This document shows, piece after piece, positions 1 to 64,000 of a stretch of 64,000 nucleotides of DNA. Origin of the DNA: Merismopedia glauca CCAP 1448/3 (GTDB lineage: Bacteria; Cyanobacteriota; Cyanobacteriia; Cyanobacteriales; CCAP-1448); contig NZ_PVWJ01000006.1 of the NCBI RefSeq assembly GCF_003003775.1, positions 1 through 64,000 on the forward strand, read 5' to 3'. A program made the translations under genes and the position numbers. Position 1 is the stretch's first letter. Each line of letters opens with the position of its first letter. The notes under the pieces are model-generated. The model was given only the letters and a program-made list of their open reading frames with translations. It was not told where the DNA came from and did no database searches.

Positions 1-1052
1 CCCACCACCCCCGTTACGACTAATCCCCCCAAAGCCGAGCCAAGAATCAAACAAGGCGCAAACAACCCTCCAGGCGCACCAGAACCATAAGCAATGGCAA
101 TCAGACAAAATTGGGAAATCAGAGCGATCGCCCGTAGTTGCCAATCCATGTTCCCAATCACCAAAACATCCTGTAACTCACTACTGCGGCGCAATAAGGG
201 AGGCAATAAAGCTATTATTACCCCTGTCATCCCACCAGCTAAAGCCATCCGCCAGGGTAATGTCCACGTTCGCAAGAAGTGGCGATTAATAGCTAGGCTA
301 GCGAGAATGCCGCGACTAAATAAACCGCCTAATAAACCAGCAATTAAACCTAAAACCAGCAAAAAAGGAATATCTACCACCGAAAAACTAGTATCTATCC
401 CATCTAACTCTGGAATTAGCCCCCTTCCCCCCAACAACCGCGAAACTACTCCTCCCACAAAAGCGGCTAAGATCGCAGTTCCCAAAGTGACATCAGATAA
501 ATCTTGCAATAACTCTTCAATCGCAAACAAGACCCCAGCAATAGGCGCATTAAACCCTGCGGCTAAGCCTGCTGCGGCTCCTGCTGCTAACAATTGACGG
601 CGATAAGCAGGTGAAGTTGCTGTCCAATTACTTAACTGTGCGGCTAAAGCGGCTCCAATTTGGACGGTTGGCCCTTGTCTGCCTAAAGCTAATCCAGAAC
701 CCAGAGATAAGCTGGTACTAACCAATTTCACCAAAGCTACTCGTAAATCGAGAGCAATAGGCACATAAGCTAGTGCAGCCTTAACTTGAGGAATCCCACT
801 CCCAGAAGCTTCCCTCGCCACTCGTTCGACTAACCATCCGCTTAATAATCCAGCAGCTATCCCAATTATGGGCAAAGCAATCCAGGGAAAAGTATATTCA
901 TTAACAGAACGCCGCCACATCTCTAGCCACATAATGCTATTTTTCAGCCAAACCGCCGCTAGAGCAGAGACTAGACCAATCGAGCAAGCTTCAAAAATTG
1001 CCCTAGATTTGGGACGTAACCACCGATGGAGCGCAAAGCGTTTGCCAGTCAA
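1..1052 (-). CDS. ClC-family chloride channel/antiporter, C-terminus cut by window edge
   Basis: An open frame on the minus strand runs off the left edge, so the C-terminus is missing. ClC proteins move chloride across the inner membrane as channels or Cl-/H+ exchangers. The translation shows the family motifs in order: GSGIPQVKAAL, then LGRQGPTVQIG, then GFNAPIAGVLFAIEEL, with hydrophobic helices throughout. The usual GREGP reads GRQGP here, so the external gating glutamate is replaced by glutamine. The later glutamates of FAIEEL are kept. The start is taken as TTG at 1052 because a stop lies two codons upstream and an AGAGGA-like site precedes it; no ATG is available until well inside the first helix. 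Family assignment is firm; exchanger versus channel mode is not known. Confidence 0.85.
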   Translation of the reverse strand, partial: MTGKRFALHRWLRPKSRAIFEACSIGLVSALAAVWLKNSIMWLEMWRRSVNEYTFPWIALPIIGIAAGLLSGWLVERVAREASGSGIPQVKAALAYVPIALDLRVALVKLVSTSLSLGSGLALGRQGPTVQIGAALAAQLSNWTATSPAYRRQLLAAGAAAGLAAGFNAPIAGVLFAIEELLQDLSDVTLGTAILAAFVGGVVSRLLGGRGLIPELDGIDTSFSVVDIPFLLVLGLIAGLLGGLFSRGILASLAINRHFLRTWTLPWRMALAGGMTGVIIALLPPLLRRSSELQDVLVIGNMDWQLRAIALISQFCLIAIAYGSGAPGGLFAPCLILGSALGGLVVTGVV

Positions 1053-1119
1053 GTTTCAACGTTTCCTCTCTTCAGAAGTTAACAAAATTTAGATCGTTTG
1101 CCCTGCCTCCCGATTACCA

Positions 1120-1185
1120 AGGGTAGCATTGACTCTTTACTCTTTACTTAGCCAAATATTAAATTAATTTGGCACAGGTACTTAT
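1120..1185 (-). mobile_element. Truncated copy of MITE-like repeat with CTTTACT heptads
   Basis: Read on the minus strand, this holds one terminal repeat (AAGTACCTGTGCCAAATTAA) followed by a short array of the heptad AGAGTAA. Fuller copies lie at 33536-33659 and 55520-55640. The far terminal repeat is not visible here, so the copy looks truncated. It lies between the ClC gene and the toxin-antitoxin pair. Confidence 0.6.
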
Positions 1186-1241
1186 TGCACAGCGATCGCT
1201 ATCCTACTAAACTTAGTTTACAGACTTAGTTTACTTATGAT

Positions 1242-1472
1242 ATGGAAACTGTAAATATCCATCAGGCGAAAACGAATCTCTCACGGTTATTATCTCGCGT
1301 GGAACTGGGAGAAGAAATCATCATTGCTAACCGAGGTATTCCCATCGCCAAGTTGGTTCCATTTCATACCTCACTCAATCGACGGGCTAGTTTAGGGCAA
1401 GATCGAGGAATGTTTGTAGTACCAGAAGACTTTAACGATCCAATGCCCGCATTTGAGGGTGAATCCAAGTGA
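1242..1472 (+). CDS. Phd/YefM-family antitoxin
   Basis: This 76-residue protein begins METVNIHQAKTNLSRLL, the standard opening of Phd/YefM antitoxins, followed by the EEIIIANRGIPIAKLVP strand-turn. The N-terminal half should dimerise and bind DNA, and the acidic tail (PEDFNDPMPAFEGE) should wrap and neutralise the toxin encoded next. The stop overlaps the GTG start of the PIN-domain gene by 4 bp, the usual translational coupling. Antitoxins of this type normally repress their own operon, probably from the AT-rich stretch just upstream with its repeated TTAGTTTAC. Length matches the family. Confidence 0.88.
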   Translation: METVNIHQAKTNLSRLLSRVELGEEIIIANRGIPIAKLVPFHTSLNRRASLGQDRGMFVVPEDFNDPMPAFEGESK

Positions 1473-1867
1473 AAATTTTGCTCGATACCCAATGTTGGTT
1501 GTGGTGGTTTTCTGAACCAGATCGATTAACGGAGAGAGCGATCGCCCAAATTGTGGATGAAACTAATGAAGTTTGGCTCTCTGTTGCTAGTATCTGGGAA
1601 ATCGGCATCAAAGTAGCGATGGGAAAGTTGGTACTGCCAGAAGCCACAGATAGTTACATTGCCAGTCGGATGGTGGACTTAGGAGCGCGATCGCTAGAAA
1701 TTACAGCATCTCACGCTTTACAAGCATCTGCATTACCTTTATATCACTTAGATCCCTTTGACAGAATCTTGATTGCCCAGGCTCAGATAGAAGATATGAC
1801 ACTTATGAGTGCCGATTCTACCCTCAACCAGTATGATGTTTCTTTCCTTTGGGCAGGTAGTTATTAA
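1469..1867 (+). CDS. PIN-domain toxin (VapC-like ribonuclease)
   Basis: This 132-residue PIN-domain protein is coupled to the Phd-type antitoxin by a 4-bp overlap and starts at GTG. The acidic residues that bind Mg2+ in PIN nucleases are visible: D6 in LLDTQCW, E44 in SIWEIG, D95 and D98 in HLDPFDRILIAQA, and D116 in SADSTL. It is a probable RNA endonuclease acting on tRNA or mRNA when free of antitoxin; the target cannot be read from sequence. All catalytic positions are intact, so the module appears functional. The pair stands alone next to dispersed repeats, as expected for a mobile stress or maintenance module. Confidence 0.88.
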   Translation: MKILLDTQCWLWWFSEPDRLTERAIAQIVDETNEVWLSVASIWEIGIKVAMGKLVLPEATDSYIASRMVDLGARSLEITASHALQASALPLYHLDPFDRILIAQAQIEDMTLMSADSTLNQYDVSFLWAGSY

Positions 1868-1924
1868 ACTTTACTTTTCACGGGAAGTCTTGAATTTTCT
1901 GATGGAGACAAGGGAGAAGACCCC

Positions 1925-1966
1925 ATGCCCAATGCCCAATGCCCAATGCCCAATGCCCAATGCCCT
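1925..1966. repeat. Heptanucleotide tandem repeat ATGCCCA x6
   Basis: Six tandem copies of ATGCCCA, the last ending in T, lie between the toxin gene and ispG. This is the short tandemly repeated heptamer type known from cyanobacterial intergenic regions. No gene function is implied. Confidence 0.95.
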
Positions 1967-2062
1967 CTTGTCTGAATACTGGCAAAGTTAATTTAACCTG
2001 ACAAATTGTCCCTTTCTGTGGCAACCTGAAAAGCAGAAGCGATCGCAACTTAAATTCTGATT

Positions 2063-3289
2063 ATGCAGACACTGCCTAACCCCACTACATCCAAAGCTGC
2101 TTACAGTCAATTTGCCACCGATACCACGATTCATCGCCGAAAAACCCGCCCAGTTAAGGTAGGAAACGTCACCATCGGCGGCAGCAATCCGGTAGTGGTG
2201 CAGTCGATGATCAACGAAGACACCCTAGATATAGATGGTTCAGTCGCTGGCATTCGTCGCTTACACGAAATTGGCTGCGAAATTGTGCGCGTGACCGTAC
2301 CCAGCATGGCACACGCCAAAGCCTTGGCTGATATCAAACAAAAACTCCAACAAACTTATCAAACCGTACCTCTAGTTGCTGACGTGCATCACAACGGCAT
2401 GAAAATCGCCCTAGAAGTTGCCAAACACGTCGATAAGGTGCGGATTAATCCTGGACTATACGTATTTGAGAAACCGAAAACAGACCGTACAGAATTCACT
2501 CAAGCTGAATTTGCAGAAATTGGCGATAAAATTCGGGAAACCTTAGAACCTCTAGTTATTTCCCTGCGCGATCAAAATAAAGCCATGCGGATTGGCGTTA
2601 ACCACGGTTCTCTAGCCGAAAGAATGCTATTTAGCTACGGCGATACCCCAGAAGGCATGGTAGAGTCAGCCTTAGAATTCATCCGCATCTGCGAATCTCT
2701 AGACTTCCGCAATCTAGTTATTTCCATGAAAGCCTCGCGAGTCCCTGTCATGCTAGCAGCTTATCGCTTGATGGCGCAACGGATGGACGAAAATGGCATG
2801 GATTATCCCTTACATTTGGGTGTGACAGAAGCTGGAGACGGCGAATACGGACGCATCAAATCTACTGCTGGGATTGGTACTCTATTAGCTGAAGGACTAG
2901 GAGACACCATTCGCGTCTCTCTAACCGAAGCCCCAGAAAAAGAGATTCCTGTCTGCTACAGTATTCTGCAAGCCCTAGGTTTGCGAAAAACTATGGTAGA
3001 GTATGTAGCTTGCCCCTCCTGCGGACGGACTCTATTCAACTTAGAAGAAGTTCTGCATCAAGTTAGGGAAGCGACCAAACACCTAACGGGTCTAGATATT
3101 GCCGTCATGGGATGTATCGTAAATGGTCCTGGAGAAATGGCAGATGCTGACTATGGATATGTAGGCAAACAGCCTGGATACATCTCTCTGTATCGCGGTC
3201 GAGAAGAGATCAAAAAGGTTCCAGAAGCCGAAGGTGTCGGAGAACTGATAGCGTTGATTAAAGCTGACGATCGCTGGATTGAACCGTAA
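2063..3289 (+). CDS. ispG: 4-hydroxy-3-methylbut-2-enyl diphosphate synthase (IspG/GcpE)
   Basis: The 408-residue protein converts 2-C-methyl-D-erythritol 2,4-cyclodiphosphate to HMBPP, the penultimate step of the MEP isoprenoid pathway that feeds carotenoids, the chlorophyll phytyl tail and quinones. An N-terminal TIM-barrel-like part ([19 protein letters not shown] onward) is followed by the Fe-S domain with CPSCGR near residue 316 and CIVNGPGE near residue 350. These supply the three cysteines of the [4Fe-4S] cluster. Length and motifs match the cyanobacterial ferredoxin-dependent form (EC 1.17.7.1). The ATG is the first in frame and the N-terminal extension of about 25 residues is usual in cyanobacteria. 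It appears monocistronic; a hairpin repeat follows it. Confidence 0.97.
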
Positions 3290-3319
3290 TTTTCAGTTTT
3301 CCCCTTGAATATAATAAAT

Positions 3320-3344
3320 GTAGGGTGAGCAATACCTACCCTAG
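3320..3344. repeat. Imperfect GTAGGGT...ACCCTA palindrome
   Basis: This is a degenerate member of a dispersed palindrome whose perfect copies are at 39804-39828 and 47521-47545. It sits just downstream of ispG and may act as a transcript end by forming a hairpin, though no T-run follows. Confidence 0.6.
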
Positions 3345-3437
3345 CTCAACAAATCTACGGAAGCGCTATTATTTTTCTTGTGTTAAATTGTGCGTATCCC
3401 CTCACAGTAAAATTTTTCCAAGGCTCAGAAGAAAATC

Positions 3438-4730
3438 ATGCAGATAGCAAAAGGTAAACTGGTTCTGGGTGCTACAGCGTTAGTGCTGACAACAGTAGCT
3501 ATCACTGGCGCAGGTCTAAACTTTTCCAAAGGTGAAGCTTTCTTTAAAGATAGCCCCAAAGAGGTTGTGGATGAAGTTTGGCAAATAATCGATCGCCAGT
3601 TCGTAGACGGAACCTTCAATCAAGTAGATTGGCGCAAGGTTCGGAACCAGTACCTGAGCCGTTCTTACAAGAATAAGCAAGAAGCCTACAAAGCCATCAG
3701 GGAAATGCTCAAACCCCTGAATGACCCCTATACTCGGTTCATGGACCCCAAAGAGTATCGGGATTTGCAAATCGATACTTCAGGACAACTAACTGGAGTG
3801 GGTATTCAACTTGCTCAAGACGAGAAAACGAAGAAATTAGTAGTAATTGCCCCGATTGAAGATACTCCTGCTGCTCAAGCTGGAATTATTGCCAAAGATA
3901 CCATCGTGGAAATTGATGGTAAAAGTACCAAGGGGATGGATGTCAATCAAGCAGTTCAGCTAATTCGTGGTAAAGAAGGAACCCAAGTTGTTCTCAAAAT
4001 TGCTAGAGGGAAGAAACAGTTAGTATTTCCCCTCAAACGAGCCAGAATCGAGATTCACCCAGTTAAGTACAGTTATCGTCAAGATAAAGGCATCCCTCTA
4101 GGTTATATCCGCCTCAATCAGTTTAGTGCTAATGCTCCAGACGAAATGCGTGCAGCCATTAATGCTTTGGAAAAACGTCAAGTTCAAGGATATATTCTAG
4201 ATTTACGCTCTAATCCAGGTGGATTGCTTTATTCGGGCATTGAAATTGCACGGATGTGGATTAAAGATGGGGGGATTGTTTCTACAGTAGACCGTCAGGG
4301 AGAAAGAGATAAGCAAAGTGCCAATGGTACAGCTTTGACTAATAAACCTCTAGTTGTTCTAGTCGATGGTGGTTCAGCTAGTGCTAGTGAAATTTTATCA
4401 GGTGCTTTACAAGATAATAAACGAGCGCTTTTAGTCGGAACCAAGACTTTTGGGAAAGGTTTAGTCCAATCTGTCCGACCTTTAGGAGATGGTTCTGGAT
4501 TAGCTGTAACTATAGCTAAATATTTCACTCCTAATGGTACTGATATCAACCATAAAGGAATTATCCCTAACGTCAAAGTCGAATTAAGTGATAAACAAAA
4601 AGAAGCGTTAGTGAAAAATCGCCAAAGTATTGGTACTGTAGCCGATCCTCAGTATTCCAAAGCTCTAGATACTCTGAAGCAGGAAGTAGCTAAAATAGGT
4701 AATGATTCTGCACTTAATACTCCTAAATAA
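3438..4730 (+). CDS. S41 C-terminal processing peptidase (CtpA/CtpB type)
   Basis: This 430-residue serine protease cleaves substrates at the C-terminus. In cyanobacteria the paralogues CtpA/B/C act in the lumen or periplasm, and CtpA matures photosystem II protein D1. The sequence has a hydrophobic N-terminal signal (LVLGATALVLTTVAITGAG), a PDZ domain around residues 100-190 (GVGIQLAQDEKTKKLVV, then PAAQAGI), and the S41 core with the catalytic serine in DGGSASASEILSGAL near residue 313 and the lysine in TKTFGKGLVQ near 338-341. Catalytic residues are intact. Which of the three Ctp paralogues it is cannot be settled without alignment. It is preceded by its own AT-rich leader and followed by a GGAAGAA repeat tract. 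Confidence 0.93.
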   Translation: MQIAKGKLVLGATALVLTTVAITGAGLNFSKGEAFFKDSPKEVVDEVWQIIDRQFVDGTFNQVDWRKVRNQYLSRSYKNKQEAYKAIREMLKPLNDPYTRFMDPKEYRDLQIDTSGQLTGVGIQLAQDEKTKKLVVIAPIEDTPAAQAGIIAKDTIVEIDGKSTKGMDVNQAVQLIRGKEGTQVVLKIARGKKQLVFPLKRARIEIHPVKYSYRQDKGIPLGYIRLNQFSANAPDEMRAAINALEKRQVQGYILDLRSNPGGLLYSGIEIARMWIKDGGIVSTVDRQGERDKQSANGTALTNKPLVVLVDGGSASASEILSGALQDNKRALLVGTKTFGKGLVQSVRPLGDGSGLAVTIAKYFTPNGTDINHKGIIPNVKVELSDKQKEALVKNRQSIGTVADPQYSKALDTLKQEVAKIGNDSALNTPK

Positions 4731-4772
4731 GGAAGAAGGAAGAGGGAGGAAGGAAGAAGGAAGAAGGGAAGC
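4729..4772. repeat. GGAAGAA-type purine heptad tract
   Basis: A purine-only tract built from GGAAGAA/GGAAGAG units. The same class recurs at about 9400-9428, 25869-25886 (opposite strand), 28455-28478 (opposite strand), 47478-47492 and 57478-57520, always outside real genes. Confidence 0.8.
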
Positions 4773-4822
4773 CAATATGCAATTTTTATTGGCACTGGAT
4801 TTTAGCGATCGTTAACCGGAAA

Positions 4823-5827
4823 TTGAAATTGAACAACCTTGGAGTAGTTGTTATTGGTAGAAATGAAGGTAAGCGCTTAGAAGTTTGCTTAGAATCTGCC
4901 TTGAGTCAAGTTACTCAAATAGTTTATGTAGATTCAGGTTCTACAGATAGCAGCGTGGATATGGCTAGGGCTAAAAGTGTAGAAGTCGTAGAACTGGATA
5001 TGTCTCTTCCTTTTACGGCTGCTAGAGCTAGAAATGAAGGATTTAACCGCCTTTTAGTGGCATTTCCTGAAGTTGAGTTTGTCCAATTTGTCGATGGTGA
5101 TTGTTGCTTAGTAGAGGGGTGGATGAAAACAGCAGTAGCTAAGCTAAGTCAAAACCCCAAAATTGCTGTAGTCTGCGGTAGACGGCGAGAAGAATTTCCT
5201 GATGACACAATTTATAACAAATTGTGCGATTTGGAGTGGGATACACCTGTGGGAGAAGCGATCGCTTGCGGTGGCGATGCTATGATGCGCGTTCAAGCAC
5301 TACAAGCTGTCAAGGGTTATAATCCGACTTTAATTGCTGGAGAGGAGCCAGAATTATGCGTCAGATTGCGCCAGCAAGAATGGCAGATTTGGCGGTTAGA
5401 TACGGAAATGACGATACATGACGCTCAAATTACCAAATTTTCCCAATGGTGGAAACGAACAGTGAGGGCTGGTTATGCTTATGCAGAGGGCGCATATTTA
5501 CATGGTAGTAGTCCACAAAAACATTGGGTCAAAGAGAGTCGAAGTATTTGGTTTTGGGGCTTAATCTTACCATTAGTGGTTTTAGTGACGATTATTCCCA
5601 CTCATGGGCTGAGCTTGATTTTATGGCTCGGTTATCCTTATCTGGGGTATCGGATCTACAAGTATATGCGATCGCGTTTGTTTAGCGATCGCAACTCGGC
5701 TCTATACGCTGCATTTTGCGTTTTAGCCAAGTTTCCACAGGCGATCGGTCAAGGACAATTTCGCGGTAAAAAATGGTTAAAACAACCTCAAACTCTAATT
5801 GAGTATAAAACTAGTTCTCAATCTTGA
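4823..5827 (+). CDS. Family 2 glycosyltransferase
   Basis: The 334-residue protein has a GT-A fold: GVVVIGRNEGKRL at the N-terminus binds the nucleotide, YVDSGSTDSS follows, and FVDGDCCL near residue 92 supplies the metal-binding DxD-like motif. The acidic GEEPELCVRLRQ segment resembles the catalytic base region. A hydrophobic stretch after residue 240 (FWGLILPLVVLVTIIP) should anchor it in the membrane. It probably transfers a sugar to a lipid or polysaccharide precursor; donor and acceptor are unknown. The start is TTG because no ATG exists before the Rossmann strand. It stands alone between repeat-rich spacers, about 2 kb before a polysaccharide gene group. Confidence 0.85.
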   Translation: MKLNNLGVVVIGRNEGKRLEVCLESALSQVTQIVYVDSGSTDSSVDMARAKSVEVVELDMSLPFTAARARNEGFNRLLVAFPEVEFVQFVDGDCCLVEGWMKTAVAKLSQNPKIAVVCGRRREEFPDDTIYNKLCDLEWDTPVGEAIACGGDAMMRVQALQAVKGYNPTLIAGEEPELCVRLRQQEWQIWRLDTEMTIHDAQITKFSQWWKRTVRAGYAYAEGAYLHGSSPQKHWVKESRSIWFWGLILPLVVLVTIIPTHGLSLILWLGYPYLGYRIYKYMRSRLFSDRNSALYAAFCVLAKFPQAIGQGQFRGKKWLKQPQTLIEYKTSSQS

Positions 5828-5943
5828 GTTATGTCTATCTTGCTCGAAAATGTACCTAAGTCCTGTAGGAACGATCGCGAACACGGTTTTAGACACTTGT
5901 TCGGCAACTTTTCGCAGCAAAGTGGGAGGTGATTCAGTTCGCG

Positions 5944-6069
5944 CTAGGGTTCCTGGAGTAGTTCGGTTTTGAGTAGCTCAACGTTGTTGGTTTTGGTAGC
6001 TAGAAGCCAACGAACGAAATCTATGCGGTATTGCTCAGCCAAGAACTTGCAGGCATTGTCATAACTTAT
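5944..6069 (-). pseudogene. Relic of an Rpn/PD-(D/E)XK-type gene N-terminus
   Basis: Read on the minus strand, the frame gives YDNACKFLAEQYRIDFVRWL, which resembles the conserved opening DN-CKFLAE-F--DFA-WL of the Rpn-family putative nuclease/transposase genes common in cyanobacteria. The frame lacks an initiator ATG in phase and stops after about 38 codons. A second open stretch in another frame follows without recognisable similarity. This is probably a decayed remnant. Two intact distant relatives, of a different subgroup, lie at 16419-17333 and 21208-22188. Confidence 0.5.
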
Positions 6070-6072
6070 AAT

Positions 6073-7602
6073 TTACTGCATTCTGTCGATAGTTCGATAC
6101 TGAATAGCCTCTGCTACGTGTTGAGGTTTTAAGGCATCTTCCTGGGCTAAATCGGCGATAGTACGGGCAACTTTGAGGATGCGATCGCTCGCCCTGGCAG
6201 AAAGTCCTAGTTTCCGAATTGCTGCTTCTAGCAAATTGCGGGATGCATCATCTAGTTGACACCATTGCTGTAAGTGGCGAGTTTGCATTTGGGAGTTACA
6301 ACCGATACCTGTCTCCCCTGATAATCTTTGATTAGCTCGTAACCTGGCTTGTTTGACTCGATCTCTCACTGGGTTTGAAGCTTCTCCCTGAGACGAACGG
6401 GTTATTTCTTCTGGTTTCAGCCGATTGACAGCTACTTGCAGATCGATTCTATCCATCAAGGGACCTGAAAGTTTCGCCCAATAATTTTCCCGTTGGCGTG
6501 GCGAACAAGTACAAGCTTGAATGGTATCCCCAAAGTAACCGCAAGGACAAGGATTAGTGCTAGCTACTAAGGTAAATTGAGCCGGAAATCTCACAGATTG
6601 ACGAGTTCTAGATACAGTTACATAGCCGTCTTCTAGAGGCTGGCGCAGGAATTCTAAGACATCTCGTTTAAATTCTGTTAATTCGTCCAAAAAAAGCACA
6701 CCATTGTGCGCCAAGGATATCTCTCCAGGACGGGGAAAACTCCCCCCACCCACCAAAGAAGGACCAGAAGCCGAATGATGGGGACTGCGGAACGGGCGCT
6801 GACTAACTAGAGAACCTTTGTATTTGAGTAAGCCAGCTACAGAATGAACCTGACTAACCTCTAATGCTTCATTAAACGACAGAGGTGGCAAAATTCCAGG
6901 TAATCTCCGAGCTAACATCGTTTTACCACTACCTGGAGGGCCAACGAAGATCAGATTATGTCCTCCAGCAGCAGCAATTTCCAACGCCCGTCGTCCATGA
7001 GCTTGCCCTTTGACATCCACCAGATCGGGAGTATTGGGGTCAAGTGTATCAAAACTGGGGGAGCGATCGCTTTTAGTAACTAAGTATTTTTGCGGTGTAT
7101 TGAGTACATCTACTACCTGAGATAGATGCTCCAAACCATAGACCGCTATACCTTCAACTACAGCCGCTTCGTTGGCATTGTCAATCGGGACTACTAACCC
7201 TGCCAATCCCAAACGTTTGGCGGCGGCGGCTATAGCCAAGACACCCCGAACTGGAAGCACGCTTCCATCTAGGGAAACTTCGCCTAAAAACAGAAAATCT
7301 CCTAATAAAGCGGGATTTACCTGCTCTGAAGCTGCCATAATCCCAACTGCGATCGGCAGATCGAAGCAAGGCCCTTCCTTACGCAAATCTGCTGGAGTTA
7401 AGTTAATGGTAATTTTCCGCATGGGAAAGGCATAACCAGCATTTTTCAGTGCTGCTTTCACCCTCTCCCTCGATTCCTGCACGGCTGTATCTGGAAGTCC
7501 TACTAGAGTAATTCCTGGTAAACCGCCGGAAACATCTACTTCTACACCTACCTTAACAGCCTCAATGCCAATGAGTGATGCACTCCAAACCCTAGCTAAC
7601 AT
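6073..7602 (-). CDS. ComM/YifB-family Mg-chelatase-like AAA+ ATPase
   Basis: The 509-residue protein has the family layout: an N-terminal Lon-protease-like substrate domain (GLPGITLVGLPDTAVQESRERVKAAL, KITINLTPADLRKEG), then an AAA+ core with Walker A GPPGSGKTML near residue 218 and Walker B VLFLDELTEF, a four-cysteine insert (CPCGYFGDTIQACTC), and a C-terminal helical domain. In naturally transformable bacteria ComM is a hexameric helicase that extends recombination of incoming DNA; its cyanobacterial role is inferred. Length and motifs are complete. The start ATG lies 320 bp from the divergent DUF4832 gene. Confidence 0.9.
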   Translation of the reverse strand: MLARVWSASLIGIEAVKVGVEVDVSGGLPGITLVGLPDTAVQESRERVKAALKNAGYAFPMRKITINLTPADLRKEGPCFDLPIAVGIMAASEQVNPALLGDFLFLGEVSLDGSVLPVRGVLAIAAAAKRLGLAGLVVPIDNANEAAVVEGIAVYGLEHLSQVVDVLNTPQKYLVTKSDRSPSFDTLDPNTPDLVDVKGQAHGRRALEIAAAGGHNLIFVGPPGSGKTMLARRLPGILPPLSFNEALEVSQVHSVAGLLKYKGSLVSQRPFRSPHHSASGPSLVGGGSFPRPGEISLAHNGVLFLDELTEFKRDVLEFLRQPLEDGYVTVSRTRQSVRFPAQFTLVASTNPCPCGYFGDTIQACTCSPRQRENYWAKLSGPLMDRIDLQVAVNRLKPEEITRSSQGEASNPVRDRVKQARLRANQRLSGETGIGCNSQMQTRHLQQWCQLDDASRNLLEAAIRKLGLSARASDRILKVARTIADLAQEDALKPQHVAEAIQYRTIDRMQ

Positions 7603-7921
7603 GAGAATTTTTCTGAACCGATTTCGGGATAAATTTGCGGCTTTGGTGTTCCTGAATGCATTTTAACGCAATTAGGTGATTTAGCTGAACTAGTAATTTG
7701 AGGAGGACATAACCACAAGGTATTTAAGATAAATCCAGATTTTTAAAATTCACTTTACCTAATCATGTTATGCGCTTTTACTTAAGTAATATTTCGTGAA
7801 ATTTAGGAACGTTTAGTCATTTTTACGGAGATATAGATCGGTAATTATTACATGGTCGATCCTTAAATTTAAGAGTATTCTACTTTAGCAAAAGTAAAGT
7901 AATTAAAATAGCAATCTAAAA
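7603..7921. other. AT-rich divergent intergenic region
   Basis: The 319-bp spacer separates divergent genes and should hold both promoters. It is strongly AT-rich and has no convincing reading frame, RNA gene or repeat. No defined operator could be recognised. Confidence 0.5.
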
Positions 7922-9358
7922 ATGTTCAAACAAACTATAAAACAAGTATTTATCCCCTTAACTTTATTAAGCAGTATTGCCTCATTTCCTTTCGCTTGCC
8001 AAGCCGCTCCTGTGACTCAAAATTACGAAGTTACTTACGAAAATCTTGTTAATCCAGAACGGGGGTTTTTCGTCCCCACTTACCCAAACGCTTTAAATAA
8101 ATTAGCACCTCTAACTTTAACCGAACTTCAGCAAGTTAGAGCCAACAAAATGAGTTTGATGCGACGTTACTATCTTTTAGACCAGTTTCGTAATTCACCA
8201 ATTTCTCAGTCGTTTATAGACTCGATGAGAAATGATTTCAAACTAGCTAGAGAAGCAGGAGTTAAATTAATTCTGCGGTTTTCTTATAACTATGTTGGTG
8301 GTGGTCCAGATACTTCAAGAAACCAGATTTTAGCTCATTTAGATCAGCTACGTCCGGTTTTTGTGGAAAATTATGACGTGATTGCTTACCTTCACGCTGG
8401 ATTTATCGGTAAATATGGAGAATGGCATAACTCAACTAATAACTTAGTAAATCCTGAAGATACTAGAACCATAGTCTTCAAAATTATGTCAGTTTTACCT
8501 AAAGAACGAATGGTTGCTATCCGTTATCCTAAACGGAAAATGGAAATATTTAATAGTAATCAACCTTTAAATGCACAAGAAGCTTTTACTGGTACAAATA
8601 GAGCTAGAGCCGCTAATAATAATCAATGCTTCCTAGCTGCTTTTGAAGACTGGGGCACTTATAGCAGTGTTTGGCCCGCAGAAATAGAGGCTGAAAAACA
8701 ATATTTAAGAAGTGACAATCAGTATGTAGTTCAAGGTGGTGAAACTTGTAATTCTGACAGTGAAGCTCAACCATATATCACTTGTCAAAATGCCACCAAA
8801 GAAATGGCAAAACTCCGCTTTTCCGATCTCAATTCTAAATACGAACCCGATGTTTTAAAGAAGTGGCAAACTGATGGGTGTATGGCTAAGATACAGCGCT
8901 CTTTAGGATATCGATTTTATCTAAGCAGTTCGGCAATTCCCTCTCTAGTTAAACCTGGGGGTAATTTTGATATGAGTTTTATTATGGGTAATAGTGGGTG
9001 GGCAAATCCTTACAATCCTCGCTTATTAGAGATAGTTATGCGAAATCGAGCCACTCGCGCTGAGTATTACGTTAGAGTTAATCAAGACCCTAGAAGATGG
9101 CTGCCTGGAACTAAAAATCAGGTGGATATCAGTGCTGGTATTCCTACAAATATGCCCGCAGGAACCTATGATATATTCTTGAATTTGCCAGATCCCGCTT
9201 CCAAACTCTATGGAAAACCCGAATTTTCCATACGCTTAGCCAACAAAAACGTTTGGGAAGCGACTAGTGGATATAATTCCTTCTTGCGAACTGTCACTGT
9301 AGATCCTAATGCTGTTGGCAATAACTATTCAGGAACTAGTTTTTTCCAGTCTAGATAG
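7922..9358 (+). CDS. Secreted DUF4874/DUF4832 protein
   Basis: This 478-residue protein starts with a signal peptide (basic FKQTIKQ, hydrophobic core, cleavage likely after CQA). The mature part begins with the DUF4874 signature NPERGFF and continues into DUF4832, which in this family is a putative glycoside-hydrolase-like beta/alpha barrel followed by a beta-sandwich (residues about 330-470, PGGNFDMSFIMGNSGWANPYNPR). Its substrate is unknown. It lies just upstream of flippase, glycosyltransferase and polymerase genes on the same strand, so a role in modifying or degrading an exported polysaccharide is a reasonable inference. The start ATG is the first after the AT-rich leader. Confidence 0.8.
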   Translation: MFKQTIKQVFIPLTLLSSIASFPFACQAAPVTQNYEVTYENLVNPERGFFVPTYPNALNKLAPLTLTELQQVRANKMSLMRRYYLLDQFRNSPISQSFIDSMRNDFKLAREAGVKLILRFSYNYVGGGPDTSRNQILAHLDQLRPVFVENYDVIAYLHAGFIGKYGEWHNSTNNLVNPEDTRTIVFKIMSVLPKERMVAIRYPKRKMEIFNSNQPLNAQEAFTGTNRARAANNNQCFLAAFEDWGTYSSVWPAEIEAEKQYLRSDNQYVVQGGETCNSDSEAQPYITCQNATKEMAKLRFSDLNSKYEPDVLKKWQTDGCMAKIQRSLGYRFYLSSSAIPSLVKPGGNFDMSFIMGNSGWANPYNPRLLEIVMRNRATRAEYYVRVNQDPRRWLPGTKNQVDISAGIPTNMPAGTYDIFLNLPDPASKLYGKPEFSIRLANKNVWEATSGYNSFLRTVTVDPNAVGNNYSGTSFFQSR

Positions 9359-9711
9359 TAGACCTCTTGCATAAATACTAGAATTGTTAGTTGAGTCAAG
9401 GAAGAAGGAAGAGGGAAGAAGGAAGAGGGTTGGCGTAGCCTGCGCGCAGCGCATAGAAGTAGGAAGGGATCGATAGTAGAAGGGCGTAATTAAACTGTGT
9501 TGGCTGGGTGGGTTTTGTTTGATATTCATCTGTAACCTGAAAATCGATCCCAAGAGGGCGGGTTTGATTTAATATCGATAGCTTCGGCTGAATTGGCTGG
9601 CTAAACCCGCCCCTACAAACCCGCATTTTAAGACTTTTTACAGAAGATATCTATAATTATTATTTGCTAAGTTATTTATATAGTTAATGACTTTTGATGG
9701 ATTTTGAGTAA
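9359..9711. repeat. Repeat-filled spacer (GGAAGAA heptads, GGGCGGGTTT element)
   Basis: No gene is supported here. It contains AGACCTCTTGCATAAAT at its start (resembling the terminal repeats at 54322 and 54486), a GGAAGAA/GGAAGAG heptad tract, a GGCGTAGCCTGC palindromic segment, and an element flanked by AGAGGGCGGGTTT and AAACCCGCCCCTAC that is related to sequences at 26736-26756 and 34480-34620. Confidence 0.7.
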
Positions 9712-11064
9712 GTGCAAAGTTTAAAATTATGGCATAAATTTACTAGTGGCTCTATTAATCGCCAAATATTTGGAGCGGCTGCCATTGTTGGAGTAGCTAC
9801 TTTAATAGTTAGGTTAGCGGCTTTTATAAAAGAGCAAATCGTTGCTTCTACATTTGGTACTACAGATGCGATTGATGCATTTTTAGTCGCTTTGATGGTT
9901 CCAGCTTTTGTGATTACGCTGGTTTCTGGTTCGTTTAATGCTGCTTTAATACCTACTTATATTCAGTTAAAAGAAAAATCGGGTAAAGCTGCTGCTGAGC
10001 GCCTTTTAGCTAATGTAGTTATTTGGAATATCGGTTTACTAGTTTTAGTTACTGTAATTATTGTTTCGACGGCTCCTCTATATTTACCTCATTTAGCAAT
10101 AGGATTCGATCGCGCCAAACTTAATTTAACTTTTCAGTTGCTTTGTGTTATTTCTCCAGTGATTTTAGTTAGTGGAGTTGTCACGAGTTGGAGTGCGGTT
10201 TTAAACGCTGGTGATAAATTTGCTCTAGCTGCATTAACACCAATTATTACACCTTTAATTACGATCGCCTTGTTATTTTTAGCTAAGTCTTTAGGTGTAT
10301 TTTCTTTGGCAGTTGGGTTGGTAATTGGCGCTTTATTGGAAGGAATTTGTTTAGCTTTATTTTTGACTAAACAAGGAATTAATATAATTCCTAAGTGGTC
10401 TAAATTTGATGAAAATTTGCGTCATGTTTCTCAGCAATATATCCCAATGATTGCTGGTTCTTTATTAATGAATACTGCGCCAATTATCGATCAATCTATG
10501 GCAGCGATGTTACCTGCGGGAAGTGTCGCAGCGCTCAATTACGGAAATCGAGTCATCGCTTTACCAATCACTTTACTAACAACAGCTTTGAGTACAGCGT
10601 TAATTCCCTATTTCTCTAAAATGGTAGCAAAACAAGATTGGGGCGGAATTATTCATACGTTAAAGCATTATTTACTTCTATGTTTAGCTATAACTATCCC
10701 AATTACTGTCGGATTTTTCTACTTATCTGAACCGATTACGCAACTGATTTATCAAAGAGGTCAATTTAGTCAAAAAGATACGTTAATAGTGGCACAAATT
10801 CAATCTATGTACTCGCTACAATTACCGTTCTATGTGTGTAATATTTTAGTGGTAAGGTTAATTTCTGCTTTGCAAGCTAATCATATATTGATGTGGTCTT
10901 CTTTACTTAATGCCTTAATTAATATAACTTTGAATATAGTTTTGCTTCAAGTAATGGGGATTGCTGGTATTGCGTTGTCAACTAGTTGTATGTATGTGAT
11001 TTGTCTGAGTTTTACTTCATACTGTTGCTTTAAAATATTAAGGAAGGCAAATGTCGGAGCGTGA
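9712..11064 (+). CDS. MurJ/MviN-like lipid-linked oligosaccharide flippase
   Basis: The 450-residue integral membrane protein has about 12 predicted helices and the MurJ opening (ATLIVRLAAFIKEQIVASTFG, then DAFLVALMVPAFV and GSFNAALIPTYI). MurJ flips lipid II for peptidoglycan. This copy is shorter than the usual roughly 520 residues, and it overlaps a glycosyltransferase gene and precedes a polymerase-like gene. It may therefore be a paralogue devoted to a surface polysaccharide rather than the essential MurJ. The start is GTG at 9712, since the first ATG lies inside the conserved N-terminal region. It overlaps the next gene by 14 bp, which suggests one transcript. Confidence 0.82.
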   Translation: MQSLKLWHKFTSGSINRQIFGAAAIVGVATLIVRLAAFIKEQIVASTFGTTDAIDAFLVALMVPAFVITLVSGSFNAALIPTYIQLKEKSGKAAAERLLANVVIWNIGLLVLVTVIIVSTAPLYLPHLAIGFDRAKLNLTFQLLCVISPVILVSGVVTSWSAVLNAGDKFALAALTPIITPLITIALLFLAKSLGVFSLAVGLVIGALLEGICLALFLTKQGINIIPKWSKFDENLRHVSQQYIPMIAGSLLMNTAPIIDQSMAAMLPAGSVAALNYGNRVIALPITLLTTALSTALIPYFSKMVAKQDWGGIIHTLKHYLLLCLAITIPITVGFFYLSEPITQLIYQRGQFSQKDTLIVAQIQSMYSLQLPFYVCNILVVRLISALQANHILMWSSLLNALINITLNIVLLQVMGIAGIALSTSCMYVICLSFTSYCCFKILRKANVGA

Positions 11065-12172
11065 AAAGTTGTGGCACATTGCACTAGTATGTCACTCTTT
11101 GAGATGTGGTGGTGCAGAAAGAGCGATGGTATTATTGGCTCAAGGATTGAGCGATCGCGGTCATCAAGTTAGTGTTATTACTATAGATAATGATGATAGC
11201 GATTTCTATACTTTGTCGCCTCAAGTTAAACGAATAGTTTTAAATGTTTCTAGTTATTCAAGAGACATTCTACAAGCGGTAAAAAGTAACTTATATCGCT
11301 TGTTATCTCTTAGAAAAACGATTGAATCTTTGCAGCCAGATATAGTAATTTCGTTTATGGATATTACCAATGTTCTGACTCTATTAGCATTGGTAAATAC
11401 TCAGTCGAAGGTAATAGTTAACGAACAAAATAATCCCCTAGCATTAAAGAGTAAACCCTGGCAAATTCTGCGACGTTTAGCATATCCTCTAGCCGCTAAA
11501 TTAGTAAGCGTTAGCGGTGGGGTAGATGCTGGTTTTGAGTGGTTACCTAAACATAAAAGAACCGTAATTTATAATGCTTTGACACCAATAGGCGATCGCC
11601 CAACTACAGTTGAATTACCTCAAGGTGCAGATGTAGAGAAAAAATGGGTAGTAGCAATGGGTAGATTAGTGAAACAGAAAAATTTTTCGATGCTTTTATC
11701 GGCTTTTCACAGAATAGCTCAGATGCATCCAGATTGGCAATTACTGATATTTGGAGAGGGAGAACTGCGATCGCAATTAGAACGACAAAGAGACGAACTC
11801 GGTTTGCAAAATCGAGTATTGCTACCAGGAATTACAGCTAATCCTTTCGGAATCTATCAGCGCGCCCAATTATATGCGATGTCTTCTCTGTGGGAAGGAT
11901 TGCCAGCAGTTCTATTTGAAGCTTTATCCTGCGGATTACCAATAGTTTCCACTGATTGTCCTAGTGGTCCGCGAGAGATTATTCGGGACGGGATAGATGG
12001 CATTTTAGTGCCAACTCAAGACGAATTAGCCTTATCTCAGGCAATGGATCTATTGATGTCGGACGACTCTAAACGGCAAGCATTGAGCGATCGCGCCAAA
12101 GAGGCCCAAGATAGATTCAGTCTGGTAACAATTGTCGCACAGTGGGAAGAATTAATTCAAGAGCTAATTTAA
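11051..12172 (+). CDS. Family 4 glycosyltransferase
   Basis: This 373-residue GT-B enzyme has the N-terminal acceptor motif CHSLRCGGAERAMVLLA and the C-terminal donor domain with VVAMGRLVKQKNF, EGLPAVLFEALSCGLP and the conserved E-x7-E. It is expected to be cytoplasmic and membrane-associated, retaining the anomeric configuration of a nucleotide-sugar donor. Relatives build O-antigens and exopolysaccharides. It starts 14 bp inside the flippase gene and is followed 58 bp later by a polymerase-like gene, so it probably helps assemble the repeat unit they export. The sugar specificity cannot be read. Confidence 0.9.
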   Translation: MSEREKLWHIALVCHSLRCGGAERAMVLLAQGLSDRGHQVSVITIDNDDSDFYTLSPQVKRIVLNVSSYSRDILQAVKSNLYRLLSLRKTIESLQPDIVISFMDITNVLTLLALVNTQSKVIVNEQNNPLALKSKPWQILRRLAYPLAAKLVSVSGGVDAGFEWLPKHKRTVIYNALTPIGDRPTTVELPQGADVEKKWVVAMGRLVKQKNFSMLLSAFHRIAQMHPDWQLLIFGEGELRSQLERQRDELGLQNRVLLPGITANPFGIYQRAQLYAMSSLWEGLPAVLFEALSCGLPIVSTDCPSGPREIIRDGIDGILVPTQDELALSQAMDLLMSDDSKRQALSDRAKEAQDRFSLVTIVAQWEELIQELI

Positions 12173-12230
12173 TCAATTCAAAATCTGGTTTCCGCCACAG
12201 GAGTAAATAATTAGTTCCGCAAGAGGTTTA

Positions 12231-13592
12231 ATGGTTGCTGCTATCTATTTACTACTAATATTTTTCATTCTATTTTTAGAACTTACCAGACGGAAAAGTG
12301 CCATTATTGATTTCCTAACTTTGTTTAATTTGGGATACCTAATGTGGTATGTTTTCCCAGCTATTTTAATTGCGTTAGAACCGAATAAAGCGCTTTTGGG
12401 AGTTTGGTTAAATGCGAGTCAATATACAAATAAACCTCAAACAGCATTAGCTTTATTTGCCGCTTATATCTTCATCTTTCTGGGATTTCATGCAAAATCT
12501 GCTCAGACCTTAGCTCAAAAAATTAAAATTGAAAGTCGTAATAGCCAACTAATTTTCTTATTTACAGTTGGTCTATTGTCGTTTTGTTTGCTCTGTTTGT
12601 ATATATATAGTTCAGCTTTTGGAGGCATAATTAAGGCTATATCTCAAGCGATCGCCGTTAGATCTAACACCGCCGATGGTAGTACTGGTGAAGCGACAAT
12701 TATGCTCAGATTTATCGGCGGTACTGCGTTTGCTTCTTACCTTTTTGCTGGATATGTATTTACTGATGTTAGAAAACAAGACAAATTTATTCAAGTAATC
12801 TTATTTATTATTTCTGTAATTGGTGCTATTTGCTCATTTTTAGTGAGGGCTGGTCGCTTAGATGTGATCTTTTATTTATTAGGATTTTATCAAATAGTAG
12901 TGCAAAAAACTAAAAAAATACCTCTAGTATTTTCGCTATTATTTGTCTTTTTTACCGTGATGTTTTTATTTTACGGTAAAGAATTTTTTGGAGCTTTAGG
13001 CTCAATTCCAGATGGATGGGATGCCGTAGAAAGATCTTTTACCGAACGCTTAGCAGAAGGAGAAAAAGGTGATGCTGGGTTTGATATTTATAGCTTCATG
13101 GCTAACTTTTACTACCCAATCATTTCTTTAGATGTTGCTTTTGGTAAAGATTACGAACTTCGTTGGTTTAGCGATTTATATTATGGATTTATTTCTATAA
13201 TTCCCGATCGACTCTTGGGGAGCGAACCTCCCAAAACCATTCTCTATTACAATACTGTTTATATCTCAGGAGCCTTTGATTTTGCTATTCCGACTGGACT
13301 ACTAGCTTTCGCTGTTTATAGTTTGTGGTGGCCAGGATTGATCGTGACTTGTTGGGTTTACGGCTGGATTGGTGGATACTTACAAACAGTTTTTAATCGA
13401 CATCGAGAAGATGTTTTTTGGATGCCTTTCTTTTACTCAATCGTGTCTCAAAACTGGGTGGTTTTACAAAGTTCCGATCCAGAAAGTTATTTTCAATCTA
13501 ATTTTATTTTTTTAGTCTCTAGTTTGGCTCTTTTGACTTTGGGGGCGAAAATCTATCTAGTGCCTAATTCCCGTACCAAAGGGCACTCTTAA
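12231..13592 (+). CDS. Multi-pass membrane protein, probable Wzy-like polysaccharide polymerase
   Basis: The 453-residue protein has roughly 11-12 hydrophobic segments with a large loop around residues 255-330 (FFGALGSIPDGWDAVERSF ... DLYYGFISIIPDRLLG). That topology fits O-antigen polymerase/oligosaccharide-repeat-unit polymerase proteins, which are too divergent for motif identification. The position after a flippase and a GT4 enzyme supports the assignment by context. The final 4 bp overlap the end of the convergent gene on the other strand. An alternative is a generic membrane protein of the same cluster. Confidence 0.65.
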   Translation: MVAAIYLLLIFFILFLELTRRKSAIIDFLTLFNLGYLMWYVFPAILIALEPNKALLGVWLNASQYTNKPQTALALFAAYIFIFLGFHAKSAQTLAQKIKIESRNSQLIFLFTVGLLSFCLLCLYIYSSAFGGIIKAISQAIAVRSNTADGSTGEATIMLRFIGGTAFASYLFAGYVFTDVRKQDKFIQVILFIISVIGAICSFLVRAGRLDVIFYLLGFYQIVVQKTKKIPLVFSLLFVFFTVMFLFYGKEFFGALGSIPDGWDAVERSFTERLAEGEKGDAGFDIYSFMANFYYPIISLDVAFGKDYELRWFSDLYYGFISIIPDRLLGSEPPKTILYYNTVYISGAFDFAIPTGLLAFAVYSLWWPGLIVTCWVYGWIGGYLQTVFNRHREDVFWMPFFYSIVSQNWVVLQSSDPESYFQSNFIFLVSSLALLTLGAKIYLVPNSRTKGHS

Positions 13593-15298
13593 CCTCCACC
13601 GCGCACAAATCCACCTTTGATACCTAAGCTAGGGTGGCGTAATTTAGCCTGTAGAACCCATTTTTTGGCAGTACAGGGTAAAGGAGATGCCCAGCAAGCC
13701 CCATTTTCTGGAGTGACGTATTTGATGTCATTGACTTGTTTGGGAATTACAGAGATATAAGCTACTTTGGGCGGTAGCAGCCAGCGAGAGGACAATTGTC
13801 CGTAGCCAAAGCTTATTACCATTACAGTAGCTAAAATTCCTAGCGTAATTGCTTGGATTTGATCCCATTTGCCTAAAATATTCCGCCAGATCGACTCTCC
13901 ATTTTCTGCTAGCAAATTTTTTCTGTCAGCGTACACAGCCATTGACAAAGCAGGTAATAACAATAGATACCCTAACCCAAACCGAATCAATGGACCTTTG
14001 AAGATAATGAATAGGATGCCTGAAACTCCAAGTGCTGAGAGCCAAAAGATGCCAGAATTGCGCCTAAAGATCGCTTTGATCTGAATTAGATAGATTAAAC
14101 AAAATAGCGAGATGACCACCAATGCAGCCATGATCTGATTTAATGCTCTAGCTTGCAACCATTTCCCAAATACCCAAAACGGACTATTTTGATTGGGGGG
14201 CGCGTTAGCTATCCATTTGGCAGGATTTTGAGTGCGATCGGCGAATTTTTGAGTGTCTTCAATGGATTGCGACCAAGGTACATCAACACAGAACAATGGG
14301 GATGGATATAAGGGACAACCAGAGGTTTGGAAGCCAACCAGTACTATTGGTAACAGTAGCAGACTTGTCAAACATAACCCGAATAATAACTGTTTAATCT
14401 GGAATTTAACCTGAAAACAGTAAAAAATACAAGTTACTAATAACAAAGGTAGAGCAGAAAGCTTGATCGTAACTGCTCCCGCAGCCAAGAGGAGTGGGAC
14501 AATTGAACCATCTAACTTTTCCGATGAAGCTGTTCTCGACTCTACTGTGACTAGAATCGCCCAAGCAATGATTGCTGTTAGCAAGATTGTGGGTAAATCA
14601 GGGGAAGGAGAAACTACAATCAACTGCATTTCTAATGAGAGTGCAGTGTATAAAAAGAAGAGACTATAGAAGCTAATCGCAAAGTAGTCACTTAGCTTTT
14701 TGTGACTAGTGAGTAAGTGGAAAAGACAAACGATTGTATGCAGCAGCGCGAGGAAGAAGATAAAACCATTGGCGATCACACCAGCTTTAAAGTCGATAAT
14801 TGACCCATTTAAAGGTGCATTGAGAGCAAACCAGGTAGAAATAATCCCAAAATTGGGCAAAACTAGCACGATTCCTGGTACAGTACCAAACTCAGACAGC
14901 CAGCGAATCGAGCCGTAGTGGTAGAATCCAGATTCAATCCAGGTAACTTGATCGGTTGTCAATAAAGCAACTATCAGCCCTAAGATCGCTATTCCAGATA
15001 GGATTTTAGAGGATAATCTAGTTCGCAGTTGAGTAATTTCGGCTTGAGTTCTAGATGAGACGAGAGACACAACGACGAGAATTCCAGCTACACCACCGCC
15101 AACCAATGGGGATAATGGCAAAATTAGAGATATAGCTAGCAAAAACGCCGCCAGAATCACAATCCCCAACCAACTACTAGCAATAAAGCGATCGCCCCAC
15201 CGTCCAAAACTGTCTACTGACAACTGATTGATTACTAGTAGACCAATCGGGTAAGCAACGATAATTAATATAGTCCAGAGAAGAATGAAGTAAATCAT
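13589..15298 (-). CDS. LIC_10190-like multi-pass membrane protein
   Basis: This large integral membrane protein (about 569 residues) has some 12-14 helices. The segment ESGFYHYGSIRWLSEFGTVPG followed by STWFALNA matches what is recognised as the LIC_10190 membrane family, which resembles GT-C sugar transferases using lipid-linked donors. Function is not established. The longest frame begins at a TTG at 15367, but the preferred start is ATG at 15298, giving MIYFILLWTILIIV directly as the first helix. It converges on the polymerase-like gene with a 4-bp overlap and may belong to the same surface-polysaccharide function. Confidence 0.65.
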   Translation of the reverse strand: MIYFILLWTILIIVAYPIGLLVINQLSVDSFGRWGDRFIASSWLGIVILAAFLLAISLILPLSPLVGGGVAGILVVVSLVSSRTQAEITQLRTRLSSKILSGIAILGLIVALLTTDQVTWIESGFYHYGSIRWLSEFGTVPGIVLVLPNFGIISTWFALNAPLNGSIIDFKAGVIANGFIFFLALLHTIVCLFHLLTSHKKLSDYFAISFYSLFFLYTALSLEMQLIVVSPSPDLPTILLTAIIAWAILVTVESRTASSEKLDGSIVPLLLAAGAVTIKLSALPLLLVTCIFYCFQVKFQIKQLLFGLCLTSLLLLPIVLVGFQTSGCPLYPSPLFCVDVPWSQSIEDTQKFADRTQNPAKWIANAPPNQNSPFWVFGKWLQARALNQIMAALVVISLFCLIYLIQIKAIFRRNSGIFWLSALGVSGILFIIFKGPLIRFGLGYLLLLPALSMAVYADRKNLLAENGESIWRNILGKWDQIQAITLGILATVMVISFGYGQLSSRWLLPPKVAYISVIPKQVNDIKYVTPENGACWASPLPCTAKKWVLQAKLRHPSLGIKGGFVRGGG

Positions 15299-15421
15299 TG
15301 CCACATAATAGACTTTTTGTAGAATTCTATTTTGGCACTTATCCCAGGCGATCGCACTTTCAACCAAAATCGTCAGTCTCGCATCAATTCAATCTGTAGG
15401 TAATGAGCGATCGCTAACTCG

Positions 15422-15634
15422 CTATTTTGACTTCAATTCTTTATTACGGCGATTATTAGCCAAAAGTTCGGAAAAATTACTAAGATCGTCTATGGTTTGG
15501 GGTGCTGGATAAACTTCTCCAGGTTCAGCGATCGCCCTATCTAGATATATCTGAAAAGCTTTCTCATCTTCTCGATGTTTAGTAATATAACCACGTAATT
15601 CCTCACGACTCATCGCTTCAAACTTTGATTTCAT
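15422..15634 (-). CDS. DUF6887-like small protein
   Basis: With the start at 15634 the product is 70 residues beginning MKSKFEAMSREELRGYITKH, the characteristic opening of small cyanobacterial DUF6887 proteins (MS-EEL--Y---HR-D--AF---LDR). The frame is open 25 codons further upstream to 15709, but those residues do not resemble the family. The function of DUF6887 is unknown. It follows the DUF1152 gene on the same strand. Confidence 0.65.
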   Translation of the reverse strand: MKSKFEAMSREELRGYITKHREDEKAFQIYLDRAIAEPGEVYPAPQTIDDLSNFSELLANNRRNKELKSK

Positions 15635-15718
15635 TAGATATGCATAGTTTAGGGAATGAGCCATATTTACATAATATTTGATTGAAGAAGCGATAGCTTC
15701 TTTTATCAAACGTCCTCG

Positions 15719-16321
15719 CTAAATTGGTATATTTTCCCAACGCCTCAGATGGTTGATTCTCGATTGAACTCCTTCCATTAAAAAAAGAACATCTGTGAAA
15801 GTTTCTGTTTGTTTAATTCCCTCTAAATAAACAATTTCTCTAGCGACTTCTGAAAATCTAAAGCACCAATATAAACTCATCAAAGGATTAATCCACAATT
15901 TGCTTCCTTGAGTTCTGGGCGTGACATGATAATCTCCATAATTTCCTGCTAAAATAGATAACTCTTTGACTAAGGCTTGGTAACTAGCTAAAAGTGGTTT
16001 GAAACCAGTTCTTTCAAAACAATAAATCGGAACTTCTTCACCTTGTTTGCGAAACCAGTCTGATAAGTATTTTCCTGGAAAATAAGTATTAGAAAGGGGG
16101 GTATCTGCCGTTACTTTGGATAGGGAAGGCGATAATCTAGGTTCTATTTCAGGCAGATATGAAAATGATAAATTAGCTAAATAAACGTTTTTCCCCAAAG
16201 CTTTTAGAGCAAAATATAACGGCAGTCCACAAAAGATGTCAAAGCCTCCTCCCGCACCAGCTAAAAGTATATTTTGAGCGGGTTTTAATTCATCAAACAA
16301 TGGCAAGTTTCGTAATTGCAC
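15719..16321 (-). CDS. DUF1152 family protein with internal deletion of the central domain
   Basis: The 200-residue product keeps the family's two ends. The N-terminal Rossmann-like part has ILLAGAGGGFDIFCGLPLYF, and CFERTGFKPLLASYQALVKEL follows. The C-terminal part is NYGDYHVTPRTQGSKLWINP ending in SLYWCFRFSEVAREIVYL. Family members are usually about 300 residues; between ALVKEL and the C-terminal GDYH block they carry a DGGTD-containing section that is absent here. The join falls near residues 121-127 (about 15940-15960) and stays in frame. The gene may be a non-functional remnant still translated, or a minimal variant. The biochemical role of the family is unknown. Confidence 0.7.
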   Translation of the reverse strand: MQLRNLPLFDELKPAQNILLAGAGGGFDIFCGLPLYFALKALGKNVYLANLSFSYLPEIEPRLSPSLSKVTADTPLSNTYFPGKYLSDWFRKQGEEVPIYCFERTGFKPLLASYQALVKELSILAGNYGDYHVTPRTQGSKLWINPLMSLYWCFRFSEVAREIVYLEGIKQTETFTDVLFLMEGVQSRINHLRRWENIPI

Positions 16322-16418
16322 TATCGATAGTCCGCCTTAATCAAACCTAGAGTAATGGGCGAAAGAAAACCCCATCAACAATCAACAATTCATACTTCAA
16401 ATCAGCAATGCCTTATTG

Positions 16419-17333
16419 TCAAGTTGTCTGACGAAACCTAGCCAGCAATTCTTCACGAGATAACTGCAATAGCAACTGAGTAAATTCTTCTGGTGGTAAT
16501 GCCAACAGAGGTGTCATAATTCCTAACAGTTCCTCATCCAACGCACCAAAACGGAATTTTAACAAGTTTTCTACCACTAGGTGTTCTCCTTGCTGGATTC
16601 CTTGCTGGATTCCTTGCTGGATTCCTTCTTGAACTGCTTGTTCTCGTTCTTGGTCGTAACGTGGTGATAATCTCATAATTAAATCCCTATCATCTGCATC
16701 TCGATTTTGAGTAACTTCTAAGTCTTTCTGCAAGCGATACAGCCATTTTAACGTAGATGAACGAAACAAGTTTTCGGCTGGCAGTGCTTCTAATTCATCT
16801 ATTGCCTGTTTTTGGACTGTTCCCCTTCCCATAATTCTTAACCACAGGGTTTCTGCGGTTTTGGGTAATTGATGAATGGCAATTATGGCTGTTCTCAAGG
16901 AAGAGGGCAAAAAGTAGATTCCTGGCAACCAATTTGGATCTAAAGTTGCACCAAATCCAGATAGTAATGTGGCTGAAGCTGTTGGTGTTAGTATCCACAG
17001 TTTGGGTAAATCTAAATCTGATAATTTGGTATTATTCCGATTAGATTCTCGCTGTATTTCACCTTTTATTTCTAATAGTTTTAATAAACAATCGCAGATT
17101 TCATCGCTAGAAGCCGCATTACGAAAAGGTTCAATAACACAAGGAGTCACTACCAATTTTCCTAGCAATCCTAAAGCTTCTAATGGCAAGTTTGGTTGAG
17201 ATTTTGGCGTAAACCACACATCAATTTCTCTGACTTCTCCAGCGACTCGACGCGGTGCTTTGACTTCTCCTAATGGTGTCAATAAGTCTTCTAAATAGTC
17301 TTTAGTAAATTGATCGTGAATAAATCTAGTCAT
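16419..17333 (-). CDS. Rpn/DUF4351-type protein with QQGI tandem repeats
   Basis: This 304-residue cyanobacterial protein starts MTRFIHDQFTKDYLEDLL and contains EIDVWFTPK near residue 38, resembling the PD-(D/E)XK-like core of Rpn-family putative nucleases. The part after residue 235 has tandem GIQQ tetrapeptides from a 12-bp DNA repeat at about 16588-16625, then a DUF4351-like helical tail (FRFGALDEELLGIMTPLLAL). The paralogue at 21208-22188 shares its whole layout (both read LGLLGKL, WILTP, LLPS, ETLWLRI and DEL-ALP). Nuclease activity is unproven for this subgroup. Repeat number probably varies by slippage. The start ATG is 16 bp from the end of the upstream 89-residue gene. Confidence 0.8.
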   Translation of the reverse strand: MTRFIHDQFTKDYLEDLLTPLGEVKAPRRVAGEVREIDVWFTPKSQPNLPLEALGLLGKLVVTPCVIEPFRNAASSDEICDCLLKLLEIKGEIQRESNRNNTKLSDLDLPKLWILTPTASATLLSGFGATLDPNWLPGIYFLPSSLRTAIIAIHQLPKTAETLWLRIMGRGTVQKQAIDELEALPAENLFRSSTLKWLYRLQKDLEVTQNRDADDRDLIMRLSPRYDQEREQAVQEGIQQGIQQGIQQGEHLVVENLLKFRFGALDEELLGIMTPLLALPPEEFTQLLLQLSREELLARFRQTT

Positions 17334-17349
17334 TTGCTTAAATAGTTGG

Positions 17350-17619
17350 TCAATACTGAGAATTTAGATCGATTTCTGGACAAGCCTCATCCTTTCTCAA
17401 AATCCTCACTATTTCTGCTCCAGGATATGTCGTCAAAATATCAAATTCGCTATTAGGCATTCTCAAATCTGGAGGAATAAAATCGATGGAAAATGGTTCT
17501 TCTAAAAATGTTTCGCCTCCAGGAAATATGATAACCGTAATCTCGCCATTATTAAGGCATCCTAAAACCCTAGCAGGGATGCGAGCATATGCATAATCTT
17601 CTGGTTGAAGGTCAGACAT
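17350..17619 (-). CDS. Hypothetical 89-residue protein
   Basis: The small acidic protein reads MSDLQPEDYAYARIPARVLG at its start, with alternating strands and turns (EITVIIFPGGETFLEEPFSI) and no membrane segment or signal. No family was recognised. It lies 16 bp upstream of the QQGI-repeat gene on the same strand, suggesting co-transcription. The ATG is preceded by AAGATAAGAAA, a weak ribosome binding site. Confidence 0.55.
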   Translation of the reverse strand: MSDLQPEDYAYARIPARVLGCLNNGEITVIIFPGGETFLEEPFSIDFIPPDLRMPNSEFDILTTYPGAEIVRILRKDEACPEIDLNSQY

Positions 17620-17687
17620 TTTCTTATCTTACGAGCGACTCAACTTGTTACTTAAAAATCTCGATCTATTGAGACATTTCTGAACAT

Positions 17688-18551
17688 TTAACCTTTAGTT
17701 CCACTACCTGTATCTGTAGGAATAATATAGCGTTGCAAAAAACCAAAAAATAGTAATACTGGCGCGATAGATATGACTGATGCAGCCGCAATTAAACGCC
17801 AATTGAGAGTAAAAGATCCGGCGAAGGTAGCAACACCAATTGGGAGAGTATAAAACTCTGGTTTGTCTACAATTAGTAGGGGCCAAAGGAAGTCACTCCA
17901 GGAACCGATGAAGACGAAAATCGCTAAGGTGACTAAAGCGGGACGAATGGCAGGAAGCATTACAGACCACCATAATCCTAACTCAGAACAACCATCCATG
18001 CGCCCAGCTTCTTCTAGTTCTTTGGGTACTCCTAAGAAGGCTTGTCTAAGTAGAAAAATCCCAAAAGCTGAGGCGATCGCTGGTAAAATTATTCCCAAAT
18101 AACTGTTTCTTAATCCTAAGTCTTTGACTAAAATATACAAAGGTATCATGACAATTTGAAAGGGAATCATGATCGTGGAAACAGTTAAGGCAAAGAGTAA
18201 ATCTCTACCTTTGAAATCTAGTCTGGCTAATGGGTAAGCAGCTAGGGCACAAAATAGTAAGTTTAACCCAACTGTGAGGACAGCTACCCAAATACTATTA
18301 ACTAAATATTGACTAAAATAAATATTGTTATTCTCAGTTTGCCAAACAGTAAAAAAGTTGTCTAAAGTAGGCTGTTTGGGTAATAGTTGGGGTGGGTATT
18401 GAAAGACGTTTTCTGTTCCTGATTTGAGGGAGGTACTGATGAGCCATACTAAAGGAAATAACATCATCAGGGCGATCGCACTCAGTAAAACATAAATTAA
18501 AACTGTTTTTTTCCATTTACTTTGATAGTTTAGATCGCTATTTTTTTCCAT
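17688..18551 (-). CDS. Carbohydrate ABC transporter permease, MalG/UgpE type
   Basis: The 287-residue inner-membrane protein has six predicted helices and the BPD_transp_1 coupling loop EEAGRMDGCSELGLWWSVML (the EAA motif) that contacts the ATPase. The N-terminal LMLFPLVWLISTSLK and the YPPQLLPKQPTLDNF stretch are typical of the second permease (MalG/UgpE) of sugar importers. No MalF-type partner, binding protein or MsmK-type ATPase is adjacent, so it must pair with subunits encoded elsewhere. It follows the FHA-ABC exporter gene by 47 bp on the same strand. Confidence 0.9.
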   Translation of the reverse strand: MEKNSDLNYQSKWKKTVLIYVLLSAIALMMLFPLVWLISTSLKSGTENVFQYPPQLLPKQPTLDNFFTVWQTENNNIYFSQYLVNSIWVAVLTVGLNLLFCALAAYPLARLDFKGRDLLFALTVSTIMIPFQIVMIPLYILVKDLGLRNSYLGIILPAIASAFGIFLLRQAFLGVPKELEEAGRMDGCSELGLWWSVMLPAIRPALVTLAIFVFIGSWSDFLWPLLIVDKPEFYTLPIGVATFAGSFTLNWRLIAAASVISIAPVLLFFGFLQRYIIPTDTGSGTKG

Positions 18552-18598
18552 TTTTATCTCTATAGATCGAACATTTATCAGACATCAAGAAAAAGTAT

Positions 18599-20992
18599 TC
18601 AGATAACGTCTTTGCGTTTTTGAATTATTAAAGTTAATATTAAATAAACTACAGTATGTAATAACAAAACTCCCAAATTAAGAGTAATATTCCCTGCGGT
18701 AGCATTATAAACATCGTCTCCTTTAAATGGTAATCCTGGTAATGGCTGACCGTTACGTTTGGGAACCATACTATTAATATCTACTAAAGATCCAAAAGCA
18801 CCAACAGACCATCTACTAATTGTTAACCAAGATGCAACTCTACTCAGATTATCTTTAATGTCAAATAAAACTCCAGAAAAAATGATTTGTGGAAGTAAAA
18901 TCAGAGGTAAAGTACTATTAGCTTGACTGCTATTTTTGACAATCGCGGAAATGAATAATCCCAAAGAAAAGCTAGCAGTTAAAGTTAAAAATGTCGCAAT
19001 TCCTGCGCCAAGTTCCCAAGAAATTAGATCGGGTGATGGTGAAGTAAAGGTGAATAAAATTACGGCTACCATGAAGATAGCTTGGAGTATAGCTAATCCT
19101 CCTAAAAGAAACATTTTAGAAGCAACATAGGGGACTAATCCTAAATTTACGAGTCTTTCCCGGATATAAATAGCAGATTCCTTGACAATCTCTTGTACCG
19201 CACTAGACAGTCCTACCCATAAAGCTGCACAAGCAAAGACAAACACCACCCGCAGTGCAGAAGTAGCAAAAAAGGCATCATTAGCATTATTTTGGAGAAC
19301 AGGCGCTAAAGCGTCTTTACTTTTCAAGGCAATCCGAATTAAAACTATAGCTATAGGCGCAGTAAATAGAGATAATGTTAGATAAATGCGATCGCGTAAC
19401 GTTATCTTCAGCGATCGCCTAATTAGTAAAATAAGTTGTCCTAGTCTCGAACTTTTCCCGATTTGGGGACGAGAACCACCTCCAGAAGCAGGCTGATGAA
19501 TTTCGCTGAGGTGATTGGTGATATAGCGTTGATATTGAGGCGATTGGCGGAATTTTAACGCTTCTTGAACTACATTTTGGTCTGAATCCAGTAAGTTATA
19601 AAGATCGGCGAAATCTCCGGTTTTGATGTTAAAAAACGACATGGCTTCTTGAGGAGGGCCAAAGTAACATAATCTCCCACCCGCACCCATAAACACGATG
19701 CGATCGCACAAATTCACATTTGCGGTAGCATGAGTCACTAGAATTACCGTTCTTCCTTCATTGGCGAGTTTCCGCAACAATTGCATCATTTTCTTATCCA
19801 ACCCTGGATCTAAGCCAGAAGTCGGTTCATCCAAGAAGAATAGCTTGGGATCTGCCAGTAATTCTACGCCAATACTAACTCGCTTCCGTTGTCCTCCACT
19901 GAGTTGACTCACCAAAACATCCTTTCTCCCAGACATTTCGATTTGATTGAGAGTGCGATCTACCACCTGTTGCACGTTAAGATCGGGAGGGAGTCGCAAC
20001 TTTGCTGCATAAGTGAGAACTTCACCAACTCTCAATTCTCGATGGATAATATCATCTTGCGGAACGTAACCAATTTGGGTACGATAGATATTAAAATTTG
20101 CGCGCAGATTTTGACCGTTGAGGTTTACTTGTCCTTGATTTATCGGTTCAATCCCCAATAGACTCCGCATTAAAGTAGATTTTCCCGCACCGCTACCCCC
20201 AACTAAAGCCACAAATTGTCCTGGTTCGATCGCCAGGGAAATGTCATCTAACAGCCTTTTTCTGCCACCCTTCGCTCTAACTTCCCTCACCACATGGTAA
20301 ACATCGAGGCGAATTTGGTCGCCGCGATCGGCAACAACAAGGGAATCTCCCTGTAAAATTAGGGTATAAGGACCAATCTGGATACTTGCACCAGGAGGAA
20401 GCAGCATACTCCCCGATACTCGTTGCTGGTTGACGAACACCCCGTTAGTGCTGTAATCCTGTAAAATGTAACTTCCTCGGCGATCTGGTTCGATGCTGGC
20501 GTGGCGACGAGAAACAATTGGTGAATCCAATGTTAAAGAAGCTTGAGCATCTCTACCAATTAAAACTGACTTATTTTTCAAAGATACAGAATTTTGCCGT
20601 GGGGGAGTAGCTTGCGCTGCGGCGGGGTTAACATAGGTAAGAATCGCCTGATTTTGGGGATTGGAACCCAGTTGAATTTCTACTCCATCCCTAAGTGGAT
20701 AGCCTTCGGTGGTGGTAATCCGAGTGAAGTTGATAAATAACCCATTGGTACTGGGTTGTTGTCCGTCACCGTCATAAATATGATAATCGCCACCAGCTTG
20801 ACGTAAAGTTGCATGACACCCAGACAAGACACGCCAATCATCGGGAACTACCAAATCTGCGCGTTGGCGATCGCGTCCTAACCGATGCATATTACTTGTT
20901 AGTAACAAAGGTGGCAAGGTTTGACCTTGGTGGTTTAAAACTAGATAAGGGCGATCGCCGAAAACCGTCTTTTGTCCGGTAGGATTAGTCAT
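18599..20992 (-). CDS. FHA-FHA-ABC-permease fusion (ABCG-type exporter)
   Basis: The 797-residue protein has four parts. Two forkhead-associated domains come first: residues about 15-90 (MHRLGRDRQRADLVV, TNGLFIN) and 130-210 (VLIGRDAQASLTLDSP, VSRRHASIE, STNGVFVN). FHA domains bind phosphothreonine peptides. Next is an ABC ATPase (Walker A GGSGAGKSTL, signature LSGGQRKRVSIGVEL, Walker B LFFLDEPTSGLDPG), and last a six-helix ABC-2 permease. The order ATPase-permease is that of ABCG half-transporters, which dimerise. The FHA domains suggest control by Ser/Thr kinases. Substrate is unknown. The start ATG at 20992 is followed at once by the first FHA strand. Confidence 0.93.
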   Translation of the reverse strand: MTNPTGQKTVFGDRPYLVLNHQGQTLPPLLLTSNMHRLGRDRQRADLVVPDDWRVLSGCHATLRQAGGDYHIYDGDGQQPSTNGLFINFTRITTTEGYPLRDGVEIQLGSNPQNQAILTYVNPAAAQATPPRQNSVSLKNKSVLIGRDAQASLTLDSPIVSRRHASIEPDRRGSYILQDYSTNGVFVNQQRVSGSMLLPPGASIQIGPYTLILQGDSLVVADRGDQIRLDVYHVVREVRAKGGRKRLLDDISLAIEPGQFVALVGGSGAGKSTLMRSLLGIEPINQGQVNLNGQNLRANFNIYRTQIGYVPQDDIIHRELRVGEVLTYAAKLRLPPDLNVQQVVDRTLNQIEMSGRKDVLVSQLSGGQRKRVSIGVELLADPKLFFLDEPTSGLDPGLDKKMMQLLRKLANEGRTVILVTHATANVNLCDRIVFMGAGGRLCYFGPPQEAMSFFNIKTGDFADLYNLLDSDQNVVQEALKFRQSPQYQRYITNHLSEIHQPASGGGSRPQIGKSSRLGQLILLIRRSLKITLRDRIYLTLSLFTAPIAIVLIRIALKSKDALAPVLQNNANDAFFATSALRVVFVFACAALWVGLSSAVQEIVKESAIYIRERLVNLGLVPYVASKMFLLGGLAILQAIFMVAVILFTFTSPSPDLISWELGAGIATFLTLTASFSLGLFISAIVKNSSQANSTLPLILLPQIIFSGVLFDIKDNLSRVASWLTISRWSVGAFGSLVDINSMVPKRNGQPLPGLPFKGDDVYNATAGNITLNLGVLLLHTVVYLILTLIIQKRKDVI

Positions 20993-21207
20993 ATCAGTGG
21001 GAAAATAAACTCTGGTTCAGGGATTTAGTGCCTAACATTAGTGTTAGTGAATTCTATATATATTTGTGTGTTAACTATTAAACCACTTAATTTCTCAAAA
21101 TTCCTGATCGAAAATAGTTAGAGCGATCGCACTGAATCTCTACCATGCACAATCTTAATAGACTAGATGGTGCATTATGATGATAATAATTATTATTTAA
21201 TTTTCTC

Positions 21208-22188
21208 ATGAGTCAATTTCCCCATGATGAATTTCTCAAAGAATATATACCTGAATTAATTAAAAATTATGGTGAAGCCAACTCAGGGGCAAATATTAAT
21301 GCAGAAAGGAGAGAAGTTGACGTGTTTTTTCAACCAACCAAAGAAGTTCCTACTAGTCCTGAGACTTTAGGCTTATTAGGTAAATTAGCCCAAAAGCCTG
21401 TTCTGTTTGAAGCGTTTAGAAATCCAGTTGAGAGTCATCAAATTACCGAATGTTTAAGCAAATTATTCGACTTACAATTAGGAATTAGGAAGGAAAATAG
21501 AAAAAATAAAACTCAAGCAGCCTCAGAAGTAGAACCTTTTTTATGGATATTAACACCGACTTTATCAGAAGCAAAACTGGAATCGTTTGGGGCTAAAAGT
21601 AGCCCAGATTGGGTTCAAGGGATTTATTTATTACCATCAGGATTTTGTACGGGAATTGTAGTAATTCATCAACTACCAGTGCAGCCAGAAACCTTATGGC
21701 TGAGAATACTAGGCAGGGGAAAAGTCCAAGAGAATGCAATAGATGAACTCAAAGCCCTGCCGGTAGATTTTCCCCATCGGTCTAATGTATTAGAATTGAT
21801 TAGAAACCTATTTGCGATGCTAGAAGCCAATAGGAAGCAAGGAAAGAAATTAGAAGAGGAAGAGCAAGAGTTAATTATGAAATTATCACCTATTTACGTG
21901 GAAAAATTAGAGGAAAGTAAGCAAATTGGACTTCAAGAAGGTCTTCAACAAGGTCTTCAACAAGGTCTTCAACAAGGTTTACAACAAGGTTTACAACAAG
22001 CTCTGCAACAAGAAGCTAACTTAATTATTCGTCTCCTGAAACGAAAACTAGGCAACTTATCTCCAGATCTGGAAAATCAAATCGCCAGTTTACCGCGAAA
22101 AACTTTGGAAGATTTAGGTGAGGCTTTGCTAGATTTTAATTCTGTAGATGATGCGATCGCTTGGCTAGAAAAAAATCAACCAATGTAA
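21208..22188 (+). CDS. Rpn/DUF4351-type protein with QQGL tandem repeats
   Basis: This 326-residue paralogue of the product at 16419-17333 has the same layout: MSQFPHDEFLKEYIPELI, REVDVFFQP near residue 32 (likely core acidic position), LGLLGKLAQ, WILTPTL, QGIYLLPSG, ETLWLRILGRG and DELKALP. Residues about 242-269 are seven tetrapeptides of type GLQQ encoded by seven 12-bp units, mostly CTTCAACAAGGT, predicted to form a long helix. The C-terminus (LLKRKLGNLSPDLENQIASL) matches the DUF4351-like tail. The role is unknown; the wider Rpn family is linked to recombination-promoting nucleases. The ATG is preceded by an AT-rich leader. Confidence 0.82.
   Translation: MSQFPHDEFLKEYIPELIKNYGEANSGANINAERREVDVFFQPTKEVPTSPETLGLLGKLAQKPVLFEAFRNPVESHQITECLSKLFDLQLGIRKENRKNKTQAASEVEPFLWILTPTLSEAKLESFGAKSSPDWVQGIYLLPSGFCTGIVVIHQLPVQPETLWLRILGRGKVQENAIDELKALPVDFPHRSNVLELIRNLFAMLEANRKQGKKLEEEEQELIMKLSPIYVEKLEESKQIGLQEGLQQGLQQGLQQGLQQGLQQALQQEANLIIRLLKRKLGNLSPDLENQIASLPRKTLEDLGEALLDFNSVDDAIAWLEKNQPM
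21931..22014 (+). repeat. Seven in-frame 12-bp tandem repeats in the DUF4351-type gene
   Basis: The units are CTTCAAGAAGGT, then CTTCAACAAGGT three times, TTACAACAAGGT, TTACAACAAGCT and CTGCAACAAGAA. Each encodes a tetrapeptide of the form L-Q-Q-G. The near-identical central copies suggest recent expansion by slippage. A three-unit version on the minus strand is in the paralogue at about 16588-16625. Confidence 0.92.
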
Positions 22189-22309
22189 AATTAGCTTGCC
22201 ACTAATGAAGTAGATATTCGGAATAGTTCTTTAACTGCTTATCGTTTGGGTAGAATCAAATCCACAGCTAATTCTGTGGAGATAGATAGCTAATAATCTC
22301 CTGAAATTT

Positions 22310-22450
22310 ATGACCGAACCACCCACAAATTATGACATTTTAGACGCATTAAGTAAACCACAGAGACACAAAGTTCACAGAGTTAGTCAATCAAATGATT
22401 TTACCATTCATTTAGACATACTAGAGATGGCTAGAGTTGAGACTAAGTAA
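22310..22450 (+). CDS. Possible 46-residue ORF, unrecognised
   Basis: The frame ATG at 22310 to TAA at 22448-22450 encodes MTEPPTNYDILDALSKPQRH... with coding-like composition. It is preceded at about 22204-22293 by another open segment (ATNEVDIRNSSLTAYRLGRI...) without a start, ending 17 bp before it. The two may be fragments of decayed genes or one small real gene. There is no convincing ribosome binding site. Confidence 0.3.
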   Translation: MTEPPTNYDILDALSKPQRHKVHRVSQSNDFTIHLDILEMARVETK

Positions 22451-22454
22451 ATTC

Positions 22455-22922
22455 ATGAACAACTTTTTAAAAACTACGAGTATAATCCTGTTTGTCACTA
22501 TTCTGCTGACGTTTGCCTTCCCATTTATTACTTTTATGTATGCCAATCAAGATGTCATAACTTTGACTGGATTTGATATTCTACAAGTTAAACAAGAAGA
22601 AGTATCGGATACACCAACCCAGATCCCTTCGACTCCAGTGGTTAACAACGAAAATCTGATTTCTTTATCAGCTTTATCTGCTTCTATTGGGGTAGCAACT
22701 AGCGGGTTAAGATCTCCTCAGTCGGCGATTGTAACAGCGATCGCAGGAGGGTTAGGTTCGGGTTCTTTGTGGTATTTTAAAACCTATAATGAGCAAATAA
22801 CGTTAAGGGGTGAAGAAGGGGTTGAACGAGTTGATTTTGGATCGGGTTTTTTAACCTGTTTCGTCAGTTATATCATGGCATTTGTTATCAATTTATTACG
22901 GCTTTTGCAACCACCTAAATGA
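22455..22922 (+). CDS. Hypothetical membrane-anchored protein
   Basis: With the ATG at 22455 the product has 155 residues. An N-terminal hydrophobic helix (TSIILFVTILLTFAFPFITF) is followed by a short polar segment, a small-residue-rich stretch (SLSALSASIGVATSGLRSPQ) and a second hydrophobic part (FLTCFVSYIMAFVINLLRLL). A TTG six codons earlier is also possible. No family was recognised. The C-terminal basic-proline end after the helix suggests two transmembrane anchors flanking a periplasmic or cytoplasmic loop. Confidence 0.55.
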   Translation: MNNFLKTTSIILFVTILLTFAFPFITFMYANQDVITLTGFDILQVKQEEVSDTPTQIPSTPVVNNENLISLSALSASIGVATSGLRSPQSAIVTAIAGGLGSGSLWYFKTYNEQITLRGEEGVERVDFGSGFLTCFVSYIMAFVINLLRLLQPPK

Positions 22923-23151
22923 AGTAAAGACGTAAAATTTAACAAAATTAATAGTTTCAGCACATGATTAGGAAAAAAGTAGTGATTAAAAATATAGCTG
23001 TTAAAGCGATCGCCATTATAGGAGACGACTATCTGCCTATGCAAACAACAGTCAACTATTTCCCAAAATATCTAGGCTAGTCTTTACTCGTTTGAGGAAC
23101 TTCAACTAAACTAGAGAGATTAGAAAATTTACCAACCAACACCCAACCTCG

Positions 23152-24525
23152 GTGATAATTGTGGTGAAAAAACCTCGACCAAGATTGAACAATTCCAGGT
23201 CAGACATTGGTAAAGACAAGTTCCAAAAGGCAAATGATTCAAACAAAAAAAAGCAGTATCGCCCTAGTCAATTGCCAAATCCAGTTCCTCCGTTAGACAA
23301 TCGGCAATCTTCTTCAACCCAACATCCCCAACGTCGAATGCCAATCAACAGTAGAGAGCGTCTCATGTTTAGACGCCGTGTCGCTCAGAAAAGGAAACGA
23401 GCTAGATTAGCCTTCGTATCTAGCTTACTGCTATTAGGAGTTACAGGAGTTGCGATCGCCATCAATCGATTGTTTTTTTCGACTTCTATCACCCCTCCCG
23501 TCGCCTCTAGCACCGTTAAAGCTCCTGTGACGGTATCTTCTTTACCTTCAATTCCATCTCCTACAGTTACCCCTACTCCCTTAACCCGCGCCACCTTAGT
23601 CTACAGTCCTAGTCAACCACCAAATTTCCAACCAAGTGCAGAACTACAAAGTATCGTCGATAGTGCGGTTAATTTAGCTAGGAAAAAAGGCTTACCTATC
23701 AATAAGTTAGCTATTACCCTAATTGATGCTAAAACCAATGAAATTGCTGGATATAGACAGAATGAGCCACGTTATCCAGCTAGTGTCGTCAAAATGTTTT
23801 GGTTAGTCGCATTTTATGCTCAAAAAGAAGCCGGAATTTTAGTGGAAGATGCCACTTCTACTAAACAAATTTATAACATGATTAAATATTCAGATAATGA
23901 TGATTCTGCATTTATCCTAGACAAAATTAGTGATGCCAAATCTCAACCAACATTAAGCCGAGAAAAGTTCAAAGTGTGGCTCCAAAAACGGCTACAAGTC
24001 AATAATTTCTTTACTAAAGCTGGATACACAAACCTCAATATTAATCAAAAAGCCTATCCAGTTTATGCTCAAAATTTAAGTTCTCCCAGAGGAACCGAAT
24101 TACAGATTCGCCAGGTTCCCAATTTACCTCAAAAAAACCTAATTACTACTAATCACGTAGCACGTTTAATCTATGAAATTTGCTTCACCAAACAAGCTGT
24201 TTCACCTACAGCTAGCGAAAAAATGTGCAATTTGCTCACTAGAGATTTAAAACCAGAAGCCTGGAAAAAACAAACTCAAGGTTTTCATCCTATCTATGGT
24301 TTATTAGGACAGGCATTTCCCAATTCAGACATTACGTTTGCTTCCAAAGCTGGAGGAACTTCAACAGCTCGCCACGATGCTGCATTTATTAGTACCAAAG
24401 ATGGTCAAGTTGCCTATACATTAGCTGTTTTTGGGAACGATTCTGCTTATTCGGGAAACGGCTCTATCTTGCCGCAAATATCTCGCTTAGTTTTTGACAA
24501 AATGCAAGCTCGTCAATCTCAATAA
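23152..24525 (+). CDS. Serine hydrolase of the class A beta-lactamase/PBP fold
   Basis: The 457-residue protein has a basic cytoplasmic start (residues 1-85, many K/R), one transmembrane helix (LAFVSSLLLLGVTGVAIAIN), a Pro/Thr/Ser-rich linker and then a catalytic domain. The three active-site motifs are visible: SVVK near residue 211, SDN near 247 and KAG near 399. The domain should therefore sit in the periplasm and act on peptidoglycan peptides or a related amide. It is probably a housekeeping carboxypeptidase-like enzyme rather than a resistance determinant, since it is membrane-tethered with a long linker. The start is GTG at 23152; a nearby GTG-GTG pair is an alternative. Confidence 0.82.
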   Translation: MIIVVKKPRPRLNNSRSDIGKDKFQKANDSNKKKQYRPSQLPNPVPPLDNRQSSSTQHPQRRMPINSRERLMFRRRVAQKRKRARLAFVSSLLLLGVTGVAIAINRLFFSTSITPPVASSTVKAPVTVSSLPSIPSPTVTPTPLTRATLVYSPSQPPNFQPSAELQSIVDSAVNLARKKGLPINKLAITLIDAKTNEIAGYRQNEPRYPASVVKMFWLVAFYAQKEAGILVEDATSTKQIYNMIKYSDNDDSAFILDKISDAKSQPTLSREKFKVWLQKRLQVNNFFTKAGYTNLNINQKAYPVYAQNLSSPRGTELQIRQVPNLPQKNLITTNHVARLIYEICFTKQAVSPTASEKMCNLLTRDLKPEAWKKQTQGFHPIYGLLGQAFPNSDITFASKAGGTSTARHDAAFISTKDGQVAYTLAVFGNDSAYSGNGSILPQISRLVFDKMQARQSQ

Positions 24526-24553
24526 ATTGGGTATGGGATGTTAGCTATGGCTC

Positions 24554-25678
24554 CTAACTTTTGATTTCTGATTGGTTAGTAAGCTTGCGTTGCTCTGAGC
24601 TTGCTGAAGGGTCAAACTGCTGGCTGCTGACTTCTAAATTTAACTCTCCATCTCTTAAATCTAAAGCAATTGTTTTAATAAAGCTAGCTAAAGGAACAGC
24701 GATTAAGACACCTAATAAACCAGCAACTTTGGCTCCTAATAATAGGGAAAGGAAAATCCAAACTGGATTTAAACCGGTGAATTCTCCTAAGATTCGAGGA
24801 CCAATTAAGTTACCATTAATTTGCTCTAAAATAACACCTACAGAAAGAACTTCTACCCCTAACCAAAAGTTCTGAAGTGCGACTAAAGTACTGACCAAGC
24901 TAATCCCAATTGCCGTTCCAAAAGGAAAAAGAGCTAGGAAACCAATTCCCAAGCCAAAAAGTAGTCCTAAAGGAATACGTAATAATAGAAAAACGGTAGT
25001 TAGTAAAGAACCAACGACAACAGCTAAGATTGCTTGACCGACAAAATAATTATGGAAATTATGCCGCAGCGATCGCCTAATTATACTACCACTTTTTTGG
25101 GGAAACCATTCAAAAACTCCATCCCAAATTCGCGCTCCATTTAAAACTAAATAGAAGGTTAAAACTACTGTTAAAACTACATTTGCCGCACTCCCAATCG
25201 TATCAAGAGCAATGTTAACAACCTTACTCGTAAAAGTTTGTAATTGTCCTGATAATCGTTCTGCTAATTGATTGACTAAACCACTTAAATCAATCGGGAA
25301 ATTCCGATCTACTGCCCATTCATTCAAAGCTTGTAATTGAGCTACACCCGAACTAATCCAACTAGGAAGACGATTATATAATTCGTTAAGTTGTGCCCAA
25401 ATAATTGGTAATAAAACAATCCCTAATGTGGCTAAAATAAAGATAGTTAATAAGAAAACTAGAATGACGGCAAAAGTTCTTTTAAGACCAGTTTTTTGCA
25501 GTAAATCTACTGGATATTCCAGAATAAATGCCAATAAAGTTGCTATAATAAAAACGCTGACTAAAGGCTGAAGATACTTAAAAACAATCAGAAATAGCCA
25601 AAAATTGAGAACAGCAAGAGGAAATGCTAACCCTACCACTAACCAACGCGGCCAACGCGAAATAGATGTCTTGATCAT
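24554..25678 (-). CDS. AI-2E family transporter (PerM/UPF0118)
   Basis: With the start at 25678 this is a 374-residue protein having about eight helices in the AI-2E/PerM pattern. The N-terminal pair of helices is followed by a long amphipathic periplasmic loop (LNELYNRLPSWISSGVAQLQ) and the C-terminal block (GNLIGPRILGEFTGLNPVWI, then LLGAKVAGLLGVLIAVP). Members export small molecules or ions, and the true substrate is usually unknown. The open frame extends 31 codons upstream to 25771 but those residues are poorly coding, while MIKTSISRWPRWLVVG is a natural beginning. Confidence 0.87.
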   Translation of the reverse strand: MIKTSISRWPRWLVVGLAFPLAVLNFWLFLIVFKYLQPLVSVFIIATLLAFILEYPVDLLQKTGLKRTFAVILVFLLTIFILATLGIVLLPIIWAQLNELYNRLPSWISSGVAQLQALNEWAVDRNFPIDLSGLVNQLAERLSGQLQTFTSKVVNIALDTIGSAANVVLTVVLTFYLVLNGARIWDGVFEWFPQKSGSIIRRSLRHNFHNYFVGQAILAVVVGSLLTTVFLLLRIPLGLLFGLGIGFLALFPFGTAIGISLVSTLVALQNFWLGVEVLSVGVILEQINGNLIGPRILGEFTGLNPVWIFLSLLLGAKVAGLLGVLIAVPLASFIKTIALDLRDGELNLEVSSQQFDPSASSEQRKLTNQSEIKS

Positions 25679-25887
25679 TTTTTCTAGGTTAAGCTTTTCT
25701 AATGAGTTAGATTTCCAGTCAGATTGTAAACCAAAATTAGCTTGAACTGTAGAAACATCTATAAATAACAACTATTACGAGGTGGATCATGCAAACTAAT
25801 AACTCAGCTAATTGGTAAGCTGTTATATTTGCTTGCCCTTCTATGTCCTACGGACAGGCTACACCAACCTTCTTCCTTCTTCCTTTT

Positions 25888-26703
25888 ATGTTACTTGAGT
25901 TAGCGATCGCCTATATCCTGGTTTTTACTTTGGGTGCTGCTATTGGTAGCTTCCTTAATGTGGTTGTCTATCGTCTCCCTGCTGGTTTATCCTTACTTTT
26001 TCCCCCATCACGTTGTCCCCATTGCTTGCGTCAGTTGGGAAAAAGAGATAATGTACCCGTCTTAGGCTGGTTATGGCTGCGGGGGAAGTGTCGATTTTGT
26101 CATAGCCCTATAGCCGCTAGATACCCCATAGTAGAAGCCGTCACAGGATTACTATTTTTGTGGGTATTTATAGTTTTTGGATTTAAGTTAGAAACCTTGG
26201 GTTATTGGGCTTTTTTGAGTTGGTTGTTAGCCTTATCCTTAATCGATCTCGATACCATGACGTTACCTAACCCTTTAACTCAATCGGGTTTAATTTTAGG
26301 TTTAGGATTTCAAATCTGGATCGGTTGGAGTACGAGTGGACAAATAGGGGCAATTAACCATTTATTCGGGGGAATTGCGGGCGCAGTTCTGGGAATTTGG
26401 CTATTTGACATCATTGGGATTGTGGGTTCCATTGCCTTGGGACAACCCGCTATGGGTGGAGGAGATGGTAAGCTAGCTGCGATGATGGGTGCTTGGTTGG
26501 GGTGGAAATATCTGCTGCTGGCAGGGTTTCTCGCTTGTACCCTAGGGGCGATAGTTGGAGGTGGGGCGATCGCTTTAGGTATCATCAGCCGCCGTCAACC
26601 TATACCATTTGGCCCTTATTTGGCTTTAGGGGCTGCCTTAACGGTTTTTTGGGGAGAAACACTCTTATCTACCTATTTGAGCGTCTTTTTCCCAACCTTA
26701 TAA
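25888..26703 (+). CDS. pilD: Prepilin peptidase / N-methyltransferase (PilD, A24 family)
   Basis: The bifunctional inner-membrane enzyme cleaves and N-methylates type IV prepilins, needed for motility and competence. With the start at 25888 it has 271 residues. The methyltransferase part has GSFLNVVVYRLP and the zinc-binding pairs CPHC and CRFC. The peptidase part has the two catalytic aspartates in LIDLDTMTLP and GGGDGKLAAMMG. The frame opens at 25843, but its first 15 codons fall inside a GGCTAC-type palindrome and a TTCTTCC heptad tract, so MLLELAIAYILVF is preferred as the start. The gene is complete. Confidence 0.93.
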   Translation: MLLELAIAYILVFTLGAAIGSFLNVVVYRLPAGLSLLFPPSRCPHCLRQLGKRDNVPVLGWLWLRGKCRFCHSPIAARYPIVEAVTGLLFLWVFIVFGFKLETLGYWAFLSWLLALSLIDLDTMTLPNPLTQSGLILGLGFQIWIGWSTSGQIGAINHLFGGIAGAVLGIWLFDIIGIVGSIALGQPAMGGGDGKLAAMMGAWLGWKYLLLAGFLACTLGAIVGGGAIALGIISRRQPIPFGPYLALGAALTVFWGETLLSTYLSVFFPTL

Positions 26704-27040
26704 GTAAGTGGGCACAATTAAACCCCAACATAATAAAACAAAACCCGCCCTCTTGACTGCCTTTGCATTTAATTTAGTGGTTGAGCAAATGGCATATACA
26801 CATAGTCAGAATGCAGTACTCAAAAGCATTTTGGCTATTTTTTTGGGTTAAAAATCTAGAGGTTTAGGAATTGTTGCCAAAGGTTTGGCAAATACCTAAC
26901 TTTTTCTAACTTTTTCCAACTGACAAAATCAAAAACATAAATGAAGATATAAATGTGCTGATTAAAAACTTAAATTAAACAATTAGCTCAGAAAAACTCG
27001 CTCATTTACCCATTTGTTAATTATAAATCTGGATTTTGTC
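26704..27040. other. Intergenic region with a fragment of a GGGCGGGTTT repeat
   Basis: The stretch AAACAAAACCCGCCCTCTTG at about 26737-26756 matches one end of the element at 34480-34640. The rest is AT-rich leader of the DUF4278 gene, with the pairs CTAACTTTTTCTAACTTTTTC. No gene or RNA was recognised. Confidence 0.5.
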
Positions 27041-27343
27041 ATGATGCAACTAATCAACTTTTTCTCAACCCCTCGCAGATCCAATTCCACCGCGTCTAAA
27101 CTAGCACCATCAAAATCAACTTACACCTTGATTTATCGCGGTACGATTTATGAGGTGCCAAAAAACCGTTCTATTCGTCCATCTCGCACTCCAGCAGAAA
27201 TCCAACAATCGATCAGGAAAGAATTAATTTATCGCGGTGCAACCTATATAATCGAGCGTGGGAAGGAAATCGTGCCATCCTCTCCCAATGTTGGTCAGCG
27301 TTTGATCTATCGCGGTGCGACTTATACGATCGCTGAGGTCTAA
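27041..27343 (+). CDS. DUF4278 protein
   Basis: Starting at ATG 27041 (a TTG nine codons earlier is less likely), the protein has 100 residues and three copies of the short DUF4278 motif: LIYRGTIYEVP, LIYRGATYIIE and LIYRGATYTIA. DUF4278 is a cyanobacterial domain of about 40-60 residues, predicted to form beta strands, often paired with basic linkers and of unknown function. Three copies in one short protein is a clean example. It appears to be a single-gene transcript, and the next gene lies 36 bp downstream. Confidence 0.8.
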   Translation: MMQLINFFSTPRRSNSTASKLAPSKSTYTLIYRGTIYEVPKNRSIRPSRTPAEIQQSIRKELIYRGATYIIERGKEIVPSSPNVGQRLIYRGATYTIAEV

Positions 27344-27379
27344 CCTGATGGTTTTATGCAGATAATATAAGCGATCGCC

Positions 27380-27703
27380 ATGTTATATCACCTAGATTTT
27401 CGGGTAGAGTATCCAACGGGAATGTCTCAGCCAGAGCTATTTAAAATCTGGGCTGAAGAAGCTGAAGCGGCTCTAGCTGCTAAAAAAGCCGGAATAGTCA
27501 TTGATTTATGGAAATGTGTCGGTAAAAGGCGCGTTATTGTCATTGTTGACGTTCCCGATCCTGATACCCTCGACCAAATTTTGTTGGACTTGCCAATTAT
27601 GAAACAGCATGGACAGCACGTTCAAGTCGAAGTCACTTCCCTGAGAAGATATGAAGATTTTGCCGCCGATGTCAAATCAAGAATGGTTAGCGATCTAGAA
27701 TAA
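27380..27703 (+). CDS. Muconolactone isomerase-like (CatC family) protein
   Basis: The 107-residue protein reads MLYHLDFRVEYPTGMSQPEL, with an alpha-beta ferredoxin-like layout as in muconolactone delta-isomerase. WKCVGKRRVIVIVDVPDPDT and LDQILLDLPIM are family features. Cyanobacteria lack the beta-ketoadipate pathway in which CatC acts, so the true substrate is probably different. It may belong to the broader dimeric alpha-beta barrel group. A terminator follows it. Confidence 0.75.
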   Translation: MLYHLDFRVEYPTGMSQPELFKIWAEEAEAALAAKKAGIVIDLWKCVGKRRVIVIVDVPDPDTLDQILLDLPIMKQHGQHVQVEVTSLRRYEDFAADVKSRMVSDLE

Positions 27704-27777
27704 CTGCGATCGCTTATCCTGGTGTGGCTAGGGCGATCGTTTAAGTATTAATTAATAAGGTTTTTAATTTCTATCAA

Positions 27778-27816
27778 ACAAGACACTTAGAGTCAAATCT
27801 AGTGTCTTATTTTTAT
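27778..27816 (+). terminator. Rho-independent terminator after the CatC-like gene
   Basis: An 8-bp stem AAGACACT/AGTGTCTT, extended by AGA/TCT across a bulge, is followed by ATTTTT. It lies 75 bp downstream of the stop at 27703. Confidence 0.8.
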
Positions 27817-27862
27817 GATTAACTCATGAGCTATATGACGGTGCTTTAGATTAGTGGAAAAC

Positions 27863-28435
27863 ATGAATCAAAAATTAGATCCAGAAATCAATCAAACAGA
27901 TAGTTTTCAAATCTCACCTTTGATCCGGATCGCGTTAATGTGTTTATATGTGGGATTGACTGTTCCTTTACCTTTTCTGACTCAAGTTACCTCAGCGCCA
28001 GTTCCAGCTTGGTTACTATGGTTAGGCATAGGTTTGGGTGCGATCGCTCTTCATGGCGCACTCAGCGAACAAGTCATTGTCGATCATCACGGAATCCGCG
28101 TCACATATCCCGTTTGGGTTCCCCGCTTCTTCCGCCAAGGGTGGGATTTAACTTGGTCTGAGGTTAAAGATCTCAAGATGCGTACCACTGGTCAAGGGGG
28201 TTTAGTGTACTATTTTCTCAGTAAGTCGGAGCAAGGCTATCTCTTACCAATGCGAGTCGGGGGTTTTGCTCGTTTAGTCAGGTTTATTGCTGCTAAAACG
28301 GGAATAGATACAACTGATGTCCGTCCCTTAGCTCAACCTTGGATGTATCTAATTTTGCTAGGATGCAGTTTTTTACTACTATTAGTAGATGCTTGGACTA
28401 TTTGGACGGCTACCACTCAAGGATTTTTAGGATAG
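27863..28435 (+). CDS. Hypothetical membrane protein, PH-like domain between helices
   Basis: The 190-residue protein (ATG at 27863; a GTG three codons earlier is possible) has two N-terminal helices, a soluble middle (DHHGIRVTYPVWVPRFFRQG, WSEVKDLKMRTTGQGGLVYY) and a C-terminal helix (LILLGCSFLLLLVDAWTIW). The middle resembles the PH-like DUF of small bacterial membrane proteins, with IRVTYP, a W-x-E-x-K-D-L turn and a V-Y-Y-F strand. Function is unknown. The gene lies 64 bp before an ABC ATPase gene on the same strand, possibly in one transcript. Confidence 0.65.
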   Translation: MNQKLDPEINQTDSFQISPLIRIALMCLYVGLTVPLPFLTQVTSAPVPAWLLWLGIGLGAIALHGALSEQVIVDHHGIRVTYPVWVPRFFRQGWDLTWSEVKDLKMRTTGQGGLVYYFLSKSEQGYLLPMRVGGFARLVRFIAAKTGIDTTDVRPLAQPWMYLILLGCSFLLLLVDAWTIWTATTQGFLG

Positions 28436-28498
28436 TTTTTGGAGCCTAAATTGTATATTCCCTTCTTCCTTCTTCCTTTGTCTCAACCAGCAAATTAA

Positions 28499-29242
28499 AT
28501 GCGTGACTGCTTACAGGTAGAAAAAGTAAGTTTAAAGGCAAAGATAGGCCCTTATTATTTACTTCAGGATGTTTCCTTTCAAGTATTCCCAGGCGATCGC
28601 ATCGCGATTATTGGCTCGACTGGTGCTGGAAAAACATCTTTGCTACGCCTCCTTAATCGCTTAAATGAGCCTACTAGTGGTCAAATTTACTTAGATAGGC
28701 AAGATTACCGCCAAATTTCCCCCACAATTCTGCGTAGAAGGGTACATCTGTTGCTACAAGAGCCTAAACTGTTGGGTATGAGCGTTAAGGAAGCTTTAGC
28801 CTACCCTTTAAAATTAGAAAAACTAGATCCCAGTGTAATTCAGCAACGGCTAGTCAATATTTTACAGCAGTTACATATCCCGAATGACTGGTTAGAACGG
28901 ACAGAAGTTCAGCTATCGGTAGGACAAAGACAACTAGTGGCGATCGCCAGATCCCTACTGATTCAACCCCAAATTCTCTTATTAGATGAGCCTACCTCGG
29001 CTCTAGATCGCGCTAAAGCTGATACATTAGTCCAACTTTTGCAGCAATTAACAGATAGCGGTACGATGACCGTTTTAATGGTCAATCATCAACTAGATGT
29101 AGTTCAAAAATTTGCCAATCGCGTTCTTTATCTAGAAAAAGGACGATTAACAGCAGATTTAACGAGAGAGGAGATCGACTGGAGTGAAATTAGCGATCGC
29201 TTAACTGAAGCTGAAGCTAAAGCGGCTCAAGAATGGGAATAA
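28499..29242 (+). CDS. ABC transporter ATP-binding protein (YbbL/FetA-like)
   Basis: The 247-residue ATPase has Walker A GSTGAGKTSLLRL, the Q-loop LLLQEPKLLGMS, signature LSVGQRQLVAIARSLL, Walker B ILLLDEPTSALD and the H-loop VNHQLDV. The signature has V in place of G at the third position. The best guess is a YbbL-like member, one of the ATPases that work with small YbbM permeases. No permease gene is adjacent; the preceding membrane protein is not an obvious one. The C-terminal extension beyond the H-loop is short. The start is ATG 28499. Confidence 0.85.
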   Translation: MRDCLQVEKVSLKAKIGPYYLLQDVSFQVFPGDRIAIIGSTGAGKTSLLRLLNRLNEPTSGQIYLDRQDYRQISPTILRRRVHLLLQEPKLLGMSVKEALAYPLKLEKLDPSVIQQRLVNILQQLHIPNDWLERTEVQLSVGQRQLVAIARSLLIQPQILLLDEPTSALDRAKADTLVQLLQQLTDSGTMTVLMVNHQLDVVQKFANRVLYLEKGRLTADLTREEIDWSEISDRLTEAEAKAAQEWE

Positions 29243-29312
29243 CGAGTCAGGAGAGAAGATACCCTCGGAAAGCTTCCTCTTAACCCAGAAATTAACAGCA
29301 AAAGCAGCAGAT

Positions 29313-29639
29313 CTACTGACCAGAATTCCAAAAAACTTCAAAATCTGCTTTGTTCTCAAAAGTTTTTAAGATCCCATCGATTGCAGTTAATTCCAAAATC
29401 AGTCTAATCTGAGAGTTGGGACTACAGAGAAACATTTTTTTACGAGCTTTTTTCACCTGGCTATAAGTAGCGACTAAAGCTCCAATTCCCGAACTATTCA
29501 TGAAAGTTACATCTTCTAAATCGACTAAAAACACTTCTGAGCCATGCTCAAGGGATTTAATCACCTGAGAACGTAGGCGATCGCCGTTAGCCGCATCCAG
29601 AATACCTGTCGGTTTAAATACTTCAATTATGCGTGTCAT
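29313..29639 (-). CDS. STAS-domain anti-sigma factor antagonist-like protein
   Basis: This 108-residue single STAS domain resembles SpoIIAA/RsbV. The conserved phospho-acceptor region is FMNSSGIGALVATYSQV, where one of the two serines would be phosphorylated by a partner kinase. The N-terminal strand has ILDAANGDRLRSQV and the middle VFLVDLEDV. It probably acts in a partner-switching pathway, but no RsbW-type kinase or PP2C is adjacent (the PP2C gene at 49825 is of a different type). The cysteine-serine tail is short. It is a stand-alone gene on the minus strand. Confidence 0.88.
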   Translation of the reverse strand: MTRIIEVFKPTGILDAANGDRLRSQVIKSLEHGSEVFLVDLEDVTFMNSSGIGALVATYSQVKKARKKMFLCSPNSQIRLILELTAIDGILKTFENKADFEVFWNSGQ

Positions 29640-29750
29640 ATAATCAATTTAGTTAATCAATCTACTTTAACGAATTATTAATAATTAAAATTCCGTAGTT
29701 TTGTGTAATCACCAATATCCTATCTTAAAAAATCAGTAAATACACTTAAA

Positions 29751-29814
29751 TGAAGTCAGAAGTCAGAAGTCAGAAGTCAGTAGGCGCAGCCGCCCCGAAG
29801 GGGCTAGTCAGAAG
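29751..29814. repeat. GAAGTCA heptad array with a GGGGC palindrome insert
   Basis: The unit GAAGTCA is repeated about four times, then interrupted by GTAGGCGCAGCCGCCCCGA followed by GGGGCTAGTCAGAAGT. The same heptad occurs at 31660-31690, 37986-38046, 52111-52160 and 60590-60612. Confidence 0.85.
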
Positions 29815-29900
29815 TATATTATGGAAAAGGTATTTAAACTGCTTTTACCCCCGCCTTGGTGGGAAAATTAGACCCTGATTAATAGTTAATGTAGCCACCA

Positions 29901-30539
29901 ATGACACTGTTTTTAGATTCAGCACTCATCGAGGAAGCACAATCAACTAGTCAACTAGGTTGGGTCAAAGGAATTACCACTAATCCGACTTTGCTGGCTA
30001 AAAGTCCGCTTTCAGTTGCTCTTACCTTAGAAAAACTAGCATTATTTAACTATACAGAGATATTATATCAACTCACATCTACCGATTTCGACCGTGCTTT
30101 GGCTGAAGCACAAACAGCATTTAAGCTGTTGACAAGCAAAACCGTCCTCAAAATTCCAGCTACCGCAGTCGGATTTAGGGTTGCTGCATCCCTCCAACAT
30201 CAAATTCCTGTTGCTATTACCGGAATTTATAGTCCCGCGCAAGCTCTTGTTGCTAAAGAGGTAGGTGCGAAATATGCTATAGCCTACGTCAATCGTGCTA
30301 CTCGGCTAATGGGTGATGGTCTATCATTAGTACGTAGCATGGCTAATGTACTATCGGATAGTCAGACAGAAATCTTAGCTGCCAGCATCAAATCCCCTAC
30401 AGAAGCAGTTGCTACCATAGAAGCAGGTGCCCAACATTTGACATTGCCGTTAACTGTATTACAATCTTTGGCAGTAAATGAACTCTCAGAACAAACATTT
30501 ATCGAGTTTAATGCCAATGGTTGCGGTTTACAGGAGTAG
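29901..30539 (+). CDS. Transaldolase-family protein (fructose-6-phosphate aldolase-like)
   Basis: The 212-residue protein matches the short transaldolase/FSA subfamily of about 210-220 residues. Conserved segments are KGITTNPTLLAKSP at the N-terminus, the Schiff-base lysine in KTVLKIPATAVGF (K84), and PVAITGIYSPAQALVAKEVG. A TIM-barrel fold is expected. It may catalyse fructose-6-phosphate formation or a transaldolase-like exchange; the full-size pentose-pathway transaldolase would be longer. The start is ATG 29901. Confidence 0.85.
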   Translation: MTLFLDSALIEEAQSTSQLGWVKGITTNPTLLAKSPLSVALTLEKLALFNYTEILYQLTSTDFDRALAEAQTAFKLLTSKTVLKIPATAVGFRVAASLQHQIPVAITGIYSPAQALVAKEVGAKYAIAYVNRATRLMGDGLSLVRSMANVLSDSQTEILAASIKSPTEAVATIEAGAQHLTLPLTVLQSLAVNELSEQTFIEFNANGCGLQE

Positions 30540-30657
30540 GAAGTAGGGGAATAGGGAATCGGGATGGGCTTTCTAGCCGTCTTCTCGTAAAAATTTGACT
30601 GCTTGGGCGATAACGTAGCGCTGCTTGCCGTGCAGTTCGCGCAGCGCGCTGTAGGTA

Positions 30658-30751
30658 TAATTAGGTAGGCAAAACTATTTGTATAGATTTGCACTGGTTC
30701 CCAATTCTCCCAATTTACATTAACTCTTTACTCTTTACTCTTTACTCTTTT
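30658..30751 (-). mobile_element. Truncated copy of the MITE-like heptad element
   Basis: Read on the minus strand, it holds an array of AAAGAGT heptads, then GTTAATGTAAATTGGGAGAA, and the right terminal repeat TTTTGCCTACCTAATTA. The internal part aligns with 33593-33659. The left terminal repeat is missing, so this copy is truncated, complementary to the truncation at 1120-1185. Confidence 0.65.
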
Positions 30752-30774
30752 CGCTCCATAGCCAACTGTAAAAC

Positions 30775-31731
30775 ATGAATTATTTATTTGCGGCGGAAGA
30801 TAAAGCTACTTATTGGTATATTGAGAGAAATTTGGGTCTATTATTGGTTTTACTGGGAATAATTTTAAATTACTTAGGTACAGCAGCCGTTGCCGAGTTG
30901 AAATATACAGGAAATGCTAAAAGTAGCATTGATTTAATTAACGGTAAAGAAATCCAGGAATTAGATAGCGATCGCCTATCCCTAGAATATACAGAAGCGA
31001 TCGCCCCCATTATTGTCTCTGATGCTCAAGCTCAAGCGCAAAAGTTTCTAGAGATTCCTACTAAACCCGCTACAGATAAACCTTTAATTACGAGTATGAC
31101 GGTTACGGGCAAATACGCCGCCCAAATCGATTATGGTTGGCTCCAAGGTGTCAATCAAGCAGAAATTCAAACCTCTGTACCTTCATCAACGCGATCGCCT
31201 ATTTTGTCTGGGAGAACTTCGATTGTACAAAAACTTACTTGGAGTGACAAATTAACAGTTTTATCCAAAACTATTCCCAGAGGTAAAACTGTCAGTTTGA
31301 AGTTTACTCTCAAATTCACTCGTCATCTTCGCAAAGACGATTTGGGAGAAGTGAAAGCCATAGCTTTGTGGGGTATTTCTAGTGCCAATGGCATCAACAA
31401 GACAGAAATCGCCATCGCAGATGATAATTTGCGATCGCCCTTAACTACTACCGAAAGCAAAATTATCCAAGTAAAAGTTGGTCAAACCCTTAATTTAGTT
31501 GGTAGCCTGGAATTAGGGGCTAAAATTACTAACCCCAATTCCCAGCAATTTCCCAGGGATTCATCAGCTATGGCTAACGCGGAAAACACGGCTAGATTCT
31601 ATATCGATCCGGTTGATGCTGATATTTCCTACACTACAGAAAGCAAGCAAACTTACTTAAGTGAAGTCAGAAGTCAGAAGTCAGAAGTAAGGAAGAAGGA
31701 AAAGCAAATAAGTAATTTAAATGCACCATAG
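30775..31731 (+). CDS. Hypothetical membrane-anchored protein with repeat-derived C-terminus
   Basis: The 318-residue protein has one N-terminal membrane helix (LGLLLVLLGIILNYLGTAAVA) and a long soluble part with strands such as VSLKFTLKFTRHL. No family was recognised. The C-terminal stretch LSEVRSQKSEVRKKEKQ is encoded by the GAAGTCA heptad array at 31660-31690 running on in frame, and probably replaced the original end of the gene. The start ATG at 30775 has no strong ribosome binding site. Function is unknown. Confidence 0.6.
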   Translation: MNYLFAAEDKATYWYIERNLGLLLVLLGIILNYLGTAAVAELKYTGNAKSSIDLINGKEIQELDSDRLSLEYTEAIAPIIVSDAQAQAQKFLEIPTKPATDKPLITSMTVTGKYAAQIDYGWLQGVNQAEIQTSVPSSTRSPILSGRTSIVQKLTWSDKLTVLSKTIPRGKTVSLKFTLKFTRHLRKDDLGEVKAIALWGISSANGINKTEIAIADDNLRSPLTTTESKIIQVKVGQTLNLVGSLELGAKITNPNSQQFPRDSSAMANAENTARFYIDPVDADISYTTESKQTYLSEVRSQKSEVRKKEKQISNLNAP

Positions 31732-31847
31732 CTTAGCTTATATAGCACTACGCCTAAACGGTTAGGACATTGTGTTTTGCGCTGAAAACTATGAGCCGTA
31801 AACTTTTGACTTTTGACTTGCGCGTAGCGCTATAATTCCTACAAAAA

Positions 31848-32321
31848 ATGCTCTCAAATTTCATGCCTTCTCAAGTTTTTGAAAACTCAGTTCAAATCCA
31901 AGCTACATCTACAATTGTCGAACAATGCATCTGCGATCGCGAATTGATGCATCGTTGGCTGAATCCAGCTTTGATTTGCCAACCAATTGGGGTATGGAAT
32001 ACTAATTTAGGGGGGAAAAGTCGTTTCATCATCAAAATACCCCTAATACAACCAAGTTTATTAAGTGAAGTAGTAGAAAGAGAACCTGGCTTAATTGTTT
32101 GGCAATTTAAGGGTTTTTTTGAAGGACGCGATCGCTGGGAGTGTCAACCTAATGTTGAAGGAACGCGGTTAGTCAATCGCTTTGAATTTACCATTCCTAA
32201 TCCCATAGTGGGTTGGGGTTTTTCGACTTTTGCCAGTAATTGGACACAAAAAGATATGCGGAGTCAACTCAAACGACTTAAGCGAGTAGCCGAAGAAATG
32301 GAATTATTAGCACAAAAGTAG
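31848..32321 (+). CDS. SRPBCC (START/Bet v1-like) family protein
   Basis: The 157-residue protein has the helix-grip pattern of the polyketide-cyclase/SRPBCC superfamily: FENSVQIQATSTIVEQCICD, then DRELMHRWLNPALICQPIG, IVWQFKGFFEGRDRWE, VEGTRLVNRFEFTIPNPIV and a long C-terminal helix. Members bind hydrophobic ligands in a central cavity. The ligand is not known here. The start is ATG 31848, four codons before a second ATG that also fits. A terminator hairpin for the convergent gene lies 50 bp downstream. Confidence 0.78.
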   Translation: MLSNFMPSQVFENSVQIQATSTIVEQCICDRELMHRWLNPALICQPIGVWNTNLGGKSRFIIKIPLIQPSLLSEVVEREPGLIVWQFKGFFEGRDRWECQPNVEGTRLVNRFEFTIPNPIVGWGFSTFASNWTQKDMRSQLKRLKRVAEEMELLAQK

Positions 32322-32370
32322 TTGAGTGTTGATTTTTGGTTATTTAAAATACTTTTAGCAGACATCTAAT

Positions 32371-32393
32371 GAAAAAGTCCGCTTGAGCGGACT
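32371..32393 (-). terminator. Rho-independent terminator of the Hpt gene
   Basis: On the minus strand, AGTCCGC and GCGGACT form a 7-bp stem with a 4-nt loop, followed by TTTTT. It lies 30 bp beyond the stop of the gene ending at 32424. Confidence 0.85.
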
Positions 32394-32423
32394 GATTAAT
32401 CCTCCAAATTTCTAATTATTAGC

Positions 32424-33305
32424 TTAAGCTGCGTTTTGTAAGCACACGACTAGTTGGTTAATTTGACTACGATCAAAGGCTCTAAGTAAAGTCTTGGCTG
32501 CTGATGAAGGTTCTTTGGGGATGGCAATTTGCTGGTGAGCCAACGCCGCTAGCAGTCTTAAACTCGCACTAGGGGCAATTTGAGCCTCTGGTTGAGCAAC
32601 TAAAGTATCGCTTGCTTGCTTGATTTCTTTTATGATGAATGGGGCAATGGTACGAAATGAATTTTCGCAAGAGGCGATCGCTGCTTGAGCAGTTTCAATT
32701 AGGGTTGTCCAACCAGAATTATCCTCAATTAAAGCTAACAGTAAAGAGCAAAATCTATCTAGTTCCTGTCGCTGAGCAGCACTTTCTTTTTGCTTAAATA
32801 CTTGCAGCATCTGGCGCAAGATTTGAGTGACTTCAGAGGTAATATTAATTTTCGGAACCAAGAACTCTTCTTTGAGTGCGGGAGATCCCTCAATTGACTG
32901 ATTGAGATAGTTCTGCAATTCAATAAAGTTGGCTTCGGCTGCAACTACACTTTTTTGAGCTTCTGCTTCTTCCCAAGTACCAGAATTTTGCAACATATCT
33001 ACTAGGTAATGTAGAGCATCATAACCTTTGAGGAACATAGATTCTACGTCTTGATTCACCTGAATTTGCTGCTCTTGCATAATTTTGAAGACATCTTCAA
33101 ATCTATGGGCAACTTTCTTGATGCTATCAAAGCCTAGCATTGCTGCACCACCTTTAATTGAGTGGGCTGCCCGAAACATCTCGTTAACTCTTTCAGAATC
33201 TTGGATGGCATTTTCTAAATCTAGTATGCCTTTTTCTAGAGTTTCTAAGTGTTCCTTAGCTTCTTCAATGAAGTAACAGACGATTTGTTGCTTTCCCGAA
33301 TCCAT
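32424..33305 (-). CDS. Hpt-domain protein (CheA-like phosphotransfer)
   Basis: The 293-residue protein begins with an Hpt domain: IEEAKEHLETLEKGILDLE, then the phospho-acceptor motif AAHSIKGGAAMLGF near residue 48 and HRFEDVFKIMQE. The remaining part is mostly helical with no kinase or CheW domain. It likely receives phosphate from a hybrid kinase and passes it to a response regulator. Such split CheA-like proteins appear in cyanobacterial phototaxis systems. A cognate regulator is not adjacent. The start is ATG 33305 and a terminator is present. Confidence 0.85.
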   Translation of the reverse strand: MDSGKQQIVCYFIEEAKEHLETLEKGILDLENAIQDSERVNEMFRAAHSIKGGAAMLGFDSIKKVAHRFEDVFKIMQEQQIQVNQDVESMFLKGYDALHYLVDMLQNSGTWEEAEAQKSVVAAEANFIELQNYLNQSIEGSPALKEEFLVPKINITSEVTQILRQMLQVFKQKESAAQRQELDRFCSLLLALIEDNSGWTTLIETAQAAIASCENSFRTIAPFIIKEIKQASDTLVAQPEAQIAPSASLRLLAALAHQQIAIPKEPSSAAKTLLRAFDRSQINQLVVCLQNAA

Positions 33306-33535
33306 TTGCTTCTTTCCTCCAGCATGAATAGGTTTCCCAAGGGATCTTGACCTTGAAAATTAAGTAAAAATTAATACTTACGTGTTTTAAATGCTACTTA
33401 GATATATTTGTGCCCTTACATTCATAAGGTACGCTAAATCAATAGTTTTAGACTTCAGGACTAATACGGATTTTTTTTCAGGCAGGTAAATCAACCATCG
33501 GTATTTACCGCTACTTTGGTGGGAGAGTGTATTGG

Positions 33536-33659
33536 TAAGTACCTATGCAAAATTAATTTAACATTTGGCTGAGTAAGGAGTAAGGAGTAAGGAGTTAATG
33601 TAATGGGGATAATTGGGAATTAGTGCAGATCTATAGCCATAATTTTGGCTACCTACTTA
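33536..33659 (+). mobile_element. MITE-like element with 23-bp terminal inverted repeats and a GAGTAAG array
   Basis: The left end TAAGTACCTATGCAAAATTA and the right end AATTTTGGCTACCTACTTA are imperfect inverted copies. The inside carries the heptad GAGTAAG four times. It is non-coding and lies between the Hpt gene and tRNA-Asp. Related copies are at 55520-55640 (full), 30658-30751 and 1120-1185 (truncated). Confidence 0.75.
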
Positions 33660-33772
33660 TAACTGGCGATCGCCCTTACGCCCTTAAGGTATTTTGCCCC
33701 ACCAGATTTTCAGTAGATTTGAATCCCTTCACTCAAGTGGGGAACTTCTAGCAGTTGAAACTAAAATGTGAA

Positions 33773-33846
33773 CGGGTCTGACGGGGCTCGAACCCGCAAC
33801 TTCCGCCGTGACAGGGCGGTGCTCTAACCAATTGAACTACAGACCC
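33773..33846 (-). tRNA. tRNA-Asp (GUC)
   Basis: The 74-nt gene on the minus strand has a 7-bp acceptor stem GGGTCTG/CAGACCC, a D-arm with GTTCAATTGGTTAGAGC, an anticodon stem CCGCC/GGCGG enclosing CTGTCAC (anticodon GUC), a 5-nt variable region and the T-arm GCGGGTTCGAGCCCCGT. The discriminator is G, as in tRNA-Asp. CCA is not encoded. Confidence 0.97.
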
Positions 33847-33977
33847 ATTTGGTGATGCGTTTATTATTATTACTCGGTTAGAAAGTATTTGTCAACCAAT
33901 TGGTCGAAAAAAAACCGCCGTATAATTATTTACGCTTATTACCTGGACTGAAAAAGGAATTTATCTCCTCAAAATTT

Positions 33978-34008
33978 ACTCGTCTAGGTTTTTGGCACCC
34001 AGACGAGA
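33978..34008 (-). terminator. Possible terminator hairpin of the 80-residue gene
   Basis: The arms CTCGTCT and AGACGAG form a 7-bp stem extended by GG/CC, just beyond the stop at 34037. The minus-strand tail is TAAATTTT, so the T-run is weak. Confidence 0.5.
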
Positions 34009-34036
34009 TTTATTGGTTTCACGGATTAAATTCAAC

Positions 34037-34279
34037 TTAAAATACGTTATAGAAGAGAGTTGCCCACAAACCACCAGCTACTGCGATCGCAATTAGTAAG
34101 TTAGTGAAAAACGACCCTAATTCAGTATTGAAACCCAGCGCGTTTTCGTCATTACCACCAGTGAAAAATAACGACCAGGCTTGATTAGAGTTGATTGATT
34201 GGGAATTAGCGTTGAAATCTGGTCTGAAAACTACAGGACCAATTAATTCGGTTTTGGGATAATCAAAATCTGTTTGCAT
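34037..34279 (-). CDS. Hypothetical 80-residue single-helix membrane protein
   Basis: The protein begins MQTDFDYPKTELIGPVVF and ends with one helix LGSFFTNLLIAIAVAGGLWA. The upstream CAACTGGAGAAATTC gives a good ribosome binding site (GGAG). The layout, a soluble N-terminus then one C-terminal helix, resembles small thylakoid or photosystem-associated proteins, but no family was recognised. It has its own AT-rich leader and a hairpin after the stop, so it is probably expressed alone. Confidence 0.7.
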   Translation of the reverse strand: MQTDFDYPKTELIGPVVFRPDFNANSQSINSNQAWSLFFTGGNDENALGFNTELGSFFTNLLIAIAVAGGLWATLFYNVF

Positions 34280-34970
34280 GAATTTCTCCAGTTGCTTTAA
34301 ATCGTCGTGTATGTAAACAACTATAACGAATTATTAAGAAAAGTTACATAGGCTTTACAAAAAGATCGGTACGGAATACCGAACTAAAAATGGATTTATG
34401 CCTCCAGCACGCTGCGCGAACAGCCCTTTTTTGCTATAGTTTTTGTCTAAGTAAGTAGGTGGGAATAATTCAACATAAACTCGTAGGGGCGGGTTTGTAG
34501 GGGAGGTTGCACGGCAGACTTATGCCTACGGCAGGCTACGCCAATAGCAACCGTGCGGGTTTAGCAGATAGATGTGAATTTGACAGATTGATATCAAACA
34601 AAACCCGCCCTCTTCAGATTTATACGGTGTAACGGTTTCCGCTTATCCAAAACCCGCCCAAGTTCGGCTACGCTCACTTCTCGCCAACACAGTTTAATTA
34701 TGCCGCTCTACTTAAGTCCCGTTATGTGTCTATATTGATACCCTTGACAGTAATCATCAACCAATGTGATTGTTAAGGCTGTCTCCCTTGGCTCAACCAT
34801 AGTCACCTGAAGGATTTTGAGGTTTGATTATGTTATTTTCTGAAGAAAGTTAGGGGCGATCGTTATTTATTAATTCCCCATTAATTCCGCAAATCTACAG
34901 TTGTGCTTCAGTTACGCGATCTTTATAAATAGTAGTGATAGCTTTAGGGTCAATTATGGAGGATTAGAAT
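34280..34970. repeat. Long intergenic region with a GGGCGGGTTT inverted-repeat element
   Basis: The part at about 34480-34640 starts with GTAGGGGCGGGTTTGTAGGGG and ends with AAACAAAACCCGCCCTCTTC, forming inverted ends. A GCCTACGGCAGGCTACGCC palindrome is nested inside. A similar CCCGCCC end recurs at 34660-34668. The remaining sequence is AT-rich leader for the DUF4388 gene (GGAGGATTAGAAT before its ATG) and upstream region of the 34279 gene. No reading frame is supported. Confidence 0.65.
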
Positions 34971-35828
34971 ATGGCAATGGTTGGTAATTTAGAAGATTTC
35001 TCAATCTCAGATCTATTCCATATGTTAGAACGGGGTAGCAAATCAGGTCAACTATCGCTTTGGGCACCAACTGGCATTTATCGAATTTGGTTTTATCAAG
35101 GAAGAGTTATCGGAGCAATTAGTCCCAAAAAAGAGCATAGTCTTAAATCTCTGATTGCTTCGCATCAAATAGGTAATCCCCGTTTAACATCCTACATTGA
35201 GAATATAGGTAAATTACGGGAGCCTCTAGGTACGCATTTGACCAAGCAAGGGCTAATTATGCCGAATATTATAGCCAAAGTATTTCGACAACAATTAGAA
35301 GTTAGCTTGTACAATTTATTTTCTCTATCATCAGGTCAATTTGCTTTCGTTCAAGAGTTGGCTTTACCTTATGAAGAAATGACAGGTATGAGCCGTGGTG
35401 CAGTCGATATTGCGATGGAAGGTTTAAGAAAATTAGAAGTAGTAAATCAGTCAGAGAAATTTCTACCTCAACCAGATAGCAGATTTATTAAACTGACAGA
35501 AGAATTACCTCTATTTCCTTTATGTCCTATCGAATGGAATGTTTGGGAAATGATAGTTCCCGAAAAATGTCTGAGGGATATTTCTAGCCACTTACGTGCA
35601 GATTTACTCGAAGTACGTCGAGCCGCTTCTAGATTAGTTAGAGTGGGTTTAGTTGAAGAAATATCCGCAGATTTTACACCTCCAGCTAAAGTGGCTACAA
35701 GTAATTTAGAAGACTATGACGCAGCCATTAAGACATTAGTAGATACCCCTAAAGAATCTCAACCCAAGGAAACAGTTAATACCAAGTTGCTCAGCCGATT
35801 AGTTTCGATATTGAAAAATGTGCATTAA
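34971..35828 (+). CDS. DUF4388 (PATAN-type) regulatory protein
   Basis: The 285-residue protein begins with a DUF4388 domain (MAMVGNLEDFSISDLFHMLE, QLSLWAPTGIYRIWFYQGRV), the domain found at the N-terminus of PatA and many cyanobacterial response regulators. A helical/winged-helix-like region follows (WEMIVPEKCLRDISSHLRAD ... EVRRAASRLVRVGLVEEIS). No receiver or kinase domain is present. A strong ribosome binding site GGAGGATTAGAAT lies just before the ATG. About 650 bp downstream is a small GTPase, a pairing seen in cyanobacteria. It probably works as an adaptor in a motility or polarity pathway. Confidence 0.8.
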   Translation: MAMVGNLEDFSISDLFHMLERGSKSGQLSLWAPTGIYRIWFYQGRVIGAISPKKEHSLKSLIASHQIGNPRLTSYIENIGKLREPLGTHLTKQGLIMPNIIAKVFRQQLEVSLYNLFSLSSGQFAFVQELALPYEEMTGMSRGAVDIAMEGLRKLEVVNQSEKFLPQPDSRFIKLTEELPLFPLCPIEWNVWEMIVPEKCLRDISSHLRADLLEVRRAASRLVRVGLVEEISADFTPPAKVATSNLEDYDAAIKTLVDTPKESQPKETVNTKLLSRLVSILKNVH

Positions 35829-36480
35829 TCATCTGAAAAAAATCTGGCAATAAATCCAGGATGATTAAAAGCATTCAATCCCGAAATTTCACAGGTAATT
35901 TTGAGCTAAACTCCCTCTTTTTTTAAGTAAAAATACGGAGTGATTTTTGGAAAAAACTCTGCATAATTAATTTAGTAATCCTAACTTAAGTATGGATATT
36001 TCGTTAATCAAAAAGGTCGATCGCACCAGTTTTGATAATTAGATACCCAGACTTCAAACATATTAATGGGGAGATTAATTAGGGCTAATTTGAATTGTAG
36101 AACGGGAATTTGACCGGGTTTTCTTTTGATGTTCAAGGTGTTCTAAAAAGTTAGGATAGCAACTTACAGCTATTTTCACGTAAAGAGACTTGCTGCAATT
36201 TCACGCAGTCAACTCTGGAGGCACAAAAAGCAGCTTGACTAAGCTGTCACGTATTTTATTTTCCCTAAGTGCATGAAACTGGGGCAAGAATTCAGCCTTC
36301 AAAATACGTATTTTAAGTGCAGTATGTTCTTTGCTAATGAAAACGGCTGTAAACTTACAGTGGACAAACTTGATATAAATTTGGTTTGAGGAGAATTCAA
36401 GATCTTTTAACAACCAAAAATATATTTTCATCTTGAACTTGACTCAGCAGACAAGATAATGATGATGGGAATTTTTAAAT
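35829..36480. other. Non-coding spacer between the DUF4388 and GTPase genes
   Basis: The 652-bp AT-rich region has no reading frame with coding character on the plus strand. A 76-codon minus-strand frame (36201-36431) has no support. No tRNA, terminator with a T-run or repeat was recognised. The promoter for the GTPase gene should lie close to 36400-36470. Confidence 0.4.
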
Positions 36481-37020
36481 ATGCAAAATTTATTGAGAAT
36501 TGTAGTTGCAGGTCCAGTAGGTGCTGGCAAAAGTACCTTTATCCGTACCATCAGTGAAATAGAAGTTGTCGATACCGATCGCAAAGCTACAGATGAAACT
36601 GCCGACATGAAAGCTAATACTACTGTAGCAATGGATTTTGGTCGCATTACCCTGGGAGATGATATGTGGCTGCAATTATATGGCACTCCAGGACAGTCTA
36701 GATTTGACTTTATGTGGGATTTACTAATTCGTAAAGCCCACGGCTATATTTTGCTAGTACCAGCCCACTTACCAGGACATATGCGCGCCGCCAGAAGTAT
36801 TCGAGCCTTCATGCGTCAACGTACAGATGTCCCTATGATTATTGGGATTACTCATAGCGATCATCCTCACTCTTGGGATTTAGAAGATATCCAAATGGTT
36901 TTGGGTGATAACGAACAGAGTTGTCCTTATCTGAAATTAAACCCAAACGATCGCGTAGAAGTAGCACACTCTTTGCTGGCTCTAGTAGAACAATTAATGC
37001 CCACTGCTGTAGCAACTTAA
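36481..37020 (+). CDS. Small Ras-like GTPase (COG2229 type)
   Basis: The 179-residue protein has P-loop GPVGAGKSTFIRTIS, a switch I threonine in NTTVAMDFGRI, a DxxG-like switch II YGTPGQSRFDFM (G3 reads YGTPG, with no Asp), and a G4-like ITHSDHP in place of NKxD. This matches the bacterial MglA/COG2229 predicted GTPases, which lack canonical G4. It probably cycles with a roadblock-type regulator, not seen nearby, and is preceded by a DUF4388 gene. The stop overlaps the convergent asparaginase gene by 4 bp. The start ATG at 36481 is the first in frame. Confidence 0.88.
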   Translation: MQNLLRIVVAGPVGAGKSTFIRTISEIEVVDTDRKATDETADMKANTTVAMDFGRITLGDDMWLQLYGTPGQSRFDFMWDLLIRKAHGYILLVPAHLPGHMRAARSIRAFMRQRTDVPMIIGITHSDHPHSWDLEDIQMVLGDNEQSCPYLKLNPNDRVEVAHSLLALVEQLMPTAVAT

Positions 37021-37940
37021 TCAGAACCTATTAAAGTTCCGTCATTCCACTCTAGAGTGTCTCCTGTTCGGTCCCCATTATGGTAAGCAGCTAGTAAGAT
37101 ATCGCTAGTTTTACCCCAAGCTATTTTGCCGGTGGTATCAATCCCAATGGCTCCGAAATCTCGCTGGCGTTGCTTAGCTTCAGTCAGCGATCGCTCAAAT
37201 GCTGCCAGTAATGACATCCCATCGGTGACTCGGATCGCAATCCGCGCTGCCAGACACTCATCAATAATATCTTCTCCGATGCCCGTACAACTGACGGCAG
37301 CCTGTTCGTTGGCATAGTTTCCGGCTGGAGTTGCCGAATCGCTGACTCGACCGATCCGCTCAAAACCTTTACCACCAGTAGATGTAGCTGCTGCTAGCTG
37401 TCCTTGACTATCTAAAGCTACAACTCCAATGGTGCCTCTACCATCAGATGGGGCTACCACTCTAGCGGCGGTGTTAGTAAAATTACCTTGGCGCTCCTGA
37501 AGCCACTCTTGCAAGCGTAATTCAGTTAACGGGTTATAGCTAGGGATTTGCAATTCCCTCAATAGTTCCATCGCGCCATAGTCTGATAACACCCGATCTG
37601 GAGAACCTTGGAGAAATTTAGCGAGATCGATCGGGTGTTGGACTCGCGAGACGTTAATTACCCCACTAAAGCGCTGCGCCACTCCATCCATCAAAGCCGC
37701 ACTCATCCGAATTTGCCCGTCTGACTGCAAAACAGAACCTGTACCAGCATTGAAGCGAGGATCGTCTTCTAGAAGCTGACACCCTTCAATAACAGCTTCT
37801 GTCGCCCTACATCCATCTACCAGCAATGGATATACGCGATTGATGACCTGAAACAGTGACTGGCGGACAGTTTGGATACCTCCCTTATCTTCCAGCGAAC
37901 CACCAGCGCCACCGTGAATTATTAGTTTGGGTTTGACCAT
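37017..37940 (-). CDS. Isoaspartyl peptidase / type-III L-asparaginase (Ntn hydrolase)
   Basis: The 307-residue precursor should autocleave before the threonine in GRGTIGVVALD near residue 168 to give alpha and beta chains. Conserved motifs are IIHGGAGGSLED at the N-terminus, AGTGSVLQSDGQ, and GRVSDSATPAGNYANEQAAVSCTG with the TGIGE substrate-binding segment. Activity is hydrolysis of isoaspartyl dipeptides and asparagine, for protein repair turnover or cyanophycin-dipeptide (beta-Asp-Arg) use in cyanobacteria. It converges on the GTPase gene with a 4-bp overlap. The start ATG at 37940 precedes VKPKLIIHGG. Confidence 0.93.
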   Translation of the reverse strand: MVKPKLIIHGGAGGSLEDKGGIQTVRQSLFQVINRVYPLLVDGCRATEAVIEGCQLLEDDPRFNAGTGSVLQSDGQIRMSAALMDGVAQRFSGVINVSRVQHPIDLAKFLQGSPDRVLSDYGAMELLRELQIPSYNPLTELRLQEWLQERQGNFTNTAARVVAPSDGRGTIGVVALDSQGQLAAATSTGGKGFERIGRVSDSATPAGNYANEQAAVSCTGIGEDIIDECLAARIAIRVTDGMSLLAAFERSLTEAKQRQRDFGAIGIDTTGKIAWGKTSDILLAAYHNGDRTGDTLEWNDGTLIGSD

Positions 37941-37984
37941 TATGTAGAACTTTTCCTTTTACCACCAAACTAATAAGATATAGC

Positions 37985-38094
37985 AAAAGTCAGAAGTCAG
38001 TCGTAGAGACGTAGCAGTGCTACGTCTGTACAGAAGTCAGAAGTTAAAACCAGTTGCTTCAATGGTTCCAGTCTTCTAGAGTGTCCTAACCTTG
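37985..38094 (+). repeat. Composite GAAGTCA/palindrome repeat (copy A)
   Basis: An AAAAGTCAGAAGTCAG arm is followed by a palindrome with arms GTAGAGACGTA and TACGTCTGTAC (38003-38031), then GTACAGAAGTCAGAAGTTAA and a conserved segment ending GTGTCCTAACC. The right arm of about 65 bp is shared almost exactly with 52140-52207, while the palindrome in the middle differs. Confidence 0.8.
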
Positions 38095-38174
38095 ATGCAT
38101 ACTGCTATATCATCAGAAAATCTCGGTAGTTCTAGAAACTGGGTGACTCTGCCTACCGCAGATGGCGCTAACAA

Positions 38175-38390
38175 TTATCTAACGATGGGTTCTGCTGTCC
38201 AACCCTTTCTGAGCAAAGCTAGGAATGTGGCATATCCTTTAGAAAAACCGACTGGATCTGGTAAAAAGTATTGGGGAAATTCTTCATAAGGACGCCACGG
38301 TTCTGAGGGTTTATGACGCAAGTGCAAAGCGCAATCCGTTGTCCCTTGAGGCTTCCAAATCATTTGACCTGTGGTTGATATTTGAGCCAT
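38175..38390 (-). CDS. Hypothetical 71-residue protein
   Basis: The protein reads MAQISTTGQMIWKPQGTTDC and then HLRHKPSEPWRPYEEFPQYF. The upstream AGGAGACAGTT gives a strong ribosome binding site at the right distance, which supports this strand over the overlapping plus-strand frame at 38092. No family was recognised; the aromatic, proline-rich composition suggests a conserved small cyanobacterial protein. It is probably a single-gene unit. Confidence 0.6.
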   Translation of the reverse strand: MAQISTTGQMIWKPQGTTDCALHLRHKPSEPWRPYEEFPQYFLPDPVGFSKGYATFLALLRKGWTAEPIVR

Positions 38391-38572
38391 AACTGTCTCC
38401 TAATAGTGACTAATGAGGATGAATCACTCCAGATTTTGACAGTTTGACTGTAAAAATCTGTAAATCTAGATACTAGACTATAGACATATACGTCAACTTG
38501 GTGTATATGTTACTCTAAATTAGCACAGCGATCGCTAAAACCACATTAGCTGAGTGGATAAATAGGTCGTAT

Positions 38573-39232
38573 CTAAGGAAGTAAATCTTCCATAGCGGCT
38601 CCTACCACCCGATAGACAGGATCTGCTCTTAGTTGGATGAGTGCTTCTTTAGCTTCAGGTTCGTCGAAACGTGGGAGAGCGTAGGCGACTTTAACTCTAA
38701 TTCGCTCAGACGGGGAGTTTTTTAAAGCTAAAAGTGGGCATAGAGCAGCCTGATGCTGACGAGATCCAGCTAGAGTACCTAAAGCATCGATAGCGGCTTC
38801 TTGCACGCTCATATCTTCTGCGGCTAAAGCACAAAGACAAACTTCTAATAATTCTTCAGCACACTCTAAATCTACTAAGGCACCTAAGATACTAACCCGC
38901 ACTAACCAGTGTTCGTCTCGGATAAAGGTTTTTACCAAGTGAGAAGCTGAAATTTGACCGAATAGAGAGAGAGAATTGGCAGCTTGCGATCGCACATTAG
39001 GGGTATTATCAAATTTCATCAAGTCTAATAGGGCTGCAAACGAATCCGATGTCTGTTGTTTCCCTAACCCCATAGCCACAAAGGTTCGTACCAAAAATTC
39101 TTCATCCCGAATATGTTGCTTCAAGATGGGAACTGCCACTTCTGAAGGATAATCTTTGAGAGCCGCGATCGCTTTGAGACGGTATTGGAAATCTGGATTT
39201 AGCAGATTAGCTTGAATTTGATGGAGTTCCAT
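38573..39232 (-). CDS. HEAT-repeat protein
   Basis: The 219-residue protein is an array of about six HEAT/EZ-HEAT repeats (YRLKAIAALKDYPSEVAVPI, then VRTFVAMGLG, VRSQAANSLSLFGQ, VRVSILGALVD, VQEAAIDALGTLAG, RVKVAYALPRFDEP). In cyanobacteria such proteins include phycobilin lyases (CpcE/F type) and the degradation factor NblB. Which role applies cannot be decided, since no lyase-specific motif or phycobilisome gene is near. It diverges from the 39274 gene with a 41-bp gap. Confidence 0.75.
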   Translation of the reverse strand: MELHQIQANLLNPDFQYRLKAIAALKDYPSEVAVPILKQHIRDEEFLVRTFVAMGLGKQQTSDSFAALLDLMKFDNTPNVRSQAANSLSLFGQISASHLVKTFIRDEHWLVRVSILGALVDLECAEELLEVCLCALAAEDMSVQEAAIDALGTLAGSRQHQAALCPLLALKNSPSERIRVKVAYALPRFDEPEAKEALIQLRADPVYRVVGAAMEDLLP

Positions 39233-39273
39233 AATCGGTCGAATATTCTCAATAAAACTTAATAATAAACACC

Positions 39274-39756
39274 ATGTTAGAACACCGGATGTTGCTCTCT
39301 CACAACTTTAATGTTTATCCAGAAACGATTCCTCCTCTCAGCACCGAAGAGTTTGCTTTAACGTTCGTTGAAGGTTTGCGGGAATATACCAAAATTAAAT
39401 GTCGCAAGGTAGATCATCCCCATTGGATGGCAGAAATTATCTTTAGCAGGGATGATTTTTCACCCCAGCAGGTAGGGGAATTGTGCGCTCAAGCACTGGT
39501 TAAAAAGCGCCAGGAACAGGGAGTAGAAACCGACGCGGAGACTGGAATTATGTATGAAATCCTGATTTTAGGTGGCGTTAAAACCACTCCCGCTACCAGT
39601 AATGCACCAGATGCTCTCCAACCTGGAAATTGGGGTGTAGATGTCGTGGAAACCGCCTCTGGAGCCGATTTTTTGCAGGTGATCGCTTGGGAAAACACTA
39701 TTACCCAGCATCCTCCCGAAAATATCTTTAAAGTGGAACTAAAACCTAAAAATTAG
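39274..39756 (+). CDS. Hypothetical 160-residue protein
   Basis: The soluble protein reads MLEHRMLLSHNFNVYPETIP, with no signal or membrane helix, and has an alpha-beta layout (MAEIIFSRDDFSPQQVGELC, GIMYEILILGG, NWGVDVVETASGADFLQVIA). No family was recognised. It is divergent from the HEAT-repeat gene with only 41 bp between the starts, so the two promoters overlap and may be co-regulated. A palindromic hairpin lies 48 bp beyond the stop. Confidence 0.6.
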   Translation: MLEHRMLLSHNFNVYPETIPPLSTEEFALTFVEGLREYTKIKCRKVDHPHWMAEIIFSRDDFSPQQVGELCAQALVKKRQEQGVETDAETGIMYEILILGGVKTTPATSNAPDALQPGNWGVDVVETASGADFLQVIAWENTITQHPPENIFKVELKPKN

Positions 39757-39803
39757 CCATAAAACCGCTCTAGGTGCGATAAATGACTATGACTATATTT
39801 ATA

Positions 39804-39828
39804 GTAGGGTGGGCATTGCCCACCCTAC
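39804..39828. repeat. Perfect GTAGGGT...ACCCTAC palindrome
   Basis: The two 12-bp arms GTAGGGTGGGCA and TGCCCACCCTAC are separated by one base. The same palindrome is at 47521-47545 (one-base variant arms) and a decayed copy is at 3320-3344. It lies between convergent genes and could act as a bidirectional transcript end, though no T-run follows. Confidence 0.85.
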
Positions 39829-39886
39829 CAATGGTGTTTCTGCGTAATGGACTGATAAACTGTTAGTTACTGGCAAAAATCTGATT

Positions 39887-41815
39887 TTAAGAGCTAGGAA
39901 GACCGTTAGCAATTTTGCTATTGAGAATCAATTCTCCTTGGACTGGTAGATGCAAGCTGTTGATGGGTGCTGGTGGTAGGCTAGATTGTACGCGATGCAT
40001 AACATTGGGAGTATAGACCGAACTCAGGAGTACATCTAGCAAATCCGCTTGTCTGGCTTGAGCGATCGCCCTATGGGTAACTAAATCTCCTACATTCAGA
40101 ATAATCCGGTCTTGTTGGTCAAAAATAACCCGATTAACTGGTCTTCCCAAGGCGTACTTGATTCTGCGTTCTTCAATGGCTTGGGCTGTGCGTTCTGTAT
40201 ACTGAGTGAATTTCTCTTTCAGGTTCTCCCAGAAGGTATTGGCTTGTTCTTGGAGTTCTACCGCACCTTGTTGAAAGCGATCGCCTGTTTGTGCGAGACT
40301 TTGGTTAGCATTTTGGCGGAAGGCTAGATCGGGAGTTAATCCCACTGCATCTAGCAGTAGAGCCTGTTTACCGCTATTACGCACCCGATCAACCAGATTT
40401 TGGGTCACAATTTGTCCGCTAACGGCGATCGCAGACCCATTTTCTGACCAAATAGTTCGATGAACCCGCCGACCAATAGTTTGATCTAGCATTAAGTTAG
40501 CCAGTAAATTATCAGCCGCGCGACTCAGTTCGTTGGTGACGCTTCCACCTGCTGCGCGAAATAGTTGGTCAAGTGCCCCTTTTTCCTGAGCTAACTCTGT
40601 CATGTAAAAAGTGACTTGTTGTCCTTCTAGGGCGATTAGTTTACCATCAGGAGCCACCACATTGCGATCGACTATTTTGCCAATAATTAAAGCTTTTTGC
40701 TCGTTAGGCTCGACAATGGCATCAGTCAATCCGGCGGTGGTAGAACGGACGAATTGACTCAGTTTAGCGCCTGTGTAACCAGTGGTAGATTCCAGACGGT
40801 TAGTGACAATTGCCGCAATTTCTGCCAGCTTTTCGCTAGTTACATTAGTTGTTTCTAGAAGTTTCGCATTGGCTCCTACTGTTAGATCGCCCCCAGTAGC
40901 TCTATACAATCGATCTAGCGCATCAAATCGTTCTGCTAAGTCGGCTATAGCAGGGGTAATCAGGCTACCTTGCTCAGCAATGATGATGCCCTCAGAAGTA
41001 ATCACTTCTTGCTTCGCAGTTTTACCGATTACTAACATTTTTTGAGCCTTGGGATCGACTAGGGTGTTAGTAATTGAAGTGGCTGCTATTCTGGCTGCGG
41101 CTTCCAATTTTTGACGGCTCAGAGCCGCAGTTCGCTGTAATCTTTGATTAGCTGTAGCTGCGGTTTCTTGTAACTTTTCACCAGCAGTTTCTGAGGCTGC
41201 TTGTAATTGTTCTCTAGTGGTTTGAGCCGCCGTTTCTAATTTCTGACCAGCTAGATCGGAAGTCTCTTGAATCTTGTCTCCAGCACTTTGAATTGCCCCT
41301 TTAATGCCGCCTGTTTGCTCTTCCATTAACTGGGCAGTCTCAACTGGAACGAAAGCCACGTCTTCGCCAATTTTCAGGGCTTGAGGAGCAGGAACAAAGG
41401 AACGACCAGAATAAGCATCGGCGAATAACCCACCTGATGCTTCATATCCTTCAACTCTACCGCTAGATTCGTCGAAGTAAAGATCGACCATTGTTCCCAA
41501 ATCCCGACCATTAATGGTCATGATGCGAGTCCCTTTTAAAACATTATCAATTCTGATTAGTTCTTGGATTTTGGGAGTTTCGGAAGTGCTGACGATATTA
41601 TTTCTAGAAGGAACAACTACAGCGCTCATCCCAATTGCCTGAATGCTTTCAAAAGGAATAACTTTGGCACTATGAAATAAGCCGCCTTCATCTACTAGGA
41701 AACCCAGCAATCTATTGCTATCTTGGTCGAAAATTAGATCTTTAATTCTTGTAATTCTCTCACCCGTATCGTAACTAACTACGAGTCTACCGATTAGATC
41801 GCTACCTTTAAGCAT
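39887..41815 (-). CDS. PRC-barrel protein with amphipathic helix repeats
   Basis: With the start at 41815 (MLKGSDLIGRLVVSYDTGER) the protein has 642 residues; the frame is open 18 codons upstream but overlaps the preceding gene. Two PRC-barrel domains come first (residues about 1-75, and 85-160 with GTRIMTINGRDLGTMVDLYF). Next is a helical stretch of 11-mer-like repeats (QETSDLAGQKLETAAQTTRE, QETAATANQRLQRTAALSRQ). Four repeats follow around IGKxxxxxVxxxDGxxIAxxGQ (AKQEVITSEGIIIAEQGSLI, VDRNVVAPDGKLIALEGQQV and two weaker). The function is unknown; PRC-barrels bind other proteins or RNA. Confidence 0.78.
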   Translation of the reverse strand: MLKGSDLIGRLVVSYDTGERITRIKDLIFDQDSNRLLGFLVDEGGLFHSAKVIPFESIQAIGMSAVVVPSRNNIVSTSETPKIQELIRIDNVLKGTRIMTINGRDLGTMVDLYFDESSGRVEGYEASGGLFADAYSGRSFVPAPQALKIGEDVAFVPVETAQLMEEQTGGIKGAIQSAGDKIQETSDLAGQKLETAAQTTREQLQAASETAGEKLQETAATANQRLQRTAALSRQKLEAAARIAATSITNTLVDPKAQKMLVIGKTAKQEVITSEGIIIAEQGSLITPAIADLAERFDALDRLYRATGGDLTVGANAKLLETTNVTSEKLAEIAAIVTNRLESTTGYTGAKLSQFVRSTTAGLTDAIVEPNEQKALIIGKIVDRNVVAPDGKLIALEGQQVTFYMTELAQEKGALDQLFRAAGGSVTNELSRAADNLLANLMLDQTIGRRVHRTIWSENGSAIAVSGQIVTQNLVDRVRNSGKQALLLDAVGLTPDLAFRQNANQSLAQTGDRFQQGAVELQEQANTFWENLKEKFTQYTERTAQAIEERRIKYALGRPVNRVIFDQQDRIILNVGDLVTHRAIAQARQADLLDVLLSSVYTPNVMHRVQSSLPPAPINSLHLPVQGELILNSKIANGLPSS

Positions 41816-41831
41816 ATTTTTACCTAAATTT

Positions 41832-42053
41832 CTAGAAAATGATATTTTTATTGACAGTTTGTTTGGCACTTTCTAGCAATAATCTTTCCTTCTGCGAAGA
41901 ATCTGGTGGGAAGATATTTCTAAATTCTTTTTCTAGCCATTGAGGATGTACGAATCGATAGTAGTATAGTAGACCGCCAGTCAATATTAAAAAGCTTAAT
42001 AGTAAGGATACTGTAGGGATACTGTTAGATTTTTTGCCTACTAATCTTGGCAT
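41832..42053 (-). CDS. Hypothetical 73-residue single-helix membrane protein
   Basis: A short basic N-terminus (MPRLVGKKSNSIPT) is followed by a helix (VSLLLSFLILTGGLLYYYRF) and a polar C-terminus. GAAGGAGAACGATA before the ATG is a strong ribosome binding site. The stop is 16 bp before the start of the PRC-barrel gene, so the two are probably translated from one transcript. No family was recognised. Confidence 0.7.
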   Translation of the reverse strand: MPRLVGKKSNSIPTVSLLLSFLILTGGLLYYYRFVHPQWLEKEFRNIFPPDSSQKERLLLESAKQTVNKNIIF

Positions 42054-42367
42054 TATCGTTCTCCTTCTTTGATTTAATTTAAGGTCATTGACAGTTAATT
42101 TTAGTAGGCAAAATAATTCAATTCAGAGAGTAGAAATCAAGCTAATGGATTATTTGCTAATAGAATCTTGCTGCTTCTGCACGACAAATTTCTGATTACT
42201 AATAGTTGTAACCTAGAATCTAGTTGAGAAGCCACTTCAAAGTGATAGAATGCCAAGTCTATCTTCCGAAAGATCTATTGTTTAGAACAACTATTCTAGA
42301 GATAGATACTTCCCTATATCTCAAGGTTTTTATGGGTTTATAAGTTATGAATAATTCTGACAATAGA

Positions 42368-42404
42368 CAAAAAATCGCCTCAGATGCAGCCATAATCTGA
42401 AGCG
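42368..42404 (-). terminator. Rho-independent terminator after ado
   Basis: On the minus strand the arms CGCTTCAGAT and ATCTGAGGCG form a stem with one mismatch, followed by ATTTTTTG. It lies 47-83 bp beyond the stop of ado and marks the end of its transcript. The rest of the 42054-42450 spacer is AT-rich leader for the 42053 gene. Confidence 0.85.
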
Positions 42405-42450
42405 ATCGCTATCTATAATTTAAAATCTAATAGTCTTGAACCTAATCTAA

Positions 42451-43146
42451 TTAAGCTGCACTCAAGCCTAAAGCAGACATACGCATAATATCGCGGGTGT
42501 TGAATCCAATATTGCTCAAGGCTTCACCGTAAGCAATCATGAAGTCTTCTACCATTGCGTCACGTTCCATACCCAACACGCGAGCATCATTTTCGACTTG
42601 GTTGAGCATTTTCCAAACTAAAGGTAAGTTTTGGCGGTTGGCTGCTTCCATTTCCGCTTTAGACTCTTCAAAATGCTCGTGAAGCCAAACTTCCCCAAAA
42701 TTCAGGTGGGTGTACTCATCTTTGACTACCCCTTCAGTAATTTTCCGAGCGAAGGGATCTGCCATTGGGATATAGATATGATAGGCAGAGATGGCAAAAC
42801 ATTCAATAATCAAAGATTGAATGACTAAACAGGTGACTAATTTTCCTTCTGCGGCGGCGGTTTGGAAGTTTTGGTGTAGTTCAGAGAAAAACTTGACTGC
42901 AAATTCCATATCTGGAGTTACCGCCAAGTTACGAGCGCAAGCTTCAAATCCCTTTTTGTGGCGGCTTTCCATTTTGGATAAGCGGATCAATTCCTCTTTC
43001 TGGTCTGGTAAGATTTCTCCTAGCTGGATGTAGTTGTCTTGGGCTTCTCGTTCGCCTTCAATGACGATCGCATTAATTCGACTGTAGGCATCTTTGTAAG
43101 TTTCACTTTTATAATCGAGTTCTGGGGTGGCTGCAATAGACGGCAT
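42451..43146 (-). CDS. ado: Aldehyde-deformylating oxygenase (ADO)
   Basis: The 231-residue ferritin-like di-iron enzyme converts fatty aldehydes to alkanes plus formate, the final step of cyanobacterial hydrocarbon synthesis. The iron ligands are visible in [39 protein letters not shown] and [16 protein letters not shown]. Length and C-terminus ([14 protein letters not shown]) match the family. In most cyanobacteria the acyl-ACP reductase gene (aar) lies close downstream on the same strand. Here a terminator follows ado at 42368 and the next genes are unrelated, so aar is elsewhere. The start is ATG 43146. Confidence 0.96.
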
Positions 43147-43339
43147 AATTGCTAATATCTCCTGTGGCTCAATAGCACTAAACTAAAACTAATTTCCCTT
43201 GTAGATAGGGTTTCGGTCAGATCGGGCGAGTTGGACTTACTTAGTGTCTTAGTTCAACCTTAACGCTGATAGCCATACATTGACCATCTTTAAACAATAT
43301 CTGATTCAATCTAAGAAACATAGGGAGAAAAACTTATCA

Positions 43340-44188
43340 ATGTCCGAGAGCGATCGCTATAATTATCCCTTTAACTGGTCAGCCATGTTGCGTCTGGGCA
43401 TACTGTTGGCTGGTGCTGGTCTAATTTTACTACCTCTGGGCATCGTGTTTCTGACTTCTTTGACACCAGCAGGTGCGGTTTCTCTGGGAATCGCCAATTC
43501 TCTCATCCCCTCAGCCTGGACAACGGAAAATTACCAAAAAGCTTGGCAAATGGGCAAGTTTTGGCTGGCTTTTGCTAATTCTACATTGGTTGCTTTAGCT
43601 GTTACGGCTACTCAAATCTTCACCTCTGCATTAGCTGGATATGCTTTAGCTAGACTCAAATTTAAAGGTAGACAAGCGATATTATTAATCATAATAGCTA
43701 CCTTAGTTATCCCTTTTCAAATGTTAGTTATTCCCATCTTTTTAGTTTTAAAATGGGGACACTTAATCAACACTTATGGCGCTTTGATTTTACCAACAGC
43801 CGCCAATGGATTGGGGATTTTTCTGATGCGTCAATATTTCCAAACTATTCCTATCGAAATCGAAGAAGCCGCCGCCATTGATGGAGCAAATCGCTGGCAA
43901 ATATTGTGGGAATTAATGTTACCTTTATCCCGTCCAGCTTTAGTTACGTTATTTTTATTTACTTTTATTGGTGAGTGGAACGATCTATTTAAGCCATTAG
44001 TATTCACGACTAAACCTTCTCTCCGCACTGTTCAATTAGCCTTAGCAGACTTTCAAGAACAGTTTACTAATAATTGGCCCTTACTTATGGCAGCAGTGAC
44101 GATCGCTACTGTTCCAGTAGTGCTAATTTTCTTGGTGGGACAAAAGCAATTTATTAGGGGAATTGCAACAACTGGGGTTAAAAATTAG
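43340..44188 (+). CDS. Carbohydrate ABC transporter permease, MalG/UgpE type
   Basis: With the ATG at 43340 this is a 282-residue inner-membrane permease with six helices. The EAA coupling loop reads EEAAAIDGANRWQILWELML. The family's NTYGALILPTAANGLGIFLM and LVTLFLFTFIGEWNDLFKPL segments are clear. Like 17688-18551 it has no MalF-type partner, binding protein or ATPase next to it. The two permeases are clearly related, but the loops differ enough to indicate different transporters. The upstream AGGGAG is a possible ribosome binding site; a TTG at 43280 is a weaker start. Confidence 0.88.
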   Translation: MSESDRYNYPFNWSAMLRLGILLAGAGLILLPLGIVFLTSLTPAGAVSLGIANSLIPSAWTTENYQKAWQMGKFWLAFANSTLVALAVTATQIFTSALAGYALARLKFKGRQAILLIIIATLVIPFQMLVIPIFLVLKWGHLINTYGALILPTAANGLGIFLMRQYFQTIPIEIEEAAAIDGANRWQILWELMLPLSRPALVTLFLFTFIGEWNDLFKPLVFTTKPSLRTVQLALADFQEQFTNNWPLLMAAVTIATVPVVLIFLVGQKQFIRGIATTGVKN

Positions 44189-44250
44189 TCAAAAATGGGC
44201 AGAGCAAAGGGTTTGATACCTGTGTTACAAACATCAAAATTAGACGCTGA

Positions 44251-44318
44251 TTATACCAATTCCAGAAAGTCATGCTACACCCCAATGTGTAGCCCAATAA
44301 AATAAAAATGGTATTATA
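44251..44318 (+). mobile_element. TATACCAATTC/AAAATGGTA MITE-like element, short copy
   Basis: TTATACCAATTC at the left and AAAATGGTATTATA at the right form imperfect inverted ends. The interior GCTACAC...GTGTAGC makes a hairpin. A longer copy carrying an inserted palindrome is at 44629-44732. The two lie in direct orientation on either side of the small gene at 44370-44621. Confidence 0.7.
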
Positions 44319-44369
44319 CGCTGACCACGAAGACACGAATAACAAGCAGAGAAAGCTATTTCTAAATAG

Positions 44370-44621
44370 ATGCAAAAAATAGGTTTAATCGCAATTTGGA
44401 TATCTTTTGGATTGTGGGGTGTGGTGGGAATTGTATCTATTTCATCTCTGAGTATTTCTCAAAAAGCGATCTCAATTCCGATACTTCTATTGGTTTCAGA
44501 AATTGCTTTTTGGTTGGGCGTAGTTCTGGTGGGAAAAACTGTTGCCGATCACTATCGCGAACAATTAAATCCACGTCGATTGTGGGTGGTAATTAAGATG
44601 TTTTGGCAGCGTTGGTTTTAG
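44370..44621 (+). CDS. Transporter suffix-domain small membrane protein
   Basis: The 83-residue protein has two helices (IGLIAIWISFGLWGVVGIVS and ILLLVSEIAFWLGVVLVG) and a basic tail TVADHYREQLNPRRLWVVIK. This pattern, ending YR--LNPR, matches the transporter suffix domain, found as a stand-alone protein or attached to transporters. It may stabilise or regulate a membrane transporter. The nearest is the permease ending at 44188. It is flanked by two copies of one MITE-like element. Confidence 0.65.
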   Translation: MQKIGLIAIWISFGLWGVVGIVSISSLSISQKAISIPILLLVSEIAFWLGVVLVGKTVADHYREQLNPRRLWVVIKMFWQRWF

Positions 44622-44628
44622 CTTGAAT

Positions 44629-44732
44629 TTATACCAATTCTTGAAATTCACGCTACAGATCCAAACGTAGAGACGTTGCAATGCAACGTCTCTACACACC
44701 AATTATGTAGCCCAACAAAATTAAAATGGTAC
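44629..44732 (+). mobile_element. MITE-like element with nested GTAGAGACGT palindrome
   Basis: The ends match those at 44251-44318 (TTATACCAATTC; AAAATGGTA). The hairpin arms GCTACA and TGTAGC are split by a perfect palindrome with arms GTAGAGACGTTGCA and TGCAACGTCTCTAC at 44667-44695. The palindrome therefore inserted into an older element. Confidence 0.78.
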
Positions 44733-44755
44733 GCTCAATGTTGGATTATGCTAAA

Positions 44756-45844
44756 TTAACTTAAAATTTTGAGGCGCACTAAATTTTCGCCAGAGTCATC
44801 TAAGGCGACTTCTAGAGTGTCTCCAGAGAGGCGTTCTAGGCAGGTGAGAAGCGATCGCAAGCTGGGGGTACTCGCACCTGTGTCTACATATAAGCGATCG
44901 GCTAGGCTCCCTAAGCGTTTCCAAACGGTGTAAAATTTGGCTATGGTTTGTTCTAAGGTAGCGGCTTGTTTGACTAAATCGGCGACTGTGTTCAAACAGC
45001 CTACCCGCAAAGCTTCTTCTAATGCCCTTTCTAAATCTAGAGAACTTTGATTTAAGGCTTGAACTTGAGCGCCTGCGTCTAGATATCTCGATAAATTACG
45101 CGCGTCCGTAGTTAGTTGTTTGACGGTATCTAAATCGGGATTGCTAGTAATTTCGTGCTGGATGCTTTGTTGATGGCTTTCGGGGAGTTTTTCCATTTCT
45201 TTGACTAAAGGTGCCAAATAACGGGGAGACATAGCCCCTGAAGCCGCTTTTTCTTTAACTTCGTCAGGGAGTAAGTCAGAACTCATCGCCGTCCATTGGT
45301 CTGTCAGTTCCCGTACCTCTCTTCTGGTGATGCGATCGCCATCTTTCGCCGCTTTAGTCACTAATTCTTGCACTTCTGGATCTGATTTCGCTGTCTCTAC
45401 AAATGCCCGTTTACTGAAGTTATTAATCGCTTTAGCATCTAAATTACCAGCTTCTAGCAAAGTATCGGCACTATTAGCTAATTCAATCCAAGCATAAGCC
45501 TGACTTTTGCTAATTTCTCGGTCTTTAAGCCAGTTGAGAAACCCTGCACCGCGTCCGTTTCCGCCCTTTTTCTCGCGATCGCGCACCACTTTTAAAATTC
45601 TACCGCGCCAGATCTCTGTTTGCAGATCGAAGCGATCGCATACCACCCATGCAGTATCCACCTGGTGACTAAACTCAAATTCCCCAATTTCTTCATCTTC
45701 TGGATCGGGCAAATCTAAGTTTAATTCCGTACCAATGCTCAAAGCTGCAACTAAAGAGTCGCTATCGGCTGATAACTCATTATTTGGGCTGGCAATCCCG
45801 TTAGGAGCGGATATTTCGGGATCTGGGTCAAAGGGAACAGACAT
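44756..45844 (-). CDS. Unrecognised 362-residue protein with DUF3102-like helical part
   Basis: The protein has an acidic disordered N-terminus (residues 1-60), then a helical region FLNWLKDREISKSQAYAWIE LANSADTLLEAG with the feel of DUF3102-type DNA-binding or plasmid-control proteins (a short L-x-E-x-x-S-x-x-x-A-Y-x-x-I-x-L-A block). Further helices follow and end in a small beta part. No domain can be named with confidence. It lies about 90 bp downstream of an NTF2-like gene on the same strand. The start ATG at 45844 is the first. Confidence 0.5.
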   Translation of the reverse strand: MSVPFDPDPEISAPNGIASPNNELSADSDSLVAALSIGTELNLDLPDPEDEEIGEFEFSHQVDTAWVVCDRFDLQTEIWRGRILKVVRDREKKGGNGRGAGFLNWLKDREISKSQAYAWIELANSADTLLEAGNLDAKAINNFSKRAFVETAKSDPEVQELVTKAAKDGDRITRREVRELTDQWTAMSSDLLPDEVKEKAASGAMSPRYLAPLVKEMEKLPESHQQSIQHEITSNPDLDTVKQLTTDARNLSRYLDAGAQVQALNQSSLDLERALEEALRVGCLNTVADLVKQAATLEQTIAKFYTVWKRLGSLADRLYVDTGASTPSLRSLLTCLERLSGDTLEVALDDSGENLVRLKILS

Positions 45845-45934
45845 GAATGCGATCGCGTGAAGAACAGAGCCATCATTATCCCATAACCTGAGTTCGGAAT
45901 TAGGAGTTTCTTCGCAGGAGACGCTGCGCGCAAT

Positions 45935-46315
45935 TTACTGCTGTACTGAGCTAATATGACCTGCAAATATCCGCCAAGCGTTATTTTCTTCAAGATGCCA
46001 TACCCGCGTGTAGCGCAAGTCGTCGTCGATTGGCGTACCGCAATAGGTTCCCGCAATCCGAATGCGGACTGAGACTACAGCAAAACCGTTACCGACACTG
46101 ACTACTTGTTCCGAGGGTTCAATTTTCTGAAAGTCAACCTCGCCACTTCCATGCAATTCCAAATCTTCTTGCTTGCTAAAAACTTGACCCAAGTGAGTAG
46201 TGAAGATAAGATTGTCTGAAATTAGTTCGTCGAGTTCTGCCACGTCTGAGGCAAGCATTGCCAGTCGCAGACGCTCTTCAGCAAGATTTATCTGGTCTTC
46301 AATGCTAGTTAGCAT
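45935..46315 (-). CDS. NTF2/SnoaL-like (DUF4440) protein
   Basis: The 126-residue protein has the helix-helix-strand pattern of the nuclear transport factor 2 superfamily: INLAEERLRLAMLASDVAEL, then ISDNLIFTTHLGQVFSKQED, FAVVSVRIRIAGTYCGTPID and WRIFAGHISSVQQ. Such proteins are small ligand-binding or isomerase-like enzymes; DUF4440 members are often of unknown function. No catalytic set is obvious. The start is ATG 46315. Confidence 0.75.
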   Translation of the reverse strand: MLTSIEDQINLAEERLRLAMLASDVAELDELISDNLIFTTHLGQVFSKQEDLELHGSGEVDFQKIEPSEQVVSVGNGFAVVSVRIRIAGTYCGTPIDDDLRYTRVWHLEENNAWRIFAGHISSVQQ

Positions 46316-46387
46316 GGGGATAACCTCAATGAAGTGGTTTAACTGTTCATTATAGATAATTTTTAGGGATTATAGATATAAATCAAT

Positions 46388-47476
46388 CTATTGTCCTATT
46401 TTCACACCTCGATAGTAGTGGCGCAAAATCCGGTCATAGCTACTTCCTTGTAGGGCTAGTTTATACGCTCCCCACTGACTCAATCCTAACCCGTGACCGA
46501 AGCCGTTACCTTCGATAGTAAAGCCGCTATCGGTGGGAATTACTCTAAATTTAGTACTTCTCAACCCCAAACGTTCTCGTAATTGCACTCCCGTAAAGTA
46601 TTTAGAACTACCTACACCAACTACTTTCATTTTTAATACCCTTCCATAGGGACTACGACGGAGGGAAATAAATCTTTTGACATTACTTACACCCAACCTA
46701 CTGCTAACTTGACTGGGAGAGAATCTTTTAATCCACTGATAAGCTGGGGTATCTCGATCGTAATCGGGAACGCCACGCAAGTAGGGTAAAGAGTTTGACC
46801 AGACATTTTCTACGTTTTCGGTGTGTCCGCCCCCAGCAGCATGGAAAACGGCTAGAATTGGCTTGCCACTGTAGGTCATAATCTGGGAAGTAGTAGCGTT
46901 GACAGCTTCTTGAGTATTGAGAGATTCTGTATTTAAACCTTTATATACCTGCCAAATTACGGTATTTCCCATGTCAAATAAGGCACTGGGCGAGGTTTTG
47001 AGTTTATATAGGGTGTAGGTACGGGCGGCGACGGCTTGCGCTTTTAAAGCCTCTAGGGGCCAATGTGGATGCATTTCTGCGCCGATGACGCTGTAAAGAT
47101 ATTGCTCTAAATCGACGTTATTAATGGCAAATAAACCAGATTTAGTAGCTAATAATCTTACTTTTCCCCGATACCAGCCATTTCCAATCCAGACGTAACC
47201 GCCAGCTTCTGGTTCGATTAATAATTGGCTTCCTCGCCATTGTTTAAAAACTACTTTTCCGCCACGCAATTGTCCGAGAGAACTATCTAGAGGCGGAATT
47301 TTTCCCAAAATTCGCCCAGTGCGATCGCGCACAATCCCAGGAGTAGAGGTTCCCACTTTGATACTAGTTACTCTTTGGGCGATCGCTACTCGCAATAATC
47401 TGGCTGCTTGGCTGGGAATCGCCATCAACCACAGCCATCCAAGGGTTAATCCAAGTAAGCTAAGTCGGTTAAGCAT
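46388..47476 (-). CDS. SpoIID/LytB-domain protein, probable peptidoglycan amidase-like hydrolase
   Basis: With the start at 47476 the 362-residue precursor has a signal sequence (MLNRLSLLGLTLGWLWLMAI PSQA) and a SpoIID domain. SpoIID features are HPHWPLEALKAQAVAARTYT, the NATTSQIMTYSGKPILAVFH block followed by AAGGGHTENVENVW, and GFGHGLGLSQWGAYKLALQG. SpoIID homologues are lytic transglycosylases that act on denuded glycan. The frame extends 19 codons upstream to 47533, but that part is encoded by the adjacent GTAGGGT palindrome, so it is not used here. The gene ends 72 bp before an NTF2-like gene. Confidence 0.85.
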   Translation of the reverse strand: MLNRLSLLGLTLGWLWLMAIPSQAARLLRVAIAQRVTSIKVGTSTPGIVRDRTGRILGKIPPLDSSLGQLRGGKVVFKQWRGSQLLIEPEAGGYVWIGNGWYRGKVRLLATKSGLFAINNVDLEQYLYSVIGAEMHPHWPLEALKAQAVAARTYTLYKLKTSPSALFDMGNTVIWQVYKGLNTESLNTQEAVNATTSQIMTYSGKPILAVFHAAGGGHTENVENVWSNSLPYLRGVPDYDRDTPAYQWIKRFSPSQVSSRLGVSNVKRFISLRRSPYGRVLKMKVVGVGSSKYFTGVQLRERLGLRSTKFRVIPTDSGFTIEGNGFGHGLGLSQWGAYKLALQGSSYDRILRHYYRGVKIGQ

Positions 47477-47520
47477 GAGAAGGAAGAAGGAAAATCTAGA
47501 ATTACCCAGAGATATCATAG

Positions 47521-47545
47521 GTAGGGTAGGCATTGCCTACCCTAC
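47521..47545. repeat. Perfect GTAGGGT...ACCCTAC palindrome, copy 3
   Basis: The arms GTAGGGTAGGCA and TGCCTACCCTAC are separated by one base. It lies between the SpoIID gene and the SIMPL gene and matches 39804-39828 except at one complementary pair. Confidence 0.85.
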
Positions 47546-47556
47546 TCTACTGAAAA

Positions 47557-48384
47557 TTAGTCTTTGATGGGATATGTGACGAAGAGATCTCGACGAAGTT
47601 GCACTTCGGCGGGAGTATTGGGATTGTAAGGTGGTAACAGCCTTAAATCTCCATATCCTAGAGGTAAGGGGAGAGATTCACCAGTTTCTGTGACGCATAA
47701 AGGCACGACAATATCATAAAAGAAAGATTCTGAGACTGTAGGTACGTCACTGAGTTTAACCTTTAAAGAGGAGGCTATAGCTTCGGCCCGCAAGCGAGCA
47801 TCTTTGACAGCAGCTTGATAAGCTGCGGTAGTTAGTGCTTGACAGTCTTTGATGGCGTATCCAACATTGACAGTTTCTACCGATACTTTAGCTTTGTCTC
47901 TAGCAGCATCTTTTACCTGGTTGACGATGGTTTCCATCCGACTCCGAGTGGGTTTATCTACCTCGAAGATGATTTTAGGTTTCGTCGCACTAAACGGGAT
48001 GATGCTGGTGACATCAAGTTCCACTTTAATATCTTTAGCAGGTATACCCAGAGTTGCGATCGCATCTACAACTGGTTGTAAATTATCTTTCGTAATTGGT
48101 TTAGGAATAGGTAGAGGTAAGGTACTATCAGGCGCAGGTGGAGTTTGGCGAACGAAGGTAAATTCCAGACGTGCTTTATCTGCGGGGAGACGCACCTGTC
48201 CTTGACCAAAAACCTGAATCCCTTGGCGATCGCTCACTGGTGGATAATACAATTGAGCTGCTCTATCCGATTGACTACTTTCTCCAGAGTTTAAAGTCAG
48301 GTTTTTCGCCAAACTACTCGGACTCATCCAGGCGTTCATCGCGAAAATAGTCGTTACTAGAGGGAAGATGGATAGTTTTTTCAT
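47557..48384 (-). CDS. SIMPL-domain (DUF541) periplasmic protein
   Basis: With the start at 48384 the 275-residue precursor has a signal peptide (MKKLSIFPLVTTIFAMNAWM). The mature part has the SIMPL/DUF541 features GIQVFGQGQVRLPADKARLE, ALTTAAYQAAVKDARLRAEA and IASSLKVKLSDVPTVSE. Family members are periplasmic, of the BP26/YggE type, and link to oxidative stress in some bacteria. The GTAGGGT palindrome and the SpoIID gene follow on the same strand. The ORF opens eight codons earlier at 48408, but the ATG at 48384 directly precedes the signal peptide. Confidence 0.82.
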   Translation of the reverse strand: MKKLSIFPLVTTIFAMNAWMSPSSLAKNLTLNSGESSQSDRAAQLYYPPVSDRQGIQVFGQGQVRLPADKARLEFTFVRQTPPAPDSTLPLPIPKPITKDNLQPVVDAIATLGIPAKDIKVELDVTSIIPFSATKPKIIFEVDKPTRSRMETIVNQVKDAARDKAKVSVETVNVGYAIKDCQALTTAAYQAAVKDARLRAEAIASSLKVKLSDVPTVSESFFYDIVVPLCVTETGESLPLPLGYGDLRLLPPYNPNTPAEVQLRRDLFVTYPIKD

Positions 48385-48518
48385 TATTGGCAACTTATAG
48401 CTAATCAAAGTTATTCACATATTTAGCAGCGATCTTGCTCAATTGGCAAGTATAGACGCAATAAATTAACAATTTACTTTTGGGTGTAGATCCCTGACTT
48501 CTTGAATAAGTCAGGGAT

Positions 48519-48839
48519 CTACGTCCCCTTCAATTTATTAACTATTACTTCAGCAACCCATTCAGACAAAGTTAGATCGGAATCGGCGATCGCCAGATCT
48601 AGTTTTTCATCCCACTGTTTCGGAATTTTGAAGGTGCGAGTTTTACCCTTCCCAACACCAGTAAACAAGCCTTCATCATTGCGATCGCGCTGGCGTTTAT
48701 TTTCTCTTGGTTGTTCAGAAATTGCTTTATCTATGTCCCAACCCCGTTGTAACCGTTTATAAACCGTGGTTACTGAAATGCCATTTTTCTTGGCTAGAGC
48801 CAGTTTTTCTGGCGGAACTAATTTAGCAACTCTACCCAT
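48519..48839 (-). CDS. Small putative DNA-binding protein
   Basis: Starting at ATG 48839 the product has 106 residues. The N-terminal part (PEKLALAKKNGISVTTVYKR LQRGWDIDKAI) looks like a helix-turn-helix of the kind found in phage and plasmid small proteins, with a ribbon-like C-terminal part (RTFKIPKQWDEKLDLAIADS DLTLSEWVAEVIVNKL) resembling a ribbon-helix-helix. It is divergent from the vWA gene at 48979 by 139 bp, so it may regulate the triad, but this is only inferred from position. Confidence 0.55.
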   Translation of the reverse strand: MGRVAKLVPPEKLALAKKNGISVTTVYKRLQRGWDIDKAISEQPRENKRQRDRNDEGLFTGVGKGKTRTFKIPKQWDEKLDLAIADSDLTLSEWVAEVIVNKLKGT

Positions 48840-48978
48840 ATCTATCACAAACACTTGGTATTTTCTCAAAAATATATGATAACTTTAAAGTTTTATAATT
48901 TCTCAATCTCATCAAGAATAGTTTAATGGCTACCGGACAGGTAAAATGATGACAATTTACCTATATTAAAAAAAGATT

Positions 48979-49635
48979 GTGCCAGTAGGATTACCAGAAT
49001 TTGTTGAAAACCCCGAAAATCGTTGTCCTGTAGTCTTATTATTAGATACTTCTAGTTCAATGTCAGGGGAACCCATCGACGAACTAACTCGTGGGGTAAG
49101 CGTATTTAAAGAAGAAGTATTGAAGGATACGAAAGCTTCATTGAGTGTCGAGGTGGCGATCGCAACCTTTGGACCAGTAGAATTAGTCCAGGATTTCGTC
49201 ACCCTGCAAGAATTTACTCCCCCTACCCTAGAAGCAAACGGTCTAACTCCGATGGGTGCGGCGATTGAATATGGGATTGATTTGATTGAATCTCGCAAGG
49301 AGGTCTATAAAACCAACGGAATTCAGTATTATCGTCCTTGGATCTTCCTGATTACAGATGGTGCGCCTACCGATAGTTGGGAAAACGCGGCGCAAAGAGT
49401 CCGTCAAGGGGAGGCTGAAGGTAAGTTTTGTTTCTTTACTGTGGCGGTAGAAGGAGCAGATATGGACACTTTAAGGGAAATTAACGCCTTAGAACGCCCT
49501 CCGATCTTACTCAATGGCTTAGATTTTAAATCTCTATTTGTTTGGCTTAGTACCTCAATGAAAAGAGTTTCTAGTGCTAAAGTTGGAGAAATGTTGGCAC
49601 TACCGCCAGTTGGTTGGGGACAAATTACAACCTAA
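48979..49635 (+). CDS. vWA-domain protein (TerY-like)
   Basis: The 218-residue protein has one von Willebrand A domain. The MIDAS motif is complete: D-x-S-x-S in LLLDTSSSMSGEP near residue 23, the threonine in ANGLTPMGAAIEYGID, and the aspartate in IFLITDGAPTDSWEN. It most resembles the TerY/YegL branch, whose genes sit next to a PP2C phosphatase and a Ser/Thr kinase, exactly as here. It is likely a metal-dependent scaffold regulated by phosphorylation. The start is GTG 48979; there is no ATG nearby and no strong ribosome binding site. A 190-bp spacer with direct repeats separates it from the next gene. Confidence 0.9.
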   Translation: MPVGLPEFVENPENRCPVVLLLDTSSSMSGEPIDELTRGVSVFKEEVLKDTKASLSVEVAIATFGPVELVQDFVTLQEFTPPTLEANGLTPMGAAIEYGIDLIESRKEVYKTNGIQYYRPWIFLITDGAPTDSWENAAQRVRQGEAEGKFCFFTVAVEGADMDTLREINALERPPILLNGLDFKSLFVWLSTSMKRVSSAKVGEMLALPPVGWGQITT

Positions 49636-49639
49636 GCAG

Positions 49640-49745
49640 AGTTCGGAGAGACGTGATATATCGCATCTGTACAGGATTCGGAGAGACGTGATACATCGCG
49701 TCTGTACAGGAGTTTGGAGTATGCGCTACGCGCATACTACGCCAA
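49640..49745. repeat. Tandem direct repeats of a GAGACGTGATA unit
   Basis: Two tandem copies of a roughly 37-45-bp unit (TTCGGAGAGACGTGATA and CATCTGTACAGGA parts) are followed by a GCGCTACGCGCATACTACGCC palindrome-like segment. The unit is related to the GTAGAGACGT palindrome family. It splits the vWA gene from the PP2C gene, so the two may not be on one transcript. Confidence 0.7.
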
Positions 49746-49824
49746 GGGAGTTCGGGAAAATCAGGGATAATAAGGGTTTTATCCGCTCTCGGACTGAGGT
49801 TATCTAAGAAAAGGGATAATTTTT

Positions 49825-50610
49825 GTGGCTTGGAAAGCAGTAGCGCGATCGGCGATTGGCACTAGTCATCTGGAAAAGGGGTTACCATGTCAAGATTATG
49901 GGAGCGATCGCTTATTTTCTAATTTATTGATTGGAGCGGTAGCAGATGGGGCGGGAAGTGCTAAATATGCAGATATTGGCGCTAAAATCGCGGTAGAGGC
50001 GACTATCGCTCATATAGCTAAAACCGAGACTTATTTGGAGAAAATAGGTTGTTCTTGGCAAAACAGGCGATCGCCTCTATCTGAGTCTCAAGCGAAGCGT
50101 TTGTTTATCAGTAGTTTAAAACAGGTGACGAGCCAATTACAGCAACAGGCGACTCAGGGAAACTATCACGTGCAAGAATTGGCTTGTACTCTGATAGCTT
50201 TTATGGCGACTCCCAACTGGGTAGCAGCCATGCAAATTGGGGACGGGTTTTTGGCGATGCGTTTTGGATGGGATAAGGAGTATAAGTTAGCCTTTAAACC
50301 AGATAAAGGAGAATATATTAACCAAACCAATTTTGTCACCTCTGCTAACGTTTTAGCAGATATGCAAGTTAAAGTCTTTCCCCGTCGTCCTAAATTCCTC
50401 TGTGCGGCGACAGATGGGATAGAAAACGTGGCGATTAGGTTAAAAGATTGGTATCCCTCACCTGGATTTTTTAGCGTGTTGGAGCAGTATATGCGAGAAT
50501 GCGATCGCCCTCATGAGGAAGATGATTACCTCGTGAATTTGCTCAATTCCAAGGAACTCAATCAACGTACCAATGACGATAAAACCTTGCTATTATGCCT
50601 CTACAATTAG
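49825..50610 (+). CDS. PP2C-family Ser/Thr protein phosphatase
   Basis: The 261-residue protein starts at GTG 49825, preceded by AAGGGA. It opens with WKAVARSAIGTSHLEKGLPC, then the metal-binding motif GAVADGAGSAKYADIGAKIA, followed by a central helix, AMQIGDGFLAMR and the final AATDGIEN motif. Metal-coordinating aspartates are conserved (DGAGS, GDG, TDG). It is a single PP2C domain without a sensor, unlike SpoIIE types. It should remove phosphate placed by the adjacent kinase. It overlaps the kinase gene by 16 bp, so the two are translationally coupled. Confidence 0.9.
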   Translation: MAWKAVARSAIGTSHLEKGLPCQDYGSDRLFSNLLIGAVADGAGSAKYADIGAKIAVEATIAHIAKTETYLEKIGCSWQNRRSPLSESQAKRLFISSLKQVTSQLQQQATQGNYHVQELACTLIAFMATPNWVAAMQIGDGFLAMRFGWDKEYKLAFKPDKGEYINQTNFVTSANVLADMQVKVFPRRPKFLCAATDGIENVAIRLKDWYPSPGFFSVLEQYMRECDRPHEEDDYLVNLLNSKELNQRTNDDKTLLLCLYN

Positions 50611-52106
50611 CTACTGAGTCGAAAGTTCTGACTTGCTCTAGCACTGGTCAATCTATCTCTTTGATCAAGCAGTTAGCCACTAGTGGTGAAGGAGAAGTTT
50701 GGCGTACCAACATAGCTGGATATTTGGCTAAGATCTATCACCATCCTGACTCCCAACGGATTCGCAAGTTAGAGGTGATGATCGCCAATCCCCCCCAAGA
50801 TCCCAATGCTCAAATCAAGCATACATCGTTTGCTTGGCCCAAATCTTTACTGAGAGATGAAAGAGGGCAATCTATCGGCTTCCTGATGCCGCAAATAGTC
50901 GATAGCGTGGAAATTCTAGATGTATATAACCCCAGACGCAGACAAGCAGTTGTCCCTGGATTTAATTGGTTATATTTACACGCCACTGCGGTGAATATTG
51001 CTTCCATTATCGCCGCTATTCATCGAGCAGGTTATGTTTTAGGAGATATCAAACCCCAAAATATCTTAGTTAATAATCAGGCTTTAGCTTCAATCATTGA
51101 TACCGATTCTTTTCAGGTAAAAGACTCAGAAACTCAAGCTATTTATCGCTGTCCGGTGGGTTCCGAAGGATTTACCCCACCAGAACTATTAGGTCAAGAT
51201 TTAGCCACTACAGATCAAACGGAAATTCACGATCGCTTTCGGTTGGGAGTGATTATCTACTTACTTCTGTTTGGCGATCATCCTTTTAAGGGTAAATGGG
51301 TCGGAAAAGGCGATTCTCCTGAACCTCATCAACTTTTACGTCAAGGATTTTGGCCCTATGGTATGAATAGTTTAATTCAACCAGGACCATTAACGATCCC
51401 ATTAGATACCGTTCATCCAGAACTGCAAAAGTGTTTTCAGCGTTGTTTCACAGACGGACACGCGCACCCAGAATTACGTCCTAGCGCCCAAAAGTGGTTT
51501 AGTACTTTACAATTAGCCCTCAAAGAACTAAAAGTCTGTCGCAAAAACCCCAGACATTACCACAGCGAAAGTTATGGTAAATGCTATTGGTGCGATCGCC
51601 AACGACAGCTAGGTGTTGATATTTTCCCCAGAGAACTTAATTGGCTGGAAACTAAGTCTAAAACCCTGTCAAATCGCTTTAAAAGAACCGTTAAAAAGAC
51701 GAATATTAAAGCAGCAAAATTGCAGAAGCGGCAAAAATTGACTCCAACACTAAACTTGGCTCAATTAATCTCTAAAGCTTCAATATCTGTCCCTAAATTC
51801 AGTCAACCAGGCAAATTGGCACCAAAAGCCGCATTATCAGCTTCTTCTCCAGGATTGGGAACATCTAACGGCTTCAAGTCTCCCACACTACAGGGTCAAG
51901 GCGTAACGGACAACAAACTATTGATATGGGGCTTAGCCAGCTTTTTTGCCCTATCTGGTCTAATTATAGCCTTAATTAATTTAGTCGGTGACGTAGAGAT
52001 GAGCGATCGCCAGTGGGGATCGACCATGTTTGCGATTGCGATCGGTTTAGGATTGTTGGGGATGGCGGGTTTATTGTTGAAGTGGACGAGAAGCGAAAAT
52101 CTCTAG
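50595..52106 (+). CDS. Membrane-anchored Ser/Thr protein kinase (YegI-like)
   Basis: The 503-residue protein has a kinase domain whose landmarks are the VAIK-type lysine K46 in GYLAKIYHHPD, the catalytic loop GYVLGDIKPQNILVNN (D151, N156), and DTDSFQV in place of DFG (D169). The domain is followed by a Cys-rich segment CRKNPRHYHSESYGKCYWC that may bind zinc, a basic linker, and two C-terminal helices (LLIWGLASFFALSGLIIALI and MFAIAIGLGLLGMAGLLLKW) anchoring it in the membrane. The YegI-type kinases of vWA-PP2C-kinase triads share this layout. It overlaps the PP2C gene and ends a clear three-gene set. Confidence 0.9.
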   Translation: MPLQLATESKVLTCSSTGQSISLIKQLATSGEGEVWRTNIAGYLAKIYHHPDSQRIRKLEVMIANPPQDPNAQIKHTSFAWPKSLLRDERGQSIGFLMPQIVDSVEILDVYNPRRRQAVVPGFNWLYLHATAVNIASIIAAIHRAGYVLGDIKPQNILVNNQALASIIDTDSFQVKDSETQAIYRCPVGSEGFTPPELLGQDLATTDQTEIHDRFRLGVIIYLLLFGDHPFKGKWVGKGDSPEPHQLLRQGFWPYGMNSLIQPGPLTIPLDTVHPELQKCFQRCFTDGHAHPELRPSAQKWFSTLQLALKELKVCRKNPRHYHSESYGKCYWCDRQRQLGVDIFPRELNWLETKSKTLSNRFKRTVKKTNIKAAKLQKRQKLTPTLNLAQLISKASISVPKFSQPGKLAPKAALSASSPGLGTSNGFKSPTLQGQGVTDNKLLIWGLASFFALSGLIIALINLVGDVEMSDRQWGSTMFAIAIGLGLLGMAGLLLKWTRSENL

Positions 52107-52108
52107 AA

Positions 52109-52207
52109 AAAGTCAGAAGTAGGGGCGCAACGCGTTGCGCCCGTACAGAAGTCAGAAGTTAAAACCAGTTGCTTGAATGGTTCTAGTCTGATCGAGTGTC
52201 CTAACCT
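52109..52207 (+). repeat. Composite GAAGTCA/palindrome repeat (copy B)
   Basis: An AAAGTCAGAAGTAG arm is followed by a palindrome GGGCGCAACGCGTTGCGCCC, then GTACAGAAGTCAGAAGTTAA and a conserved segment ending GTGTCCTAACC. The right arm matches copy A at 37985-38094, but the palindrome is different. Confidence 0.8.
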
Positions 52208-52357
52208 CGATCGGAAGCTAGCTCGGTTACTGTAATTATCATTGATTTTGCCACTTTCGATACTGGCGAAAAGGTGAAGGCACCCAAGCCCCTCAAACGA
52301 AAACTCAAAAAACTTCGCAAGGCACAGCTAAAATGAGACAAGAGTCCACTTAGGAAC

Positions 52358-54274
52358 ATGACCATTACCTCCTCTCTCGATTTTCAAGACGCTTTCGATG
52401 TAGTAGTTGTTGGTGCAGGACATTCTGGCTGCGAAGCCGCCCTAGCTGCTGCGCGCCTGGGTTGTCGTACTCTGATGCTAACCTTAAACTTAGATAAAAT
52501 TGGTTGGCAACCTTGCAATCCGGCGGTGGGAGGACCAGCTAAATCCCAATTAACCCACGAAGTAGATGCTTTGGGGGGAGAAATTGGCAAAATGGCAGAT
52601 CGCACTTACTTGCAAAAACGAGTCCTGAATTCTTCTCGTGGTCCTGCGGTATGGGCGTTGCGGGCGCAGACAGATAAGCGGGAATATAGCGCCGTTATGA
52701 AGGATATTGTCCAAAACCAAGAAAACCTCACCATTCGGGAAGGGATGGTCACAGATTTGGTTTTAGGGGCAAATGATGAAGTTTTAGGCGTACAAACCTA
52801 CTTCGGTGTCAACTTCCAATGTCAAGCTGTAATTCTCACAACTGGGACATTTTTGGGTGGCAGAATTTGGGTTGGGGATAAATCGATGGAAGCCGGACGG
52901 GCGGGGGAATTTGCCGCTACTGGCTTAACTGAAACCCTTCAGCGCTTGGGTTTTGAAACTGGAAGGCTGAAAACTGGAACCCCAGCTAGGGTAGATAAGC
53001 GATCGGTAGATTATACCAAGATGGAACCCCAACCAGGCGATCCAGAAGTACGCTGGTTCAGCTTCGATCCAGAAGTTTGGGTAGAAAAAGAGCAAATGAA
53101 CTGCTATTTAACCCGTACTACTGCTGAAACACACAGATTAATTCGAGAGAATCTGCATCTGTCTCCAGTTTACGGCGGTTGGGTGGATGCCAAAGGTCCT
53201 CGGTACTGTCCTAGTATTGAAGATAAAATTGTCCGGTTTACGGATAAGGAAAGTCACCAAATATTTATTGAACCAGAAGGGCGAGATATTCCTGAGTTGT
53301 ATATTCAAGGTTTTTCGACAGGATTGCCAGAAAATTTGCAACTACAGATGCTCCGCACTCTTCCAGGTCTAGAAAAATGCGCTATGCTACGTCCAGCTTA
53401 TGCGGTAGAATATGATTATCTACCCGCTACCCAGTGTTATCCTACTTTGATGACCAAGAAGATTTATGGGTTATTCTGTGCGGGACAGGTAAATGGAACC
53501 ACTGGGTATGAAGAAGCCGCAGCGCAAGGGATTGTGGCGGGAATTAACGCAGCTAGGTTAGCCAAAGGGAAAGAGGCGATCGTCTTTGCCAGAGAAGAAA
53601 GTTATATCGGGACACTGATTGACGATCTGTGTACCAAAGACTTACGGGAACCATATCGGATGCTAACTAGCAGATCTGAGTATAGACTGTTGCTGCGATC
53701 GGATAATGCTGACAGACGACTCACACCCCTCGGAAGAGAAATTGGGTTAGTCAGCGATCGCCTTTGGAACATCTTCCAAACCAAACAAGAGCAAATCGCT
53801 GCGGAAATCGAACGCCTCCATTCTACCAGAATCAAAGAACGAGACGAACGAGCGCAGCAAATCGCCGCTCATACCCAACAAGCGATCAAAAATTCCATTT
53901 CTCTAGCGGAATTGCTCAAACGTCCAGCAATTCACTATGTAGATCTGGAACTGTATGGCTTGGGTAATCCTGAATCAACCCCCGCAGTCAAAGAAGTTGC
54001 CGAAATTGAAATCAAATATGCAGGATATTTACATCGCCAACAGCAACAAATTGACCAAGTTGCTCGTCAAACTCAGCGTCCCCTACCGCCAGATCTAGAC
54101 TACTGTGCGATTGAAACTCTCTCTAAAGAAGCGAGAGAAAAATTGACACAAGTCAAACCCTTGACTATTGGACAAGCTACGCGCATTGGCGGTGTTAATC
54201 CAGCCGATATCAATGCATTATTGATCTATTTAGAGTTAAACTATCGCAAGTCAATCATGAAGTCAGAGGTATAG
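52358..54274 (+). CDS. mnmG: tRNA uridine-5-carboxymethylaminomethyl enzyme MnmG (GidA)
   Basis: The 638-residue FAD enzyme with MnmE modifies U34 of tRNAs reading NNA/NNG codons. The nucleotide-binding motif [21 protein letters not shown] is complete. It is followed by the GidA signature [34 protein letters not shown], and a C-terminal helical domain. MnmG is highly conserved and full length here. The start ATG at 52358 follows AGGAAC. The stop at 54274 ends a single-gene transcript by appearance; MnmE is not in the window. Confidence 0.96.
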
Positions 54275-54321
54275 ATGCCATCTTTTGACAAGTTCAGGAA
54301 CAACGTTGCGCCTCCACAAGA

Positions 54322-54486
54322 TTAGACCTTTTGCGAAAATCCAGCAAAATCGACTCAGAGTAAGGATTTGAGGATATCTTCAATTAATAATAGCAATCGA
54401 ACTGTCCAATGCTGAAACCGACTCCCAACTCCCAACTGCCGATTCCCGAAATACTAGAAATATCGGACTTTTGCAAGAGGTTTATT
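54322..54486. mobile_element. MITE-like element with CCTCTTGCAAAAG ends
   Basis: The left end TTAGACCTTTTGCGAAAAT and the right end ACTTTTGCAAGAGGTTTA are imperfect inverted repeats. About 130 bp between them have no reading frame of note. An isolated end, AGACCTCTTGCATAAAT, is at 9360-9376. The ends resemble the terminal repeats of IS-derived non-autonomous elements, but no transposase is present. The rest of the 54275-54653 spacer contains no supported gene. Confidence 0.6.
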
Positions 54487-54653
54487 AAAGATGCAATTGT
54501 GGCTGAGGTTGTCACCGCAGATTGCCTCTTTTGTAAATATCCCGTCTGTGGATTGACAGACAGATGGGAGTAAGCAGCAAATAGATGAAGAGCGATCGCC
54601 ATCATATCAGTCGTCATTATTCATAAATTTTTAGAAAATTGAGCAATAGATTT

Positions 54654-55505
54654 ATGTCTCCCGAAAATACGAGAAATCAAGCAGACAATCGAGGTGTTTT
54701 ACCAGATAGTAATGCCCTTGAAGCCCATGCCGATCGCTTAATTGACGATCTATTTGCCGATATTGATAATATTTTGGCAGACGGAACCAAGTTACCCCCT
54801 CAACCTCCAACCCCAGATTATCCTGCCTTAAAATCGGCAGGTGTGCCCCAAGTTACTTTACCCCCAGGAACTTCTACTTCTGGTGAAAATTTGGGACTTC
54901 CCCCTTTGGGGTACTCTCAGACAACTTCACCTCAAGATTGTTTGGGTGGTGGAAGCTACCAAGTACCGACTTTAATACCTAATTTAACCCCAGAAACACC
55001 ACCAAATAGCCCTGAATTAGAGGAAAATATTCAAATCCCTCATCCCAAGGTCGAAGCACCCCCAGTAACTCCCGATAGTTCCCCAGATGAAGAGATTACA
55101 GAGGATGAATATGAGATTCCTGCCCCATCTGCACCTACTAGATCCCCAAATGTAGTAGATAAACTCTTATTTTGGGGTATAGGAGCAACTTTAGTGGGAC
55201 TAGCTGCCTTATTTTTCTTATGGTTAGTCAGTCAGTACCGCTTAAACCTGCTGCGAACGGCTAACGCCACTACTTCTCAAACTGCACCCATTACCAAAGA
55301 GGAAACCGAATTTATCCAGTATATGCAGCGAAGTCTCAAAGCGATCGACCAAAAAGCTACACTAACTCCATCCCAACCGATCGGACAAACATTACCCTCA
55401 ACCTCGAATTTACCAGTCTTAACCCCTGCTTTACCTTCACTAACACCCCCCCCATCTTCTAGTGTTTCTATACCCGTTCCTCCACCCGCAGGTAGCACGC
55501 GATAG
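54654..55505 (+). CDS. Hypothetical single-helix protein, proline-rich
   Basis: Starting at ATG 54654 (a TTG five codons earlier is possible), the product has 283 residues: a disordered acidic N-terminus rich in Pro, one hydrophobic helix in the C-terminal third (LLFWGIGATLVGLAALFFLW) and a Pro/Thr/Ser tail (TPALPSLTPPPSSSVSIPVP). No domain was recognised. The layout fits a membrane-anchored protein with long flexible cytoplasmic and periplasmic arms. Confidence 0.6.
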   Translation: MSPENTRNQADNRGVLPDSNALEAHADRLIDDLFADIDNILADGTKLPPQPPTPDYPALKSAGVPQVTLPPGTSTSGENLGLPPLGYSQTTSPQDCLGGGSYQVPTLIPNLTPETPPNSPELEENIQIPHPKVEAPPVTPDSSPDEEITEDEYEIPAPSAPTRSPNVVDKLLFWGIGATLVGLAALFFLWLVSQYRLNLLRTANATTSQTAPITKEETEFIQYMQRSLKAIDQKATLTPSQPIGQTLPSTSNLPVLTPALPSLTPPPSSSVSIPVPPPAGSTR

Positions 55506-55510
55506 CGGTA

Positions 55511-55658
55511 GTAGAGACGTAAGTACCTGTGCAAAATTAATTTAACATTTTGGTAAATCACGAGTAACGAGTAACGAGTAACGACTGAAGTACATAGACC
55601 ACCTCATGTAAATATACAAATAATTTTGCCTACCTACTTAGCACTACTACGTCTCTAC
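55511..55658 (+). mobile_element. MITE-like element (GAGTAAC heptads) inserted in a GTAGAGACGT palindrome
   Basis: The element at 55520-55640 starts TAAGTACCTGTGCAAAATTA and ends AATTTTGCCTACCTACTTA, with three or four copies of the heptad CGAGTAA inside. It lies between GTAGAGACGT (55511-55520) and ACGTCTCTAC (55649-55658), the two arms of the palindrome found intact at 63058-63085 and 44667-44695. Confidence 0.75.
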
Positions 55659-55669
55659 AGATCGCCCCA

Positions 55670-57472
55670 TCATTTTACAGGTTTAGCAGGTGGTTTTTTG
55701 GCGTTAAAATAAGCTTCCATAACCCTTAAAACCATTGGTGCGGCGATTTTCCCGCCTCCGCCGTCTTTTCCCTCGTGTTCTCCAAAGGCAACGACAACTA
55801 TTTCTGGTTTATCGCTTGGTGCATAACCGCCAAACCAGATATGATTTGCACCTGGAGGGGCTTCAGCAGTGCCACTTTTGCCTGATGCTGGTGGAATAGT
55901 GGGAGAATTGAGGGCTTTTCCCGTACCAGCATTGACTACCGCCCGCAGTCCTTGGCGCAAGACTTTAAGAGTTTCTGGCTTTATATTGAGGGATTTACGC
56001 CATTTACTAACTGGTTCCTTACTTTTGAGCAAGTGAGGTTTGACTAGATAACCCCCATTAGCTGGAACAGAGAACATTACCGCAACTTGGAGAGGACTAG
56101 CCTGTAAAAACCCTTGACCGATAGACATATTAACTGTATCTCCCACACTCCAAGCAAGTTTGAGATTTTTTTGTTTCCAAGTATCATCGGCAACTAAACC
56201 CTTGGATTCTTCGGACTTTAGCTCGATTCCGGTTTTTTTACCAAAGCCGTATTTACGAGTCCAATCAATTAAAGTGGGACCACCTACTCCTTTCCCAATT
56301 TGATAGAAGAAGGTATCGCTACTCCACTGTAATGCACCTGCAAAGCCCAAAGGACCAAATCCAGCACCATTCCAGTCGCGGAAGACTGTTCCCCCAATAT
56401 TTAAAGATCCATAGGTCTGTAAAACGCTTTTTGGGGAAAACTTGCCAGATTCTATGCCAGCAGTCGCGGTAACAATTTTAAAGGTGCTAGCTGGAGGAAA
56501 ACCTCGAAGGGCGCGATTGACGAAGGGATGATCTTTACTTTGCAATTCTTTCCAGATTTTAGGGGAGATTCTCGAAGAAAAGATATTAGGATCGAAACTA
56601 GGACGACTGACTAGGGCTAAAACTTCTCCTGTATTGGGATTTATGGCAACTATTGCCCCCTTCCGATTTCCTAGCGCTGCTTCTGCGGCTTTTTGCACGT
56701 TTAAGTCGATAGTTAATTGTAAATCTTGACCGGGACGCGCACGTTTAGAACCTAAAGCCCGAATTGCTTTTCCTGAACCATCCACCTCGATTTGAAAACC
56801 GCCCCATTCCCCCCGTAATTCCTTCTCAAAGGCAGCTTCGACTCCCATTTGACCAATTACATCACCCAACCGATAGCCTTGCGATCGCAGTTCTCCTAAT
56901 TCTTTATCTGTAATTTCTCCGGTGTAACCTAAAATATGAGCGGCGATGTCTTTATTAGGGTAATTGCGAACAGCTTCGATATCTACTTCCAACCCATCGC
57001 GATCGCTACTCAATTCGGCTAAGGCGGTGATTTGAGCAGGTGTGAGGCTACGGGCGATGGGAACTAGAGTATTAACGTTACGACCTTGTTTATCTATCAG
57101 TTTTTGAATCTCTGCTTCGGGAATCGTCAGAATTTGCGATAGCCTTTGGCGAGTTTGGAACCAATCATCTCGCTTAGCTACTCTGGGCCATAAAAAGACA
57201 GAATGAGATAGACGACTACTAGCTAATAATCTACCTTGGCGATCGAAGATATTGCCTCGAACTGGCAGTTTGGGAATCAGTCTAATTCGGTTACTTTCAG
57301 CTTGTAAATTGTGTTTTTCGGCTTCAGCTAGCTGTAGATATCCCAAGCGCCAGCCAATCCCACCAACCATGACTATACTCAAGAAGGCAAGTAGCGACCA
57401 AGCTTGATAATTTTGTCCAACGGTGCGAATGGCTTTTTTAGCGCGAACTGACGAGGGTTGTACAAGGCTCAT
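55670..57472 (-). CDS. mrdA: Penicillin-binding protein 2 (peptidoglycan transpeptidase, elongation)
   Basis: The 600-residue class B PBP has one N-terminal helix (AWSLLAFLSIVMVGGIGWRL), the dimerisation domain (LPVRGNIFDRQGRLLASSRL), and the transpeptidase with STFK in PPASTFKIVTATAG near residue 329, SSD in ALQWSSDTFFYQIG and KSG in ASGKSGTAEAPPG near 531. This is the elongation-specific PBP2 acting with RodA and MreC. The start is ATG 57472, and the upstream GGAAGAA tract is not coding. Length and motifs are as expected. Confidence 0.93.
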   Translation of the reverse strand: MSLVQPSSVRAKKAIRTVGQNYQAWSLLAFLSIVMVGGIGWRLGYLQLAEAEKHNLQAESNRIRLIPKLPVRGNIFDRQGRLLASSRLSHSVFLWPRVAKRDDWFQTRQRLSQILTIPEAEIQKLIDKQGRNVNTLVPIARSLTPAQITALAELSSDRDGLEVDIEAVRNYPNKDIAAHILGYTGEITDKELGELRSQGYRLGDVIGQMGVEAAFEKELRGEWGGFQIEVDGSGKAIRALGSKRARPGQDLQLTIDLNVQKAAEAALGNRKGAIVAINPNTGEVLALVSRPSFDPNIFSSRISPKIWKELQSKDHPFVNRALRGFPPASTFKIVTATAGIESGKFSPKSVLQTYGSLNIGGTVFRDWNGAGFGPLGFAGALQWSSDTFFYQIGKGVGGPTLIDWTRKYGFGKKTGIELKSEESKGLVADDTWKQKNLKLAWSVGDTVNMSIGQGFLQASPLQVAVMFSVPANGGYLVKPHLLKSKEPVSKWRKSLNIKPETLKVLRQGLRAVVNAGTGKALNSPTIPPASGKSGTAEAPPGANHIWFGGYAPSDKPEIVVVAFGEHEGKDGGGGKIAAPMVLRVMEAYFNAKKPPAKPVK

Positions 57473-57477
57473 AATAA

Positions 57478-57521
57478 GAGGAAGAGGGAAGAAGGAAGAA
57501 GGAAGAAGGAAGAGGGGAAAG
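57478..57521. repeat. GGAAGAA heptad array
   Basis: Tandem GGAAGAA/GGAAGAG units lie directly upstream of the PBP2 start on the complementary strand, within 6 bp of it. The repeat probably displaces or carries the PBP2 ribosome binding site; read on the minus strand it is CTTCTTCC-rich, so it offers no Shine-Dalgarno sequence. Confidence 0.75.
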
Positions 57522-57729
57522 CAAATAGGTAATTTATAGTAATTTTAGTGCTAATGAAGTCCTGCAAAATGGACAAAATGCTCGCCCTACAATAGTTTCA
57601 GAGCGTAGTTTCGTACTTCAATCAATTGAATGCTATATACACAGTAGCTTATTGGGAATGAGGGAATGGGTTTCGGCTTGGCGGTAGCCTTGCCTTTCGA
57701 TAAGCTTAAATAAAAGCTAAAATTTGGTC

Positions 57730-58092
57730 ATGAATAAAAGTTTAATTGGGTTCCATAGATCGGCTATGGGCAACATTTTTGATATTCCAGAAATACTACC
57801 TTCAGAAGAATTGTTTGAGACGATCCTAGCTCAATCAAATATTTTAATAGAAAGGATTATTTCTAGCGGTCAGACGACTCCGTTAGGACAATGGTATGAC
57901 CAAGAAACTGATGAATGGGTCATCTTATTACAAGGAGAAGCAGAACTGAGTTATCGAGATGGTACTCGCTTAACTATGCAAACTGGAGATTATGTTATGA
58001 TTCCGGCTCACCATCAACACCGAGTTGAATATACTAGTAGTAATCCCGTTTGTATTTGGTTAGCTATTCATATCAAACACAGTCATAGTTGA
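57730..58092 (+). CDS. Cupin-domain protein
   Basis: The 120-residue single-cupin protein has QWYDQETDEWVILLQGEAEL and LTMQTGDYVMIPAHHQHRVE, with metal-binding histidines in PAHHQHR. It should fold as a double-stranded beta-helix. The substrate is unknown. The start is ATG 57730; a second ATG at 57772 directly before GNIFDIPEIL is an alternative that gives 106 residues and better fits the family's typical N-terminus. Confidence 0.78.
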   Translation: MNKSLIGFHRSAMGNIFDIPEILPSEELFETILAQSNILIERIISSGQTTPLGQWYDQETDEWVILLQGEAELSYRDGTRLTMQTGDYVMIPAHHQHRVEYTSSNPVCIWLAIHIKHSHS

Positions 58093-58589
58093 AAATACAG
58101 AATTGATTTTTTTAGGCATACTGATAGAGGTTATATATATTTCAGTTCTACCTATTTAAAGATCGATAATTTGAGTTGAAAAGCACTGTATTGATAGCCA
58201 AATATAGATCCAATTCATCAGGATATATACTGAACTGAAATAGCATTAATTTTCCCAGGATCTAAGGAGATCTACGGAAGGCGATCGCTGGTGCTGGGCA
58301 AAACGCAATCGTCACTATAATAAGAGGCAGAAAAGCCAATTATCTCTTATCCAAATAACAATCTAGAGGGTATTTAGAGATTAAGAATTCATACCTATCA
58401 CCTTGCCTAAGATGAACTCTGTCTTTAGGTAGAAGTAATCTCACCAGAAAAAAGGTTTCTTTAAATAAGATATCAATAATGATCTTTCAGCCATCTAAAA
58501 ATATATATTTGTAAAGGTCGGCATAGCCAACCGAGGGAACTTTTATAACTAGTAAACTTCCCTCAAAAATCTTAATTATCATAGAATAG
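58093..58589. other. AT-rich intergenic region before the debranching enzyme gene
   Basis: The 497-bp spacer has AT-rich sequence, GCGATCGC once, and scattered short direct repeats. No reading frame, tRNA or recognised structured RNA was found. It should carry the promoter of the gene starting at 58590. Confidence 0.4.
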
Positions 58590-60584
58590 ATGTCTAATAA
58601 TAATGTAAAATTCGGTAGAAATGTTTGTGGTAACTTAGAAACATCAGCTTCCAGAGAATGGCTAGTCACAAATGGAATTGGGGGTTATGCTTCTGGGACT
58701 ATATCGGGAATTTTAACTCGCCGTTATCATAGTTTATTGGTAGCAAATTTCCCACTCAACTCAGCCAAAACTCTTTTATTAGCCAAAATTGACGAAACTG
58801 CTATTTATAATAACTTTACTTACCCTTTATTTGCCAATCGTTGGCGAGAGGGCAATGTTAGTCCTCATGGTTACGTGCATATTGAAAGCTTTTACTTAGA
58901 TGGCAGTATTCCCGTATGGCAATTTGCTTGTGCAGATGCTTTGTTAGAAAAGCGGGTATGGATGCAACAAGGAGCAAATACTACTTACGTTTACTATAGT
59001 TTGCTCCGTGGTAGTCAACCGCTATTATTAAATCTTAAAGCCTTTGTTAATTATCGCAATCATCACCATTTAACCATCAGTCGCAACTGGAAATTCAGCT
59101 TACAGTCAGTTCCCAAAGGTATGTGCATCAATGCTTACCCTGAAGCTGTACCTTTTTACTTACTGAGCGATCGCGGTAAAACTTTTCCAGTCAATAGTTG
59201 GTACTATCAGTTTGATCTAGCTCTAGAAGAAGAGCAGAGACTAGATCATTACGAAGACCATTTGCACGCCACTACCCTAGAAGTTGTGCTTAATCCAGGC
59301 GAATCATTGACCTATGTGGCTTCTACTCAACCAGATCCTAGTTTAGATGGAAACAACGCCCTCGAACTCAGACAAGCTCAAGATCGAAAAGCGATCGCTT
59401 TCTGGTCAAAAACCAATGTTTCCAGGGTAGGCAAACAAGCACCTGATTGGATCAAGGAATTGGTCTTGGCAGCTAATAGCTTCATTATAGAGCGCTCCTC
59501 TCCTGAAGCGCCGATGGGGAAAACCATTATGGCAGGCTATCACTGCTTTGGCGATTGGGGAAGAGATACGATGATTAGTCTTCCAGGTTTAACCCTAACC
59601 ACTGGAAGACCAGATATCGCTCGTTCGATTTTACAAACTTTTGCCACCTTTGTAGATCGAGGGATGTTACCCAATCACTTGCACGATTTTGATGAAGTGC
59701 CACAATACAATACGGTTGATAGCGCTCTGTGGTATTTTGAAGCCATTCGCCAGTATTACCAAGTTACTGAAGACGAAGATCTGCTCAAAGAGCTATTTCC
59801 CATTTTGGCAGATATAGTAGACTGGCACTGTCGAGGCACTCGCCACAACATTCACCTCGATGGTAGTGATGGCTTGCTCTACGCTGGGGAAGTTGGAGTA
59901 GCATTAACTTGGATGGATGCCAAGGTAGAAGATTGGATTTTTACGCCCAGAATTGGTAAACCCATCGAAATTAACGCCCTTTGGTATAATGCTTTGCGGG
60001 CGATGTCTAAATTTGCGAGATATTTAAACTATCCATACCAAGAGTATGAAGCTCTAGCTGATCGGGTGCAAGCTAGGTTTTCTCGCTTTTGGAACGAAAG
60101 TCAAGGTTATTGCTACGATGTCATCGATACTCCAGAAGGTAACGATCCGTCTCTACGTCCCAATCAAATCTTCGCTGTATCGCTGCCAGAAAGCCCACTA
60201 ACCCCACCGCAACAAAGAAGCGTAGTGAATACTTGTGCCCAGCAGTTACTGACCTCCTACGGCTTGCGATCGCTCAACGTGCAAGATCCTCGCTACCAAG
60301 GTCATTATGAAGGCGATCGCTGGCAACGGGGTAGTGCTTATCATCAAGGAACCGTTTGGGGTTGGTTACTTGGTTCCTTTGTGTTGGCACATTTGCGGGT
60401 TTACGGCAATCCAGCCCAAGCACGTCAATTTCTCTTACCTATGGCACAGAACCTCAGTACTCATGGTTTGGGAAATCTCAGCGAAATATTCGATGGCGAT
60501 CCCCCCTTCACTCCCAGAGGTTGTATGGCTCAAAGCACAACAGTAGCAGAATTTCTGCGGGCTTGGGCAGCTACAGAAGCATGA
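58590..60584 (+). CDS. Glycogen debranching enzyme (amylo-alpha-1,6-glucosidase, GH133)
   Basis: The 664-residue protein has an N-terminal GDE_N domain (REWLVTNGIGGYASGTISGI, LTRRYHSLLVANF) and the catalytic (alpha/alpha)6 barrel with GKTIMAGYHCFGDWGRDTMI, DSALWYFEAIRQYYQVTEDE, YAGEVGVALTWMDAKV and WQRGSAYHQGTVWGWLLGSF. Activity should be release of glucose from alpha-1,6 branches during glycogen use. Length is normal. It lies alone on the plus strand, with a GAAGTCA heptad array starting a few bases after its stop. Confidence 0.93.
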   Translation: MSNNNVKFGRNVCGNLETSASREWLVTNGIGGYASGTISGILTRRYHSLLVANFPLNSAKTLLLAKIDETAIYNNFTYPLFANRWREGNVSPHGYVHIESFYLDGSIPVWQFACADALLEKRVWMQQGANTTYVYYSLLRGSQPLLLNLKAFVNYRNHHHLTISRNWKFSLQSVPKGMCINAYPEAVPFYLLSDRGKTFPVNSWYYQFDLALEEEQRLDHYEDHLHATTLEVVLNPGESLTYVASTQPDPSLDGNNALELRQAQDRKAIAFWSKTNVSRVGKQAPDWIKELVLAANSFIIERSSPEAPMGKTIMAGYHCFGDWGRDTMISLPGLTLTTGRPDIARSILQTFATFVDRGMLPNHLHDFDEVPQYNTVDSALWYFEAIRQYYQVTEDEDLLKELFPILADIVDWHCRGTRHNIHLDGSDGLLYAGEVGVALTWMDAKVEDWIFTPRIGKPIEINALWYNALRAMSKFARYLNYPYQEYEALADRVQARFSRFWNESQGYCYDVIDTPEGNDPSLRPNQIFAVSLPESPLTPPQQRSVVNTCAQQLLTSYGLRSLNVQDPRYQGHYEGDRWQRGSAYHQGTVWGWLLGSFVLAHLRVYGNPAQARQFLLPMAQNLSTHGLGNLSEIFDGDPPFTPRGCMAQSTTVAEFLRAWAATEA

Positions 60585-60589
60585 ATGAA

Positions 60590-60613
60590 GTCAGAAGTCA
60601 GAAGTCAGAAGTA
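60590..60613. repeat. GAAGTCA heptad array
   Basis: Three copies of GAAGTCA and one GAAGTAA follow the stop of the debranching enzyme gene almost directly. The same heptad appears at 29751, 31660, 37986 and 52111. A TTTTGAC heptad pair lies at 60714-60727. Confidence 0.85.
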
Positions 60614-60736
60614 AACTAAGTTTAGTTAGAAAGGTGGGCAAACTGCATGGCAAGCAGTACTTCGCTTATTTCTCATTACTCGAATCCTCTTGCTAAAGCA
60701 AGAGGTAAAACTTTTGACTTTTGACTCTTCCCCAAC

Positions 60737-61822
60737 CTACTCGTCAATTTGCCACACATCTTTAGCAACATCTTCATCAATAATCCGCTTGGGACGTAAA
60801 ATCAAGATTAATTTGCCGATAATGTTGAGTTCTGGAGGTTCGGGAAACCAGCCTAGGCTGACTATTCCCGATCTATCTACTGCTAGATAGCTATTTTCAT
60901 CCCATTCGGTTTGGGCGCGATCTATGACTACTAATAACTCTTCTGATGTGGGTATTTGTAGAGACTGAATCGGTAAATCAGTGGCTTGACAAAGTATGAC
61001 TGCTGGTAATTCAGCTTTCAATAAAACTTGCCATCCTGGTAAACATACCCAACTACCTTGCCACTGAGATTGGATGATCCCAAAACTGCCTGTAGGCTCG
61101 ACAAAAGGTATATCGGCTAATTCGCTAGTTTTTAGGGGGAAAGTCCCCCCTAAAGGAAATATTTGGGGTATTTGCTCCGAAATTTCTAAGCGGTAAACTG
61201 GTAAAATTGGAGCTTGAGCGCGAGGGCTATCTCCTGTATCCATCAGCAATTGTTCGATTTGCTGACGGGCACTTTGGGAATGGGCAAACATTAACCCACG
61301 AGCAATGAGGCGCGATCGCTCTGTCAGGCTACTTTGTTCTTTGGCATAGCGCCAGTATTGGTAAGCCATTGCATCCCCAGGATGATTGGTAAAACCAACG
61401 GGTAGATTAGTGTAACGGGAAAAATCTTTGACGGCTTTGCTGACTTCCCGCGCCCCTTCAGAATCGATGTTTCTAGCTACTAGAAAGTCCGCTACAGCAA
61501 CTCTTTGGGGTTGAGTCAAGATCCGCAATTCATACAGACTATCGCTACCAGTGCGATTGTAGTGCGATCGCGTTGCTTCTGCTGCACCACCTTTAGTCAT
61601 ACTCTCATAAACTTGGGCGGCTACAATGACCTGATTTTGCTGAATTGGCTCAAATCCAGTCTCTTCAAAAATCTGTTGCGCGTTATAACCAGCTTTTTGC
61701 AATCTGGCGCAGGAATTGCCCCATTCTACCCAAGTACCTTCTTTACGCCGTAAAGATAGTAATAAATTGGCTAGTTCTTCTGGAGATTCAGATTCTGAAA
61801 CGGGAGGTGTAAATTCGGTCAT
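60737..61822 (-). CDS. raf1: RuBisCO accumulation factor 1 (Raf1)
   Basis: The 361-residue dimeric chaperone assembles RbcL into octamers. Its N-terminal alpha domain (NLLLSLRRKEGTWVEWGNSC, LQKAGYNAQQIFEETGFEP) is followed by helical sections (VADFLVARNIDSEGAREVSK) and the C-terminal beta domain (IFPLGGTFPLKTSELADIP, VCLPGWQVLLKAELPAVIL). This protein occurs in cyanobacteria and plants that use RuBisCO form IB. RuBisCO genes are not in the window. The start is ATG 61822. Confidence 0.94.
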   Translation of the reverse strand: MTEFTPPVSESESPEELANLLLSLRRKEGTWVEWGNSCARLQKAGYNAQQIFEETGFEPIQQNQVIVAAQVYESMTKGGAAEATRSHYNRTGSDSLYELRILTQPQRVAVADFLVARNIDSEGAREVSKAVKDFSRYTNLPVGFTNHPGDAMAYQYWRYAKEQSSLTERSRLIARGLMFAHSQSARQQIEQLLMDTGDSPRAQAPILPVYRLEISEQIPQIFPLGGTFPLKTSELADIPFVEPTGSFGIIQSQWQGSWVCLPGWQVLLKAELPAVILCQATDLPIQSLQIPTSEELLVVIDRAQTEWDENSYLAVDRSGIVSLGWFPEPPELNIIGKLILILRPKRIIDEDVAKDVWQIDE

Positions 61823-61888
61823 AGGAGCAAATAACTAGCTAGTAAACATCTCAGTGATGCACAAAACCAGTTTAGCGCTTGTTAGGTT

Positions 61889-62503
61889 TTAGATCTCTGA
61901 ATGTTCCCGAAGCACAAGAGTTTTAACGAATTCGCCGTATTCATCTTTCATCGGTAGTTCCAGATCCACTTTAATTCTTCTTCTGTTTGCCAGTAATTTC
62001 TCCCCTGAGATGGGATTTACTCCTTCTTTGCTATAGGACTCCCAATATAGCCCCAAACCACGTTTCTGCCACTTGGGTAAGTCGTTGAAATTAATTCCAC
62101 CTTCTCGATACAGTAATTCGTTTTTATCGCTATTGGAAATTTTCTCGATCTTTTCTGTGGCAGTTCCAGCCTTTTCGCCTTTTTTGCGTAGCATCCAGTA
62201 ACAATGAGCGTTCAAGGCATTTCTATGAGCATCTTCATTTCGGTGCAGCAATAAGGAAATTTCGTCGCTTTGGGTATATACATAGATTACGTGGAATCCG
62301 CAACCCATCAGGTGTTCTACTGTAGCTACCATATAATCTCGGAATTTAGGATCGAAGGGAGCTTCAAATTTATAAGTTTCTTTAGTTAATTTAGTAAAGT
62401 TGCGCCCATCCAAACGAGCCACAATAAAAATCTCTGGCAGGACGCATAAATCGTGTGCTGTCTCAAATATTCTCAGTTTTGCATCTAATTCATTAAACTT
62501 CAT
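61889..62503 (-). CDS. Thg1-like 3'-5' polymerase family protein with internal deletion
   Basis: With the start at 62503 the 204-residue protein begins MKFNELDAKLRIFETAHDLC. Thg1 features are the metal-binding ARLDGRNFTKLTKE (D32) and YTQSDEISLLLH (D80, E81), then NEDAHRNALNAHCYWMLRK, NDLPKWQKRGLGLYWESY and RRIKVDLELPMKDEYG. As recalled, bacterial relatives are about 250 residues and have roughly 50-60 residues between the SDE block and the NEDAHRN block, which are missing here; the join is near residues 87-89 (about 62240-62246). Members add nucleotides 3'-5' or repair tRNA ends. The ATG overlaps the kinase-like gene by 11 bp, so translation is probably coupled. Confidence 0.8.
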   Translation of the reverse strand: MKFNELDAKLRIFETAHDLCVLPEIFIVARLDGRNFTKLTKETYKFEAPFDPKFRDYMVATVEHLMGCGFHVIYVYTQSDEISLLLHRNEDAHRNALNAHCYWMLRKKGEKAGTATEKIEKISNSDKNELLYREGGINFNDLPKWQKRGLGLYWESYSKEGVNPISGEKLLANRRRIKVDLELPMKDEYGEFVKTLVLREHSEI

Positions 62504-62942
62504 CAATCCATTCCTTGACTGTAAACCCTCCTTCAGGCAATAACTGAACGTAGTATAGTTTGGCAAAACCCTCAGCGTAACTGGGTAAAACTAACCTAGC
62601 ATGAGTAGCCCTGATGCCTTTTTCGGGTATTTGTTGTATCAATGGGCGATCGCGATCGCGTTTAATTGAATCAGCTATCTTTGACTCAAAATAATATCCG
62701 ATTATTTGGAAACCTTGATGTTGAGCAGGTTCTATATACTTTTTCCGGTCTTCAGGTGTAGGATTGGTGTTATCTATCACAAATGGTTGCTGGATCTCCA
62801 GACAAGTCTCTAATAGTCGTTTTTCTCGGTGTCTGGTTTTGAGCATATCTAGGTTGATGCGAAGATGTGTATTGGCAAAATTCTGGCTATAGAAGGTTGA
62901 TTTACCAGTTGCTTGGATACCTACAAAAACGATCGCCTGCAC
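62493..62942 (-). CDS. P-loop polynucleotide-kinase-like protein
   Basis: The 149-residue protein has Walker A VGIQATGKSTFYSQNF, then NLDMLKTRHREKRLLETCLE and IDNTNPTPEDRKKYIEPAQ, typical of the T4-Pnk/PNKP-type 5'-kinase branch of P-loop ATPases. The lid has RDRDRPLIQQIPEKGI. It is short, a single kinase domain without a phosphatase. The adjacent, overlapping Thg1-like gene suggests joint RNA end processing: a 5'-end kinase and a 3'-5' nucleotide-adding enzyme. The start is ATG 62942. Confidence 0.85.
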   Translation of the reverse strand: MQAIVFVGIQATGKSTFYSQNFANTHLRINLDMLKTRHREKRLLETCLEIQQPFVIDNTNPTPEDRKKYIEPAQHQGFQIIGYYFESKIADSIKRDRDRPLIQQIPEKGIRATHARLVLPSYAEGFAKLYYVQLLPEGGFTVKEWIDEV

Positions 62943-63057
62943 TTAGATCTACTCTATGGCTTAATTTCATTCATTATCGCAAATTTGAAGCTAAACAAGT
63001 CCTCCTCAAGTTGGTTCTAGATCTAAACCCACCAATCTACCAGGGAGTTTTGGATCA

Positions 63058-63085
63058 GTAGAGACGTGATATATCACGTCTCTAC
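63058..63085. repeat. Perfect GTAGAGACGT...ACGTCTCTAC palindrome
   Basis: Two 14-bp arms meet without a spacer (GTAGAGACGTGATA and TATCACGTCTCTAC). It is an intact copy of the palindrome found nested at 44667-44695, split at 55511/55658, and variant at 38003-38031. Confidence 0.9.
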
Positions 63086-63124
63086 TGTTACACCGTATGA
63101 ATCTGGGCTAAACCCTTACGGTAT

Positions 63125-64000
63125 CTAGAGGAGTGGCTCCCCGTAGAATAAGCCTGCTACTTTCTTATTGGGATAGGCTTGGCGATTTGATTGCAGGTTA
63201 GCGATCGCTTGTTCGCGCGTCCAGCTTGGTTCAAACCCCACTCTGACATCATCCCAGTACAACTCATAGCCTACTTTTTGACCGTTGAATAAGCCCTCAA
63301 CTTTCTTATTAGGATAGCTTCTCTTATTAAATTCCAAGTTATCAATGGCTTGTTGTAGAGTCCAGCTTGGTTCAGATCCCACTTGCACTCCATCCCAGAA
63401 CAGTTGGTAGCCCTTACTAGAGTTGGTTTGACAAGGTTGTTTTTCCCCAGGTTGCTGCATAAAAATCTGCGTGTAGGCTTGGCAGTCTTCAGCTATTACC
63501 ATTTTTTGCTGTGGATGTGGAGGTTCCCCTTGTCCCGACCACTCATTATCGCCATCAAGGGTTTGGATAAAGCCCAGCATTATGTTCGATTCGTTCAGCC
63601 GCGCAGAACTCTTTAAATCTGCTAGCAGTTGGTTCACCCCATCCTTACTGAGCATGATTAGCTTGCTCATAGTTACCGTGTTATAAGCTGCTGGGAACTT
63701 TTGGTAGTCAAACGACTCGCTGGGATTAGTGTAACCAGGATCGCTAATATGCAAATATTTCTGGTTGAAGGTTTGGAGGTTAACGCGTTCCCCAGATCCT
63801 GCGGAAAAGACTTGGTTAAAGTATCTTTCAGGATTCTCAAAATAGGCGACTAACTCCTGCTTCGTCATGCCCGTGGCACTCTTAATAATCGCATCGTAAA
63901 TATTAGCTTTAAGCTCTTTAATCGGTGCAGCTAATTGGCCCAGAGTATTTTCGATGATGGTACTAATTTGGCTGCCAAGTGCGGCGAACTGTCCGACGGC
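63125..64000 (-). CDS. Repeat protein with paired W-D-G-V/PSWT motifs, N-terminus beyond window
   Basis: The frame is open to the right edge, so the true start is outside the window; 292 codons are visible. An N-terminal helical part (SQISTIIENTLGQLAAPIKE) is followed by a middle section and by two tandem repeats of about 40 residues: YQLFWDGVQVGSEPSWTLQQ ... NKKVEGLFNG and YELYWDDVRVGFEPSWTREQ ... NKKVAGLFYG. No family was named. The first internal ATG (63868) is not a likely start, because coding continues upstream without interruption. Confidence 0.6.
   Translation of the reverse strand, partial: AVGQFAALGSQISTIIENTLGQLAAPIKELKANIYDAIIKSATGMTKQELVAYFENPERYFNQVFSAGSGERVNLQTFNQKYLHISDPGYTNPSESFDYQKFPAAYNTVTMSKLIMLSKDGVNQLLADLKSSARLNESNIMLGFIQTLDGDNEWSGQGEPPHPQQKMVIAEDCQAYTQIFMQQPGEKQPCQTNSSKGYQLFWDGVQVGSEPSWTLQQAIDNLEFNKRSYPNKKVEGLFNGQKVGYELYWDDVRVGFEPSWTREQAIANLQSNRQAYPNKKVAGLFYGEPLL

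Follow-up and report, generated by a model that had tools for sequence, protein, structure and literature searches.

A predicted Yeg-type vWA–PP2C–kinase triad in Merismopedia glauca and its relatives across cyanobacteria

Introduction

In E. coli K-12, a vWA protein, a PP2C phosphatase and a Ser/Thr kinase are encoded, in this order, by yegL, pphC (also yegK) and yegI, with yegJ lying between pphC and yegI. Work cited in PMC13232886 describes YegI as a membrane-bound kinase capable of autophosphorylation and as a target of dephosphorylation by PphC; conditions that induce these genes are not known (PMC13232886). More broadly, the combination of a vWA protein, a PP2C phosphatase and a Ser/Thr kinase with a zinc ribbon has been described as the TerY-P triad (PMC11090510), of which one form resides on ter plasmids such as pKOX3 of Klebsiella oxytoca. 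Others are associated with CoCoNuT systems or stand alone as anti-phage modules, again with a TerY-like vWA protein, a PP2C phosphatase and a Ser/Thr kinase bearing a C-terminal zinc ribbon (PMC11090510). For cyanobacterial triad members, we found no experiments in the literature.

Here, we describe a triad from Merismopedia glauca CCAP 1448/3, contained in a stretch of 64,000 nt (contig NZ_PVWJ01000006.1, positions 1 to 64,000; hereafter, the window), and compare it with these systems and with related loci in other genomes.

Results

Gene organization of the triad

An ORF check placed the three genes next to each other on one strand, with the PP2C and kinase genes overlapping by 16 bp, and Pfam assigned their domains (VWA, 4e-9, 37.4 bits, above cut-off; PP2C_2, 4e-47; Pkinase, 3e-12), in full agreement with a preliminary description of the locus (Table 1). 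All three proteins have retained the residues expected of active or metal-binding family members, namely the MIDAS motif (DTSSS...T...D) of the vWA protein, the metal-binding Asp residues of the phosphatase, and K46, D151, N156 and D169 of the kinase, each of which is conserved in relatives. Sequence searches for relatives of solved structure (E 0.01) returned none for the vWA protein or the phosphatase, and general protein kinases only for the kinase.

Table 1. Features of the triad locus (positions refer to the window, residues to the kinase protein)
Feature	Position	Strand	Remarks
Small orphan gene	48519–48839 (or –48869)	–	no domain model above cut-off
YegL-like vWA gene	48979–49635	+	218 aa, GTG start; soluble; no extra domain (no TerY_C)
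vWA–PP2C spacer	49636–49824		189 bp; two dispersed palindromic repeat copies and a perfect hairpin
PphC-like PP2C_2 phosphatase gene	49825–50610	+	261 aa, GTG start
YegI-like Ser/Thr kinase gene	50595–52106	+	503 aa, ATG start
Kinase domain	residues ~10–310		
Zinc-ribbon motif	C315-H321-C330-x-x-C333		C-x5-H-x8-C-x2-C, directly after the kinase domain
Disordered linker	residues ~360–440		
C-terminal transmembrane hairpin	residues 441–465 / 471–501		two hydrophobic helices

The spacer between the vWA and PP2C genes contains two copies (49645–49710) of the palindromic repeat GGAGAGACGTGATAYATCGCRTCT, which has 32 strand matches genome-wide when up to 2 mismatches are allowed (0 in a reversed control), and it folds better than shuffled versions of itself (z –5.6). 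As the corresponding spacer is much shorter in most relatives, its content is probably an insertion rather than a conserved regulatory element. An Rfam search of positions 47000–53000 gave no match, and sigma-70-like and terminator-like sites did not exceed the level found in shuffled sequence. Given the length of this spacer and its hairpins, co-transcription of all three genes in the window is not assured.

The kinase combines a constant core with an exchangeable tail

Classical kinases carry an HRD motif in the catalytic loop. In the window kinase this motif reads LGD, making it a non-RD kinase. Its AlphaFold model has pLDDT values above 90 over residues 11–340 (in blocks of ten) and contains both C-terminal hydrophobic helices, which supports the membrane anchoring proposed for this protein in the preliminary description. 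When the model was used in a fold search, the best matches were protein kinases (Z 21.3, 3.5 Å over 259 residues), a comparison that barely tested the ribbon and the tail.

The zinc-ribbon pattern was present in all 81 kinases compared (the 80 from related loci plus that of the window). The kinase–ribbon core was constant and the tail variable. Cyanobacterial triads were separated by a score cut-off into two classes, A (including the window) and B. WD40 repeats formed the tail in 18 of 37 class A kinases, while other kinases ended in TPRs (L046, L079), pentapeptide repeats (L077) or many membrane spans (L069); inspection of the sequences by eye added PQQ-type repeats (L015) and a domain resembling the formylglycine-generating enzyme (L016). 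The WD40- and TPR-tailed kinases of classes A and B share core, ribbon, partners and gene order with the window. Unlike them, the window kinase carries nothing but a transmembrane hairpin after its linker, and this bare hairpin aligns with the tails of five relatives (L041, L042, L044, L045 and L064). Interchangeable tails attached to an invariant core point to the tail as the putative source of the input.

Conservation of the triad across genomes

Of 117 genomes chosen to sample the phylum, 35 contained a relative of the kinase (E 1e-20). In most of the loci retrieved (with 1.5 kb flanks), the DNA directly upstream of the kinase gene encoded a PP2C protein and often a vWA protein, and most loci of this set showed the triad order. 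In a second set, 63 of 80 related loci kept the vWA, PP2C and kinase genes in this order and on one strand, which is far beyond chance. The preliminary description had named the neighbourhood of homologues in other cyanobacteria as its own check, and the outcome favours the triad reading. Similar triads were also found in genomes labelled Verrucomicrobia and Deltaproteobacteria, and pairs of PP2C and kinase genes in Planctomycetota and Armatimonadetes.

Among the 75 loci with more than 2.5 kb of sequence upstream of the kinase match, 61 held a complete triad, 10 the kinase alone, three a PP2C and a kinase gene, and one a vWA and a kinase gene. Since ten kinases stand alone and another four lack one partner, the kinase can apparently work without partners nearby. 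No vWA or PP2C gene was seen in the examined DNA around seven class A kinases (L042, L067, L068, L070, L071, L075 and L077).

Classes A and B were recovered nearly intact in the trees of all three genes, with class A staying together save for one or two proteins that the cut-off had placed in B; this fits inheritance or duplication of the triad as a whole. Pairwise protein distances across 58 complete triads were correlated at r 0.93–0.95 (0.85–0.98 within each class), a value that includes a share of plain vertical descent, as it carries no species-tree control.

These data bear on the possibility that the three genes are mere neighbours, with the kinase serving other partners and no functional unit between them. 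The kinase-only loci (10 of 75) and the repeat-bearing 189-bp spacer of the window would fit such an arrangement. The strict order in 63 of 80 loci, which span several phyla and are matched by E. coli, the correlated divergence of the three proteins and the 16-bp gene overlap all speak against it, and we regard it as very unlikely.

Neighbouring genes

Outside the triad, no gene was common to the window and the 80 related loci. The flanks differ even from those of Cyanosarcina radialis (L041), the closest relative and apparently a member of the family to which the genome of the window belongs. In other genomes, recurring neighbours of class A triads were mostly lineage-bound. Five class A loci have a RelA/SpoT gene immediately preceding the vWA gene on the same strand, as identified by Pfam in L047 (3899–6160) and by similarity in L052, L055, L065 and L072. 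Class B triads (L084:4025–16367 and similar loci), found in many heterocystous cyanobacteria, are located beside genes for a nucleotidyltransferase, an FAD oxidoreductase, an epimerase and a glycosyltransferase, and opposite a gene for a DUF4388-receiver protein.

The small gene divergent from the triad had been described as putatively DNA-binding, a suggestion left unsupported by the domain models, none of which scored above cut-off. Relatives of this gene were absent both from 39 related genomes and from the surroundings of the 80 related triads; it is therefore not part of the triad system and was rejected as a candidate regulator. Between it and a SIMPL-family gene, we noted a hairpin (48482–48526; GTAGATCCCTGACTT..AAGTCAGGGATCTAC) with a stem of ~19 bp and three copies in the genome.

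The triad is closer to the Yeg set than to plasmid TerY-P proteins

All three proteins were closer to E. coli K-12 YegL, PphC and YegI (51%, 30% and 33% identity; E 2e-70, 5e-33 and 4e-44) than to the vWA, PP2C and kinase proteins of the ter plasmid pKOX3 (33%, 27% over a partial alignment, and 21.5%; E 3e-24, 1e-7 and 4e-15). The Yeg alignments span nearly the full vWA and PP2C proteins, as well as the whole kinase domain plus ribbon. Like its E. coli counterpart, the window has the vWA–PP2C–kinase order, a single vWA protein without TerY_C, a C-H-CxWC ribbon following the kinase domain, a non-RD kinase with transmembrane segments, and no Ter genes nearby. The two loci differ in that yegJ has no counterpart between the PP2C and kinase genes of the window, that YegI reads GDVNQN where the window kinase reads GDIKPQN, and that YegI continues into a further region with a weak HhH match, whereas the window kinase ends after its transmembrane hairpin.

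The pKOX3 locus (L121) likewise has adjacent vWA, PP2C_2 and kinase genes and a Cys-rich segment after the kinase domain. Its gene order (vWA, TerD, vWA, vWA with TerY_C, PP2C, kinase) is different, however, with three vWA proteins, one of them bearing TerY_C, a TerD gene among them and a PP2C protein of 577 aa. Pfam detected TerY_C (PF15616) in the plasmid vWA protein and not in that of the window.

Taken by these sequence features, the window holds a Yeg-type triad, with its gene order on one strand and a kinase combining an LGD/VGD-type loop, a CxWC zinc ribbon and a membrane segment. It also has the vWA, PP2C and kinase genes, and the ribbon following the kinase domain, of a TerY-P triad in the wide sense of PMC11090510, and in that sense is one. 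The TerY-P label of the preliminary description therefore holds for the broad vWA–PP2C–kinase combination, and does not extend to TerY proper, given the identities of 51/30/33% to the Yeg set vs. 33/27/21.5% to the plasmid set.

Tellurium-resistance genes

The reported lack of TerC- or TerD-type genes at the locus was borne out: the neighbouring genes that we inspected included none, a whole-genome search detected no TerD gene, and the sole TerC-family gene of the genome lies on another contig. Across the 117 genomes of the phylum, TerD occurred in 8 of 35 with the triad kinase and in 14 of 82 without it (p = 0.45). Where a genome had both, triad and TerD were on different contigs or ~390 kb or more apart, and never adjacent. 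Triad and TerD thus occur independently in this phylum, and a triad without Ter genes is the normal case; membership in the Yeg branch makes this unsurprising, too.

That the triad is part of a tellurite or TerD-linked metal-stress response, whose Ter partners were lost or became separated, could draw on the plasmid TerY, PP2C and kinase proteins being distant homologues (33% identity for the vWA protein, 21.5% for the kinase). With a genome devoid of TerD, no linkage over 117 genomes, a much closer Yeg branch and no TerY_C domain, we consider this scarcely credible and rejected the link to tellurite genes.

Comparison with anti-phage TerY-P modules

Defence modules of the TerY-P type, such as the systems tested in Pseudomonas and those tested by Gao et al., combine the same three activities (PMC7699616; PMC10889362), and TerY-P kinases linked to CoCoNuT systems also end in a zinc ribbon (PMC11090510). 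Trichormus variabilis, moreover, has a related triad on a conjugative plasmid, where an integrase and an HNH endonuclease are encoded no more than ~6 kb away. The triad might accordingly be read as a module that phosphorylates host or phage proteins upon infection. In a PADLOC search at E 0.1, neither the vWA nor the PP2C protein of the window was matched, although the library includes the TerY model PDLC02224 (no known anti-phage TerY-P served as positive control for this model), and the kinase matched generic kinase models only; the locus was consequently rejected as an anti-phage TerY-P system by PADLOC. In contrast to the CoCoNuT-associated and stand-alone anti-phage modules, the window has a vWA protein outside the TerY model and no recognised restriction or CoCoNuT gene adjoining the triad. 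Across genera, class A triads lacked a recurring neighbour family other than RelA/SpoT. An anti-phage role is possible, is not supported by the family models, and in our estimate is unlikely.

Discussion

Our comparison places a widespread cyanobacterial triad in the same family as E. coli YegL/PphC/YegI. By homology, the window triad should undergo the same phosphorylation and dephosphorylation as the E. coli proteins, which makes a phosphorylation switch plausible. We consider it probable that the cyanobacterial triad is a membrane-based switch working through reversible phosphorylation. In this model, the C-terminal hairpin would tether the kinase at the inner face of a membrane, with the zinc ribbon positioned directly after the kinase domain. 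The kinase would autophosphorylate and, being non-RD (LGD for HRD), might not necessarily require phosphorylation of its activation loop. It would also phosphorylate a partner, for which the likeliest candidates are the metal-binding vWA protein and whatever that protein brings in, and the PP2C protein would take the phosphates off again. The vWA protein as putative substrate or adaptor is the natural reading of this arrangement; as with the activity of the cyanobacterial proteins themselves, we infer this role, as well as that of the zinc ribbon or tail as a sensing or docking part.

More tentatively, the vWA–PP2C–kinase core could be a general phosphorylation cassette, in which the exchangeable kinase tail sets the input and one output is wired to many signals; the hairpin form might then sense the membrane itself.

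If studied in a laboratory cyanobacterium, such a conserved unit of three genes would allow substrate and signal to be found by clean deletions combined with phosphoproteomics. The varied kinase tails, for their part, may serve as a set of natural variants in which a single core is coupled to different inputs.
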